Program-made: the position numbers and the translations under genes
From: Gemmata sp.
Lineage (GTDB): Bacteria; Planctomycetota; Planctomycetia; Gemmatales; Gemmataceae
Length of the DNA stretch: 47,279 nucleotides
Assembly (NCBI GenBank): GCA_025055115.1
Contig: JANWYJ010000022.1
Coordinates: 1 to 47,279 of the forward strand
Reading direction: 5' to 3'
Part shown: positions 1 to 47,279 of the stretch, piece after piece
Numbering within the stretch: position 1 is the stretch's first letter
Layout of the letters: each line of letters starts with the position of its first letter
Notes under the pieces: generated by a model
What the model was told of the DNA's origin: nothing
Seen by the model: only the letters and a program-made list of their open reading frames with translations
Databases searched by the model: none

Positions 1-1775
1 ATCCGTGCCTTCCACCGGCTGAGATCGCCTTGGAGAGCCAGATCGATCGTTCCTTGGGTCAGGCGGCGAAGATCGTCTACGGGTTCGATCAAGGCCACGG
101 TCAGTTCATCGGTTCCAGCCCGCAGGGTGAGAGTTCCTTCATCGAGTTGGATCGGGCCGTGATCGGGCTTTTGTCCGTGGGCCTGGCACTGGAGGAGGAA
201 GGCCGGTTCCCGAAGCCCTTGGTTATCCGCCCCCGTCAGCAGCAGGTTTTTAAGTTCGACCCGAGCACTGGCTGTGAACCTCGCCTTATGGTCCCGCTGG
301 GCGGTGAATGCCGCGTGGGCTTCGCCATCAATGCGAAGCGCGCCCAAGTCGATGAATTGGCTTAGCCGCTGAGCCAGCCGATGAAGATAGACATTCGCCG
401 CCACTTGGACGGTATCCGGCGTCGTACGGGCGTTGAGAGCGATGAAATCGGCGGTGACGATGAGTTTATCGAACTGGGGGAATCGGCCATGTGTCGATCG
501 GCTGGTGAATTCCATGTGCAAGGGTTCGTCCCAACGGTACTTTTGGCCAGCCCGCCGGGCTTCAATCGCGGACGCATGGACGACGCCGTCCCAAACCACA
601 CACTCGGCTTCGCGGTGGCTTGTCAGACGCACCGTAAGCTGCCCGCCGTCGAAGGTTGTGCCCTCTTGAATCCGTAAAAGCCGAGGGAGCTGTGCTGCAA
701 GTGCCGCCAACTCGATCTGGGCCTGCACGGTTATCCCGGGTTGTGACACCAGGTTCTCCGCCCACTTGTCGCAATCAAAAGTGCCTCCCACCGACAGCGT
801 ACCGACATCGCAGGCGAGCGCGAACGTCCGCACGTGGAGCCTTTTCCTCGCCAGTTCAACATCCAAGGGTAGTTGTGCCGAGGCGAGTCGAAGGGTGTCG
901 CCGTGAAGTTCCGGCCCCGTGGCGGCGAATTGGTCAACCCTACAAGTTCCGACCACAGCAATGTGTTCATGTGTCCACATAAATTTCAGCTGACACGTCA
1001 AAAAACCGGCGAGGCGGATAGGGGTTCCGAATCGCGTCCACAGCGGAGCGGTTCTTTCCAACGGAAAGTCGCGTGTGTGCAGTTGCAGCTCGTGGGCATC
1101 ACCCAGTGTCGCTTGCGCGTGGAGTTGACCGGTTGTGGCTTGGACCTGGAGCGTGATGGGTTCGCTGCGACTGGCGGGGATGCTGACCGTTCCGGTCAGA
1201 CCTTCGATCCGCTGCGCCTGATTGTCGGATGAATCGGTGAGGATAAGTTGACCATCAGAGAAGTGAATCGTCACGGGACGGCGTGCGGATGGTGGGGTGG
1301 TGTTGTCGTCAGCGAGGTATTGGGCGAACGCTTGTTCGATATTGGTGCTGCCATTGGTGCAGATGACCGTGATAACCGGTTGATTCAGGGTCAATGGCCC
1401 CGGGTCGGACGAATCGCGAACCAAGGCGAATAGCGTTTTCGCGGAACTGATCGCGGCGATGTGGGCGATCGTGTTTCCCGCTGCGTCGGTGAGTGTCACG
1501 TCGCGGAGTTCGATGGGGGACAACCAATGGAGTGACGCACTCCCCACCCAGACCGAGCCGCGCAGTTCTCCCAGGGCTTGGCGTGCGAAATAGTGACGCA
1601 GTGGCGTCTTGGCGACCAGTGTCGGTGCGAACCAGATACTCAAGGCTCCCAGAAGCGTCAGCGGCAGAAGTCGCTTCAACCTTCGGCGCAACCCTGTGCG
1701 TGCGGCTGGCCGCTGGGGTGATGAAGGAGCGACAGGGAGAGCCTCGGGGGCCGCCGCGTTTGTTGAGATGGACAT
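1..1775 (-). CDS. TamB/AsmA-like envelope protein, 3' part cut by window edge
   Basis: The minus-strand frame starting at ATG 1775 stays open to the window edge (591 codons), so only the N-terminal part is visible. The first 35 residues are Ala/Pro-rich and end in a basic stretch (RRRLKR). A single hydrophobic segment follows at about residues 36-55, then a long beta-rich region with short repeating patterns such as 'GSVWVGSASLHWLSPIELRDV' style strands and 'LxLxGxxxxL' runs. An inner-membrane anchor followed by very long beta-strand repeats is the architecture of AsmA/TamB/YhdP-type lipid-transfer bridge proteins, and large uncharacterised members are common in planctomycetes. The family assignment rests on architecture and strand pattern, not on a recognised motif. 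The region upstream (1776-2192) carries tandem repeats and no other gene. The C-terminal domain that would confirm TamB lies outside the window. Confidence 0.7.
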   Translation of the reverse strand, partial: MSISTNAAAPEALPVAPSSPQRPAARTGLRRRLKRLLPLTLLGALSIWFAPTLVAKTPLRHYFARQALGELRGSVWVGSASLHWLSPIELRDVTLTDAAGNTIAHIAAISSAKTLFALVRDSSDPGPLTLNQPVITVICTNGSTNIEQAFAQYLADDNTTPPSARRPVTIHFSDGQLILTDSSDNQAQRIEGLTGTVSIPASRSEPITLQVQATTGQLHAQATLGDAHELQLHTRDFPLERTAPLWTRFGTPIRLAGFLTCQLKFMWTHEHIAVVGTCRVDQFAATGPELHGDTLRLASAQLPLDVELARKRLHVRTFALACDVGTLSVGGTFDCDKWAENLVSQPGITVQAQIELAALAAQLPRLLRIQEGTTFDGGQLTVRLTSHREAECVVWDGVVHASAIEARRAGQKYRWDEPLHMEFTSRSTHGRFPQFDKLIVTADFIALNARTTPDTVQVAANVYLHRLAQRLSQFIDLGALRIDGEAHAAFTAQRDHKARFTASARVELKNLLLTGADNQGLREPAFLLQCQAHGQKPDHGPIQLDEGTLTLRAGTDELTVALIEPVDDLRRLTQGTIDLALQGDLSRWKAR

Positions 1776-1802
1776 GAGGCCTCCTGCACCAATAGTCGCT
1801 AT

Positions 1803-1844
1803 CCAGCGCATCCTTGGAAATCGCCAGCGCATCTTTGGGAATCG
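1803..1844. repeat. 21-bp tandem duplication
   Basis: Copies 1803-1823 and 1824-1844 are directly adjacent and differ at 2 of 21 positions. They lie just upstream of the TamB-like gene start. Confidence 0.85.
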
Positions 1845-1922
1845 GCTGGCCGACGGGACTGAGACTACATCGACCGACGGGAATGGCGGAAATTCGAGGA
1901 TGCGGGAACGACACAAGCCGCA

Positions 1923-2001
1923 GTGATGGCGTCTTCCGCGGACGGCCAAGGCCTTCCCAGTCGTGATGGCATCTTCCGCAAACGGCCAGGGCCATCCCAG
2001 T
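1923..2001. repeat. 39-bp tandem duplication
   Basis: Copies 1923-1961 and 1963-2001 match at 34 of 39 positions. The offset of 40 is not a multiple of three, and no supported reading frame crosses them. Confidence 0.85.
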
Positions 2002-2144
2002 TGTCGGGCGGGGGACAAGCCGAACAACCGTGTCCGAGAAATTCGGTCCTATGAAAATGCCGCTGAAAATCCCGGTTGTTGGGAAAGGAATAAGCCGAAC
2101 AACCGGGAGGGTTTTTGATCAAAGTGAAAATTTCCTGCCTTATA

Positions 2145-2158
2145 TGAACGAACGTTCA
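2145..2158. promoter_or_regulatory. Perfect palindrome TGAACG-AA-CGTTCA, TetR-operator-like
   Basis: Two 6-bp inverted half sites are separated by 2 bases in an AT-rich context (TATA immediately before). The TGAACGnnCGTTCA shape resembles operators of TetR-family repressors. It sits about 370 bp upstream of the TamB-like start and 35 bp past the end of the hydrolase gene. No TetR gene is in the window, so assignment to a regulator is a guess. Confidence 0.3.
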
Positions 2159-2171
2159 GTGACCAACGTTG

Positions 2172-2214
2172 AGTGACCGAGTGTTTCGTGGTTTAGTGAC
2201 CGAGCGTTTCTTGG
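2172..2214. repeat. Duplicated 3' end of the dienelactone hydrolase gene
   Basis: The segment 2195-2214, which includes most of the stop codon and the last codons of the hydrolase gene, is repeated at 2172-2191 with 2 mismatches in 20. A third, weaker copy (cagtgacc) begins at 2158. The offset of 23 is out of frame, so the copy cannot extend the protein. Confidence 0.8.
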
Positions 2215-2975
2215 AACAGTTGCCGCATGCGTTTCCATGAGTCTTCATCCGCGGTTTTGTTGTAGGCCATGCCTTTGATTTTGTGCTTATCGGCATGAGG
2301 TACGGTGAAGCTATGGACGGTATCCTTGTACGCCACGAATTCGTAAGGAGTTTTTGCGGCATCGAGTGTGGCCCGGAAGCTCGTGATATCCTCCGGTTTG
2401 ATGAAGAAGTCGTCGGCTCCGTGAAGAATCAACAACCGCCCCTTGATGGCTTTCGCTTCGGCTTCGGTCAGTTTGGGTAATGCGGCGTGGAAGGTGACGA
2501 TGGCTTTCAAATTGGCCCCGGTGGCGGCCAGTTGAATGCAGGTGCTGCCGCCGAAGCAGTAGCCGATGGCCGCGAGTTTGTCGGGATCGACATTGGGTTG
2601 GCTTTGGAGTTGTTGCAGAGCGGCCGCAGCGCGTCCGCGCCAAATGGCGATGTTTTGCCGCACGGTGGTGGCCATTTTGCGTGCATCGTCGGGGTGTTCG
2701 GTCGTTTGGCCATCGCCGTACATATCCGCGGCCAGGGCGACATACCCTAGCTCAGCCAATTGTTTGGCACGATTTTTCGCATAGTCATCCAGCCCCCACC
2801 ATTCATGAATGACTAGCACTCCAGGGCGTTTGCCTTTCAAACTGTCGTCGTAGGCGAGGAAGCCTTTGAGCTTCACGCCATCGAATTCGTAGTCCACGGT
2901 TTTGGTGACGACGGCCGCGGGGGCCATCCCGGCGGCTGACACGACTGCCAACATGGCCAAGACGCTCCGGATCAT
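2193..2975 (-). CDS. Secreted dienelactone hydrolase family protein
   Basis: This 260-residue alpha/beta hydrolase of the dienelactone hydrolase (carboxymethylenebutenolidase) family is predicted to be exported. ATG 2975 was chosen because an AGGAGA ribosome site lies about 8 bases upstream and the first 21 residues form a signal peptide (MIRSVLAMLAVVSAAGMAPA). An in-frame start 63 bases further upstream has no such site. Family hallmarks are HEWWG with the conserved Glu at residue 58, the nucleophile elbow GYCFGGS with Cys140, Asp188/189 in ILHGADDFF and His221 in VHSFTVP, which together give the Cys-Asp-His triad. The substrate is unknown; exported members of this family in planctomycetes are usually assigned only as hydrolases. 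It lies on the same strand as the spoVR cluster, 137 bases downstream of the small hypothetical gene. Confidence 0.9.
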   Translation of the reverse strand: MIRSVLAMLAVVSAAGMAPAAVVTKTVDYEFDGVKLKGFLAYDDSLKGKRPGVLVIHEWWGLDDYAKNRAKQLAELGYVALAADMYGDGQTTEHPDDARKMATTVRQNIAIWRGRAAAALQQLQSQPNVDPDKLAAIGYCFGGSTCIQLAATGANLKAIVTFHAALPKLTEAEAKAIKGRLLILHGADDFFIKPEDITSFRATLDAAKTPYEFVAYKDTVHSFTVPHADKHKIKGMAYNKTADEDSWKRMRQLFQETLGH

Positions 2976-3112
2976 GGTGGTGGGTCTCCTGGAAAAAGGG
3001 AATGGGCGGAGGAGATATTGTAGGCGGGAAAACCACAACCGCGCCTCACACGATGGCTCACCAAGCCATCCTGAGTGCGGCGCGGTTGGTAAAAGAAGGG
3101 CAAGCCGTTAGT

Positions 3113-3583
3113 TCAAGCGGTGATGTCGCCAGCGAGTTTGGCTAGCACTTCGTGCGTGAGGGCGTAGGGCACCTGCTTGCGACCGCTGGTGTTGCGGCTG
3201 GCGTGGAAGCGGCTGACGGTAGCCCGATGAGTGCCGTACAGGTGGACTTCGTAGTAGGCGAGTTGATCACCTTTTGGGGACGGAGCTTGGCTGCGCAGAA
3301 TGGCCTCGTGCCGGGTTTCGTCGACTTCGAGCAACTTGAGCGGCTCCAGTAGCCCTGTGACCCGTTGGGCGATGGCTTCGGCCCAAGAGCGCAAGGTGAT
3401 TCCCGCGGGAGCAGGATCGGTCCGCACCAGCGTCATTTCCCAGATCAAGCACGAGAGGGAATCGGCTTTGTCGACCAGCAGTTGCACCGACCAACCGGTT
3501 TCGGGGATGGTGGTGATCAGGGAATGGCGACCGGTACCGGTGGGGTGCCATTCACTTAGTTTTTGGAGTAGTTTTTCGGTCAT
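3113..3583 (-). CDS. Hypothetical protein coupled to spoVR
   Basis: This 156-residue protein has no recognised domain. ATG 3583 has a GGAGGG ribosome site 6 bases upstream and lies inside the 3' end of spoVR: the two genes overlap by 32 bases in different frames, which suggests translational coupling. The sequence looks globular and cytoplasmic, with one run (TGTGRHSLITTIPETGWSVQ) near the N-terminus and a basic, serine/threonine-rich C-terminal third. It has no signal peptide or membrane segment. Its position directly after spoVR makes it a candidate accessory factor of the PrkA-YeaH-SpoVR system, but that is inference from context alone. Confidence 0.8.
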   Translation of the reverse strand: MTEKLLQKLSEWHPTGTGRHSLITTIPETGWSVQLLVDKADSLSCLIWEMTLVRTDPAPAGITLRSWAEAIAQRVTGLLEPLKLLEVDETRHEAILRSQAPSPKGDQLAYYEVHLYGTHRATVSRFHASRNTSGRKQVPYALTHEVLAKLAGDITA

Positions 3584-5108
3584 CGGTCCCTCCGATTGCT
3601 TGTTGGGTGTGTTCGCTGCCATCAAAGCTCAGTAGTGTCGGTTGGCCATCGCAAACGGTTTCCAGGTGTACCGGTCGCGCCCAGATGTACTGCAAGTTTG
3701 CAAGCACATCGCGTGCCTCGTCTAATTTTAAATCTATCCCATGATGTTCGTGTCGCAACAGCAGTTCGCCGCGATTGCGGTGGTTGCCGTCGATGACATA
3801 AATCCAGGGTTTGCCAAAATTCGTTAGGCTGAAGAGCAGACGCTGCTTGATTTTGTGGAACTCGCGGCTCTCGATGACGTAATTTTTGGTCTGCTCCTGA
3901 TAACTGAACGAAAAGAGGTTATGCTCCTTGCAGAATTCGGGGGTTAAAAATGTGTCAATGAAGGTGATGTCGTTGTGAATTTTCCGCACTTCGAAGATTT
4001 TTTGCCGCCCCAGACCCAGTTGTTTGTCCCAGGTGCGTTTTTTCTCCATGTCGTCGCAGTTTTCCCATTCGGGGCCAAACTGCCCCATATTCCAGCGGCG
4101 CTCAATATCGCGCAGTAGTTCAATCCCCAACTTGTACGGATTGAGGCGGCGGGAACTGGTGGCCATAGTCCCCGAGTGATGATCGGCATAGTCGATCACT
4201 TCGGAAGGCTCGAGCACCTTTTGCGTCATGATGGTGCTGTGCCAATAGCTGGCCCAGCCTTCGTTGAGAATCTTCGTTTGGGCTTGGGGGAAGAAATAAT
4301 AGGCTTCGTCGCGGATGATGCTGAGGATGTCGCGTTGCCAGTTTTTCATTGGAGCGTGTTCGATGAGAAAGAGCAACACGTCTTTTTCGGGTCGCTCGGG
4401 GAAGTGCAGAATCCGCCCGGCCGCTTTGCCATCCTCCGCTTCCGTCGGTTTGTTGTCGGTGCGTGGATTGATGTAATCCGCCATGTAGCCTTTGGCTTTA
4501 AATCGTGGCGTGCCTTCTGTTTCCGGCCGCTCTGGCTCATCGAGCGACGCGAAATCGTATTTCGAGGTGTCGTCGCGGCGCTTGATGGCTACCGAATGGA
4601 TGTCAATCAGGTCGTCGATGGACAGGCATTTATCCATGAAGGCTTCGACTTCGTCTTCGCCAAAGCGTTCCACATACCGGCGGATGCGGGCCGCGTGATT
4701 GGCGATTTCGTCCATCATTTTTCGGGACGTGTGGGCGAAATAGGCATTGTTTTTGAAAAAATCGCAGTGCCCGTAAACATGGGCCATGACCAATTTTTGG
4801 TCGACCGTGTGATTGCACCGCATCAGGTAGGCATAACACGGGTCGTTGTTGATGACCATTTCATAAATCTTCGACAAGCCGTATTCGTAGCTTTTCTTCA
4901 ACTCCTCGTACTGCATGCCAAACGACCAGTGCGGATAGCGGGTTGGGAAGCCCCCGTAGGCCGCGATCTCGTTGAGGTCATCGGCATCGACCACTTCAAA
5001 AATGGTTTCAAAGAAATCCAGACCGTATTCCCGCGCGTACCCCTCGATTTCATCCTTGAGAACGCGCAGGTGTGGCGGAAGATTCGTGTTGTAGAAACCC
5101 CAACTCAT
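3552..5108 (-). CDS. spoVR: SpoVR family protein
   Basis: This 518-residue protein matches the SpoVR/YcgB family in length and sequence. The start MSWGFYNTNLPPHL, the central WSFGMQYEELKKSYEYG-type block, the NDPCYAYL and QKLVMAHVYGHCDFFKNN segments, and the NEGWASYWHSTIMT block are all typical. In Bacillus the family is needed for spore cortex formation, and in enterobacteria YcgB is a RpoS-dependent protein; its biochemical role is still unknown. ATG 5108 is chosen because GGAG lies 6 bases upstream. A GTG at 5132 would add 8 residues and overlap the stop of the yeaH-like gene. Together with yeaH/yhbH and prkA upstream it completes a widely conserved trio. Its 3' end overlaps the next gene by 32 bases. 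Confidence 0.95.
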   Translation of the reverse strand: MSWGFYNTNLPPHLRVLKDEIEGYAREYGLDFFETIFEVVDADDLNEIAAYGGFPTRYPHWSFGMQYEELKKSYEYGLSKIYEMVINNDPCYAYLMRCNHTVDQKLVMAHVYGHCDFFKNNAYFAHTSRKMMDEIANHAARIRRYVERFGEDEVEAFMDKCLSIDDLIDIHSVAIKRRDDTSKYDFASLDEPERPETEGTPRFKAKGYMADYINPRTDNKPTEAEDGKAAGRILHFPERPEKDVLLFLIEHAPMKNWQRDILSIIRDEAYYFFPQAQTKILNEGWASYWHSTIMTQKVLEPSEVIDYADHHSGTMATSSRRLNPYKLGIELLRDIERRWNMGQFGPEWENCDDMEKKRTWDKQLGLGRQKIFEVRKIHNDITFIDTFLTPEFCKEHNLFSFSYQEQTKNYVIESREFHKIKQRLLFSLTNFGKPWIYVIDGNHRNRGELLLRHEHHGIDLKLDEARDVLANLQYIWARPVHLETVCDGQPTLLSFDGSEHTQQAIGGTDDRKTTPKTK

Positions 5109-5128
5109 AGACAACTCCATCGCGCGGC

Positions 5129-6232
5129 TCACCGCCCGGTGCCCAAAAACTCCTTGATGCTGCCCAAAATCGCCTCGCGGTCCGGAATGCGGCTGACGAC
5201 TACGTTTTCATGCTCATCCACCAATTCGTGAACGTGGTCAAAAAATTCCCCACTGCCGTAGGGGGATTCAACCTGCCCGTAGCCGAATAAGTTCAACTTG
5301 GGCAGTAACTGCTGGGTGAGAATATCCATGCATTTGGGGATATCATCGCCCCAGTTATCGCCATCGGAGAAGTGGAAAGCATACACGTTCCACTGACTGG
5401 GCGGGTAGCGGGCGTCAATGATCTTGTTGCACAGTTCGTAGGCACTGCTGATTTTCGTGCCTCCGCTTTCCCGGGTATGGTAGAACGTGTGTTCATTCAC
5501 TTCTTGCGCCACCGCATCATGGATGATGTACACGGTCTCAACGCCGTTGTAATGCTTTTTGATCCAGGTATCGATCCAGAAAGATTCGATGCGGACGATC
5601 TCCTTCTGTTCGTCGGTCATGCTGCCGGAAACATCCATCATGTACATGACGACCGCGACCGAGTCGGGTTTGGGCACTTCTTTCCACGAGCGATATTGCT
5701 TATCTTCCCGCACAGGAACGACCACCGGTTGTTGGGGATCGTAAGTCCCGGCGGCAATCTGCCGCTTTAAGGCCCGCTTGAACGTCCGCTTGAAGTGCCG
5801 CAAGGATTCCGGGCCGACACTGCGGATGCTGGTGTATTTGTCTTTCTCGGTGACGATGTTTTTTTTGCCGCGCGGTTCGATGCGGGGCAGGGCCAGCTCC
5901 TCACCGAGGATGTCGGCCAGTTCTTCGAGAGTCAGATCGACTTCGAGAATATGGCCGCCGGGGGAATCGCCGGCTTGGGGTTCGCCCTCGCCATCTTGCG
6001 GCGCAGTCAGCGGCTGACCCGGTTGACCCGGACCCACACCCACACCGCCGGAGTTCTTTTTGCCAAAGCGGAATTGCGGAGGATTGATGCTCGGCAGAGG
6101 AATCGACACATAGTCGTTCCCTTTCTTACCGATCATTTCTCCGCGGCTGATGTACTTGGAAAGGTTGCTTTTCACCTTTCCCCGAACAATTTTGCGGAAC
6201 CGCTGCAGGTCTTGTTCAATTTTTTGTCCCAC
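5129..6232 (-). CDS. yeaH: DUF444 / YeaH-YhbH family VWA-like protein
   Basis: This protein of about 367 residues belongs to the DUF444 (YeaH/YhbH) family. The N-terminal motif QKIEQDLQRFRKIVRGKVK and the block ISRGEMIGKKGNDYVSIPLP are typical. A Gly/Pro/Gln-rich linker follows, then a von Willebrand A-like fold with a MIDAS motif DVSGSM at about residues 200-205. The C-terminal third contains the ESGGTKISSAYELC block. GTG 6232 was chosen because GAGG lies 10 bases upstream and this is where family similarity begins. ATG 6277 would add 15 residues but has no ribosome site. The gene ends 20 bases before spoVR. Members work with PrkA and SpoVR in starvation and sporulation responses, although the mechanism is not established. 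Confidence 0.93.
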   Translation of the reverse strand: MGQKIEQDLQRFRKIVRGKVKSNLSKYISRGEMIGKKGNDYVSIPLPSINPPQFRFGKKNSGGVGVGPGQPGQPLTAPQDGEGEPQAGDSPGGHILEVDLTLEELADILGEELALPRIEPRGKKNIVTEKDKYTSIRSVGPESLRHFKRTFKRALKRQIAAGTYDPQQPVVVPVREDKQYRSWKEVPKPDSVAVVMYMMDVSGSMTDEQKEIVRIESFWIDTWIKKHYNGVETVYIIHDAVAQEVNEHTFYHTRESGGTKISSAYELCNKIIDARYPPSQWNVYAFHFSDGDNWGDDIPKCMDILTQQLLPKLNLFGYGQVESPYGSGEFFDHVHELVDEHENVVVSRIPDREAILGSIKEFLGTGR

Positions 6233-6396
6233 GGCAATCAGGCCTCGGGAAGGAAATCCAGCGCCGAAGAACGGCATTTATTGAATCGTACCAAAGCCCG
6301 GGGGGGAAAGAGAAGGCAAACAGGTGTCGGATGAGGGTGCAGAAACGGCTCCCTTGGTCAGTCAGGATGGTGACCGGGGGGAGAAGTCCCACCGGC

Positions 6397-6513
6397 GGGG
6401 TTTGAAGGGATGGGGGTGCCCTGAGCCGCACCCTCCAATGCTTATGGCTGCTGCTTCCGCCCTGACCAGGTTCACACCTTCAGGTCGGTCAGGCCCCCAC
6501 CCCTTCAAACCCC
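6397..6513 (-). ncRNA. ffs: Signal recognition particle RNA, small bacterial type
   Basis: The minus strand carries the SRP RNA helix 8 signature: GTGAACCTGGTCAGG, then a GGAA tetraloop closed by GC pairs, then AGCAGCCATAAGC. This matches the conserved apical domain bound by Ffh. The two ends form a near-perfect long stem: GGGGTTTGAAGGG near 6513 pairs with the complementary CCCTTCAAACCCC near 6397, continuing through a run of G/C pairs. The length of about 117 nt fits the small bacterial 4.5S class. The exact ends are inferred from the stem. The gene lies between prkA and the yeaH-like gene in the same orientation, so it is either cotranscribed or has its own promoter. Confidence 0.93.
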
Positions 6514-6567
6514 GGCGGCGGCTATACGATGCCAGTACCGAGTAGGCCGCCGAGGCGAAACCCGCTT

Positions 6568-6610
6568 GTGAGTGGATGCACTCACCCTGGTTGTGAGTAG
6601 ATGGACTCAC
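6568..6610. repeat. Two tandem hairpins, a 25-bp-period duplication
   Basis: Hairpin one (6568-6585) is gtgagtg-gatg-cactcac, 7 perfect pairs. Hairpin two (6593-6610) is gtgagt-agatgg-actcac, 6 perfect pairs. They are diverged copies of one unit, each followed by c(c/t)tggttg. They lie between the prkA stop and the SRP RNA and could act as a transcript end or processing site, but no U-tract follows. Confidence 0.65.
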
Positions 6611-6636
6611 CTTGGTTGGCGGGTTCGCTGTGGCGA

Positions 6637-6694
6637 CCTCATTGCTTCGTCTGTCCGCGGGCGAACCTCATTTCTTCGTCTGTCCGCGGGCGAA
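6637..6694. repeat. 29-bp tandem duplication of the prkA 3' end
   Basis: 6666-6694 covers the stop codon and last 8 codons of prkA. 6637-6665 is an adjacent copy with one mismatch. The core word tgtccgcgggcgaa appears a third time at 9122-9135, upstream of prkA and close to the next gene. Confidence 0.9.
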
Positions 6695-8716
6695 GATACT
6701 GGCGACGAAGTTCAGAACGTCGGTGGCGCTCGATTCGTTATATCCATAATTGCGAATCAGGCGACTCTTGACGACATCAATTTTCTCTTGGGTGGCTTTG
6801 TCGACCACGTTGGAAACCAGTGAACTGAGCTTGATGGAGTCCTTCTGATCCTCAAAGAGCTTCAGTTCCAGGGCTTTTTGGAGCCGCTCGTTGGTTTTGT
6901 AGTCGAATTTCTTGCCATCGATGGCCAAGGCCCCGATGTAGTTCATGATTTCGCGGCGGAAATCGTCTTTGCGGCCTTCGGGGATGTCGATTTTCTCTTC
7001 GACGGAACGCATGAGCCGTTCGTCGGGTTCTTCGTAGTTGCCGGTGTATTTGTTGCGAACTTTCTCGCGTTGCGTGTAGGCTTTGACATTGTCGATATAG
7101 TTGGAACACAGGCGGGCGAGGGCCTCTTCGTCGGCCGCGATGGCCCGCTGGACTTCGTTTTTCACAATGTCCTCATATTCTTCGCGTACGACCGACAGCA
7201 GTTCCTTGTAGTGCCGGTATTGGTCTTCGTCCTTGATGAGGGAGTGATGCCGCAACCCCTCTTCGAGTTCTTTCATCACCATGAAGGGGTTGATGTTGTC
7301 CTCGTTGGGATGGGCGACGAGGGCATTGGAGATTTTATCTTGGATGTAACGGGGGCTGATGCCGGTCATGCCTTCGTGAACGGCATCGCGTTTTAGTTCG
7401 ATGACGTTGTCTTCGGTGAAGCCAGGCAGGGTTTTGCCGTTGTAGAGCTTCATTTTTTGCATCAGGCTGAGGCTGGCGTGTTTGGGGGGCGTCAGCCGGG
7501 TGAGAACCGCCCACATCGCGGCCACTTCGACGGTATGGGGGGCGATGTGCTTGCCGCGGACTTTCTCGGGGTTGAAGTCCTTCTCATAAATCTTGACCTC
7601 GTCGCGCAGCCGGGTGACGTAGGGGATGTCGATTTTCACCGTCCGGTCGCGGAGAGCTTCCATGAATTCGTTGTTTTGTAAGCGGCGATATTCCGGCTCG
7701 TTGGTGTGGCCAAGAATGACCTCGTCGATGTCAGTTTGGGCGAACTTCTTGGGCTTGATCTTGTGTTCTTGGCTGGCGCCGAGCAAATCGTACAGGAAGG
7801 CCACATCGAGTTTGAGAACTTCGATGAATTCCACAATACCGCGGTTGGCGATATTCAGTTCGCCATCGAAGTTGAAGGCGCGGGGGTCGGAATCCGAGCC
7901 GTATTCGGCGATTTTGCGATAGTTGATATCGCCGGTCAATTCCGTGCTGTCTTGGTTCTTCTCGTCCTTGGGCTGGAAGGTACCAATCCCGATGCGGTCT
8001 TTTTCCGACAGCACCAGCCGGTAGATTTTCACTTCATTTTCGAGCATCTTCAGCCAGTCGCCATCGTATTTGGCGAGCCGTTCGCGGTATTCGTAACGGC
8101 TGTAAGGGCTGAGATCGCCTTTGATCTTGATTTCGTAAGGATAGGGTTTGGCGCAATGTTCGTTGAGCATAGCCAACAGACGTGGCCGATGCTCTTCGGG
8201 CACCAGCTGGAGCGGTTCGCCATGCATGGGGTCTTTCGTCCAGCCGTGGCCATCGGGATTGCGCCAGGCGAAACTGAAGAGCATGCCGGCATCGGTACGG
8301 CTGTACTCTTCCAGGCCGCGTTTCAGGAGGCGGGCGATCGTGCTTTTGGCACTGCCGACCGGCCCATGGAGCAGGATCACCCGCCGTTCGGTTCCGTAGC
8401 CGAGGGCGGCACTTTTGAAGGTGTTGACCAGTTGCATGAGCGGCCGATCCAGGCCGTAAATCGCATCGGCATGCTTGGAAGCATACTCGGTGAAGAACTT
8501 GTAGCGGGGGATTTTTTCTTTGTTCTCGTACACGTCCTCAACGCCGTGGCTGAGGATCATGTCGTAGAGCCGTTGATAGGCGGTGCGCGTGACACCGGGG
8601 TGCTTCAACACGATATCGAGGTAGTCGGCAAACGACCCCTCCCAGTGCAGTTTCTTGTATTCACTGGTATCGAGTTGACTGCGCAGAGTATCGAGGATTG
8701 CCGTGGCGGTAGCCAT
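6668..8716 (-). CDS. prkA: PrkA family serine protein kinase / AAA+ protein
   Basis: This 682-residue protein is PrkA (YeaG in enterobacteria). The N-terminal AAA+ core carries a Walker A motif GPVGSAKST at residues 118-126, preceded by the [18 protein letters not shown] block, and the family blocks [10 protein letters not shown] and [23 protein letters not shown] follow. The C-terminal half contains the [14 protein letters not shown] region characteristic of PrkA. PrkA has been described both as a Hanks-unrelated protein kinase and as an ATP-dependent protease-like AAA+ protein. It forms a conserved functional unit with YeaH/YhbH and SpoVR in nutrient stress. ATG 8716 is preferred because the conserved sequence begins at [15 protein letters not shown]; the in-frame extension upstream is a poor, Pro/Arg-rich sequence. 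It is first in the minus-strand run that continues to spoVR. Confidence 0.95.
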
Positions 8717-9189
8717 GACTTCCGAAGTCCTCCGAGAACCGTGCGGCGGTATCGGCGTGGCGCCGCCTGCCGCCAAGATCGGCACCGCTCGTGACACCCA
8801 AGTTTGGCTCCGGGGGTGTCGAAGGCTGAGGTTCCGCAACCAATTGTGGACTGTGGCGAAACCACCGCGCGAGCGGGAGGGGAGCTTTCTGCTTCCACTG
8901 CCGGAGATGGAAGCCCCGTTGTGCAGCGATGGGCCGGATTAAGCTAGCGATTTTCTTGACCTCTCGCAAGCCCGCCCATCCTGACTGACCACATTCGTAG
9001 AAGCCTAGCGTATTTTATCCGCTCCAAGCGTCGGACTCCAAGAGAAGTTGTCGCGGTCAGAACTGCTCTTGCGCGAATTGTGGGCTTTGTTTACATTACC
9101 CAGCCTTACGGGCGGACCCCTTGTCCGCGGGCGAATAATACCGTGCCTGAACCAGCAACTCTCACCCTCACGGTTGGAAGGAGACTCCC
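8717..9189. other. 473-base divergent intergenic region
   Basis: This is the shared upstream region of prkA (minus) and the small membrane protein gene (plus). No gene is supported here. It contains the third copy of the 14-bp word tgtccgcgggcgaa (9122-9135). A weak sigma70-like pair, TTGCGC (9069-9074) and TACATT (9092-9097) with 17-base spacing, points towards the plus-strand gene and is not strong enough to annotate on its own. Confidence 0.55.
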
Positions 9190-9582
9190 GTGCGCAATTT
9201 CCTGGCGTTGATTGGCTTTCTCGTAGTCGGATTTGTCGGTTTGGGCTGGTACATGGGGTGGTACAAACTGAGTTTCTCTCAGCATCCCGACGGTCAGCTA
9301 CAAATCACGACCAATGTGAATACCCAGAAAGTGACGGAAGATTCGGCGGCCTTTTTCCACAAAGCGGCTGCCGTGGTGGGTGGACATCTCGAAAAAGCGG
9401 CTCGCCAAACGCCCATCCCCCCCGAGGCTCCCGGCAACACCCCTGGCCCCCAGAACCGTCCGCACAGTTCCGATTTCAACCCCCTGAGCGCAACAACGCC
9501 TTCCACAATCGAACCCGCACCGCATGCCACAGTGCCTCCACCGCCCCCGCGCGAACCCATTCGTTTGATTGCGCCGAAATGA
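9190..9582 (+). CDS. Small single-pass membrane protein with Pro-rich tail
   Basis: This 130-residue protein starts with GTG 9190 after a strong GGAAGGAGA ribosome site. The first 26 residues form one hydrophobic segment (FLALIGFLVVGFVGLGWYMG). The motif GWYKLSFSQHPDGQLQITTN follows, then a helical stretch (residues 45-70) and a Pro/Thr-rich tail ending in PPPPPREPIRL. Small proteins of this layout recur in planctomycetes and have no assigned function. The Pro-rich tail probably extends into the periplasm or cytoplasm as a linker. It is a stand-alone gene. Confidence 0.8.
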   Translation: MRNFLALIGFLVVGFVGLGWYMGWYKLSFSQHPDGQLQITTNVNTQKVTEDSAAFFHKAAAVVGGHLEKAARQTPIPPEAPGNTPGPQNRPHSSDFNPLSATTPSTIEPAPHATVPPPPPREPIRLIAPK

Positions 9583-9877
9583 CGGGGGCCGTTCGCGGCA
9601 GCCTCGACTTGGAATCCAATGAACCACCTACGCTCCGCCGAGAAAGCCAGTGTCACCGCTCAGCTATCTTCTGGTGGCCACCGGAAGTGCGATGGCCCAC
9701 CCGCGATCTGCCGAGCGAGGGGCCGAACTCGAAAATCAAAGGGCAACAACTCACAAGGCAACAACTCACCCCATCACGACCACTCCATGTTCGTCGCCGT
9801 GATGGGAGGATCGACTCAAGAGCATTGGCCGGACCAGACCCTGGGTCTGGCCCGCCGTAGGGCATGGTGCATCGAGC
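9583..9877. other. Intergenic region with tandem word and hairpin
   Basis: Two convergent genes end here. The region holds a 13-bp direct repeat (ggcaacaactcac at 9742-9754 and 9757-9769) and a GC hairpin at 9834-9850. Open frames crossing it lack ribosome sites and coding character. Confidence 0.6.
9834..9850. terminator. Hairpin between convergent genes
   Basis: The sequence ccagacc-ctg-ggtctgg forms 7 perfect pairs with a 3-base loop. It lies between the plus-strand membrane protein gene and the minus-strand small membrane protein gene and could end both transcripts. No T-tract follows on either strand. Confidence 0.4.
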
Positions 9878-10102
9878 TTACGCGCCTGCTGAAGCCAACT
9901 GCGGTTTCCCCGATGAGGTTGCCGCAGCGGGGGGCGTAGGAACGACCGGCGACACGACCCGAGCCTGAGCCACCTTGCGTTCCCGGAAGATGATCCACGC
10001 CAGCGTTGCCCCCAGACACGATCCGCACGCCAGGGCGCTGACCGCGAAAATGCCCGCCATCACCATGACTTCCCAAGGTTCCAATCCGATTGGCGAAATC
10101 AT
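9878..10102 (-). CDS. Small single-pass membrane protein
   Basis: This 74-residue protein starts at ATG 10102 with GGGAG 9 bases upstream. A hydrophobic segment at about residues 11-38 (VMVMAGIFAVSALACGSCLG) is followed by the basic stretch FRERKVAQAR and an Ala/Pro/Thr tail. The two Cys residues in ACGSC could be lipid or redox sites, but there is no lipobox at a plausible place. The function is unknown. It is downstream of the dksA-like gene on the same strand. Confidence 0.7.
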   Translation of the reverse strand: MISPIGLEPWEVMVMAGIFAVSALACGSCLGATLAWIIFRERKVAQARVVSPVVPTPPAAATSSGKPQLASAGA

Positions 10103-10180
10103 TGTTGATCTCCCGCCACCCCGGCTAGGGCTTCAGAAAACGAACCGCGGGTGGCCAACGGTCGCTTCGTCACCAAAAAC

Positions 10181-10549
10181 TCATACGGGTTCCCGTTCAC
10201 CGGCACGCGCACAACGAATACAGGTCCGCGCGTAAGGAATCGCTTCGAGTCGTTCGCGGCTGATCGGCCGGCTGCAGTGTTCGCATTGGCCGAACGTTCC
10301 TTGGGCCAGGCGGTCCAAGGCGGCGCTCACTTCGTTGAGAAGGTTTTCTTCCGAAGCTAAGAGGGTGCGGGCGACCTCTTCGGCAGCTTCGCTGGTCCCG
10401 GGGTCTTCAGTCGCTCCGCCGGACAGTGCTCCGGTGGGCCGCAATGCCTCCGCTTCCAATTCCTTCACATCGCCCAAAAGACGTGCGCGCAGCGCTTGTA
10501 GCTGTTGGCGGAATTTGTTTTTCTCGTGCGTTGTCAGCTCGCGGTTCAC
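10181..10549 (-). CDS. DksA/TraR family zinc-finger protein
   Basis: This protein of about 122 residues has an N-terminal coiled-coil (residues 5-85) and a C-terminal C4 zinc finger: Cys89, Cys92, Cys110 and Cys113 in CEHCSRPISRERLEAIPYAR-TCIRC. Length and layout match the DksA/TraR family, which binds the RNA polymerase secondary channel and tunes initiation with ppGpp. GTG 10549 is chosen because GGGAG lies 7 bases upstream. An in-frame ATG 150 bases earlier would add a non-family, Cys/His-rich extension. The acidic tip residues typical of DksA (DxxDxA) are not evident, so TraR-like or planctomycete-specific DksA-like is the safer name. Confidence 0.88.
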   Translation of the reverse strand: MNRELTTHEKNKFRQQLQALRARLLGDVKELEAEALRPTGALSGGATEDPGTSEAAEEVARTLLASEENLLNEVSAALDRLAQGTFGQCEHCSRPISRERLEAIPYARTCIRCARAGEREPV

Positions 10550-10716
10550 GGTGCGGCTCCCGGTTGCAGAGGGCGATGTACGACCAATTACGCAAGCCCC
10601 GTGCCACATCGAAGAAATGGCGAATGACCGCGAAAAACCCCGCTCCAGGTCAGTCTGCAGGCCTGACCCATGTGCGGGGTTGACGCAATGATGTGCCAAG
10701 TTGACGCAGACGACGG

Positions 10717-11175
10717 TCAGTGAGTCGTGGCGGCATCGGGGGAGACACGGAAGCGGCCACGCACGGTCAATACCGGACAGGGAGCTTTGCGTAAAACACT
10801 CTCGGCCACGCTGCCGACCAGTAAACGGGTGAGACCGGACGCACCGTGCGTGCCCATCACAATCAGATCGACTTGTTTGTCCTCGGCGAATTTTAAGATT
10901 TCGGTGGCAGCGTCGCCTTCGCGCACTTCACGTTCCACGGCGATTGTGGCATCGGAGGGCTGCAATTGTTCGAGGTTGGCCCGGGCCTGGCTTGGTTCTT
11001 CGACCGGGAAGGGCACTGCAATCCCATCAGGAGCATAGACCCGCGGGGGGGGCACTACATGTAACAGTAGGAGCTTCGCCTGGTAATCCCGAGCCAGCGA
11101 GCTGGCCACTTCGAACGCCGAATGGCTTTCCGCGGAAAAGTCCGTCGGGTGAAGAATCGTTCGGATCGGCAGCAT
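10717..11175 (-). CDS. Universal stress protein, UspA family
   Basis: This 152-residue protein has a complete single Usp domain. MLPIRTILHPTDFS gives the first strand with the conserved Asp, and the ATP-binding motif G-x2-G-x9-G-S is present (Gly108, Gly111, Gly121, Ser122 in GTHGASGLTRLLVGS). The C-terminal strand APCPVLTVRG is typical. It therefore belongs to the ATP-binding UspFG-like type. ATG 11175 is preceded by GGGAGG at a good distance; the longer frame upstream is not conserved in character. It is probably a stress-induced cytoplasmic protein, 167 bases upstream of the dksA-like gene on the same strand. Confidence 0.93.
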   Translation of the reverse strand: MLPIRTILHPTDFSAESHSAFEVASSLARDYQAKLLLLHVVPPPRVYAPDGIAVPFPVEEPSQARANLEQLQPSDATIAVEREVREGDAATEILKFAEDKQVDLIVMGTHGASGLTRLLVGSVAESVLRKAPCPVLTVRGRFRVSPDAATTH

Positions 11176-11308
11176 AGGAACCTCCCAAGTCAGGGCTGTG
11201 GTAGTCTGTTGTCCAGCAAATGAGGTGCCTGTGCAACCTAGAAAGCGCAAAACCCGTGTGAAGGACGGTGCGAGCGTGATCCGCCCTTCCTCAGCGGGTT
11301 GACGTCAT

Positions 11309-11346
11309 GCTTTTTTCAATCATCTTTGCTTTTTTCAATCATCTTT
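11309..11346. repeat. Exact 19-bp tandem duplication
   Basis: Copies 11309-11327 and 11328-11346 are identical and adjacent (gcttttttcaatcatcttt). They lie about 135 bases upstream of the universal stress protein gene and 70 bases past the end of the secreted protein gene. Confidence 0.95.
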
Positions 11347-11416
11347 GGCCCGGGGGGAACCGAAGCGCTATCCCCCCTGAGGCTGGCAGACCGTCAGTCC
11401 CTAGTGACGGGGGAGG

Positions 11417-12007
11417 TTATTTCTCCGTGACAATGATTTTGACCGGTTCGCTTTTCAGCTCGGTGCCACGTCCTCCCTCGCTATCCGAGAGGGTGTATTT
11501 GACGCTCAGTTGATACTCCCCAGGCCCGGTCCAATACACATAGCGCGACGCTCCACGATTGCCATCGGACAGTTGTTGGATGGGAATTGTGTGGGTTTTA
11601 CCAGGCCCCAAGGTGACAGCTTTGGGTAGGCGGAAATCCGCGGTGAAGGCCAGACCGCTATTCATCGCCACGCTGCCGGCACCGCCGGTCAGCTCGAAGG
11701 TGTACACATTGGGATCCCCCCCCACGTAGATCGTCACTTCCCGGTCGCTGGTATTCTTCAGCTCCAACACCAGATCCACCGCGGGGGGCCGTGGGGGTTG
11801 TACTAACTGCCCTTGCTTGGATTGCTCGGCGAGTTGTTCGAGATACTTTTTGTATTCAGCGGGCGTTTTACCGCCACCATCGAACTTATATTTGTCGGTT
11901 TTGGCGATCAGGGTCAGTTTGATGGGGCTTTGCGCGGGTTTCTCTTGGGCGGTGGTGGGAAGGTGGAGACCCGTGACAGTAACAAGTGAGGCCAAGAGCC
12001 ATTTCAT
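11417..12007 (-). CDS. Secreted hypothetical protein with beta-sandwich-like region
   Basis: This 196-residue protein starts at ATG 12007, with GGAGGA 9 bases upstream. Residues 1-19 are a signal peptide (MKWLLASLVTVTGLHLPTTA). The mature part contains VDLVLELKNTSDREVTIYVGG, a pattern seen in immunoglobulin-like or BsuPI-like domains, and ends with a Tyr-rich strand region (GPGEYQLSVKYTLSD). No catalytic motif is seen. It follows nadB by 88 bases on the same strand; the relationship is unclear. Confidence 0.82.
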   Translation of the reverse strand: MKWLLASLVTVTGLHLPTTAQEKPAQSPIKLTLIAKTDKYKFDGGGKTPAEYKKYLEQLAEQSKQGQLVQPPRPPAVDLVLELKNTSDREVTIYVGGDPNVYTFELTGGAGSVAMNSGLAFTADFRLPKAVTLGPGKTHTIPIQQLSDGNRGASRYVYWTGPGEYQLSVKYTLSDSEGGRGTELKSEPVKIIVTEK

Positions 12008-12095
12008 GGTGTCAATCCTCCGAACGGGCAGATTACCGGGGCGATACTGTGCCGACGAGACAGCCGACCTCGAAGTTTGCGAAAAAATGATCACT

Positions 12096-13712
12096 TCAGA
12101 GGGCGACGAAGGGTTCACTGGTGACATGTCGCTGGCCCCATCGGGCATCATCACGCTGGGGGTAGTCGCTGCGGAAGTGGGTGCCGCGCGATTCCTCGCG
12201 CGTCAGGGCCGCGGCGACCATCAACCGGGCGACGGTGAGCATATTTTGCAATTCCCAGCCGGCTTTACCGTCGAATTCGCGCCGCAGGGCATAGCGGCAC
12301 CAAAACCGCAAGTCTTCTTTCGCTTCGAGCAAGCGGCTGCGATCACGAACAATGCCCATTTTGCGAACCATCAAGCTACGCAGCGAGGCTGTCAGGTCGG
12401 CGATGTCGAGCCGGGTATCGTCTTCGGAGGGAGCAATGGTGTAGCGGAGGGGCCAGGCGGTCATCGCGGGGGGCATTCGCCGCGCGGCTTCCGCCGCACC
12501 GCGGCCACAGAGTGTGCCGTAAACCAACCCTTCGATCAAACTATTCGAGGCCAAACGGTTGGCGCCATGCAACCCGCTGGAGGTCACCTCACCAGCGGCC
12601 CATAGCCCCGGCACCGTCGTGCGGCCGTGCCGATCGACCGTTACCCCGCCAATCATGTAATGCGCACCAGGACGCACGGGGATACGATCCCGGGTAATGT
12701 CGAGACCAAAACTTTTGCAGACGCGGTTGATTCCAGGAAAGCGGTTGACCACCATCTGCGGGTCGAGATGGGATAAATCGAGATAAACATTGGGATGTTG
12801 CGTGCGTTCCATGGTGCGGAAGATGGCGCGGGCCACCACGTCGCGGGGGGCGAGTTCAGCGCGGGGGTCTTCCCGAAGCATGAAACGTTCCCCGTGGACA
12901 TCGCGGAGATACGCCCCTTCGCCACGGACCGCTTCACTGATCAGATAACGAGCGGAACCGGCCACATACAGTACCGTCGGGTGGAATTGCATAAATTCCA
13001 TGTCGCGCAGTTCCGCCCCGGCACGATAGGCCGCAGCCATGCCATCGCCCGTGGCCACCGGTGGGTTGGTCGTTTCCCGGTAGACCATCCCGCAACCCCC
13101 CGAAGCCAGAATCACTTGCTTGGCCCACACCAATAGTTTGTCAGGACCACTGCGCGCCACAATCGCCCCGCAACAGCGACCTTCGTGAGTGAGCAAATCA
13201 ATGGTGAAGGTTTCATCCCAGATGCGAATGTTGGGTCGGCTGCGGGCGTAAGCGATCGTCGCACGCATGACCTCAAAACCTGTCGAATCCCCCAAAGCAT
13301 GGACAATCCGCCGATGGCTGTGGCCTCCTTCCCGGGTGAGAGCCAATTGGCCATTTTCTTCGTCGAATCGAGTCCCAAATTCGATCAGTTTGTCGATCTG
13401 ATGGGGGGCCTCATGAACCACCATCTCGACCACGGCCCGATCGCACAACCCATCGCCGGCAATGAGTGTGTCTTCAACATGATTTTCGAAAGTATCTTCG
13501 GGGGACAAAACGCCGGCTATGCCCCCCTGGGCATAGGAACTATTACTTTCCGTGACCCGGTCTTTGGTGACAACCAGAACCGATAAATCACTGGGGATTT
13601 CCAAAGCAGCACGGATTCCCGCAATCCCCGCCCCGATAATGAGAATATCGGTGAACCGGTGAAGCATTTCGCGGGCGTCGAATGATACCAGATAGCGATT
13701 GGCCCCGGACAT
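12096..13712 (-). CDS. nadB: L-aspartate oxidase
   Basis: This 538-residue flavoenzyme oxidises L-aspartate to iminoaspartate, the first step of de novo NAD synthesis. It has the FAD-binding GAGIAGIRAALE motif at residues 27-38, SSYAQGGIAG (residues 58-67), REGGHSHRRIVHALGDSTG with catalytic His and Arg, and the HGANRLASNSLIEGLVYG signature of the fumarate reductase/succinate dehydrogenase flavoprotein superfamily. The EGGHSHRR and HYMIGGV blocks separate NadB from SdhA/FrdA. The length equals that of the family. nadA and nadC are not in the window. The start at ATG 13712 has only a weak ribosome site. Confidence 0.95.
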   Translation of the reverse strand: MSGANRYLVSFDAREMLHRFTDILIIGAGIAGIRAALEIPSDLSVLVVTKDRVTESNSSYAQGGIAGVLSPEDTFENHVEDTLIAGDGLCDRAVVEMVVHEAPHQIDKLIEFGTRFDEENGQLALTREGGHSHRRIVHALGDSTGFEVMRATIAYARSRPNIRIWDETFTIDLLTHEGRCCGAIVARSGPDKLLVWAKQVILASGGCGMVYRETTNPPVATGDGMAAAYRAGAELRDMEFMQFHPTVLYVAGSARYLISEAVRGEGAYLRDVHGERFMLREDPRAELAPRDVVARAIFRTMERTQHPNVYLDLSHLDPQMVVNRFPGINRVCKSFGLDITRDRIPVRPGAHYMIGGVTVDRHGRTTVPGLWAAGEVTSSGLHGANRLASNSLIEGLVYGTLCGRGAAEAARRMPPAMTAWPLRYTIAPSEDDTRLDIADLTASLRSLMVRKMGIVRDRSRLLEAKEDLRFWCRYALRREFDGKAGWELQNMLTVARLMVAAALTREESRGTHFRSDYPQRDDARWGQRHVTSEPFVAL

Positions 13713-14147
13713 GAGCGTTGATCCAACTCAAGAATTCCTGCCTTTAACCTAGGGTTTGGCAGGTGGCGAACAAGCTCCCAAGACCGGGAACGAAGCCCGA
13801 ACACCCACGAATCGCTTAAATCGCGCAGTATGCAGGGCCGTTTTTCAGGTTGGGCCATCCCTGCGATGGGAACCCCCCGGTGGTTTCACAATCCCGGGGG
13901 GAAGTTTCGCTTCTGCCTGGTTTTGGGGCGTTTGTGAGGTTTGGGAACCGTTTCTGCGCCGTTGGCGACTATAGCCATCCCCGAGGAATGCCCTGCGAGT
14001 TGCGTAGGCCAAGTGGTGACAAGAAAACGCTTTGAGGATAGCCCATTGACCTTCTCAAGGTCAGCCCCAGACCGGGTTTGAGACGTGTTCTCGGCCCAGC
14101 GCACGTCTCAAACCCCTACTGCCACTGGTCTTATGCCGATTAAGCGA
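13713..14147. other. 435-base intergenic region with hairpins
   Basis: No gene is supported. It contains an 8-bp inverted repeat with a 13-base loop (13873-13901, ccccccgg/ccgggggg), a small hairpin at 14048-14062 and a long perfect hairpin at 14074-14115. The nadB promoter is expected at its left edge but is not recognisable. Confidence 0.6.
14074..14115 (-). terminator. Perfect 14-bp stem downstream of the 1317-residue membrane protein gene
   Basis: gggtttgagacgtg (14074-14087) and cacgtctcaaaccc (14102-14115) are perfectly complementary with a 14-base loop. The hairpin lies 32 bases past the stop of the minus-strand gene. No T-tract follows, so termination may be weak or the element may protect the RNA end. 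Confidence 0.55.
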
Positions 14148-17100
14148 TCACTTGTTCTTTTTCTTGAGGGCTTCTTCAAAGCGACGGCGGGCATCTTCGA
14201 AGCCGGGAGGAGCAACGGTAGAGCCGCCAATGCCAGCACTGCCGGGCGCTGAGGGGGTTGTAGGCGTCAACTTGCCGCCGCTGCCGGTGGTGATGCCTTG
14301 GCCCGGATCGTAGGGCAGTGGCGACTTCGGCTTAGCCGAACCCGAGGTCATTTCGTCCCGGAGGTTTTTGATGTATTGCTCGTAGTCTTTGAGGAATTTG
14401 TCGTATTCTGCATCGCTCCAGCCTTTTTTCTCCTTGAGGAGCTTACGGTATTCCTCTTTCTGGAATTTCTCCAAATTGAGTTCCGCGGCTTTGAGGCGAT
14501 GGGCGGGGTCGTCGTTCATGGGGCCTTTGGCATCCGTGCCGGCGCCGGGGCGTTGTCGCCATTTCTCCAGTTGCTCCTTGAGTTGTTCGGGTTGGAGGGG
14601 TTTGTCGGGTTGCTTTTCCAATTGCCGCTGAAGCTCTTGGCGCGCTTCGGGGCCGATTTGCTCATCAAGAGCTTGTTCGGCTTGGCGGCGCGTGTCGCGG
14701 TCGCTGGACTTGAGGTCCTCGGCTTTCTTCATCAGTTCCGCGATTTCCTCGTCGGTGGTTGGGCGGTTACGGTTGGGGTCATTCCCAGTGGGTTGATTCT
14801 TGGGAGCATTTTCTAATTGTTTTTTCATATCCTCCAGTTTCTTCTGGGCCGCTTGGCGGGTTTGAGGATCGTCCGACTTCAGGTCGTTCATGAGCTTTTC
14901 GGCGTCTTTGCGATGTTGCTCCCCCATCATGGAGTCGAGTTTGTCGCGGGCCTGTTGTTTCTTGGCCTCATCGGAGCTTTGGAGGTCTTGAAGGGCCTTG
15001 GCCAACTCCTTCTTTTGCTCGTCCGTCAGTGTCGGTTGTTCGGTGTTGGTAGGCCGGTTGGAGGATTGGCCATCCAGTTGTTTTTTCAGGTCGTCGATTT
15101 TCTTTTGGGCTGCTTGACGTTTTTGCGGATCGTCCGACTGCAAATCGCGAGCAAGTTGCTCGAGTTCTTGGCGTTTCTCGGGGCCGATGGCTTGGTCGAG
15201 TTTCTTTTGCGCCTCAGCCCGTTTTTGGGGATCGTTGCTGGTCAGATCGCGGGCCGCTTGCTCCAATTCCTTCTTTTGTTGATCGGTGAACTTATCTTTC
15301 GGTTGGGGGGCGTTATTTGTAGCACCTTTTGTAGCATCGGTGGTGGGTTTGTCTTGGCCCTTCGGAGTGACACCATCACCCGCGGGGGGGGATTTCGGGT
15401 CATCGGGTTTGGCGGTCGCTGCCTCGTTGGAACCGCTGGCGGGTTTGGGTTCGCTGTCAGTGTTGGAAGGGTCCATGCCGGCGGAGTCGGCCGGTGCGGG
15501 TTTGTTCCCTTCTGCGGGTGGTGGAGCTTTCTCCGGCTTGCCGGTGCCAGCTTGGGGCTTTTCGTGGGCTTGATTGGCACCCGACGGCGTGTCGGCCTCC
15601 GTTGGCTTGTCCTGACCCGGTTGCGGCGGCTGGGCTGGGGGTTTTGTCTGACTGGCCGCTTTCGAGGCTGGATCGTTGGCGCCGGGGTTTTTCTCACCGT
15701 TGGATGATGGTTTGGCACACGAGCCGGACTTCGGGTCGTGCTGCGGGGATGAATCTTTGGGTTGCGGTTGTTGGGGTTGTGGTTTCTCGGTGCCTGCGTC
15801 AGTGGCGGGCGGGCTGGAGCGTGGTTCGGCGGGTGCCGGGTTTTGCGGCCCGGTCATTGGGTCGGAGGCTTTGGGTTCTGGTTTGGTGTTGGCCGGTTCC
15901 TGGGGCTTGGGTGTTTCGCCGTGGCTTTTGGTTTCTGCGGGCGCAGGGGTGTCGCGGCCTTCGGAAGGCTGGGGTTTTGGCTCCGCGGGGCGATCTTTGT
16001 TCAGATTTTGGTCAGCCCCTGGGCGCGGTTTGGCTTCTCCTGGTTGTTCGCGGGCTTCTTCTGGCGGCGCAGAGTGAGGTTTCCCCTCCCCAGCCGAGTT
16101 TTGGGAGCGTTCAATTTCGTTTTGTAGTTCCTGGGCCGTCTTCTCAACATCTGAGGATGGCGGTTGCTCCTTGGGGCGTTGGTTGGGATCGTTGGAGGGT
16201 TGTCCGGGTTCGTTGCCTGGGTTGTTGGGTTGTTGCTCCTTGGGCTGATTGTCCGTCTTTGGTTCGGTTTTGTCCCCGGTTTTGGGTTGTGGCTGATTGT
16301 TGTCCGGTTTTTGGGGATCGGTGGGGTTGGGTTGTTGTGACCCACGCCCTGCCGCGCGGTTTTCCTTCTCCAACTGCTGTTGTTGCTGTTGGCGATGGTG
16401 TTGTTCTTCCGCTTGGCGTTGTTGTTTTTGTTGTTCCAGATTGTTTCGCTCGGCCTCTTCCACTTTTGGGGGTGTCAGGCGAACTCGTTTCGGCGCAGAA
16501 CGTCCCACATTGGGCTTGGGTTCGGTGCAATTGTCGGTGGCTTCCAGCCAGAATTCGAGGATATCACCTTCCTTGAGTTTGGGGTCTAGCCCAGCGGGGT
16601 CTTTCAACTGGGCCAAATCAATCGAGCCTTTGTAGGTGAGGTCCGTGGGCCAAGTATCGTCGCGTTCACGGCGGAACGATCGAGCGTTGCCATTCAGGTA
16701 CGGTTGTTCCAACAAAGGCCGTTCCGCCGCTCCAACCACTTTGAGTTTGAGGGTGACGGTATCGATGCCGAAGTCGTCGCCAATTTTTCCATCGATAACG
16801 ATCTGCCCATTGGCTGGCAGTTCGATTTCGTCCTCGAGGGGGTGGGTGATGACCACTTGGGGTGCTTGATCGTTATCGACGGTGATGGTTGAAACGAATG
16901 GTTCGGCGATGGTTTCGCCGTTGCTGGCCGTGAAGGTCAGTTTGTAGCGTGCGGATTCGGTGAGTTGGAATTGGAAACGGAGGCGATCTGGCTGGCCTGG
17001 AACGACATTCCCGGTGATTGGTCCGCTTTTGCTCGGTTCGATCACCATGTGGCCATCGCGAAGTTCGCGGTTGGCTCGGGCGATGAGCGTAACGGTGGTG

Positions 17101-18101
17101 CCGCGGTAGCCGCGAATGAGCGGATCGGAGGCGGTTTCGGGGGCACGGCGGAGGTAAGCGGGGTATTCGTAGGTTACTTCGAAGTCGGTGAACAGCGGCA
17201 GGGAGCGCACGGTGACGCGGTGTTCGGGCGTTTCAGCATCGCCTCCGGCCACTTTGTACCAAAAGCCATTCTGGATGAGATAATCTGGAACGCGCAATTC
17301 CCACTCGCGGCTGGTTTCGCCAGGCACCAGAGGGAGTTCTTCGTAGTTGGGGTCATTGGGGTTGTGGCGAAGAAGGAGTCGCACCCGTTCGGGGCTGTTG
17401 GCCGCCGGAATCTTTCCTCCCACATAAACCGCGACCGTGACCGACTGCCCGGTGGTGATGGTCAGATCGGCCGGATCGGGTTTCACAATGGTTAGTTGCG
17501 TGCGTGTGGCAATGGGGTCGGAGGCGAACGGCACAAAGGCCCGCCCTAACAGAGAGCCAAATTGCGTTGGGCGGAAAACAAAGAACAACGTGATGAGGAC
17601 CAAAAGTAATACGACGGCGGCCGCACCGACATAGAAAAGGCTTCGATGGTCCACGGCGCGGTTGACATCGGCGGCAGCAGCGGCTGAGGCGGCTCGGTTG
17701 GCCAATGCGGCCTTGACGGCCGGGTGCAGATCGCCCCGTAGCTGGGCGTCCACATACCCGGTGACGCTATTTTTGTTGTCGTCGAGCGTCCGTTCGACTT
17801 GCCGGGCAGCATAGAGCGGATTGATGCGGAGCCGCAGCGGACGGATCAGGGTGTAGTAGCCCACCGCGGCCAACACGACGAGGAAAGCGGCCAAGGCACC
17901 TTGCCGAACCGGTTCGGGCAAAACCAGATATTTATCGAGCAGGATCATCGTGGTGGCATAGACCAACACGAGGGCGACCATCAGAAGCCCACCGAAAACC
18001 AGATCGTGCGCCCGAATGCGGCTGGTCGCCTCAGCCAATTGCTCGTCCACCCGCGATTCGTACTGGGCTGCGAGTTCTTTAGGATCAATCACCGCCGCCA
18101 T
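14148..18101 (-). CDS. Large membrane protein with disordered Pro/Lys/Gln region and helical repeats
   Basis: This 1317-residue protein resembles DUF4175-type planctomycete membrane proteins. It has three hydrophobic segments (about 33-55, 69-87 and 155-176), then a beta-rich ectodomain (about 180-550) with Ig-like patterns such as PDPADLTITTGQSVTVAVYV and PQVVITHPLEDEIELPANGQ. A Pro/Lys/Gln/Glu-rich disordered region covers about 553-935. At about 937-1167 there are roughly six copies of a 30-residue charged helix unit built around 'DLxSxDPQxRxxAQKKLD', with EQKKELE starts. The C-terminal 150 residues are charged and end in EEALKKKNK. ATG 18101 has a GGAGGA site. It is divergent from the Ser/Thr kinase gene. 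A role in the cell envelope or in linking it to cytoplasmic structures is likely; no enzyme motif is seen. Confidence 0.85.
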   Translation of the reverse strand: MAAVIDPKELAAQYESRVDEQLAEATSRIRAHDLVFGGLLMVALVLVYATTMILLDKYLVLPEPVRQGALAAFLVVLAAVGYYTLIRPLRLRINPLYAARQVERTLDDNKNSVTGYVDAQLRGDLHPAVKAALANRAASAAAAADVNRAVDHRSLFYVGAAAVVLLLVLITLFFVFRPTQFGSLLGRAFVPFASDPIATRTQLTIVKPDPADLTITTGQSVTVAVYVGGKIPAANSPERVRLLLRHNPNDPNYEELPLVPGETSREWELRVPDYLIQNGFWYKVAGGDAETPEHRVTVRSLPLFTDFEVTYEYPAYLRRAPETASDPLIRGYRGTTVTLIARANRELRDGHMVIEPSKSGPITGNVVPGQPDRLRFQFQLTESARYKLTFTASNGETIAEPFVSTITVDNDQAPQVVITHPLEDEIELPANGQIVIDGKIGDDFGIDTVTLKLKVVGAAERPLLEQPYLNGNARSFRRERDDTWPTDLTYKGSIDLAQLKDPAGLDPKLKEGDILEFWLEATDNCTEPKPNVGRSAPKRVRLTPPKVEEAERNNLEQQKQQRQAEEQHHRQQQQQQLEKENRAAGRGSQQPNPTDPQKPDNNQPQPKTGDKTEPKTDNQPKEQQPNNPGNEPGQPSNDPNQRPKEQPPSSDVEKTAQELQNEIERSQNSAGEGKPHSAPPEEAREQPGEAKPRPGADQNLNKDRPAEPKPQPSEGRDTPAPAETKSHGETPKPQEPANTKPEPKASDPMTGPQNPAPAEPRSSPPATDAGTEKPQPQQPQPKDSSPQHDPKSGSCAKPSSNGEKNPGANDPASKAASQTKPPAQPPQPGQDKPTEADTPSGANQAHEKPQAGTGKPEKAPPPAEGNKPAPADSAGMDPSNTDSEPKPASGSNEAATAKPDDPKSPPAGDGVTPKGQDKPTTDATKGATNNAPQPKDKFTDQQKKELEQAARDLTSNDPQKRAEAQKKLDQAIGPEKRQELEQLARDLQSDDPQKRQAAQKKIDDLKKQLDGQSSNRPTNTEQPTLTDEQKKELAKALQDLQSSDEAKKQQARDKLDSMMGEQHRKDAEKLMNDLKSDDPQTRQAAQKKLEDMKKQLENAPKNQPTGNDPNRNRPTTDEEIAELMKKAEDLKSSDRDTRRQAEQALDEQIGPEARQELQRQLEKQPDKPLQPEQLKEQLEKWRQRPGAGTDAKGPMNDDPAHRLKAAELNLEKFQKEEYRKLLKEKKGWSDAEYDKFLKDYEQYIKNLRDEMTSGSAKPKSPLPYDPGQGITTGSGGKLTPTTPSAPGSAGIGGSTVAPPGFEDARRRFEEALKKKNK

Positions 18102-18284
18102 AAATCATCCTCCGGCGAACCGGTACGGCTCACCTGCCTGCTGTCCACGAAAGCTGTTCAATTCTAGGCTTTCGCTTCACAAGTTTCTACTCTTTCGACG
18201 ATTCCGACGTTTCCACCGTTTGCCCGGCAACGGCTGAAACGGCTTATTTGTGAGAATTAGCCTGTCGGCCGAGAGGAAAATCTC

Positions 18285-18314
18285 TTCAGTGCCAACCGGA
18301 ATAACAGCTACAAT
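18285..18314 (+). promoter_or_regulatory. Possible sigma70-type promoter of the Ser/Thr kinase gene
   Basis: TTCAGT (18285-18290) and TACAAT (18309-18314) are separated by 18 bases. Transcription would start near 18321 and leave a 5' leader of about 37 bases containing the GGGGAGGGGAGA ribosome site. The -10 matches 5 of 6 consensus positions and the -35 only 3 of 6. Confidence 0.35.
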
Positions 18315-18357
18315 ATCACCGACGTTAGCTGCGGCCCGACAGGGGAGGGGAGAATCC

Positions 18358-20322
18358 ATGTTGGTGGGTCAACGTATTGGCCCGTTTGAGATTGAACGCG
18401 AACTTGGCAGCGGTGCAATGGGGACCGTTTACCGGGCGAAATTCCATCGCAGCGAGGACAAAGTCATTCCGGTGGCGTTGAAAGTGGTGGCGATGGGATT
18501 GCTCGGCAACGAGTCGGCCATGGCCCGCTTTGAACGGGAAGCCAACATCCTCAAGCAGCTCAAGCACGAACACATCGTCCGCCTCATTGCCCACGGCAAA
18601 ATCAACAAGCAGAACCCCTACATTGCGATGGAATTCATCGATGGGGAAGCCCTCGATCGTATCCTCGCCCGCCGTGGGAAATTGACGTGGGAAGAGGTGG
18701 TCACTTACGGCAAACAACTCTGCGAAGCGCTGCAATACGCCCACGATAAGGGGATTATTCACCGTGACCTGAAACCTTCCAATCTGATGATCACCCGAGA
18801 GGGTAAACTCAAACTCACCGATTTTGGTATTGCCAAAGACACCGATGTGACCGCCCTCACCGGAGCCAATAGCACAATTGGTACTGCGGCGTACATGTCC
18901 CCCGAGCAATGCCGCGGTGAACGAAACTTGACCAATAAATCTGATCTCTACTCGCTGGGGATCGTCTTCTTTGAACTTTTGACCGGACGTAAACCCTTCA
19001 CAGCGGAAACGACGGTCGAAATGTTCCTCAAACACTGTAATGAGAAGCCCCCCCGCATCGGCAAACTGGTTCCCGATCTCCCCCCCAAGTTGGAATCACT
19101 CATCATTCAATTGATGGAGAAAGAGAAAGAAAATCGGCCCATTGATGCTCAATGGGTAGGCCGGATGTTGCAGGAAATCGAAGAAGACGCCTTTGCCCGC
19201 AAAAGCGCCGGGTTGGCCGTGGCGCAAGCCCGTTCCACCAAAGCCGTTAATCTCAGCGGCGAACGGATGGACGAAGAAGATAAAGAAGCGGCCCGCGCCC
19301 TGCGCGGGAAACGCAAAAAGAAAAAGAAAGAAGAAGTCCCGTTGCTACAACGCAAGTGGGTGCAGGCCGTGGGCATCAGTTTGGTTCTGCTTGGAATGGC
19401 CGGCGGCGTCATCTGGGCCGTGCGGCCACCTTCGGCGGAGAAGCTTTTTGCGGCGATCGAGAAAGCCACCACGCCAGAGGCCAAACTCGAAGCCGCGACT
19501 CAATTTCTGGAAACTTATGGCCGCCGCGGTGGCGAACTGGTGGATCAAGCCGCGGCGATCTTCCGTGCGGGCAAAATTCGCGAACGCGAACGGGTCCTCA
19601 ACAATCGCTTCACCAGCTCCATGCCGGGCATGTCCAAACCTACTGAAAATGACGATCCCGATGCCTACCATGCCGCGTGGGCCGCGATGGAGTTTGAGAA
19701 ACTCGGGCAACTCGATCAAGCCCGTACTCAATGGGAAAAAGTCAAAAGCCGCTTTCCCGATCAGGCGGCCTTACCCTACACGACCCACAGCGAGGACCTC
19801 ACCAAAGCTCTGTGGGGATGGGTGGCTGACAAACGCCTCGCCGATATCGCCAAAGCTGTCAGCGAACGGCAGCGACTGGTCAAAAAAATTGCCGAAAGCC
19901 GTTTGAAAGAAATCGAGCTGAAAACCGACAAAACCGACCCAGAATCGCTCGCGATTCGCGCACTGCGGTTGTGGGAATTCGGTGATCAGGAACGCGCCGC
20001 CGCCACCTGCGACACGATCATCACCCTCACAGAAAAAGATTTCGATAAACGCCCTTGGTATCTGCTGGCCACGCAATTGAAGGCCACAGCTAATCCGAAT
20101 GCCGGCACCACGCCCCGGCTCGAACGGCTTCGCCAATATCTCGATGAGGCCGAAAAGATCGCTCACAGGTTGAAAGACATTCCCGATCCGGTGGCCGCCG
20201 CCGAAGTCCGCAATCGCTGCCGGGATGTCTTGGAACTTTACGGCAACGACGACGACCCCGAAGTTCGCAAAGCCGCTGAGCGGGCCGAGCGGCTACGCAC
20301 CACGTTACCGAAAACCTTCTAA
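18358..20322 (+). CDS. Membrane Ser/Thr protein kinase (Hanks type)
   Basis: This 654-residue protein has an N-terminal Hanks-type kinase domain (about 10-275): Gly-rich loop GSGAMG at 17-22, ATP-anchoring Lys42, catalytic loop HRDLKPSN at 135-142, DFG at 155-157 and SPEQ at 181-184. A very basic stretch (RKKKKKEE near 320) precedes a single membrane segment (about 335-355). The remaining 300 residues outside the membrane are helical and TPR-like, without PASTA repeats. ATG 18358 is preceded by GGGGAGGGGAGA. Kinases of this type are highly expanded in planctomycetes. The last 41 bases of the gene are duplicated downstream. It is divergent from the 1317-residue membrane protein gene, a possible target, but that is context only. 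Confidence 0.94.
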   Translation: MLVGQRIGPFEIERELGSGAMGTVYRAKFHRSEDKVIPVALKVVAMGLLGNESAMARFEREANILKQLKHEHIVRLIAHGKINKQNPYIAMEFIDGEALDRILARRGKLTWEEVVTYGKQLCEALQYAHDKGIIHRDLKPSNLMITREGKLKLTDFGIAKDTDVTALTGANSTIGTAAYMSPEQCRGERNLTNKSDLYSLGIVFFELLTGRKPFTAETTVEMFLKHCNEKPPRIGKLVPDLPPKLESLIIQLMEKEKENRPIDAQWVGRMLQEIEEDAFARKSAGLAVAQARSTKAVNLSGERMDEEDKEAARALRGKRKKKKKEEVPLLQRKWVQAVGISLVLLGMAGGVIWAVRPPSAEKLFAAIEKATTPEAKLEAATQFLETYGRRGGELVDQAAAIFRAGKIRERERVLNNRFTSSMPGMSKPTENDDPDAYHAAWAAMEFEKLGQLDQARTQWEKVKSRFPDQAALPYTTHSEDLTKALWGWVADKRLADIAKAVSERQRLVKKIAESRLKEIELKTDKTDPESLAIRALRLWEFGDQERAAATCDTIITLTEKDFDKRPWYLLATQLKATANPNAGTTPRLERLRQYLDEAEKIAHRLKDIPDPVAAAEVRNRCRDVLELYGNDDDPEVRKAAERAERLRTTLPKTF

Positions 20323-20405
20323 AGAAGGCTTATGGAGTGCTTGCGAGCGCGGCCCTCAACTTTGGAGCGGCTGCGCACCACGTAGCCGAAAACCTTCTAA
20401 AGAAG
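20287..20405. repeat. 41-bp duplication of the kinase gene 3' end
   Basis: 20287-20327 includes the last 11 codons and the stop of the kinase gene. 20365-20405 is a copy with 3 mismatches. The offset of 78 is 26 codons, so the copied stop lies in the same frame as the original. Confidence 0.9.
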
Positions 20406-20431
20406 TTCCACCCCCCCCGACATTCAATCAA

Positions 20432-20476
20432 CAGGCCGGATGCGACACTACACTCCACAGGCTGGGTGCGACACTA
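20432..20476. repeat. 19-bp direct repeat
   Basis: Copies 20432-20450 and 20458-20476 match at 17 of 19 positions with an offset of 26. They lie downstream of the duplicated kinase 3' end, between convergent genes. Confidence 0.8.
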
Positions 20477-20601
20477 TTCTCGGTGGTGTGAAAGCACTCC
20501 GAAGCACCCCGTGGCTGGTCGCTCCTGACGGGGGCAACGACTCCTGCCAGTTTCTAACGGCTGGTTAGGAGCACAACGTGAACCGTGGGGCTTCCGGCGG
20601 G

Positions 20602-21279
20602 CTACTCGCCCTGCAGTTCTTCCAGCAGCCGGATGGTGTCGTGTAAATCGAGATCGGGGTTGATCGCGACGGCCTGCCGAAACGCCCGCAAGGCCGCATG
20701 GGGTCGATGGAGTTTCAAATAACACTGCCCCATTCCGGCCGCAGCGCCGAAGTGGTAGGGATTGAGCCGCAAGACCGTTTCGCAATCTTCCACCGCCCGG
20801 AGGAACTCGCCCCGCTTGAAGTACCAAATAGCCCGTTGATTATGGGCTTCGGCGAAATCCGGGGCTTCCTCAATCAAGGCATCGAGTTCTTGGCGGGCCT
20901 TGGCAGCATTGGGTTCCAACATCGCTTCCCGCAACCGGGCGTTCTGCTCCGGCGTTCCACCGCGGAACCACAACTCCCACAACGAATCGGCCGCAAATCG
21001 CCGTACTAAAGCGTCGCTGTCGTGCAGGGCCGCCGCGACAATTGGCACGGAGCTCCACGTCCCGACAAGACCCAGCGCCAACGCCGCGGCTTGCCGCGCT
21101 TTGACATCCTCAGAAGATACGAGCAACCGTTGTAAGGTGCCTTCCTGGTACCGCTGTTGCACCCTGGCACGGAACGTGCGCATGGCGTCTTGCAGCCCGG
21201 CGGTCCACAATTCTTCATCATCACCGGGCTGAAACATCGGCAGTTGTTGAAAAAATTCCACCAAAAGCGACGCGGACAC
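20602..21279 (-). CDS. HEAT and TPR repeat protein
   Basis: This 225-residue protein starts with GTG 21279 after a GAGGTG site. Residues 45-108 form HEAT-like helical pairs (ARQAAALALGLVG, ALVRRFAADSLWELW) and residues 143-210 are TPR-like (AEAHNQRAIWYFKRGEFLRA, ALRAFRQAVAINPDLDL). There is no signal peptide or membrane segment. Such hybrids are scaffold proteins. It is the last gene in a minus-strand set with two membrane GTPases, 87 bases after the second, and may serve as their partner; that is inferred from position only. Confidence 0.82.
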   Translation of the reverse strand: MSASLLVEFFQQLPMFQPGDDEELWTAGLQDAMRTFRARVQQRYQEGTLQRLLVSSEDVKARQAAALALGLVGTWSSVPIVAAALHDSDALVRRFAADSLWELWFRGGTPEQNARLREAMLEPNAAKARQELDALIEEAPDFAEAHNQRAIWYFKRGEFLRAVEDCETVLRLNPYHFGAAAGMGQCYLKLHRPHAALRAFRQAVAINPDLDLHDTIRLLEELQGE

Positions 21280-21366
21280 GGCAGCACCTCATCATCCCGG
21301 GAAGACCTTCCCGAGTCATCAACCTACTATATGCCGAGGGGCTTTCCGGAAGTCAAACGGGACGGA

Positions 21367-22932
21367 TCACTTCCTGCGGATGGCCTCTCCGAGGATGTTG
21401 AGGAACTGTTTTCCGCCTTCCCGCAATTGCGCCGCGATTTTCTGGTATTGTCCGGCCGTCGCCTCGGTTGCGAAGGCTTTCAGGATCGCCGTACCCCGGG
21501 CCTGATCCAGTTGAGAAACGATCGCGGGGATCAGTTCTTCGCTGATTCCGTATTGTTCCCCCTCGCGAGTACACATCGGAACAATCGTTGTCACACGCGC
21601 GCCCAGTTGTTCGCGGACCACCTCCACACAGGCGCGGATGGTCTGTTCCTTGGGTCGTGTGCCGCTGCGCCAATCGTAGGGGGGCTGCCACTCGCTTTTC
21701 GGGCTGAGTAAATCGATGTGTGTGACGGCGACGATCACCGGCGGCATCTTCAGATGGGGTTTGTCGGCGAACCATTGACCGAGGCGTTCGAGCAAAGCGA
21801 CATCGGCTTGCCGCCCGGGGTTGGTGGCCGAAGTCACAAGGATGATGAGGTCGGCTTCCTGGGCCGCGGTGGTAGCTGCCGTGAATGCGGCATCGTCGGG
21901 TCCGTCCTGGCCGTAACCGCTGGTGTCCCAAAGGCTTAGCGCAGGGCCACCCGGGAGCATGGTGTTGTAGCGATGGCCGGCGGCCACCGGACGACGATCG
22001 ACCGCCGCGACTGAACGGCCGAGTAATGCGTTCACCAGACTCGATTTGCCCGCTTTCACGGCACCCAGGACAGCCAGCGTCAGGGCGAGGGGCGGTCCGG
22101 AAGCAACCGCGGTGGTCGAAGCCGGCGTCGCTTTCGACTCCTGCGGATTTTCCGGTGCGCTAGGAATCGCTTGTGCGGCTAACAGTTCGCGGTAACGCTT
22201 CACCCCGACCCGCAGCCGCCCACTGTAGAGTTCGATGAGATACCATCCCAGTTGCTGGATGAAGGCCGTATGGAACCACAAAATGATGTTGTTTTGTAAC
22301 CGATCCATCAGTCCGCCGAGAATGCTGCGTGCCGCGATGAAGCGCAAGGCCGTCTGGACGGGGTCCACCAGGGCCGCTCCCGCCCAATAGAGATTCTGCC
22401 CAGTTTTGTAGTAATCCACCGCGCGACGGGCGTGTTGGAGATCGCCAAGCCGCCACAGATGCGACCCCGGCACGTATTTCTGCACCCGTTCATTGAGGTC
22501 TGCGGCTGCTAATTCAATGCAGGTCAGGATTTCGGGCAAAGTCACGCGGTCGAAAGGCTGCGCTAGGCCCGGATGGTACACCTCGGCCAGCGTCTTGGCC
22601 AGGTCCAACGCCACCTCGCTGTAGTGCTGAGGATTTTCGAGTTGCTCCACGCGAATCTGTTCAAAAGCCTGGGCTTTTTCGATGACTTTCTGCCACGCCT
22701 GTTGGTCCCGCGCTGTCCAATAGGGTGGCACTTCCGTTCCTGGGTAGGGCCACTGGCCGCGTCGCGTCCAACGCCAGCCGAGGTAGTACGCCAATGCCAA
22801 CGACGCAAACATCGGCACCCAGGCCCACACCATCCACCCCTGGACCCACAGAAAGTAACCCCCGGCCCCTATCAGAAACACCCAGGGGGCACAAAAGAAC
22901 ACGACAATCACCAGCAGACGGAATCGGGTCAT
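21367..22932 (-). CDS. Membrane GTPase of the Era/TrmE-like superfamily
   Basis: This 521-residue protein has two N-terminal membrane segments (about 5-29 and 33-53), a helical middle region (70-250) and a C-terminal GTPase domain. G1 is GAVKAGKSS at 290-298, G3 is DTSG at 336-339 and the G4 position reads THIDLL instead of NKxD, as seen in the YfjP/Era-like dynamin-related branch. The region between the membrane segments and the GTPase has further amphipathic helices. It probably acts on membranes. It starts 58 bases after the stop of another GTPase gene, so two different GTPases are produced together. Confidence 0.88.
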   Translation of the reverse strand: MTRFRLLVIVVFFCAPWVFLIGAGGYFLWVQGWMVWAWVPMFASLALAYYLGWRWTRRGQWPYPGTEVPPYWTARDQQAWQKVIEKAQAFEQIRVEQLENPQHYSEVALDLAKTLAEVYHPGLAQPFDRVTLPEILTCIELAAADLNERVQKYVPGSHLWRLGDLQHARRAVDYYKTGQNLYWAGAALVDPVQTALRFIAARSILGGLMDRLQNNIILWFHTAFIQQLGWYLIELYSGRLRVGVKRYRELLAAQAIPSAPENPQESKATPASTTAVASGPPLALTLAVLGAVKAGKSSLVNALLGRSVAAVDRRPVAAGHRYNTMLPGGPALSLWDTSGYGQDGPDDAAFTAATTAAQEADLIILVTSATNPGRQADVALLERLGQWFADKPHLKMPPVIVAVTHIDLLSPKSEWQPPYDWRSGTRPKEQTIRACVEVVREQLGARVTTIVPMCTREGEQYGISEELIPAIVSQLDQARGTAILKAFATEATAGQYQKIAAQLREGGKQFLNILGEAIRRK

Positions 22933-22990
22933 AAGTCAGATACCCCTCCGGATTTCTTTTCGGCTGGGGGAAGGTTGCGGTACCCGACGA

Positions 22991-24229
22991 TCAGTCCGTT
23001 TTCGGGTGCTGCGGCGGTGAAGCATGATGACGGTCTTGCCATTGTTTTGCGGCAATGCGGAATTGTTCCTGGTACACCTTTCGTAACTGTTCGGCGGAGG
23101 GAATATGGCCCGCATAGATTGTTTCAAAGTAGACGCATAAGGCGCGACCCAAAGCGTATGTCGACGCCGCGGCGGCGGCGGCCCCCACCACCGACCCCAC
23201 CCCCGGAATGAACTTGGCCAATTGACGAAGGGCCGTGCGCGCAGCCAGACCCACACCCACAGCGGCAGTGATCTCGCGCCAGCGCTCAGGCGTCAGTGCT
23301 TGGCCGTAAATTTGCGCCAATTGAGAGGCCATGCGTGCTTGAATCCCCATCAAAATGACAATATCCGCCAACGGAATTGGTACGGCTCCCGCGGTACCGG
23401 CCAACGCCGTGTAACTGAGAATGACAGGCAAGGCATGGCGAAGGTGAACCTCGTGGAGCGTTTGCCTCGCTTCGTGGAATTGGAGGAGTGTCTGTCGGTA
23501 CGCGGCTGGCAGGAGTTGGAGGAGTGTTTGCTTCAAGCACTCGCCCCCGTAGTAGGGTTCGGCAAAACCATCTTCGGGTCGAGTGAAGTCGATCGGAACG
23601 CAGGCATCGAAGAGGCCCGCGAACAGACGCCGCTGTTCGTCGATACAGCGGAGCAATTCCGAGGGCAGTCTGACCGCGTCAGGCCATGCCGTGAACGGTT
23701 GCTGCGGATGTTGGGCCAGTGGTGTGAACGGATAGGGCTGGGGGTGAGCTTGGCGCGGCATCGCTTCATGTAAGCAGGTGATGGCCAAGACCACGGGTCG
23801 TGAGGGGGTGGCGCTGCGGATGTGTTTCAGGGCAGCTCGGACCGTCCCTTGTGCCAAATCCGTCACTTTCACCGTGACAATCACCAGATGGGATGAACGA
23901 TAAAACCGATCCAGGTCGTCTGTCGGATCATAGCCCGGTTCATCCATACCGCGGGTGTCGAGGAAGCTGAGCAGGGGGGCATCGGCTGTGGGGAACTGAT
24001 ACATCCGCGCAGTACGGGTGCAGGGGCGAAATCCGGAACCGATGGCCGCATCTTCGGCTCCCGTCAGATAGCGGATAATTGACGTTTTGCCGGATTGAGT
24101 TTTCCCCAACAACCCAAAGACGGGAGCCGGTGTTTGCGCCCGCAATCGGTTGAGTGTGGCTTCCAGGTCCGGCGGTGTGACGTCATCACCGCGTAGGGCA
24201 CGCTGGAATCGTTCCCAGAGCTGATTCAT
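22991..24229 (-). CDS. GTPase with DUF697-like hydrophobic C-terminal domain
   Basis: This 412-residue protein has an N-terminal G domain with a P-loop GKTQSGKT at 42-49 and the G3 motif DTRG at 91-94. The G4 position reads ITCLHEA, so canonical NKxD is absent and guanine specificity is uncertain. The C-terminal half is hydrophobic and Ala/Gly-rich (LSYTALAGTAGAVPIPLADI, FIPGVGSVVGAAAAAASTYA), the pattern of DUF697/YcjF-type membrane-associated domains. ATG 24229 was chosen because GGGGAGG lies 4 bases upstream; 33 further codons upstream are in frame but lack a site. It is the first gene of the GTPase set. The pairing of two different GTPases suggests a heteromeric or regulatory pair. Confidence 0.88.
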   Translation of the reverse strand: MNQLWERFQRALRGDDVTPPDLEATLNRLRAQTPAPVFGLLGKTQSGKTSIIRYLTGAEDAAIGSGFRPCTRTARMYQFPTADAPLLSFLDTRGMDEPGYDPTDDLDRFYRSSHLVIVTVKVTDLAQGTVRAALKHIRSATPSRPVVLAITCLHEAMPRQAHPQPYPFTPLAQHPQQPFTAWPDAVRLPSELLRCIDEQRRLFAGLFDACVPIDFTRPEDGFAEPYYGGECLKQTLLQLLPAAYRQTLLQFHEARQTLHEVHLRHALPVILSYTALAGTAGAVPIPLADIVILMGIQARMASQLAQIYGQALTPERWREITAAVGVGLAARTALRQLAKFIPGVGSVVGAAAAAASTYALGRALCVYFETIYAGHIPSAEQLRKVYQEQFRIAAKQWQDRHHASPPQHPKTD

Positions 24230-24544
24230 GATGCCTCCCCCCTCGATCGGACAGCGCTGAACGTGCTTCTCGCCGGGTGTGCGCGCTATCGTCCAAAGAA
24301 TTCGTTCGTCGTCGGGGAATCTTCTCAAGTTCGCCTTGACCTTGTTATTTACCGAAGCTATCGCCAGGTTTGGAACCTTGTTCCGGAATGATCCGGGTGT
24401 GTCATGGATGGCCGTTTGGGCTTTCTTTCAGTGTTCAGCGGTGGGGCCACCGGTTCCAGCGAATACCGTTTTTCCCCGCCACTTTCGCTGCTGGCCGATG
24501 GTTCGGGCGAGCGATCCGTTGTCGCGATCACGGAGGCGCCGGCG
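24230..24544. other. 315-base divergent intergenic region
   Basis: It separates the GTPase operon (minus) from the methyltransferase gene (plus). An in-frame upstream extension of the methyltransferase frame reaches 24404, but its composition is Ser/Gly-rich and lacks a start signal. No repeat or hairpin stands out. Confidence 0.5.
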
Positions 24545-25342
24545 ATGCCGGATTCGCACCTCGTGGCGACCCGCGAATTGATCCGCCCACCCACGATTCG
24601 CCACCAGCGGGCGGTTGAAGAGCCATTTTCGGGGGGGTGGTTCGAGGAACTCGAACACAAACGCTATCAACGGCAGGGGGCTTGGTTATGGCGAGCGCTG
24701 GAGTTCGGACGCCACCCCGGGGAGTCGCTTCTTCTGCTAGGAGCCGGGGTGGGTACCGATGCTCTCCAATACACCCGCACCGGAACACAGGTCACTGTGG
24801 CCATCACCACCGACGACTACCCGCAGTTGATTCACCAGAACCTTGCACGCTGCGGCGTCACGGTGCCGGTGGTGCCCGTCGATCGCCGCAGTTTACCGTT
24901 TCCCGATGGCTCGTTCGATGTCGTTGTTTGGAATGCCCTCTACGATCGGACCGCGGCCAATGCCGCGGAGGTGGTGGAAATATTCCGCGTGTTACGACCG
25001 GGGGGCAAGATCATCGGCTTATTCCCAGCCCGTTACGATGTCGCGTTTTGGCAGCGGTGGTTGCTTCCTGTGGCTCGTTTGTGGTGGCGGCGACCCCCTG
25101 ACCCTACCACCGCTCCCAAAACCACCGCTCGCGAATTGCGCGGCGTTTTCAGCGCCTTCAGCGACCACCGGATCAGCAAACGCCATCTGCGCCGCGGCGA
25201 ACTGCCGTACCTCTGGCGGATCTTTCCTCTGGTGTTACTGGAACGCGTCCTAGGTCGCGTTCTGGTGATGAAAGCGAAAAAGCCTATTCCCAGCGTCCGG
25301 CTGCTGGCGCGAACCTCTTCCGCACGCCGAGCCGCGGCTTGA
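24545..25342 (+). CDS. Class I SAM-dependent methyltransferase
   Basis: This protein of about 265 residues has the class I methyltransferase fold: motif I LLLLGAGVGTDA, then a strand with the acidic/Thr region VTVAITTDDYPQL, then DGSFDVVVWNALYDR (motif IV-like) and VLRPGGKIIGLFP (the 'VLRPGG' post-motif of methyltransferase type 11). ATG 24545 was chosen because GGAGG lies 8 bases upstream; an ATG at 24404 is possible. The C-terminal 80 residues are basic and hydrophobic. The substrate is unknown. It converges on the decarboxylase genes with a 27-base gap. Confidence 0.88.
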   Translation: MPDSHLVATRELIRPPTIRHQRAVEEPFSGGWFEELEHKRYQRQGAWLWRALEFGRHPGESLLLLGAGVGTDALQYTRTGTQVTVAITTDDYPQLIHQNLARCGVTVPVVPVDRRSLPFPDGSFDVVVWNALYDRTAANAAEVVEIFRVLRPGGKIIGLFPARYDVAFWQRWLLPVARLWWRRPPDPTTAPKTTARELRGVFSAFSDHRISKRHLRRGELPYLWRIFPLVLLERVLGRVLVMKAKKPIPSVRLLARTSSARRAAA

Positions 25343-25369
25343 CAACACCCCCCTGCAACGCTCGCCGCC

Positions 25370-25936
25370 TTACCGCCAAGCCTGTTGCAATCGGGCGATC
25401 TGTTCGGCCATCGGTCGCGGGGCCGTCGGCGTGACTTTCCCCAACTCGCCTTGCACTTGCAGCCAGACGAAAACCGGTCCGTCGCCGTGCAGTGCCTCTT
25501 CCGCGACGATGGCCCATTCGTGCCGTTCGCGGCATTCATACACGCGAGGGATGCCCGCCGCCCGGGCCAACGCGGCGAAATTCGTCCGCCGCGCTCCGGC
25601 CACCGGTTGCCCGCCGGTCACTTCATACAAGCCATTATCGATTAGCAGAATGTATAACGGAACGCGGTATTGGGCGACCGTGACCAAACAACCCAGGTTC
25701 ATCAACAACCCGCCATCCCCGGTAAAAACGATTACACCCCGGGAGTTCGTCCCCTGGGCAAGGCAAAGCCCCAACCCCAAGGCGACACCCTGACCCATGC
25801 TCGACGGCAGATAGTGAAAGTCAAGCGGTGAATCGGACAGTTGCGACCAGATGGCCACCGAACCCATCGTTGTGACAACCACCTGATCACGACGATGGGG
25901 AATAACTACTTCCAGAGCTTCGCGGTGTGTCATCAT
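25370..25936 (-). CDS. TPP-dependent decarboxylase beta subunit, ComE-like
   Basis: This 188-residue protein is the C-terminal half of a split thiamine-pyrophosphate decarboxylase. It carries the TPP motif GDGGLLMNLG...DNGLY (GDG followed by about 26 residues and Asn), the preceding SSMGQGVALGLGLCLA helix, and the EVTGGQPVAG loop typical of sulfopyruvate decarboxylase beta (ComE). ATG 25936 with GGAG 8 bases upstream is chosen. The gene starts 5 bases after the alpha subunit stop. ComDE decarboxylates sulfopyruvate to sulfoacetaldehyde in coenzyme M synthesis; phosphonopyruvate decarboxylase is a close relative and is usually a single chain. No other coenzyme M or phosphonate genes are nearby, so the substrate is open. 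Confidence 0.82.
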   Translation of the reverse strand: MMTHREALEVVIPHRRDQVVVTTMGSVAIWSQLSDSPLDFHYLPSSMGQGVALGLGLCLAQGTNSRGVIVFTGDGGLLMNLGCLVTVAQYRVPLYILLIDNGLYEVTGGQPVAGARRTNFAALARAAGIPRVYECRERHEWAIVAEEALHGDGPVFVWLQVQGELGKVTPTAPRPMAEQIARLQQAWR

Positions 25937-25941
25937 GAACG

Positions 25942-26424
25942 TTACTCCGCCCAAAGGATGGCCGCTGCGAACGGTTGATGGGCGAGGCTTTGCAGTTCGC
26001 GTTGGGTGTCGGCCGCGGTTGCGGTTGTGGGGTCGAAATGCGTGTGGGGAAGTTCCCACGCCGTCACCACTTTCTCGGTGAAATACGGGCAGTTGTCGGT
26101 GGTGGCGCCCCGGCGGGCGGCCTGGGCACTGCGGACGCCAATAATCAATTTCAGTGGCAGCTTCAAATCGTAAACCGCGTTGCGAATGGCATCCCCGGCT
26201 TCAAAAAAACCCGTGCATTGGATGACGACCACAGGCTTGGCCCCCCCCAAGATCAGACCCATCGCGACCCCCACCGCTTCCCCCTCACGGCAGACACGGA
26301 TCAATGATAACCGCGACGCCAGGATCGCGGCCTCCCAGCGGCCCAAATGACTATCGGGGATCCAGACCACATGGGTGAATCCCGCACTCGCCAAGGCCGA
26401 TACGATGTCTTGGGGATCGATCAT
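25942..26424 (-). CDS. TPP-dependent decarboxylase alpha subunit, ComD-like
   Basis: This 160-residue protein is the N-terminal half of the split decarboxylase. The block CREGEAVGVAMGLILGGAKP contains the Glu that activates the TPP aminopyrimidine ring, followed by VVVIQCTGF, as in sulfopyruvate decarboxylase alpha (ComD) and phosphonopyruvate decarboxylase. ATG 26424 was chosen because the conserved sequence MIDPQDIVSALASAGF begins there; an in-frame extension upstream to 26643 is antisense to the esterase gene. Lengths of 160 and 188 residues for the pair agree with archaeal ComD and ComE as I remember them. It is divergent from the esterase gene. Confidence 0.82.
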   Translation of the reverse strand: MIDPQDIVSALASAGFTHVVWIPDSHLGRWEAAILASRLSLIRVCREGEAVGVAMGLILGGAKPVVVIQCTGFFEAGDAIRNAVYDLKLPLKLIIGVRSAQAARRGATTDNCPYFTEKVVTAWELPHTHFDPTTATAADTQRELQSLAHQPFAAAILWAE

Positions 26425-26512
26425 AGCGAATCTCACGCGCCGATAGGCTGACGTATCATACCCATTCCAGAACCGTTGGGGTGGGAATTTCGCGGCGGAT
26501 CGGGGTCGTTTC

Positions 26513-27595
26513 ATGGTCCAGGTGATTGTGCATGTCCCCCCGACGACGCCCGAAGGGCGAGGCGTCTTTTTGGCCGGCGAGGGTCCGTATTTGGGTGATT
26601 GGTCGGCCCAGGGGGTGCCACTGGCGCGCCAAGCCGATGGCACCTACGGTGCCGAACTGGCAATACCCGAGGACTTCCGTGGTCAGTTTTTGGTCACCCT
26701 GGGGCGATGGCGCGAGGTGGAATGCGATGGCGATGGTCGGGAACGCCTGCCCCGAGTGATCCGAGGCAATCTCCGCCAGCCGCTGGAGGTGGTTGTAGCG
26801 GCGTGGGGGCCAACACGGTGCGTTTACCATGACGATTTCCCCTCGCAATTCGTCCGGCAGCGACGCCGACTCATTGTGTGGTTGCCGCCGGGGTATGCCG
26901 CGGAGCCACAGCGGCGCTTTCCGGTCTTCTACCTGCACGATGGCCAGAATCTCTTTGATGCCGCAACGGCCTTCGCCGGCATCCCCTGGGGTGTGGATGA
27001 GTCGAGCGAACAACTCATCCGGGCTGGACGGGTGGAACCAGTCATTCTTGTGGGTATTTCCAACACGCCGGATCGCTTGAATGAATATGGCCCCCGCCGT
27101 TGCGGCTCGGGTCGGCGTGACGACTTCTCCCGTGATTATGGGCGTTTTGTTGTGGAAGAAGTCAAGCCCTTTATCGATACCCATTATCGCACCCTGCGCG
27201 AGCCCGAGCAGACCGCGGTCGGCGGGGCGTCGATGGGTGGGTTGATCGCCCTCCATCTGTGCCAGTGGTACCCGAAGGTGTTCGGGATGTGTATGGCGAT
27301 GTCGCCGTCGTTGTGGTGGGATCGAGAATACCTGTTGCGGACATTGTGGGTCTGGCCGCATTGGTTACAACGCTGTCGGATTTGGTTGGATGTTGGCACG
27401 CAGGAAAACGCCACCCCGGTGGCGTCGCAGTGGACCGTTCGCCGGACACGGCGTTTAGCCCGTTTGTTGGCCCAGTACGGACTGACGGAAGGCCAACACT
27501 TCCGTTATGTTGAGGTCCCAGGCGCAGGACACCACGAAGCCGCGTGGGGGGCGCGGTTCCCGCAAGTATTGAGTTTCTTTTGGGGAAGAACCTGA
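26513..27595 (+). CDS. Esterase of the enterochelin-esterase/YbbA type
   Basis: This 360-residue protein has an N-terminal carbohydrate-binding/E-set-like module (residues 1-100; GVFLAGEGPYLGDWSAQGVP is typical of CBM20/48 folds) and an alpha/beta hydrolase domain of the esterase D/Fes type. The nucleophile motif is GGASMGG with Ser240, the acid is probably the Asp in LDVGTQEN, and the base is His in GAGHHEAAW. The oxyanion block VFYLHDGQNLFD is typical. No signal peptide is seen, so it is predicted to be cytoplasmic. The substrate is unknown; relatives hydrolyse siderophore or sugar esters. Start ATG 26513 has only a weak ribosome site. Confidence 0.88.
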   Translation: MVQVIVHVPPTTPEGRGVFLAGEGPYLGDWSAQGVPLARQADGTYGAELAIPEDFRGQFLVTLGRWREVECDGDGRERLPRVIRGNLRQPLEVVVAAWGPTRCVYHDDFPSQFVRQRRRLIVWLPPGYAAEPQRRFPVFYLHDGQNLFDAATAFAGIPWGVDESSEQLIRAGRVEPVILVGISNTPDRLNEYGPRRCGSGRRDDFSRDYGRFVVEEVKPFIDTHYRTLREPEQTAVGGASMGGLIALHLCQWYPKVFGMCMAMSPSLWWDREYLLRTLWVWPHWLQRCRIWLDVGTQENATPVASQWTVRRTRRLARLLAQYGLTEGQHFRYVEVPGAGHHEAAWGARFPQVLSFFWGRT

Positions 27596-27600
27596 AGCTA

Positions 27601-27634
27601 TGTCAGTAGGTCCAAAATGTCAGTAGGTCCAAAA
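27601..27634. repeat. 17-bp tandem duplication of the HEAT lipoprotein gene 3' end
   Basis: 27618-27634 covers the stop codon and last four codons of the lipoprotein gene. 27601-27617 is an exact adjacent copy (tgtcagtaggtccaaaa). Confidence 0.95.
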
Positions 27635-28549
27635 TCCGACCCGTTCAATGGCCTGTTGCAGCCATGTGGGTTCGGGAGCCAATTCGAGATTCGCCTGGAC
27701 AACCTCGTTCCATCGGGCCGGATCGGGTGGCAATTTCTTACCCGTCAGGCGGATAAGTCCCTGGTGAGCCATCCGGGCGAGGATGACATCCTGACCGGCT
27801 TGGGCCTGTAAGACGCGCGCCAGGGCTTGGACAGCTTCCGGTTGTCGGCATCGGGCCAAGCCGCGAACGGCGGCCTGCCGTACCTCGACTTGGTCGCTAC
27901 CCGCTGGGGCAATTTCCTTCCCTTCGCCGCCAGCAACGGCGGCGAGGAACCGTGCGGCTTCAGCCGTCTGGGTTTGACCCAACGCTTCCAGGCAGCGACA
28001 GCGTAGAGCCGCAACGTGATCGGGGGCAAAACCGGTTGGCCCTGTGAGCAAGGATGGTTCGATCCCTGGTCGCGTCGGGGCACGCCCCGCACTCAACCCC
28101 CCATTGGGGATGATGGCAGTGGGATCAGAGAGTTGGGGGGGTGTCGCTGGAGGGATGCCATCGGCTTGATGGTAAGCCTGCATTAAAATGGCGACGACGC
28201 GGGGATCACGGAAGCGACTGAGTGCGTCGATGGCAGCGTTACGCAAAACCACGCTATTATCGGTGGTAGCGATGCGAGCCAGCAATTCGAGAACGCGATC
28301 TTGGTCTTCGGGTGTACCGCCGTGGCGGAGTGGTTCCTGAAGCCGATGAAGGGCCTGGGCACGGTCGTCGCCAGAGCGGGGCGGGTCTGCCCATAGAACC
28401 ACCGCAGGGTCTTCCGGGATCAACGCTTGACGGACCGTTTTGAAGGGTTGTTCCCGAAAGCGGCGGCTGGTGACGGTATCCCACACCGTGGCACAACCGC
28501 TCAACGAGACGGACACCGTCAGAACCACAAGCCACAATACCCGGTCCAC
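27620..28549 (-). CDS. HEAT-repeat lipoprotein
   Basis: This protein of about 309 residues starts with GTG 28549 (GAGG 5 bases upstream). Residues 1-19 form a lipoprotein signal peptide ending in the lipobox LSGC with Cys19. HEAT-like helical repeats follow (residues 90-140, VVLRNAAIDALSRFRDPRVV; 185-270, ALRCRCLEALGQTQTAEAA and VEVRQAAVRGLARCRQPEAV). It should be lipid-anchored on the periplasmic or outer side. It is divergent from the Pro-rich HEAT protein gene, sharing a 339-base upstream region, which suggests a functional pair. The function is unknown. Confidence 0.85.
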   Translation of the reverse strand: MDRVLWLVVLTVSVSLSGCATVWDTVTSRRFREQPFKTVRQALIPEDPAVVLWADPPRSGDDRAQALHRLQEPLRHGGTPEDQDRVLELLARIATTDNSVVLRNAAIDALSRFRDPRVVAILMQAYHQADGIPPATPPQLSDPTAIIPNGGLSAGRAPTRPGIEPSLLTGPTGFAPDHVAALRCRCLEALGQTQTAEAARFLAAVAGGEGKEIAPAGSDQVEVRQAAVRGLARCRQPEAVQALARVLQAQAGQDVILARMAHQGLIRLTGKKLPPDPARWNEVVQANLELAPEPTWLQQAIERVGFWTY

Positions 28550-28888
28550 ACCACCCTCGGCCCCACAGGGGCTTGGCAGATGAACGGTTCCTTCCACGCC
28601 GCATACCGATTAGGCGGGGCCAGGTCAACCAGAGTTTCCTTTCCGTACGGCCGAACGAGCGTTTCCTTTCCGTACGGCCGAACTAGCCTCCTTGAGCAAG
28701 TCTTTTGAGTCGGACAAAACTTCTTAGTTTGCCAGCGGCATCTCCCGTTGAACCCTCTCCACTGGAAAAATCCACATTCTTGGAGCAAGCAGTGTGAATC
28801 CTCAAGCCGCCACCAGCCGATGAAACCGATACATGTGGAAAACTCCCGCGTCGCCATCTGCGCGGAGCACACATACGGAGGCATACGC
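28550..28888. other. 339-base divergent intergenic region
   Basis: This is the shared upstream region of the HEAT lipoprotein gene and the Pro-rich HEAT protein gene. It holds the 27-bp tandem repeat at 28634-28687 and no supported gene. Confidence 0.6.
28634..28687. repeat. 27-bp tandem duplication in a divergent promoter region
   Basis: Copies 28634-28660 and 28661-28687 match at 26 of 27 positions. Each contains the palindromic word ccgtacgg. A binding-site array for one or both divergent genes is possible. Confidence 0.9.
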
Positions 28889-31423
28889 ATGACACGGTGG
28901 TTTCGCAAGCGGTGGGTGTGGGCAGCGCTAGCCACTGCCACCGTGACAGCCGGCTTAGCTGTTGGACGCGGAGGTACCAACGGCACCACCAAGCCCCCCC
29001 AACTGCCCCAAGCGGGGGATTTCATCACCCTGAAATTGAAAGGCCTGCCCGACACCCGCGTCAAAGTACTCAAATGTGAAGAGCAATCCGATGGCAGTAT
29101 TCATACCGAGGTTCAGGACCCGACCACCGGGGAAACCTTCACCCTGATCGATAAGCCGCGGGTGGCATCGCTGAAGACGTCGTCACCATCTCCGATGGCC
29201 ACCCAGGCCGCATACCGCACACCATCGGCGACGGTACCACCGGTACGCCCCGCCAATGCCTCAGTACCGCCTGGCTACACACCGCCATCGGCACCGCAGC
29301 CGATGTATCCCGCACCCAGCCAACCGCAACCGGTGAACTATACCCCGCCGGCGGCTCCCACCACTGCGCCACGGCCCACCTACCCGATCACCAGCCGGCC
29401 CCCGACAACGCCGACTCCACCGACTCCACCGTTGACCGCCGCCCCGGTGTTAGCCCAACTGCCCGAGCCGGAAAAAGAACGGCGACCCCTGCTTCCGCGC
29501 ATCTTTGGCGAGCGCGAAAAAACACCGCCTGCGCCCATGCCCGGCACGGCCCCGCCGATGAGTGAAATTCCGGAAACCCGCCGGCCCATCTTGTCACGCA
29601 TTTTCGGCAGAAAACCCAGCGAAACACCGATGCCGACGACCCCGCCGGGGAATTTCCCAGCGACCACAGGCACACCCAAGCCCAGCTCATCGATGCCGCC
29701 ACCGATTGTGCCAGTTCCGCCCGGCGGGCTGACCGGCGGTAACGGCGGAAATCCACCGCCGGTGTTTCCCAGTACCAATGAACCACCACGGGTGATGCCC
29801 CAACCGTCGGTGAAGCCACCGGTCACGCCCGTTCCCACACCAGCCCCGGTGCCCACACCCACACCGATTCCTGCACCAGTCCCTACGCCCATTCCGATGC
29901 CCATGCCGGCCCCAGTGCCGACACCCACGCCTGCCGCGGAACCCAAACCACTGCCAATACCCACTCCGATGCCCACAGTGGAGCCACCGAAAGCGCCCGC
30001 GCCGCTTCCTTCACGCACGGCCGAGCCGCCCACCGCTCCTGTGGCTCCTACGACGCCGTCGGGGGGAATGCCGCCAGCACCTGCGACACCGGTTCCAGTT
30101 CCGGCACCTGTCCCAACACCGACTCCGGTGCCCCAGCCGACCACGCCATCCGCGTTGCCAACGATCCCGGCGGTTCCCACCTCGCCTCAAAATTCAGAAC
30201 CTCCGCGGTCCAGCACGCCGTTGCCAGTGCCGGATGTCCCACCATTACCCACGCCCATTCCGATTCCCCAACCTTCGGGCCTGGGCGCTCACAACACGCC
30301 TTCTCCCGAGCCGGCGACGGCAGCGAACACCAACCCTGTCGCGTCGACGCCCAGCCCGTCGCGTCCACAAGAACACAACGAGCTGCCCATCGCGGTGCCA
30401 CCGATCGAGATGGAGAAATCCGATCCAGTGGTACCCGTGCCGCCGCGGGAAACGATCGGGAAGCCTCAGAGCGAGTCGGATCGTCCCGTTCCGCCTCAGT
30501 CGGCGAAGGAATCCCCAGGGTTGCCCGAGCTGCCAAGCTCACCGATGCCCGCACAGTTGCCATCGGTCACTGAACCACCGTCTCTTCCCACACCGGTTGA
30601 GCCGCCGGCTACTCCCATGCCTCCGAAGGCCGAAGGTCCTGCGGGTTCTCCGCCGCCACAGATACCTACCGCACCGGTGATACCGGAACCACAGAAGGAC
30701 ACTCCCACGCCGATCTTCACGCCGGAACCGATGATACCTCAGCAACCCAAGAGCGAAACTCCAACCGAGCCGCAAAAGCCCCTTCCACCGATCGAGGTTC
30801 CCGCAGAACCGATGATGCCCCGGTTGCCGCTCGATTCGCAAATCGAGTCGATGATGCCGATTCAACCGGCGGACAAACGATCTGAACCCCAACCGCCGAC
30901 ACCCCCGATGCAGCAGCAGCCGTCGGAACCAATAACGCAGCCGGCGCAGGGCCTTCCCGGGGAGACTTTGCCGAAAAATCCGACACTGCCACCACAGCAG
31001 GCTGACGAATTGCCTCGACCACCCAGCGAGACCACGACGGTGCCGAAAAATCCGACACTGCCGCCGTTGCATGTGGTCGTGCCGAGTGGGCAGATTCCAG
31101 CCGCGGTGGCGTTCGATCGGGAGATTCAGCCGCTCGTCACCGAATTACAAACCACCCTGGCCCCATCGGGTCGTTTACTGGCCGCGCGGGCATTGGCCGA
31201 AGGTCGCCATGCTTCCACTGATGGGGTGAAGGCGGTCTTGTTCCAAGCGGCCCAACTCGACCCCTGCGCAGAGGTCCGGGCCGCGTGCATCACCCACCTG
31301 TGCCGGCTCGGTTACTACACACCCGAATTTCTCGCCCATATCCGAGCTGCTTGTGAAGACCGTAACGAACTGGTGCGAGAAGCTGCCAAAGCCGCGTGCG
31401 AAAAAATGATCCGCCCGCGATAG
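28889..31423 (+). CDS. Pro-rich envelope protein with C-terminal HEAT domain
   Basis: This 844-residue protein starts at ATG 28889 with GGAGG 7 bases upstream. Residues 1-28 are a signal anchor (FRKRWVWAALATATVTAGLA). A small domain (about 35-90: LKLKGLPDTRVKVLKCEEQ) follows, then about 600 residues of Pro/Thr-rich low complexity with PTPxP repeats and two copies of RRP(I/L)L(S/P)RIFG. Residues 735-844 form HEAT-like repeats (FQAAQLDPCAEVRAACITHL). The Pro-rich part is probably an extended spacer across the envelope, with the HEAT domain for binding. It is divergent from a HEAT lipoprotein gene. A strong hairpin follows the stop. Confidence 0.88.
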   Translation: MTRWFRKRWVWAALATATVTAGLAVGRGGTNGTTKPPQLPQAGDFITLKLKGLPDTRVKVLKCEEQSDGSIHTEVQDPTTGETFTLIDKPRVASLKTSSPSPMATQAAYRTPSATVPPVRPANASVPPGYTPPSAPQPMYPAPSQPQPVNYTPPAAPTTAPRPTYPITSRPPTTPTPPTPPLTAAPVLAQLPEPEKERRPLLPRIFGEREKTPPAPMPGTAPPMSEIPETRRPILSRIFGRKPSETPMPTTPPGNFPATTGTPKPSSSMPPPIVPVPPGGLTGGNGGNPPPVFPSTNEPPRVMPQPSVKPPVTPVPTPAPVPTPTPIPAPVPTPIPMPMPAPVPTPTPAAEPKPLPIPTPMPTVEPPKAPAPLPSRTAEPPTAPVAPTTPSGGMPPAPATPVPVPAPVPTPTPVPQPTTPSALPTIPAVPTSPQNSEPPRSSTPLPVPDVPPLPTPIPIPQPSGLGAHNTPSPEPATAANTNPVASTPSPSRPQEHNELPIAVPPIEMEKSDPVVPVPPRETIGKPQSESDRPVPPQSAKESPGLPELPSSPMPAQLPSVTEPPSLPTPVEPPATPMPPKAEGPAGSPPPQIPTAPVIPEPQKDTPTPIFTPEPMIPQQPKSETPTEPQKPLPPIEVPAEPMMPRLPLDSQIESMMPIQPADKRSEPQPPTPPMQQQPSEPITQPAQGLPGETLPKNPTLPPQQADELPRPPSETTTVPKNPTLPPLHVVVPSGQIPAAVAFDREIQPLVTELQTTLAPSGRLLAARALAEGRHASTDGVKAVLFQAAQLDPCAEVRAACITHLCRLGYYTPEFLAHIRAACEDRNELVREAAKAACEKMIRPR

Positions 31424-31430
31424 GGGTCAA

Positions 31431-31449
31431 GTGTTCAAAAAGTGAACAC
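31431..31449. promoter_or_regulatory. Palindrome site A: GTGTTCA-N5-TGAACAC
   Basis: A perfect 7-bp inverted repeat with a 5-base spacer, 8 bases after the stop of the Pro-rich gene. It overlaps the left arm of the following hairpin. It is one of five members of the TGTTC-N7-GAACA family in this window. Confidence 0.5.
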
Positions 31450-31487
31450 CCCGGTGCCCATCGCATGTCAGATTGCACCGGGGTGTT
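31445..31487 (+). terminator. Hairpin terminator after the Pro-rich HEAT protein gene
   Basis: aacaccccggtgc (31445-31457) and gcaccggggtgtt (31475-31487) form 13 perfect pairs with a 17-base loop; the sequence after it is gtcgtttg. It starts 22 bases past the stop codon. Confidence 0.7.
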
Positions 31488-31654
31488 GTCGTTTGTGGCG
31501 GTTGGCCTGCCATCAGCACTGAATGTGGCCTGCGGAGCGGCCGGAGGCTTTTCGGCGATGCAGCCATCAGCGCGGCAAGGCCGGCAGATCTGGGGCAGCG
31601 CCGCCATATCCGTGGCAGCGCTACCATGTACATATCCGAGGCAGCCTGCTACGT

Positions 31655-31701
31655 AAGAGGTTAGGATTCTGCTCTCCACCAAGAGGTTAGGATTTTGCTC
31701 T
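31655..31701. repeat. 21-bp direct repeat
   Basis: Copies 31655-31675 and 31681-31701 match at 20 of 21 positions with an offset of 26. They lie just past the 3' end of the aldo/keto reductase gene. Confidence 0.88.
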
Positions 31702-31726
31702 GCAACAGGGCTTGACAGCTTTTGGG

Positions 31727-32650
31727 TCAGACGGGGAAGCCGTGTTGGCGGCGATGATAGGGGCCATCGAACAGTTGTGTCGACTTCGACGGCTCGAAGC
31801 GGCCATCCCCGGCGACTGGTTTGATCCGCTGGAGGAGTTGATCGCGTTCTTCGGCGGGCATCGGCTGGAAATTGCGCGCAATCGCCACATCCTGCATCAG
31901 AACCTTCATCGAATCGACGCCCACAACCAACGACGCGATGTCTTGCGAGAGCGCAAAGCGGATACACTCCTCGGCCGTCGCGGCTCCACCCGCGACGATC
32001 TGGCCGCCGCTGGCCAGATTCCCGCCGCCGAGGCTCTTCATGCCAATCGCCGCAACATTTTTGGCTTTCAACACGGGAATGACGTTGTGAATGCTGCTGC
32101 GATAGAAGTAATCGCACACATTGACAGGCAACTGACAGGTGGCCCAATCGTTGTGAATAGCGAGCATTTTCAAGAAAATATCGGGGTGTTTGTGCCCCGT
32201 GAAGCCCAGGAAGCGAACCTTACCAGCTTGTTGTGCGCGGAGAGCTTCCGCTAAGGCCCCACGTTCGAGAATCCATTCCGGATCGTTGTCGTAATTGATC
32301 TCGTGGAATTGCCAAAGGTCGATGACGTCAGTTTTCAGGCGGCGTAGGCTGTCGTCGAGATGTTGGCGCGTGTGTTCGGCGTCGCGACCACAGTTTTTGG
32401 TCATCAAGAAGACTTTGTGCCGCCGCCCGCCAGTGGCCAGAGCTTTGCCCATGAGTTCTTCGGACCGGCCCTCGTGGTAGTCCCAGGCGTTATCAAAAAA
32501 CGTAATGCCTTCGTCGATCGCGGCGTGCATGATGCGTTCGGCTTCGGCATCGCTGATTTCAGGTTGGCCGATGTGCCAGCCCCCCAGGCAGAGGATGGAC
32601 ACGTTTACCCCGGTTTTGCCCAACGGGCGTGTGGGAAGTCCGTTCGACAT
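31727..32650 (-). CDS. Aldo/keto reductase
   Basis: This 307-residue NADPH-dependent oxidoreductase belongs to the aldo/keto reductase superfamily. It has the typical start TRPLGKTGVNVSILCLGGWH, the active-site Asp and Tyr in FFDNAWDYHEGRSEELMG, the catalytic Lys in VFLMTKNCG, the His in LWQFHEINY and the substrate/cofactor blocks of a TIM barrel. It resembles the exported or Fe-S-less planctomycete AKRs, but here no Tat signal precedes the domain. ATG 32650 was chosen because GAGGAG lies 10 bases upstream. The substrate is unknown. Confidence 0.92.
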   Translation of the reverse strand: MSNGLPTRPLGKTGVNVSILCLGGWHIGQPEISDAEAERIMHAAIDEGITFFDNAWDYHEGRSEELMGKALATGGRRHKVFLMTKNCGRDAEHTRQHLDDSLRRLKTDVIDLWQFHEINYDNDPEWILERGALAEALRAQQAGKVRFLGFTGHKHPDIFLKMLAIHNDWATCQLPVNVCDYFYRSSIHNVIPVLKAKNVAAIGMKSLGGGNLASGGQIVAGGAATAEECIRFALSQDIASLVVGVDSMKVLMQDVAIARNFQPMPAEERDQLLQRIKPVAGDGRFEPSKSTQLFDGPYHRRQHGFPV

Positions 32651-32704
32651 CTGGGCACAACTCCTCAACAAGACCACAAGGACTCAGATTTCCGCTCGGC
32701 GGTG

Positions 32705-33565
32705 TTAGGCGCGGCGGGTTCCATCATCGTGTGGGGATGGCACGAAGTCAAATCCTCCGTCATGCGGAGGCAGCGACAGTCGGTTGGGAGGGGCCGACGC
32801 GTAGCGACCCAACAATTGTTCCACGACCCAGCAACCGCGAACGTGGTGCGGATGTTCGCGGCAGTGACGCAGCAGAGTGTCGTTGTCGCATCCGGCTTCG
32901 TGGAGGGCATCGGCCAGGATGGGCAGGACGCTGTAATCCCCCGTGTTATCGGCATGTTCCGTCAGCTTGCGCACGATTTCTGTGAGCCATCCCGGTTCGA
33001 TGTCGTATGGGGCTTCTCCGGGTGGGAAGATGATGTCGCGTAGCCAATGGGCTTGTATGGCCCGGGCCGCCGCAAAGGCGTGGCTCCAGGCTTGATGCCA
33101 GGTCGCGTAAGAGGGATGATGGTGGGCGGGTGCAGGCCCCACGTTTTGGCAAGCGAGGGCTTTGGCGGCACTTCGGGCCGCTTCGAGGGGGTAACAGTGG
33201 GGGAGAATGTCGCGGGTCGAGCCTCGGTGGTAATAGCCGGCAGCTCGGGCTGCGCTAGCGTGAGCATGTTGGTGGGCGGTGGTCTCGATGGCCGGAAGGT
33301 TGAGGGCTGCCGCACGGAGATCGGCTTCCGTGGCCTGGTGGTACAAAAAGCGTTCACGAGTGTGGATCGCACTGCGGGCTTCCGTCGTCAGTAGCTGCCA
33401 CACACTGCGGGCGCAGGCACAGCCGAACAACTGCAACTGTTTTTGCAACAGGGGGGACAGATTCTGACTGACGTACGGTGAATAGTACGCGGTCAATCCG
33501 GGGTGAATGAGCCGCACAAGCTCATCGGGGTGAGGATTCGTAGCCCAATCGCTGACTCGAGTCAC
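32705..33565 (-). CDS. Repeat-companion-type hypothetical protein (planctomycete)
   Basis: This 286-residue protein starts with GTG 33565. The N-terminal part has the pattern LQLFGCACARSVWQLLTTEAR with nearby AIHTRERFLYHQATEADLRA, and the C-terminal part YSVLPILADALHEAGCDN-(D/N)xLLxHCRxxxxHVRGCWVV-(E/D)xxLGR. Both occur in planctomycete proteins that accompany the TIGR02996 'repeat-companion' domain, especially in Gemmata. The function is unknown; the conserved Cys and His (CDN, HCRE, HVRGCWVV) suggest a metal or structural role. Site B of the palindrome family lies 45 bases upstream of its start. It precedes the aldo/keto reductase gene on the same strand. Confidence 0.8.
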   Translation of the reverse strand: MTRVSDWATNPHPDELVRLIHPGLTAYYSPYVSQNLSPLLQKQLQLFGCACARSVWQLLTTEARSAIHTRERFLYHQATEADLRAAALNLPAIETTAHQHAHASAARAAGYYHRGSTRDILPHCYPLEAARSAAKALACQNVGPAPAHHHPSYATWHQAWSHAFAAARAIQAHWLRDIIFPPGEAPYDIEPGWLTEIVRKLTEHADNTGDYSVLPILADALHEAGCDNDTLLRHCREHPHHVRGCWVVEQLLGRYASAPPNRLSLPPHDGGFDFVPSPHDDGTRRA

Positions 33566-33608
33566 AGTACTGCTATCCTAATGAAGGTCACCTTGGCTCG
33601 CAAGAGAA

Positions 33609-33629
33609 GGTGTTCACCCTCTGAACACC
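33609..33629. promoter_or_regulatory. Palindrome site B: GGTGTTCA-N5-TGAACACC
   Basis: A perfect 8-bp inverted repeat with spacer CCCTC, 45 bases upstream of the repeat-companion-type gene (minus) and 94 bases upstream of the DegT start (plus). It is a good operator position for the divergent pair. Confidence 0.55.
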
Positions 33630-33681
33630 GCGTTTCAACCAACCGGGGTGGATATGACAGACCCGAGAATTCTGGGAGAAG

Positions 33682-33700
33682 GTGTTCACCCTCTGAACGC
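33682..33700. promoter_or_regulatory. Palindrome site C: GTGTTCA-N5-TGAACGC
   Basis: The duplicated copy of site B with one arm change (A to G). It ends 23 bases before the DegT start codon, overlapping its 5' leader. Confidence 0.5.
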
Positions 33701-33723
33701 CGCATTTCAACGGTGAGTCTGTG

Positions 33724-34974
33724 ATGTCTTTGGATCGTCCCGCCCTGTTGGGTGGCATTCCGGTTCGACCCCAAGGTCCACCCTCTTGGCCTTTGCCCGA
33801 TCCTGACGTGCGACACGCCTTAGAAGCGGCCATCGCAGCGGGTGCCTGGGGTCATTATCAGGGTGAGCAGGTCAGCGCGTTTGAGAGCGAGCTGGCCACC
33901 TATCACAACGTACCTTACGCACTCAGTTGTGCCAGCGGAACCTTAGCGGTCGAAGTGGCCCTGCGGGCGCTGCGGCTTGGACCGGGCGATGAAGTCCTTC
34001 TGGCGGCCTATGATTACGAGGCGAATTTCCTCACCATTCATGCGATCGGGGCCAAGCCCGTTCTTGTGGATGTGGACCCTGTGAATTGGCAGCTCGACCC
34101 CAACCGGTTAGCTGCGGCCATCACCGCTTCCACCAAGGCCATCATCTGTACCCATCTGCACGGCGGGCAAGTTCCCATGCGGGACGTGCTGGCTTTCGCC
34201 CGCCGTCGAGGTCTGGCGGTGGTTGAAGACGCGGCCCAAGCGATAGGTGCTGTTGTGGACGGCCGAGCCGCAGGAACATGGGGCGATGTCGGAATTCTCA
34301 GCTTTGGTGGCTCCAAGTTGCTCTGTGCCGGACGCGGTGGGGCGCTATTGTTCCAGGATGCGATCCTCTTCCAGCGCGCCAAAACGTGGCTGCACCGCGG
34401 CATTCAAGCCTGGGCGGCCCTGAGCGAATTGCAAGCCGCCGCCCTGCGTCCCCAATTGCGCCAACTGTCCGCATCCACACACCATCGCTGGCAGAGAGTT
34501 CAACAATTGTTGAATGATTTGAAAACGGTAGCCTTAGATGAAATGGGCCATCGTCAGCCAACTTTGCCCTCCGGGACCGATGCCGGGGATGCGCCAGACC
34601 TCGGATTGGTCGCGTTTGCGCCACCCGCCAATTCAGTTCCCGCATTCTACAAACTGGGGTTTCGCTACGACGCAGCGCGCTTCGGCCTACCCCGCGATAT
34701 TTTCATCGCCGCCATGCGAGCGGAGGGCATCGCCTTCGATGGTGGTTTTCGGGCATTGCACGTGGGCCGCTCGCCAGCGCGGTTCCGCGCTGGAAGTGAG
34801 TTGACGCACGCCACCCAGGCCCATCATGGCTGCGTCATTCTTCATCATCCGGTGCTTTCTTGTAACAGGGAAGATGTACGACAGGTGGCAGAAGCCATCC
34901 GAAAAGTGTATCGTTACCGGAACGAACTGCGCCACACGGCCGCAGGGTCGCCGCTAACTTCTTCTGGAAACTGA
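33724..34974 (+). CDS. DegT/DnrJ/EryC1/StrS family aminotransferase
   Basis: This 416-residue PLP-dependent aminotransferase belongs to the DegT/DnrJ/EryC1/StrS family, which makes amino sugars on nucleotide-linked or antibiotic sugars. The N-terminus (GHYQGEQVSAFESELATYHN) and ALSCASGTLAVEVALRALRLGPGDEV are typical. The PLP-binding Asp is in VEDAAQAIGA (Asp169) and the Schiff-base Lys198 is in FGGSKLLCAGRGGALL. ATG 33724 is preferred to GTG 33721. A secreted protein gene starts 3 bases after its stop, so the two are an operon. No sugar-nucleotide genes are nearby. Confidence 0.92.
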   Translation: MSLDRPALLGGIPVRPQGPPSWPLPDPDVRHALEAAIAAGAWGHYQGEQVSAFESELATYHNVPYALSCASGTLAVEVALRALRLGPGDEVLLAAYDYEANFLTIHAIGAKPVLVDVDPVNWQLDPNRLAAAITASTKAIICTHLHGGQVPMRDVLAFARRRGLAVVEDAAQAIGAVVDGRAAGTWGDVGILSFGGSKLLCAGRGGALLFQDAILFQRAKTWLHRGIQAWAALSELQAAALRPQLRQLSASTHHRWQRVQQLLNDLKTVALDEMGHRQPTLPSGTDAGDAPDLGLVAFAPPANSVPAFYKLGFRYDAARFGLPRDIFIAAMRAEGIAFDGGFRALHVGRSPARFRAGSELTHATQAHHGCVILHHPVLSCNREDVRQVAEAIRKVYRYRNELRHTAAGSPLTSSGN

Positions 34975-34977
34975 CTT

Positions 34978-36681
34978 ATGCCACGCATCTTTGGTGCCTG
35001 CACGGTTGTTGGGGTCGCTCTGCTGTTGACGGCTCAGGCCCACTGGAATCCCGCAAGCGCGCAAGCGGCTGCCGCTGGCGGCTTCGCCGGAAACTGGAAA
35101 CTGACCTTGCCCGCACAGCGGGGCGAAATCGTGATTCTGCTAGCGTTTACGGAAAAAAATGGGCAATGGACCGGTGAAGTTCTGGGAACGTCGCGGGAAT
35201 TAGGGGGGGCGCTGGGTATTCGCAAATTGAGCGTGACCGGGGATGTTCTCCGCTTTGCCCTGATTGCACGCGATGCGGCACCAGACGCCCCCCCCGGGAA
35301 GAGTCCGCTCAAAAAAGACCCCGATGCCAAAGAAACCGAAATCCTGACCTTCGAAGGCGTTCTCAACAAAGACAAAACCAAGCTCAACGGTACCATTGCC
35401 GCGGGCGGTTCACCCCAACCCATCACCCTATTACCCAGTAAACTGACGAAACTCGACGATGCCTTTGCGCTAGCACGCGAAAAATTCGCGCAGACCGAAG
35501 AGGGCGTCGCCTTGTTCCCCGCAGCCTTGGAACTGCTCGACAAAGCAACAGCGGCGAATCTGCCGGTCGAGGACGCGCGAGGCATCATTGAGCGAGTCAA
35601 CAAAGCGGCCAGTGAATTCGGCCCGCGCTGGGAGCGCGAGTTCGCTCTTCAATTGGTGGAAAAGCTCTCCGCCAAGGATCACTTGCACGAAATCGCCATC
35701 ACGCAGGCCAAACGTGTCGAACGGATGCTGACCGACGATGACACCGCGACCACTCGGATGGCCGTTCTGGATGCCATCGTTCGGACGCTCACCAAAGCCG
35801 GCAAAGCCGATGAAGCCAAGCCCTACCTGACGCAAATCGCCAAGTTGGAACTCCGCGATTACGCCGAATACAGCAAAAACCATCCACCCTTCAAGCCCGA
35901 AGTCTTCGCTGGCCGGAAAACCAAAAGCGATCGCACCGCCGTGGTGGAAGTCTTTACGGAAGCGGACCTGGAGGGTGCCCCAGGGGTTTTATTGGCCTTC
36001 GATGGCTTGCTGAAAACCTACAAACCCGCTGACGTGATCCTCTTGCAGTATCATGTGCCATTTGAACAGGGCGATCCGCTCATGAGTCCCGACGCCTTCG
36101 ATCGCGTCAAATACTATGCGGACAGCATTCGCTCGATACCTGCGGTGTTTGTCAATGGGAAGTTTGTGGCCGTGCGTGGTAGCGATGCGGTCGGGGCCGA
36201 GAAAGCCTATAAGCTCATTCGCGCCGAAATCGACGAAGGGTTGGACAAAGTGGCCCCCCTGAAACTCAGCCTGAGTGTTGCGAAGGCGGAGAAGGGCGGT
36301 TTTGAGGCCAAAGCCACGGTTGCGGACCTCGACAAACCTGGCGAGAAGGTGATGCTCCGCTGGGTAGTGGCCGAAGAGCGCGTTCGCTATGCGGTGGGCA
36401 ATGGGCTGCGTTATCATCACATGGTCGTTCGCGCCATGCCCGGCGGTGCCAAAGGTGTTCCCCTCACCAAGAAAAACCACGAACAGACCGTCACCATCGA
36501 TCTGCTGGCCGTCCGCGAATCGATTACGAAGTTCTTGGATGCCTTTGCGAAGGAAGAAGGGCCTTTCCCGCGCGGTGATCGGCCACTGAACCTCCGGAAC
36601 CTCAAACTCGTCGCCTTTGTGCAAGACGACACCACCCGGGAAATCCTCCAGGCCGTGCAAGTGGACTTGGAAGCCAAGTAA
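34978..36681 (+). CDS. Secreted protein with thioredoxin-like domain lacking CxxC
   Basis: This 567-residue exported protein has a signal peptide (residues 1-29, VVGVALLLTAQAHWNPASAQA), a beta-rich N-terminal domain (30-150), a helical middle (160-310) and a thioredoxin-like region (about 318-415). The last contains TAVVEVFTEADLEGAPGVLL, where a redox CxxC would be expected but is absent, and SIPAVFVNGKFVAVRG with the cis-Pro and strand typical of DUF1223-like secreted thioredoxin folds. A C-terminal beta domain (430-567) includes the basic block MLRWVVAEERVRYAVGNGLRYHHM. It is predicted to be a non-redox periplasmic thioredoxin-fold protein. It starts 3 bases after the DegT gene, so the two are cotranscribed. 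Confidence 0.85.
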   Translation: MPRIFGACTVVGVALLLTAQAHWNPASAQAAAAGGFAGNWKLTLPAQRGEIVILLAFTEKNGQWTGEVLGTSRELGGALGIRKLSVTGDVLRFALIARDAAPDAPPGKSPLKKDPDAKETEILTFEGVLNKDKTKLNGTIAAGGSPQPITLLPSKLTKLDDAFALAREKFAQTEEGVALFPAALELLDKATAANLPVEDARGIIERVNKAASEFGPRWEREFALQLVEKLSAKDHLHEIAITQAKRVERMLTDDDTATTRMAVLDAIVRTLTKAGKADEAKPYLTQIAKLELRDYAEYSKNHPPFKPEVFAGRKTKSDRTAVVEVFTEADLEGAPGVLLAFDGLLKTYKPADVILLQYHVPFEQGDPLMSPDAFDRVKYYADSIRSIPAVFVNGKFVAVRGSDAVGAEKAYKLIRAEIDEGLDKVAPLKLSLSVAKAEKGGFEAKATVADLDKPGEKVMLRWVVAEERVRYAVGNGLRYHHMVVRAMPGGAKGVPLTKKNHEQTVTIDLLAVRESITKFLDAFAKEEGPFPRGDRPLNLRNLKLVAFVQDDTTREILQAVQVDLEAK

Positions 36682-36691
36682 CTGCTCAAAC

Positions 36692-36716
36692 AAGGCCCCG
36701 AGAGAGGGGCCTTTCT
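36692..36716 (+). terminator. Terminator of the DegT operon
   Basis: aaggcccc (36692-36699) and ggggcctt (36706-36713) form 8 perfect pairs with a 6-base loop (gagaga), followed by tct. It starts 11 bases after the stop codon. Confidence 0.7.
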
Positions 36717-36773
36717 GGGAATATCCGATCCATTACGCAGGCAGTTGGCCCCGTCGATCAGGCAAGGCTCAAA

Positions 36774-36819
36774 AGAGAGGCCTTCCTGTGAAAGCCCCCA
36801 AGAGAGGCCTTCCTGTGAA
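36774..36819. repeat. 19-bp direct repeat
   Basis: agagaggccttcctgtgaa at 36774-36792 and 36801-36819 is identical, offset 27. Both copies resemble the right arm of the terminator at 36702-36719 (agagaggggcctttctggga), as if the terminator arm had been copied. Confidence 0.85.
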
Positions 36820-36889
36820 TGGGAATCAGGAGGTTGTGACGCCCAAGCGGCTCAAGTGCCGCATCCGTCGCTGTGGGGAAGACCTCCAA

Positions 36890-36938
36890 GTGGACTTCAT
36901 CGCACTGAAACTCAGGTGGACTTCATCGCACTGAAACT
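36890..36938. repeat. Exact 23-bp direct repeat
   Basis: Copies 36890-36912 and 36916-36938 are identical, offset 26. Confidence 0.92.
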
Positions 36939-37029
36939 TCTGTATTCTGGTACTGTATCCGGCGGGGATGGGTGGTAAGATGGCAAAAGCTCGGGGATCG
37001 CGTTGCGCCGGTGCGCCAGCGCGGGTGCC

Positions 37030-37079
37030 AGTCCGATGAACCGTGGTGCTCGAAAGTCCAATGAACAGTGGTGCTCGAA
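37030..37079. repeat. 25-bp tandem duplication at the start of the DUF1501 gene
   Basis: Copies 37030-37054 and 37055-37079 are adjacent and match at 23 of 25 positions. Each contains an in-frame or near-frame ATG, so this duplication complicates choice of the start of the DUF1501 gene. Confidence 0.88.
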
Positions 37080-37080
37080 C

Positions 37081-38475
37081 ATGATGCAGCCAGCGATGAC
37101 GCGGCGGCAGCTTCTGCGCAGCACAGCCCATGGGTTTGGCCTCATGGCCCTGGCCACTCTATTGGCCGAGGACGCCCAGGCCAACGATCCCTTGGCTCCC
37201 AAAAAACCTCACTTCACGCCCAAAGCCCAATCCGTGATTGTTCTCTTCATGGACGGTGGGCCAAGCCAAGTTGATACCTTCGACCCCAAACCGGCATTGG
37301 AGAAATATCACGGCCGGCCGTTTCCGGCCAAAATTGAGGCCACCCAGTTCAACAGCATCGGCAAAACGCTCGCAAGCCCTTGGAAATTCCGACCTTACGG
37401 CAAATCAGGTCTGTTGGTGAGCGACCTGTTCCCGCACATTGGCCGCTGTGCCGACGATTTGGCCGTGATTCGGTCGATGGTCTCGAACTTCTCTGAACAT
37501 ACCAACGCTAACTACTTCTGGCACAGTGGGCATGGTCAACAAGGGCGGCCGAGCTTCGGTTCGTGGGTCACGTACGGCCTCGGCAGCGCCAGTCGCGATC
37601 TGCCGGGGTTTGTGGTCTTAGGCAGTGGTATGATCCCGCCAGGGGGCATCGACTGCTTCGGCAACGGCTTTCTGCCCGCGGCCTACCAAGGCTCGCTGTT
37701 TCAGCATGGCGCACACCCGGTGGCCGATCTCAGCCCACCGGGCGGTGAAACGACGAAAACTCGAGCGGCCAAACGCGATCTGCTTCGCCAACTCGATGCC
37801 CTCGCCAAGCAACGTGCCGGCGATACCGACCCCTTCGACGCCGCCATCGCCAATTACGAACTGGCTTTCCGTATGCAAACCGCTGTGCCGGAGTTGACCG
37901 ATCTTTCTCAAGAAACCCGCGAAACGCAGGAACTCTACGGCCTCAACGACAAAAAAACCGAAGTCTTCGGCCGGCAGTGTTTGATCGCCCGGCGGCTGGT
38001 GGAACGCGGAGTCCGCTTCGTGGAGTTACTCTGCCAGCATTTGGGCCACGACCGTTGGGATCAGCATAGCAACCTGAAAAAAGGACACGAAGACAACGCC
38101 TTGGCCGTGGACAAGCCCATCGCGGGTTTGTTGCAGGACCTCAAACGTCGCGGTTTGCTCCAACAAACCCTCGTGATTTGGGGTGGCGAATTCGGACGGA
38201 CACCTTTTGCCCAGGGAACGGATGGTCGCGATCACAACCCCTTTGGCTTCAGCATGTGGCTGGCCGGTGGAGGAACCAAAGGGGGCGTTGTGATCGGTGA
38301 AACCGACGAATTCGGCTACCACGCTATCCGCGACAAAGTGACCATTCATGATCTTCATGCCACGGCTTTGCATTTGTTAGGCTTCGACCACAAAAGGCTC
38401 ACGTACCGTTTTGGCGGTCGCGATATGCGTTTGACCGATGTCCATGGCGAGGTTATCGAAACGATTTTAGCGTAA
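37081..38475 (+). CDS. DUF1501 family protein, Tat-exported
   Basis: This protein of about 464 residues belongs to DUF1501, a sulfatase/alkaline-phosphatase-fold family that is very abundant in planctomycetes. The N-terminus has a Tat signal (MTRRQLLRSTAHGFGLMALA). Family blocks are VIVLFMDGGPSQVDTFDPKP, HSNFS-like SNFSEHTNANYFWHSGHGQQGRPSFGSWV, RGVRFVELLCQHLGHDRWDQH and IWGGEFGRTPFAQG-TDGRDHNP. It is predicted to be periplasmic and metal-binding; the substrate is unknown, and genomic partners are often DUF1549/DUF1553 cytochrome-type proteins, which are absent here. The start is uncertain: 37081 and 37084 are ATGs without a good ribosome site, and 37036 and 37061 lie in the tandem repeat. 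Confidence 0.9.
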   Translation: MMQPAMTRRQLLRSTAHGFGLMALATLLAEDAQANDPLAPKKPHFTPKAQSVIVLFMDGGPSQVDTFDPKPALEKYHGRPFPAKIEATQFNSIGKTLASPWKFRPYGKSGLLVSDLFPHIGRCADDLAVIRSMVSNFSEHTNANYFWHSGHGQQGRPSFGSWVTYGLGSASRDLPGFVVLGSGMIPPGGIDCFGNGFLPAAYQGSLFQHGAHPVADLSPPGGETTKTRAAKRDLLRQLDALAKQRAGDTDPFDAAIANYELAFRMQTAVPELTDLSQETRETQELYGLNDKKTEVFGRQCLIARRLVERGVRFVELLCQHLGHDRWDQHSNLKKGHEDNALAVDKPIAGLLQDLKRRGLLQQTLVIWGGEFGRTPFAQGTDGRDHNPFGFSMWLAGGGTKGGVVIGETDEFGYHAIRDKVTIHDLHATALHLLGFDHKRLTYRFGGRDMRLTDVHGEVIETILA

Positions 38476-38600
38476 AATCACCATTTCACGGTGCCAAACC
38501 CGCACTCACAAGGCGGTTTTGCGCGACCTCACGAGGTTGTTTTTCAGCGACTCAGTCTTCAGCCTCAGGCGGGGCAAGAAGTCGTCTGAGTAAGAAGCCG

Positions 38601-39341
38601 TCACCGACCCACAGCACCGACGGAAGAAGACGTGAAATCGACCCGCACGACTTCCCCGGGCGTCCCCAGGACCTCTCGGGTCATCTCTAGGAGTTGGCCG
38701 CGTTCGATCCAACGGGCCGTGATGGTATATCGATAGGTGGAACCTGCCGCTAAAGGGGGCGATTCGAAGATGCGGTCGGTACCGGTTTGAGTGGTTGGTT
38801 GGCCATCGACGAAGACTTCAGCCGCGGGTTGTGGCACTTTGACCGATAAAATCAAGCATCTGCCGGGGTTGGTAGCTGGTGGGGGGACTCCGGGCATCGG
38901 GGGTAAGGCTTCCACCGTAGGGCGAACGTGGACTGTGGGCGGTTTCGGGCGGGGGGAAGCGGCATACAGGCCGACCCAACCGTAGCCAGCGAATCCGGCA
39001 TGCTGCCGCCACGCCCGCTCCAAGTCAGAGTTTCCCAGTGTGGCTGGAAGGGGGCCGTACGTGGGCACCGGAGGCCCGTAGAGGCTCAGGCCATTGGTCC
39101 AGAAGCTACCGATGGCTCCCGGAAAACCTATCCACGGGGGATAGCCTACGAATGGCCCGCCGGCAAGGCCGTAGTAGCTCCAAGGTGGTGCGACACGGGG
39201 ACCGTTCGGGTAGCCATTATTGAGCCAGCGGCCCCCCCCAGCGCCGGCCAGAATTCCCCCCTCGGCATGACGCAGCCGCTGGGCGTAAACTTCGGGAGCC
39301 AAGACCAGAGCCGCCCCGAGTGCGAGTGCGATTGTTCGCAT
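38601..39341 (-). CDS. TIGR03000 domain secreted protein
   Basis: This 246-residue exported protein starts at ATG 39341 with GGAGG 9 bases upstream. Residues 1-19 are a signal peptide (MRTIALALGAALVLAPEVYA). A Gly/Pro/Tyr-rich region (residues 25-110) follows, then a TIGR03000-type domain (about 165-235): VKVPQPAAEVFVDGQ...YRYTITARWIERGQLLEMTREV...GEVVRVDF. TIGR03000 is restricted to planctomycetes, which supports the taxonomic assignment. The function is unknown. It follows the anti-sigma fusion gene by 97 bases on the same strand and may belong to its regulon. Confidence 0.9.
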   Translation of the reverse strand: MRTIALALGAALVLAPEVYAQRLRHAEGGILAGAGGGRWLNNGYPNGPRVAPPWSYYGLAGGPFVGYPPWIGFPGAIGSFWTNGLSLYGPPVPTYGPLPATLGNSDLERAWRQHAGFAGYGWVGLYAASPRPKPPTVHVRPTVEALPPMPGVPPPATNPGRCLILSVKVPQPAAEVFVDGQPTTQTGTDRIFESPPLAAGSTYRYTITARWIERGQLLEMTREVLGTPGEVVRVDFTSSSVGAVGR

Positions 39342-39438
39342 CTTGCGCTGCCTCCGCCGTAGGTCAAACCATGTATCGACCAACCCGTGGAGGGGGTGCA
39401 GGCCGGTCGGTTGGCGGATCGAAGTTTTTCTGGATGGC

Positions 39439-42400
39439 TTAAGGCATGGGCGGCAGTGGCGGAACAATAGTTGCCGGTGGCGTAATTCCTTCCTTGGGGG
39501 CAATCGGTCCGTGTGGTTCAAACTCAGCCTTGGGAGAAGCACTTCGGGGGAGCCGCGTGATGGGCAGCAAGTCGCGGATGGCACCGAGGCGGCCATCCGG
39601 GGTGTGCCCGGCGATGATCAGTTCATAACCGCTCGGAGCTTCGCCGAGATGGAACTGCAGCGTCGCGTGTCCGTTCCCCGGCACAACGATGATGGGTTGC
39701 CAGAGGATGGTGTCGGCCGCCTCGGTGTGCTGGGGCAGAGTTTCGGGTGTTGGTCGCGCTGCGGCATATTCTCGGACCACGAGAGAAGGAGGGGCCTGGA
39801 CTGAGCCGCGAACCTTCTCGACAGCATAGCGTTCGAGGTCGCGCCGATGGGTGGTATCTGCGCGTTCAGGTGTGGATGCTGGGAGATCAGGGGTGAGATA
39901 GCCTTCGATCGGGGCTGTCAGGGCATAGTTGCGCGCGGTGGCTTGTTGGGTGGCGAGGGCTTGGGCTTCGCGTAGGGATCGTTCGTGAATCTGAATCGCG
40001 GCGTGGGGAACTTGTTGCAGGGTTGAGGCCCGAAGCGCATCTTTTCGCGATTCCAGAGTGTTCCGGTCCGGCATCACCGCGGCTGAGCCTAAGGACTTGG
40101 GGTTTGGCATCGTGACACGGGGTGGGGCCACCGGTAGCGGCGCGGTCAGGGCAGCACCGGGGGGGGGTGGATAGGCAGCCATGGTTGCCGGGTTCTGACC
40201 TACAAATCCGGCGGAGTCTCCTGTGCCGAATCGTGGGAGTTGGCTGGCATCCGCCCCAGGACGTGGACCACTGCGCAGTGGCGGTTGAGGCCCGATAACT
40301 GATGTGGGCGGAACTGACGGATGGTGGCCCGAATCGGTAGTTGCCGAAGTGTCGTGTTTGGAACCTTTCTCGTAGGTTTGATTGTGCGACGGCTGGCGAT
40401 CGGTATCAACACCCACTGCGTGGTGAAGTTTCGTCTGGGCGGCGCGTGGGGGTGGGGCGAGTTCTGGTTCGTGGCTGTTTGAAGCCGATAGCCGTTGACC
40501 GAGGTCGTGCGCTGTGGCCATTTCACTTTGGACCCACTGTAGCGCGACGAAGAGAAAAACGCTCAACCCGATGGCCCCAAGACTGCTGAAACCCCACGGC
40601 AGTCGAGCAGTGGGACGCCAGAAACCAGCGCATCCGCACATCAGAGCCAGCGCGGCGAATCCGGCCATGCCCCACCACGCCCGCGCCTGGAATTGTTGCA
40701 CAGGAATCTGGGCGGCCGCGACATCGGCTTGCTTTTGGGCCAACCGTTGCTCGGCGGCCTTCAGGGCTTCGTCGGGTCGTGCAGGAAGAGTTTGTCGGGC
40801 GGCTGCCAGTTGTTCTTGGGCTGTGATGACTGCTTTGGTCGCGGCTTCGTATAGCGGTGCGTACTTTTGGTACAGCTCACGGTGTTTGCGGACTGCCGCC
40901 GGTTCACTGCGGGTGGCGTATTGCCCGTTGTGCACAAGCCATTCCACAACATCAGGATGGGCCAGAGGTTGGAGAGGTTTGCCGCCACGGCCAGCCGGGA
41001 ATGATTGTTCCACAAACCGCCGCCATCCTTGAGTTCCCAAAAGTAAGTCGAGGGCTTCGGCTGCGCTGGGATGGTCGCTGAGGAGGAAGTCGGCGTATTC
41101 AAGTTCATCCGGGCTTTTCACCTCTCCGGCCAGGAGGAAATGGGTGGGGAGGAGCCGATCCTTGGGACCGGGGGTAACTCCCGCATTCACGGCGGCGGCC
41201 CAAAGGACGGCGACGGTGGGCTGACCCTTTTCGTCGGTGGCGGAGATGGCCAGGGACAATGGCGTATGCGGATCGAAGGCCTGGCGCGAATTTTCGGCTG
41301 GGGCCTGAACCACGGTGGCGGAGCTGGTGGCCGTGAAAGCCAGTTTGAGCCATTCCCCCGGCTTGCGATAGACCAAGCGTTCGGCCACTGGTTGGAGGTC
41401 ACGGCGGTCGTCCCGTTCTTCGAATGCGGTGATGCGAACAACGCCACCACGGGGGTCGCGATTGGCCATCAGTTTGACCACTTGCGGTTGCTCACGTTCG
41501 ACGAGTACCCGCTGGGTGTCGCTCAGTTTGCCGCGGGTGTAGGCACCGATGACGATTTGCCGCGCTTGCCCCACGGAGGTTAGCCGCACGCGGATTGGTT
41601 GGCCGGGTGCGGTCACGGGGTCGAGAACAGCCATCGCCAGCCCTTCGGGTTGGGCTTCCGGGAGGGGGAAGCCGCTGTTCCGGGCCACGGCAGCCGGACC
41701 GCCCAGCATCGCCACCGCGGCATGGGGCACCGGGGCGTTCACCATGATCGGGGCATAGATACTGGCGGGCGATTCAAGCTTCAGCCAGACCCGTTGACCC
41801 AGTTGGGGAGTGAAGGTGAACGCTGCCAACCCGCGGCGCGAACCGGGTTGGTCGGGATCATTGAACGAGGTGACATGGGCCAGTGTGCGGCGTCCATCAG
41901 TGATGATACCACGGAAGTTGACAGGGAATCCCGCCGGGGTGGTGGCCCGGACGTAGATTTTCGTTTCGACACCGGCAATCAACGTATCGCCGCATTCGGG
42001 GAAAAACTCTATCAGTACGCGGTTGCCAATCACCGGAACCCGTTCTGTCACCGGCGGATCACCTTCGGGCGTGCGGAAGCTGACCATGACCCGGACATCG
42101 CCATGGGGAACCGCCGCCGGGAGTTGGAAGTGGATTTTGGCCTGCCCCTGGGCATCGGTGTGGGGGGCGATTTGCACGTCGCTGAGCTGCTGGCCATCGA
42201 CTTCAACCCGGCAGGCTTCGATCGCTACACCCGCCATCGGCTGTTCGTGCCGTTGCAGTTGCGCGATCGCTTCCACGACATCTCCGGGGGCATAGGATTC
42301 GCGGTGGAAGAGGATGCGCTTGCGGTAGGTGTCGGGCAGGCCCGAGCGGACTTTGATGGTCCGGGTGACAGGCACGGGGATGGTAGCTGGAAATCCGCCG

Positions 42401-43653
42401 GGGTGCTGGAGTTCGGTCAGTTGGAGTGTGTAGTCACCCTCGGGCAAGTCGACGGGCAGGATGAATTCGCCACAACCAACGCCGCGCACTGGTTGGCCGT
42501 TGGGCAAGCGGACCGGTTCGACGCGCCCGGCGTTATCCACGCGCAGTAAGTCGGTCGTTCCTGTCAGTTGCAGGCCAGGAATGGGCTGGTGGTTGGGGGC
42601 GAGCAATTCATATTTGAGGATTTGTTCGCGCGGGGGTGTTTGGAAGGTGATGCGGTCGAGTGTCAGGGAGCGGAAGAACAAGCGTTCGCCGGGGCGGTAG
42701 ATGGCTTTATCGGTCACCAGCAAAGTGGTGTACACGGGGCCAGCCAGCGGAACCCGTTCTTCGATGGTTCGCGTTTGGGTTTCTTCATCGACTTGGGCGA
42801 CCACCAGGTAGAGTTCGGTTTCGGGTTTGACCTTGGTCCAGGCACTGGCGGGCAACCGCACTGTATGCCGTCGTTCCCCGGTGCGTTCGAGGTTGAGCGG
42901 TTGGGCGTAAATGACCGCATCGGTCGTATCGACGGCATGAATTTCTGCCACAAGACTTTTCCGCGCGCTTTCCCATGCATCGCGGCGATCGTTGACGACG
43001 ACGACGAAATCGTTGGGGGCACCGGGTTGGACCGTGGCGGGTTTGAAGACATCGACCGACAAGCGCCGGGCGGTCACGGTTTCCACAGCGGCTTTTTGCT
43101 CCTTGACCCAGCGATCGAGGATGGCGTGTTGGGTTTGCTGGGCGGTCGTGAGTTTGAATTCGGCCTCGTGTAGGGTTTGCTCCCATTGCGACTGGGATTC
43201 TTGGGCAGCGCGGTGCAGGTCGTCGGTCTCGCGTTGGGCGAACTCGACATCCTGAAGGGCCTGTTGGAACTGTCGGACCAGATTCACCACGGGTAGCACG
43301 GTGCCTGGGATGGCCAACAGTATCGTGGCGGCGACGGCCCAGGGGATCATCGCGGCAACTCGGCGCGTCCGCGCTCGCAGGCCTCCGACGGTCTGGGGAA
43401 GCCCGGCCGGTGCGCTTCGTGCCGGTGTGGTGGTGAGGCTGGGTTCGGGCACTGTGGGCGGCGCGAAGGTGATGTGGGGAAACGCTGACTTCGCGGCTGT
43501 GGCGATCAAGCCCTGCCAGCGCGCCATCGTGGCCCGCTGCGCGGTGCAGGTGGGGCAACCGCTCAGGTGAGCATCGACCGCTGCCTCTTCGTTGGCTTCC
43601 AGCAAGCCATAGAGGTGGTCGAATAACAGGCTTTGACAGTGTTGACAGTTCAT
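39439..43653 (-). CDS. Membrane anti-sigma factor fused to an alpha-2-macroglobulin-like ectodomain
   Basis: This 1404-residue protein starts at ATG 43653. An N-terminal zf-HC2 anti-sigma zinc finger (Cys3/Cys6, His29-x3-Cys33-x2-Cys36) is followed by a membrane segment (about 100-125) and a coiled coil (126-190). Then comes an MG2-type macroglobulin domain (VTDKAIYRPGERLFFRSLTL, about 313-330) and further MG-like beta domains. The block DLLLGTQGWRRF (about 874) is a motif of bacterial MG2 proteins. Two further membrane segments lie at about 988-1033, and a C-terminal strand region (WQPIIVVPGNGHATLQFHLG, about 1314) resembles the start of an A2M domain. The thioester domain (CGEQ/CLEQ) is absent; the GVGCGEF in the MG region is not a thioester site. 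The gene follows the ECF sigma gene by 110 bases. Confidence 0.88.
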   Translation of the reverse strand: MNCQHCQSLLFDHLYGLLEANEEAAVDAHLSGCPTCTAQRATMARWQGLIATAAKSAFPHITFAPPTVPEPSLTTTPARSAPAGLPQTVGGLRARTRRVAAMIPWAVAATILLAIPGTVLPVVNLVRQFQQALQDVEFAQRETDDLHRAAQESQSQWEQTLHEAEFKLTTAQQTQHAILDRWVKEQKAAVETVTARRLSVDVFKPATVQPGAPNDFVVVVNDRRDAWESARKSLVAEIHAVDTTDAVIYAQPLNLERTGERRHTVRLPASAWTKVKPETELYLVVAQVDEETQTRTIEERVPLAGPVYTTLLVTDKAIYRPGERLFFRSLTLDRITFQTPPREQILKYELLAPNHQPIPGLQLTGTTDLLRVDNAGRVEPVRLPNGQPVRGVGCGEFILPVDLPEGDYTLQLTELQHPGGFPATIPVPVTRTIKVRSGLPDTYRKRILFHRESYAPGDVVEAIAQLQRHEQPMAGVAIEACRVEVDGQQLSDVQIAPHTDAQGQAKIHFQLPAAVPHGDVRVMVSFRTPEGDPPVTERVPVIGNRVLIEFFPECGDTLIAGVETKIYVRATTPAGFPVNFRGIITDGRRTLAHVTSFNDPDQPGSRRGLAAFTFTPQLGQRVWLKLESPASIYAPIMVNAPVPHAAVAMLGGPAAVARNSGFPLPEAQPEGLAMAVLDPVTAPGQPIRVRLTSVGQARQIVIGAYTRGKLSDTQRVLVEREQPQVVKLMANRDPRGGVVRITAFEERDDRRDLQPVAERLVYRKPGEWLKLAFTATSSATVVQAPAENSRQAFDPHTPLSLAISATDEKGQPTVAVLWAAAVNAGVTPGPKDRLLPTHFLLAGEVKSPDELEYADFLLSDHPSAAEALDLLLGTQGWRRFVEQSFPAGRGGKPLQPLAHPDVVEWLVHNGQYATRSEPAAVRKHRELYQKYAPLYEAATKAVITAQEQLAAARQTLPARPDEALKAAEQRLAQKQADVAAAQIPVQQFQARAWWGMAGFAALALMCGCAGFWRPTARLPWGFSSLGAIGLSVFLFVALQWVQSEMATAHDLGQRLSASNSHEPELAPPPRAAQTKLHHAVGVDTDRQPSHNQTYEKGSKHDTSATTDSGHHPSVPPTSVIGPQPPLRSGPRPGADASQLPRFGTGDSAGFVGQNPATMAAYPPPPGAALTAPLPVAPPRVTMPNPKSLGSAAVMPDRNTLESRKDALRASTLQQVPHAAIQIHERSLREAQALATQQATARNYALTAPIEGYLTPDLPASTPERADTTHRRDLERYAVEKVRGSVQAPPSLVVREYAAARPTPETLPQHTEAADTILWQPIIVVPGNGHATLQFHLGEAPSGYELIIAGHTPDGRLGAIRDLLPITRLPRSASPKAEFEPHGPIAPKEGITPPATIVPPLPPMP

Positions 43654-43734
43654 CGTGGTCCAGGGTCCGTGCGGCGTGGGCGGGCCGTGGGGCCTGCGTG
43701 CAACCGCGAAATTGGGGTTCACCCGCGGGGGGTG

Positions 43735-43753
43735 GTGTTCGGTGTTTGAACAG
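43735..43753. promoter_or_regulatory. Palindrome site D: GTGTTCG-N5-TGAACAG
   Basis: TGTTC-N7-GAACA arms are intact. It lies in the 110-base gap between the ECF sigma stop (43764) and the anti-sigma start (43653), 82 bases before the latter on the minus strand. This could place a second promoter or processing site there. Confidence 0.45.
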
Positions 43754-43763
43754 CTGGCAAGAG

Positions 43764-44414
43764 CTATTCCGGTGGTTCCTCGGTGGTTGGGGGATTGAGT
43801 ACGCGGCGCAATTTCATGAGGGCGGCGCGCATTTGGGTTTTCACGGTTCCTACCGGGGCGTTGCGGATTTCGGCGATTTGTTCATAGGTCAACTCGCCGT
43901 TTTGCCGCAACAGAAAGACTTCCTTTTCGTCGTGTCGCAGTTGGCTGATGGCTTGTCGGAGGCGGTCGAGGGCTTCTTGGTCTTCGACCGTTTGGCCGGG
44001 GGTTTCATCCCGGGCAGGGAGCATCACATCGTCCTCCGGAAGCGGGCGGCTTTTGCGGTGCCAGGCACTGCGTTGGTAATCTTTGGCCGCATTCAGCCCG
44101 ACGCGGAAAATCCAGGCACGGAGGTTGTGGACCTCCGGGAGGCTCGCACGGGCCCGCCAGCACTTGAGGAAGGCTTCTTGGGCCGCGTCGTGCGCATCGT
44201 CCGCGTTGCCGAGCAAATAGAGGAGGGTGCTGACCAATTCATCCCGGATTTGGTTGAACATCGCGACGAGTAATTCGTCGGGTGTCCGGGGTAGTGGCGG
44301 CGCGCGTTCGCTAGCCCGGCTCGCCTCGGGGGGCGTTCCGGCGGAAGGAGCGACCGGCACCGGATCCGTGCCCGCGTTCGGCCGCACAATCGGTGGCGCG
44401 CCGGATTTGGCCAT
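43764..44414 (-). CDS. ECF sigma factor
   Basis: This 216-residue RNA polymerase sigma factor is of the extracytoplasmic function type. Sigma region 2 (about 55-120) contains LLYLLGNADDAHDAAQEAFLKCWRARA and WIFRVGLNAAKDYQR. Region 4 (about 150-205) contains LRQAISQLRHDEKEVFLLRQ and the helix-turn-helix ELTYEQIAEIRNAPVGTVKTQMRAAL. The N-terminal 45 residues form a Pro/Ala extension. ATG 44414 has a strong AGGAGG, but only 2 bases before the start. A weak promoter-like pair lies upstream on the minus strand, TTGCCC (44524-44519) and TACGAT (44500-44495), spacing 18. It is immediately followed by its anti-sigma/macroglobulin fusion. Confidence 0.94.
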   Translation of the reverse strand: MAKSGAPPIVRPNAGTDPVPVAPSAGTPPEASRASERAPPLPRTPDELLVAMFNQIRDELVSTLLYLLGNADDAHDAAQEAFLKCWRARASLPEVHNLRAWIFRVGLNAAKDYQRSAWHRKSRPLPEDDVMLPARDETPGQTVEDQEALDRLRQAISQLRHDEKEVFLLRQNGELTYEQIAEIRNAPVGTVKTQMRAALMKLRRVLNPPTTEEPPE

Positions 44415-44570
44415 ATCCTCCTACTATGAACGACGACGTTCGGCCCCCAACCGATTGCCGAAATAATGACGAAAAATCGATAGGCTCTCCTCGCATCGTA
44501 GCGATCAACCGACCATCGGGGCAAGCGGAAACAGCCATCGCTGGCCGTGGACGCCAGCGGCTGTTCGTGG

Positions 44571-45605
44571 CTAGCCTTGTGTGGCTTCGCCGTGGGTTAC
44601 GACTTCCTGCCAGCGTTTGCGGACTTGCTCGGGGGTTGCCGTGCCGGTGATGCCGATTTGTTGGATCGTAATCGACGCAATCAGATTGCCGAAAGCGGCG
44701 GCTTGTTCGTAACTGGCACCGCTGACGATGGCACAGGCGATGCCCGCCGCGCAACTGTCGCCCGCTCCGCAAATGTCGACCGGCCCTGGGACGGAGTAAG
44801 CGGGTATGCGCCGGGGAGCAGGGGGAGTCATTCCTGGGTAGAAAAGATGGATTCCCGTAGCACCGGCGGTGGCAAAAATCGCCCGGTAGTGGCGTGTGGC
44901 GTCGATCAGCGCGGCGGGGAAGGCGGCTGTGGGGGATGATTCGCGGAGCTGTTCGGCCTCGGCCTGGTTGGGTTTGATGCACATATTCTGAAACAACGCG
45001 ATGCGTTGGCGGCTATCGGCTAGGACGAACTTATCCGGGTCCTGTTTCGCGAACGTGGTGAGCCGTTCACGGACGCGCTGGGTCACGACGCCGCTATCGT
45101 CCTCGCGCACTTGATCGACTACTAAGAGGGCGTCGAGTTGTGGCCACACCCCGATGAGATGGTCAATAATAGCATCTTCAATGGCCCCCGGTGTGGGAGT
45201 ACGGTTCTTGATGTCGAGGCGGTTGAGTTCCTCGCGTCCCAGCATCGGTTTGGTGTAGGTGGGGGTGCGTCGGTGGGGTGTGGTCACGATGCCGCGCAGT
45301 TCGACCGCAGCCAATTGCGCCAAGGCGCGGCGCAATTCGTAGCCCTCTCCGTCGTCGCCGATCAAGCTGATGGTGGCGATGCGACCCACGCCCAATGCAG
45401 CCAGGTTATTGATGACCGTGCCAGCGGCCCCAGGATAATTGCGAACCTGTGTGACTTGGTAGGCGGTTAACCCCGTCTCGATCGAGGGTTCGTTCAACGC
45501 CGGATCGATATCCAGATAGCGATCGAGAAACAGATCACCCAACACTCCAATAGTCCGTTGGGGAAGGGTGTTCAAAATGTGTTCAATCAGTTCCGAGGTG
45601 AGCAT
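44571..45605 (-). CDS. PfkB family carbohydrate kinase
   Basis: This protein of about 344 residues is a ribokinase/PfkB-family kinase. The N-terminus GVLGDLFLDRYLDID has the substrate-binding Asp pattern, YPGAAGTVINNLAALGVG is the glycine-rich substrate lid region, and GPVDICGAGDSCAAGIACAI is the PfkB signature 2 with the anion hole GAGD. Order and length resemble the HldE/RfaE kinase domain that phosphorylates heptose-7-phosphate, but no nucleotidyltransferase domain is fused and the substrate is not fixed by sequence. ATG 45605 was chosen because GGAG lies 7 bases upstream; 31 further in-frame codons upstream lack a site. Confidence 0.9.
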   Translation of the reverse strand: MLTSELIEHILNTLPQRTIGVLGDLFLDRYLDIDPALNEPSIETGLTAYQVTQVRNYPGAAGTVINNLAALGVGRIATISLIGDDGEGYELRRALAQLAAVELRGIVTTPHRRTPTYTKPMLGREELNRLDIKNRTPTPGAIEDAIIDHLIGVWPQLDALLVVDQVREDDSGVVTQRVRERLTTFAKQDPDKFVLADSRQRIALFQNMCIKPNQAEAEQLRESSPTAAFPAALIDATRHYRAIFATAGATGIHLFYPGMTPPAPRRIPAYSVPGPVDICGAGDSCAAGIACAIVSGASYEQAAAFGNLIASITIQQIGITGTATPEQVRKRWQEVVTHGEATQG

Positions 45606-45688
45606 GCCCAGGCTCCAGGTCAGCCGAAACAACCGTCCGACCGACAGGATGATACCGACGCGATGGCGGTAGCGGTACGGTTGCTGTG

Positions 45689-45769
45689 TTCCCATCATCC
45701 CTCATTCCCGTCATCCCTCATTCCCCTCATCCCTCGCGTTTAGTTCATATGTGTTCCCGTCATCCCCTA
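45689..45769. repeat. 16-bp tandem triplication plus a dispersed copy
   Basis: Units 45689-45704, 45705-45720 and 45721-45736 follow the pattern ttccc(a/g/c)tcatccctc(a/g). A fourth copy lies at 45754-45769 after an 18-base gap. They lie upstream of the PfkB gene. Confidence 0.92.
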
Positions 45770-45831
45770 CTAGCGTATTGCCGGTATGATGCCGGCATGG
45801 TGAATCGAGCTGCTTTTTGGGCAAGTGTGTT

Positions 45832-46824
45832 CTAGGCCATGCTCGTCTTTGGCGGCACGTTTCCACTGTCGGCGTTCACCGCGGCACGCCACAACGCTGG
45901 GACGGTGAGTTGATGGTCGCCTTGAATGTAGAAGCTCTCCCCCCCATCGGCGACCGTGCGAACCAGGATTGTCTTCCACGGCCGGTAGTAGTAGCGAGGG
46001 TCCGTTTTGGGGGCTTGGGTGTGGTAGTCGTCGCCGAGGGGGATGAGGTCGAACACCGCGGTGGTGAAATGAGCAATCCGTTGGCCACGTTGGTGCGCGA
46101 CGTTCCGGGCCATGGCGAGGGCTTTCAGGTAAACTTCCGGACCCATCACGGCTGTCCCAAAGTTGAGGACTACGCCTCCTTCTAATTGTTTGAGATGTTC
46201 GGCGAAAATGAGAAAATCGGTGTAGCTGGCGCGACCCAACACAGCGCCATCGGCGTTGGGGTGTTCATGGATAATGTCGTAGCCAATGCCAATGTGGACC
46301 GTCACCGGCACGCGCAGGCGATAGGCCGCGGCCAAGACACTGGCGTGCTTGTAGGGGAAAAACCCTTCGGCAATGGCTCGGCCGATACTTTCTCCCAAAC
46401 CCATCCCGTCGCGGACCCCGCGGGTGATTGCGTCGTTCATCCGCCCGGTTTCTTCCCACAGGCCAAACTCACCGCTCGAAACGTATCTTGCGACACTCTC
46501 AGTACTTGCGCCAATCAGCGCGAATTCCCAATCGTGGATGGGGCCAGCCCCATTCATGGCCAATAGGGAAATCAAACCGCGTTCCATCAGATCGATCAGA
46601 TGCCGCTGACAGCCCGCGCGGAGAACATGCGCTCCCATCATCAGAACCCGAGCCGCGCCGCGGGCTTTCGCAGCGGCTAAGCGTTGACCCAAAACCGGGA
46701 TATGGGGATGCTCAAAACGGACTGGCGCTTCGAGCGATTGCAGAATGTCCAACGTGAGATCGTGGGTCCGCTGCGCCAGCGGTTGGAGCCGAAGTTGGGA
46801 GCGGTCGAACTGCGGATAGGGCAT
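45832..46824 (-). CDS. Deoxyhypusine-synthase-like protein
   Basis: This 330-residue protein resembles the deoxyhypusine synthase fold: RHLIDLMERGLISLLAMNG with AGPIHDWEFALIGASTESV and GEFGLWEETGRMNDAI match the family blocks for the NAD and spermidine region, and VTVHIGIGYDIIHEHPNADG follows. In eukaryotic/archaeal enzymes the catalytic Lys lies in a GGVVKHH-like block; here the equivalent reads GGVVLNFGTAV without Lys. Bacteria lack eIF5A, so the substrate and reaction are unknown. ATG 46824 is chosen (GGGA 8 bases upstream). Palindrome site E is 43 bases upstream of the start. Confidence 0.72.
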   Translation of the reverse strand: MPYPQFDRSQLRLQPLAQRTHDLTLDILQSLEAPVRFEHPHIPVLGQRLAAAKARGAARVLMMGAHVLRAGCQRHLIDLMERGLISLLAMNGAGPIHDWEFALIGASTESVARYVSSGEFGLWEETGRMNDAITRGVRDGMGLGESIGRAIAEGFFPYKHASVLAAAYRLRVPVTVHIGIGYDIIHEHPNADGAVLGRASYTDFLIFAEHLKQLEGGVVLNFGTAVMGPEVYLKALAMARNVAHQRGQRIAHFTTAVFDLIPLGDDYHTQAPKTDPRYYYRPWKTILVRTVADGGESFYIQGDHQLTVPALWRAAVNADSGNVPPKTSMA

Positions 46825-46866
46825 CGTGACGATCCCGACAAGCGGGGGCTATGTGTTCCACGGAGC

Positions 46867-46885
46867 CTGTTCAAATTCTGAACAG
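46867..46885. promoter_or_regulatory. Palindrome site E: CTGTTCA-N5-TGAACAG
   Basis: A perfect 7-bp inverted repeat with spacer AATTC. It begins 43 bases upstream of the deoxyhypusine-synthase-like start, at the place where a repressor would cover the promoter. Confidence 0.6.
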
Positions 46886-46935
46886 ACCCCATCATCACCC
46901 CCTGACCTCACTGTCATTGTCGATTGCACCAGTAC

Positions 46936-47025
46936 GCGCGGAAAGGCTCCTGCAGCCTTACAGCTTGTTACGCCTAGCAACATGGAAGTGTAGCAGGTCA
47001 ACGACGGAGCGCGGAAAGGCTCCTG
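46936..47025. repeat. 17-bp direct repeat
   Basis: gcgcggaaaggctcctg occurs exactly at 46936-46952 and 47009-47025, offset 73. Confidence 0.85.
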
Positions 47026-47058
47026 GGGCATCACAGGGTGGGGCCGTACCATCATCAG

Positions 47059-47085
47059 GGAGTCGGCCTGCAAGGAGTCGGCCTG
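47059..47085. repeat. 12-bp direct repeat
   Basis: ggagtcggcctg occurs exactly at 47059-47070 and 47074-47085, offset 15. Confidence 0.75.
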
Positions 47086-47166
47086 ACCCAGGGGCTGCTC
47101 CAGCCTTCGCGCTGTGACCGGTGGGCGTTGGCTCGTCGCTTCATCCCCTGGGAAATTCGCTTTGCT

Positions 47167-47255
47167 CTATTGCGGAACAAGAAAGATTGTGGAACAAGAA
47201 AGTCGACACTGGTTTCGCTCTGGGCTATTGCGGAACAAGAAAGTCGACACCGGTT
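47167..47255. repeat. Duplicated 3' end of the gene entering from the right
   Basis: The terminal segment of the edge gene, including its TAG stop, is repeated. 47167-47185 matches 47225-47243 exactly (19 bases). 47186-47214 matches 47227-47255 with 2 mismatches in 29. Confidence 0.85.
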
Positions 47256-47279
47256 CGGGGCGGCTGTACTTCTTCGGGG
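47225..47279 (-). CDS. Last 17 codons of a gene entering from the right edge
   Basis: On the minus strand a frame open to the window edge encodes PEEVQPPRTGVDFLVPQ and stops at TAG (47227-47225). That it is a real gene is suggested by the reading frame and by the duplication of exactly this 3' end downstream, as seen for four other genes here. The product cannot be identified from 17 residues. Confidence 0.45.
   Translation of the reverse strand, partial: PEEVQPPRTGVDFLVPQ

What the first reader, a model, noticed from the sequence alone, without database searches (positions are those of the whole stretch)
39439..44414. ECF sigma factor paired with an anti-sigma factor fused to a macroglobulin-like ectodomain
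The predicted anti-sigma factor is one 1404-residue chain: zf-HC2 zinc finger, membrane segment, coiled coil, MG2 and further macroglobulin-type domains, a TQGWRRF block, two more membrane segments and an A2M-like C-terminus. Bacterial alpha-2-macroglobulins trap proteases through a thioester; this protein has no thioester domain. A sensor that releases the sigma factor when an exported protease or other ligand meets the macroglobulin part is a plausible model. Planctomycete anti-sigma factors are often fused to other domains, but this combination is not one I know as characterised. The TIGR03000 gene just downstream may be part of the output.
Basis: partly seen in the sequence, partly recalled or inferred. 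Interest (0 to 1): 0.75.

Follow-up and report, generated by a model that had tools for sequence, protein, structure and literature searches.

The report
Macroglobulin-headed anti-sigma factor controlling protease inhibitors
In these planctomycete bacteria a protein resembling our blood's protease-trapping alpha-2-macroglobulin sits in the membrane, joined to a switch that probably holds a gene regulator, and that regulator's likely start signal also precedes genes for exported protease inhibitors, so the cell may sense protease attack and answer it.

Summary
Confirmed and extended. The window encodes an ECF sigma factor and a 1404-residue zf-HC2 anti-sigma factor whose outer part is an alpha-2-macroglobulin (A2M) ring (AlphaFold; Z about 20 to E. 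coli A2M and human C3). Of 81 loci studied, 64 (window included) have the anti-sigma domain; all 64 have the same sigma type within 630 nt upstream, and 36 carry a GCFEQ thioester motif. The window's clade has lost the thioester arm (MG9/CUB/TED/C-terminal MG). A membrane hairpin and a disordered Pro-rich stretch sit where A2Ms carry their bait. Before the sigma gene lies CAATC-N17-CGTC (window 44432-44457). It precedes an exported serpin in the window's genome, 17 of 90 family serpins exactly (39 with up to one mismatch; 0 and 11 of 124 other ORFs), and 9 of 11 sigma-less A2Ms, but 0 of 11 other ECF genes. Best reading: an envelope-protease sensor whose sigma factor switches on protease inhibitors. 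Shown by computation: anatomy, linkage, shared promoter. Inferred: sigma binding, bait cleavage as trigger, the release step. There is no experiment; three likely papers were not readable, so prior mention is possible.

The parts
44432..44457 (-). Predicted ECF promoter CAATC-N17-CGTC (-35 44453-44457, -10 44432-44435), 17 nt before the sigma start codon
   Evidence: Exact in 38 of 64 sigma upstream regions; most frequent pair of that form in three shuffles 6; located
43764..44414 (-). ECF sigma factor, 216 aa
   Evidence: Pfam Sigma70_r2 and r4_2; orthologue at E below 1e-50 in 39 of 41 genomes of the order
39439..43653 (-). Anti-sigma factor with macroglobulin ectodomain, 1404 aa
43474..43653 (-). 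Anti-sigma domain, residues 1-60: zinc motif CxxC...HxxxCxxC, three helices, pLDDT above 90 over residues 1-50
   Evidence: Pfam zf-HC2, alignment, model
43282..43344 (-). First membrane segment, about residues 104-124
   Evidence: hydropathy
43069..43299 (-). Helical stalk, residues 119-195, joining the membrane segment to the first MG domain
   Evidence: AlphaFold model m47dbdf9d5fac, pLDDT 93-98 over residues 131-190
41179..43062 (-). Ring of macroglobulin domains, residues 198-825, with MG2 at 311-412
   Evidence: Pfam; model m155719b4fd32 and structure search
41014..41034 (-). TQGWRRF block, residues 874-880; Q-G-W-R and F invariant in both alignments
40540..40674 (-). Membrane hairpin inside the bait-region position, about residues 994-1038, short Arg-bearing loop
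   Evidence: Hairpin in 79 of 81 proteins that could be scored (4 of 85 dropped); loops hold 224 R/K and 33 D/E
40018..40530 (-). Disordered Pro/Ala-rich stretch, residues 1042-1212, at the place of the A2M bait; bait-like by position only
   Evidence: pLDDT 32-44 over most of it; homology to human A2M resumes after it
39559..39786 (-). Post-bait macroglobulin (PF00207-like) domain, residues 1290-1365, last folded part; MG9-CUB-TED-CTMG absent
   Evidence: pLDDT 83-95 in 6 of 8 ten-residue blocks; structural match ends at ECAM residue 1021
38601..39341 (-). TIGR03000-domain protein, conserved third gene
   Evidence: NCBIfam 58 bits; a BLAST homologue follows within 1.5 kb in 19 of 19 loci of the window's clade whose contig goes on downstream, window included

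Best explanation
The operon is a transmembrane signalling device that most likely senses proteolytic attack on the cell envelope. The zinc-binding anti-sigma domain in the cytoplasm holds the ECF sigma factor. A helical stalk joins it through the membrane to a macroglobulin ring outside, whose bait position carries a membrane hairpin and an exposed disordered stretch. A protease that cuts the exposed stretch (or binds the ring) changes the ring or leaves the anti-sigma factor open to further proteolysis, the sigma factor is freed, and it transcribes from CAATC-N17-CGTC its own operon, an exported serpin and, in relatives, a stand-alone macroglobulin. Many relatives are sensor and trap in one chain; the window's lineage keeps the sensor part only. 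Shown by computation: anatomy, pairing with one sigma group, shared promoter. Inferred: sigma binding, bait cleavage as trigger, the release step, protection as purpose.
For: Fold: MG ring with Z 20.2 to E. coli A2M 4rtd and 19.4 to C3 8oq3; sequence homology to human A2M at two places. Pairing: 64 of 64 anti-sigma-domain loci, window included, have the same sigma type upstream, 57 of them within 180 nt, the rest up to 628 nt; 5 of 5 Pirellulales-type loci too. Thioester domain in relatives: TED_complement E 1.8e-18 to 6.5e-35 in five long relatives, one of them without the anti-sigma domain; GCFEQ in 36 of 64. Regulon: the sigma promoter precedes serpins exactly in 17 of 90 and with at most one mismatch in 39 of 90, against 0 and 11 of 124 other ORFs; other spacers of 8-29 reach at most 3 exact and 14, permuted words at most 3 exact and 18. 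It precedes 9 of 11 A2Ms that lack sigma and anti-sigma domain, 5 exactly and 4 with one mismatch, and 0 of 11 other ECF genes. The window genome's serpin has a twin-arginine-type start and, as recalled for inhibitory serpins, the hinge EEGTEAAAAT.
Against: No experiment. No protease or cleavage site is identified. In 27 of 56 serpin-bearing genomes examined no serpin examined has the site, 30 of 95 genomes have no serpin match, and both serpins found in one Pirellulales-type genome lack it, the other four genomes having none. Two of 11 sigma-less A2Ms lack it. In a sister family the outer part has shrunk to about 800 residues in 4 of 7 genomes, two of them with no recognisable MG2, so the ring is not indispensable to the switch there. 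A near-identical permutation of the degenerate word, sharing most bases, reached 23 of 90. The bait assignment rests on position, and the promoter-sigma link on co-occurrence.
Confidence: 0.6

Rival explanations
1. The same sigma/anti-sigma switch, but the macroglobulin ring is a binding module for some other envelope signal (cell-wall damage, misfolded protein, a small ligand), and serpins are one part of a broad envelope-stress regulon.
For: The thioester is repeatedly lost: at least 3 losses of the domain on the tree and 3 proteins with the cysteine changed. The ring itself shrinks in a sister family. Another candidate target conserved in the window's genome and its nearest relative is an exported-looking protein of no known family.
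Against: Two unrelated kinds of protease inhibitor, serpin and A2M, carry the promoter, and the bait position is kept in the window's clade.
Confidence: 0.22
3. The serpin and stand-alone A2M promoters belong to another regulator with a similar motif; the operon's sensor is unconnected with protease inhibition.
For: The motif is short; binding was not tested.
Against: Motif absent from 11 other ECF upstream regions and exact in 0 of 7 TIGR02989-type A2M operons; the spacer peaks at 17 in both sets.
Confidence: 0.06

Closest known systems
Class I (zf-HC2/ASD) membrane anti-sigma factors with ECF partner
   Same: zinc anti-sigma domain, membrane segment, gene just after the ECF gene, ECF-like promoter before the pair
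   Different: ectodomain is an alpha-2-macroglobulin ring; three membrane segments
B. subtilis RsiV/sigmaV, anti-sigma as lysozyme receptor (PMC4183432, abstract and outline seen)
   Same: logic: the anti-sigma factor itself meets the attacking enzyme; that the sigmaV regulon resists it is recalled
   Different: different ectodomain; enzyme here thought to be a protease; regulon of protease inhibitors; no experiment
Type I bacterial A2M (E. coli YfhM/ECAM, Salmonella A2M)
   Same: MG ring, bait position, in many relatives the CxEQ thioester domain
   Different: ECAM is membrane-anchored and its gene accompanies PBP1c (PMC4498604, passages); here an anti-sigma domain, a membrane hairpin in the bait position, and in the window no MG9-CUB-TED-CTMG
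Type II A2M (P. aeruginosa MagD)
   Same: no thioester motif
   Different: MagD has a 74-kDa part after the bait and lies in the six-gene mag operon (PMC5764988, passages); here a short post-bait end and a sigma/TIGR03000 operon

Membership tests
Class I anti-sigma factor (zf-HC2) | anti-sigma domain with HxxxCxxC | tested here: met
   zf-HC2 30.4 bits over 22.2; C3, H29, C33, C36 invariant in 15 aligned, C6 in at least 90%
Class I anti-sigma factor (zf-HC2) | cognate ECF gene adjacent | tested here: met
   64 of 64 loci with the domain, window included
Class I anti-sigma factor (zf-HC2) | domain binds and inhibits the sigma factor | not testable with these tools
Alpha-2-macroglobulin superfamily | ring of MG domains with MG2 | tested here: met
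   Pfam MG2; Z 20.2 to 4rtd
Alpha-2-macroglobulin superfamily | bait region cleavable by proteases | tested here: inconclusive
   disordered stretch at the bait position; cleavage untested
Type I (thioester) A2M | TED with CxEQ thioester | tested here: not met
   absent from the window protein and genome; GCFEQ in 36 of 64 paired loci
Type I (thioester) A2M | MG9, CUB and C-terminal MG arm | tested here: not met
   chain ends soon after the post-bait domain, whose match ends at ECAM residue 1021
Type II A2M (MagD) | six-gene mag operon | tested here: not met
   neighbours in the operon are sigma and TIGR03000 genes; single mag genes were not searched for
RsiV-like lysozyme receptor | RsiV ectodomain | not tested
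   only the logic is compared; Pfam reported no other ectodomain family over its cut-off

The most novel reading that the evidence does not exclude
A bacterial humoral-defence-like circuit: a complement/A2M-type protein works as a receptor for protease attack, the cutting of its membrane-tethered bait fires a dedicated sigma factor, and the answer is a second line of two unrelated protease inhibitors, exported serpins and free macroglobulins with thioesters. The A2M was recruited again with other ECF types (TIGR02989 and a third kind), and in the window's genus the receptor and the trap were divided between duplicated genes.
Probability: 0.5. Interest if true: 0.92.

Novelty: new variant of a known kind. 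Interest (0 to 1): 0.82.

Why it matters
Bacterial macroglobulins are puzzling relatives of complement, thought of as protease traps. A family in which they head an anti-sigma factor would make them receptors, and would give a testable answer to what free-living bacteria use serpins and macroglobulins for. It also supplies a sensor, a likely cognate sigma factor, a promoter and target genes, with relatives of the sensor in named strains (Limnoglobus roseus PX52, Zavarzinella formosa DSM 19928).

Tried and rejected
Rejected: that the window protein is a decayed gene. The TED-less clade is one branch of 21 rows (three of them cut by contig ends or misread) with support 100, and its members share length and synteny. 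Rejected: that the fusion is unique. Weakened: a simple trap-only role, as the window genome has no TED match.

Led nowhere: counting the fusion across class and phylum with long queries (searches gave no answer). The one-sequence search of PDB sequences found nothing credible; the profile did. The search with the N-terminal model was filled mostly by macroglobulin and other non-sigma hits, so the anti-sigma fold rests on Pfam and the model. Genome-wide counts of the promoter word say little: of the 27 sites in the window's genome, all looked at, many lie inside ORFs, and the reversed-word control is not composition-fair. Agreement of -35 variants between sigma and serpin within one genome was looked at by eye and was not tight. 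A2M loci with a third sigma-like type (L070, L143), L106 and L109 (no sigma, no site) and L165 (N-terminus unclear, left out of the 11) were not pursued.

Errors mended: one search read minus-strand serpin loci in the wrong orientation and was replaced, where 9 of 30 loci were not parsed; four serpin windows (L255, L256, L273, L275) were misplaced near contig ends, corrected. L257 has hardly any upstream DNA and stays in the denominator. The first count of sigma-less A2Ms with the site was 5 of 7; a recount added L136, L151, L152 and L168, all with it, giving 9 of 11; L136, L151 and L152 end before the thioester region. Serpins were chosen as a test class after seeing one in the window's genome; without that genome and its nearest relative the counts are 15 exact and 37 with up to one mismatch of 88. 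The 90 serpin windows are part of 125 matches counted from the table. The 64 sigma regions are the set on which the motif was found. The 124 control windows belong to ORFs of 200 aa or more chosen mechanically, not all of them genes. Related genomes are not independent, so the p values are guides.

Not readable here: Jogler 2012, Casas-Pastor 2021 and Budd 2004, recalled as places where such a fusion or a planctomycete A2M might already be listed.
Full report
WHAT IS IN THE WINDOW. Read on the minus strand there are three genes: an ECF sigma factor (43764-44414, 216 aa), a 1404-aa anti-sigma factor (39439-43653) and a TIGR03000 protein (38601-39341). Pfam finds zf-HC2 and MG2 in the anti-sigma factor over their curated cut-offs and no other family over its cut-off. 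The window is contig 47 of a 4.93-Mb assembly, 98.1% complete, which has one match to this protein and none to the thioester domain TED_complement at E 0.001.

STRUCTURE. AlphaFold was run on residues 206-1404 with an alignment of 59 sequences and on residues 1-420 with 49, all from the window or the named-genome scan. The anti-sigma domain is three helices, confident over residues 1-50; after the membrane segment a helix (119-195) runs to the first MG domain. The rest is a chain of MG domains, mostly at pLDDT 80-97. Then come helices with a membrane hairpin, a stretch of about 170 residues with pLDDT mostly 32-44, a helix pair and one last beta domain with 6 of 8 blocks at 83-95. Foldseek ranks C3, C4, C5, TEP1, CD109 and A2M chains on top; VIA-align gives Z 20.2 for E. 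coli A2M 4rtd over its residues 385-1021 and Z 19.4 for C3 8oq3 up to residue 829. By sequence, a profile of the family matches human A2M twice, around MG2 and in the ETWIW region, which as recalled follows the bait. In E. coli A2M the unresolved part of the bait is Arg923-Leu942, and the arm that moves to trap is TED, CUB, CTMG and MG9 (PMC4498604, passages). So the hairpin and disordered stretch fill the bait position, and the chain stops before that arm. The hairpin is found in 79 of 81 proteins that could be scored (4 of 85 dropped), with R/K far in excess of D/E in the loops (224 to 33), as expected if the loop is cytoplasmic. The bait reading is by position only.

RELATIVES. Matches occur in 92 of 95 genomes of the family. 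I fetched 80 loci from 70 genomes and tabulated them with the window. Of the 81, 64 have an anti-sigma domain by a profile built here from them, and all 64 have a P0002-like sigma gene upstream, 57 within 180 nt and the rest up to 628 nt; 43 of 81 show the full CxxC...HxxxCxxC. Two more (L050, L054) have the sigma but no anti-sigma domain in the ORF as called. Of the 64, 36 carry GCFEQ. Five long relatives (1800-2260 aa) were scanned: all have A2M (PF00207) and TED_complement over cut-off and a weak bMG10 hit, four of five MG2 over cut-off; one of the five, L048, is a sigma-less copy. The 28 without GCFEQ include contig-cut proteins, three with a TED but a changed cysteine (GGLEQ, GPFEQ, GNFEQ), two TED-less proteins elsewhere in the tree (L077, L097) and the window's clade. 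That clade is one branch of 21 rows, support 100; the whole domain was lost at least three times on a quick tree (long branches such as L077 are uncertain).

The remaining 15 loci lack the anti-sigma domain and keep GCFEQ. Seven have another ECF type next to or overlapping them; two of these sigmas were tested and pass the cut-off of TIGR02989, the Rhodopirellula/Verrucomicrobium family. One has a third, weaker sigma-like gene. Four are cut at contig ends, and three show no sigma. The second copies nest inside the main family, so macroglobulins seem to have come under ECF control more than once. In the window's genus 17 of 19 genomes have a TED match, one of them (G015) only a weak one; the window's and its nearest relative's have none.

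A named-genome scan (best 80 of 312 kept) places the system in Gemmata sp. IIL30, Limnoglobus roseus PX52 and Zavarzinella formosa DSM 19928, and in a deep group of five loci: two labelled Pirellulales, Roseimaritima sediminicola JC651 (Pirellulales as recalled) and two with broader labels. All five have the sigma gene and GCFEQ and a zincless version of the anti-sigma domain (profile E about 4e-4 or better). The sigma is a discrete orthologue: of 41 genomes of the order, 39 have a hit below 1e-50, G079 one cut by a contig end (6e-31) and G021 only weak ones; all other listed hits are at 1e-24 or weaker, and two genomes (G063, G066) have two copies. In the sister family (7 genomes) an anti-sigma-type protein follows in 7 of 7, in L346 with zf-HC2 at 21.2 bits, just under the cut-off. 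Three are recognisable A2Ms by BLAST; four are 792-863 aa, two with MG2 and two without. The outer part is plastic while the switch is constant.

PROMOTER AND TARGETS. In 64 sigma upstream regions (of 66) the pair CAATC-N17-CGTC is exact in 38; the commonest pair of that form in three shuffles reaches 6. With [ACG]AA[AT]C for the first half it is in 51 of 64, and the five Pirellulales-type regions show it by eye. The window has it exactly, 17 nt before the sigma start. In the window's genome one of the 27 sites of the longer word CAATC-N16-TCGTC lies 49-50 nt before a 410-aa serpin (E 4.4e-118) with a twin-arginine-type start (Pfam TAT_signal below cut-off) and the sequence EEGTEAAAAT, recalled as the hinge of inhibitory serpins; it is kept in the nearest relative. 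I then tested serpins as a class: 90 upstream windows from 56 genomes. Exact site 17 of 90, up to one mismatch 39 of 90, degenerate form 34 of 90; 124 windows before other ORFs give 0, 11 and 2; the antisense strand gives 1, 9 and 2 of 90. Other spacers from 8 to 29 give at most 3 exact and 14 with one mismatch; 359 permuted words at most 3 exact and 18. For the degenerate form the next of 720 permutations is a near-identical word with 23 of 90, then 10 (before four windows were corrected). Without the window's genome and its nearest relative, Fisher p is 9e-7 for exact and 3e-12 for the degenerate form. Positive serpins occur in 29 of 56 genomes and 14 of 26 genera, and 31 of 34 sites lie 110-215 nt before the serpin domain, as expected for a promoter ahead of a signal peptide. 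Eleven distinct A2M loci without sigma and anti-sigma domain had enough upstream DNA: 5 have the exact site, 4 one mismatch (CAAAC), 2 none (L106, L109); three of the nine end before the thioester region. By record or genome handle, six of the nine lie in the same assembly as a TED-less sensor of the window's clade. Seven operons with the TIGR02989-type sigma have no exact site. Eleven non-cognate ECF upstream regions have none, while 6 of 7 sister-family sigma genes have the degenerate form. Against the reading: 27 of 56 serpin-bearing genomes show no site before the serpins examined, and the two serpins of one Pirellulales-type genome show none.

HOW IT PROBABLY WORKS. The anatomy, the constant pairing and the promoter are results. 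From established knowledge of zf-HC2 anti-sigma factors I infer that residues 1-60 hold the sigma factor in the cytoplasm. From A2M biochemistry I infer that an envelope protease cuts the exposed stretch or binds the ring. The signal could pass by the stalk, or by making the anti-sigma factor a substrate for stepwise proteolysis, as in RsiV (PMC4183432, abstract). The targets, two unrelated protease inhibitors, are what makes protease the favoured stimulus. The TIGR03000 gene follows in 19 of 19 loci of the window's clade whose contig goes on; its role is unknown.

NOVELTY. A search for macroglobulin with planctomycetes and sigma factor found 0 papers; with anti-sigma factor 3, none about this by title and start of abstract; mixed terms listed none about it by title. 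The word macroglobulin does not occur in PMC7406223, PMC4598750 and PMC8103513 nor in PMC8567305. Three likely papers could not be read, so a listing there is not excluded. I call it a new variant: the ECF/anti-sigma kind is known, the macroglobulin receptor with an inhibitor regulon is, to my knowledge, not.

Noticed in passing
L103, L104, L105, L107, L108, L110, L049: Second thioester A2Ms of the same genera are paired with a different ECF gene (TIGR02989 type in the two tested); at least L103, L107 and L110 begin with another short helical-looking domain that recalls FecR-type planctomycete anti-sigma N-termini (recalled, not tested).
   Followed up: partly
L341, L342, L345, L346: In the sister family the macroglobulin anti-sigma factor has shrunk to about 800 residues; two have no recognisable MG2 while keeping the zinc domain and a terminal hydrophobic pair.
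   Followed up: partly
L223:1156-1857 (-) (window genome contig 28) and L246: An exported-looking protein of no known family with a CAATC-N17-CGTC site just upstream in the window's genome and its nearest relative; a similar protein follows it in tandem. Possible further regulon member.
   Followed up: partly
L074, L080, L094: A2Ms with a thioester domain but the thioester cysteine replaced (GGLEQ, GPFEQ, GNFEQ).
   Followed up: no
window 44571-46824: Upstream of the operon on the same strand lie a PfkB-like sugar kinase and a deoxyhypusine-synthase-like gene (named from recall of the sequence, no call).
   Followed up: no
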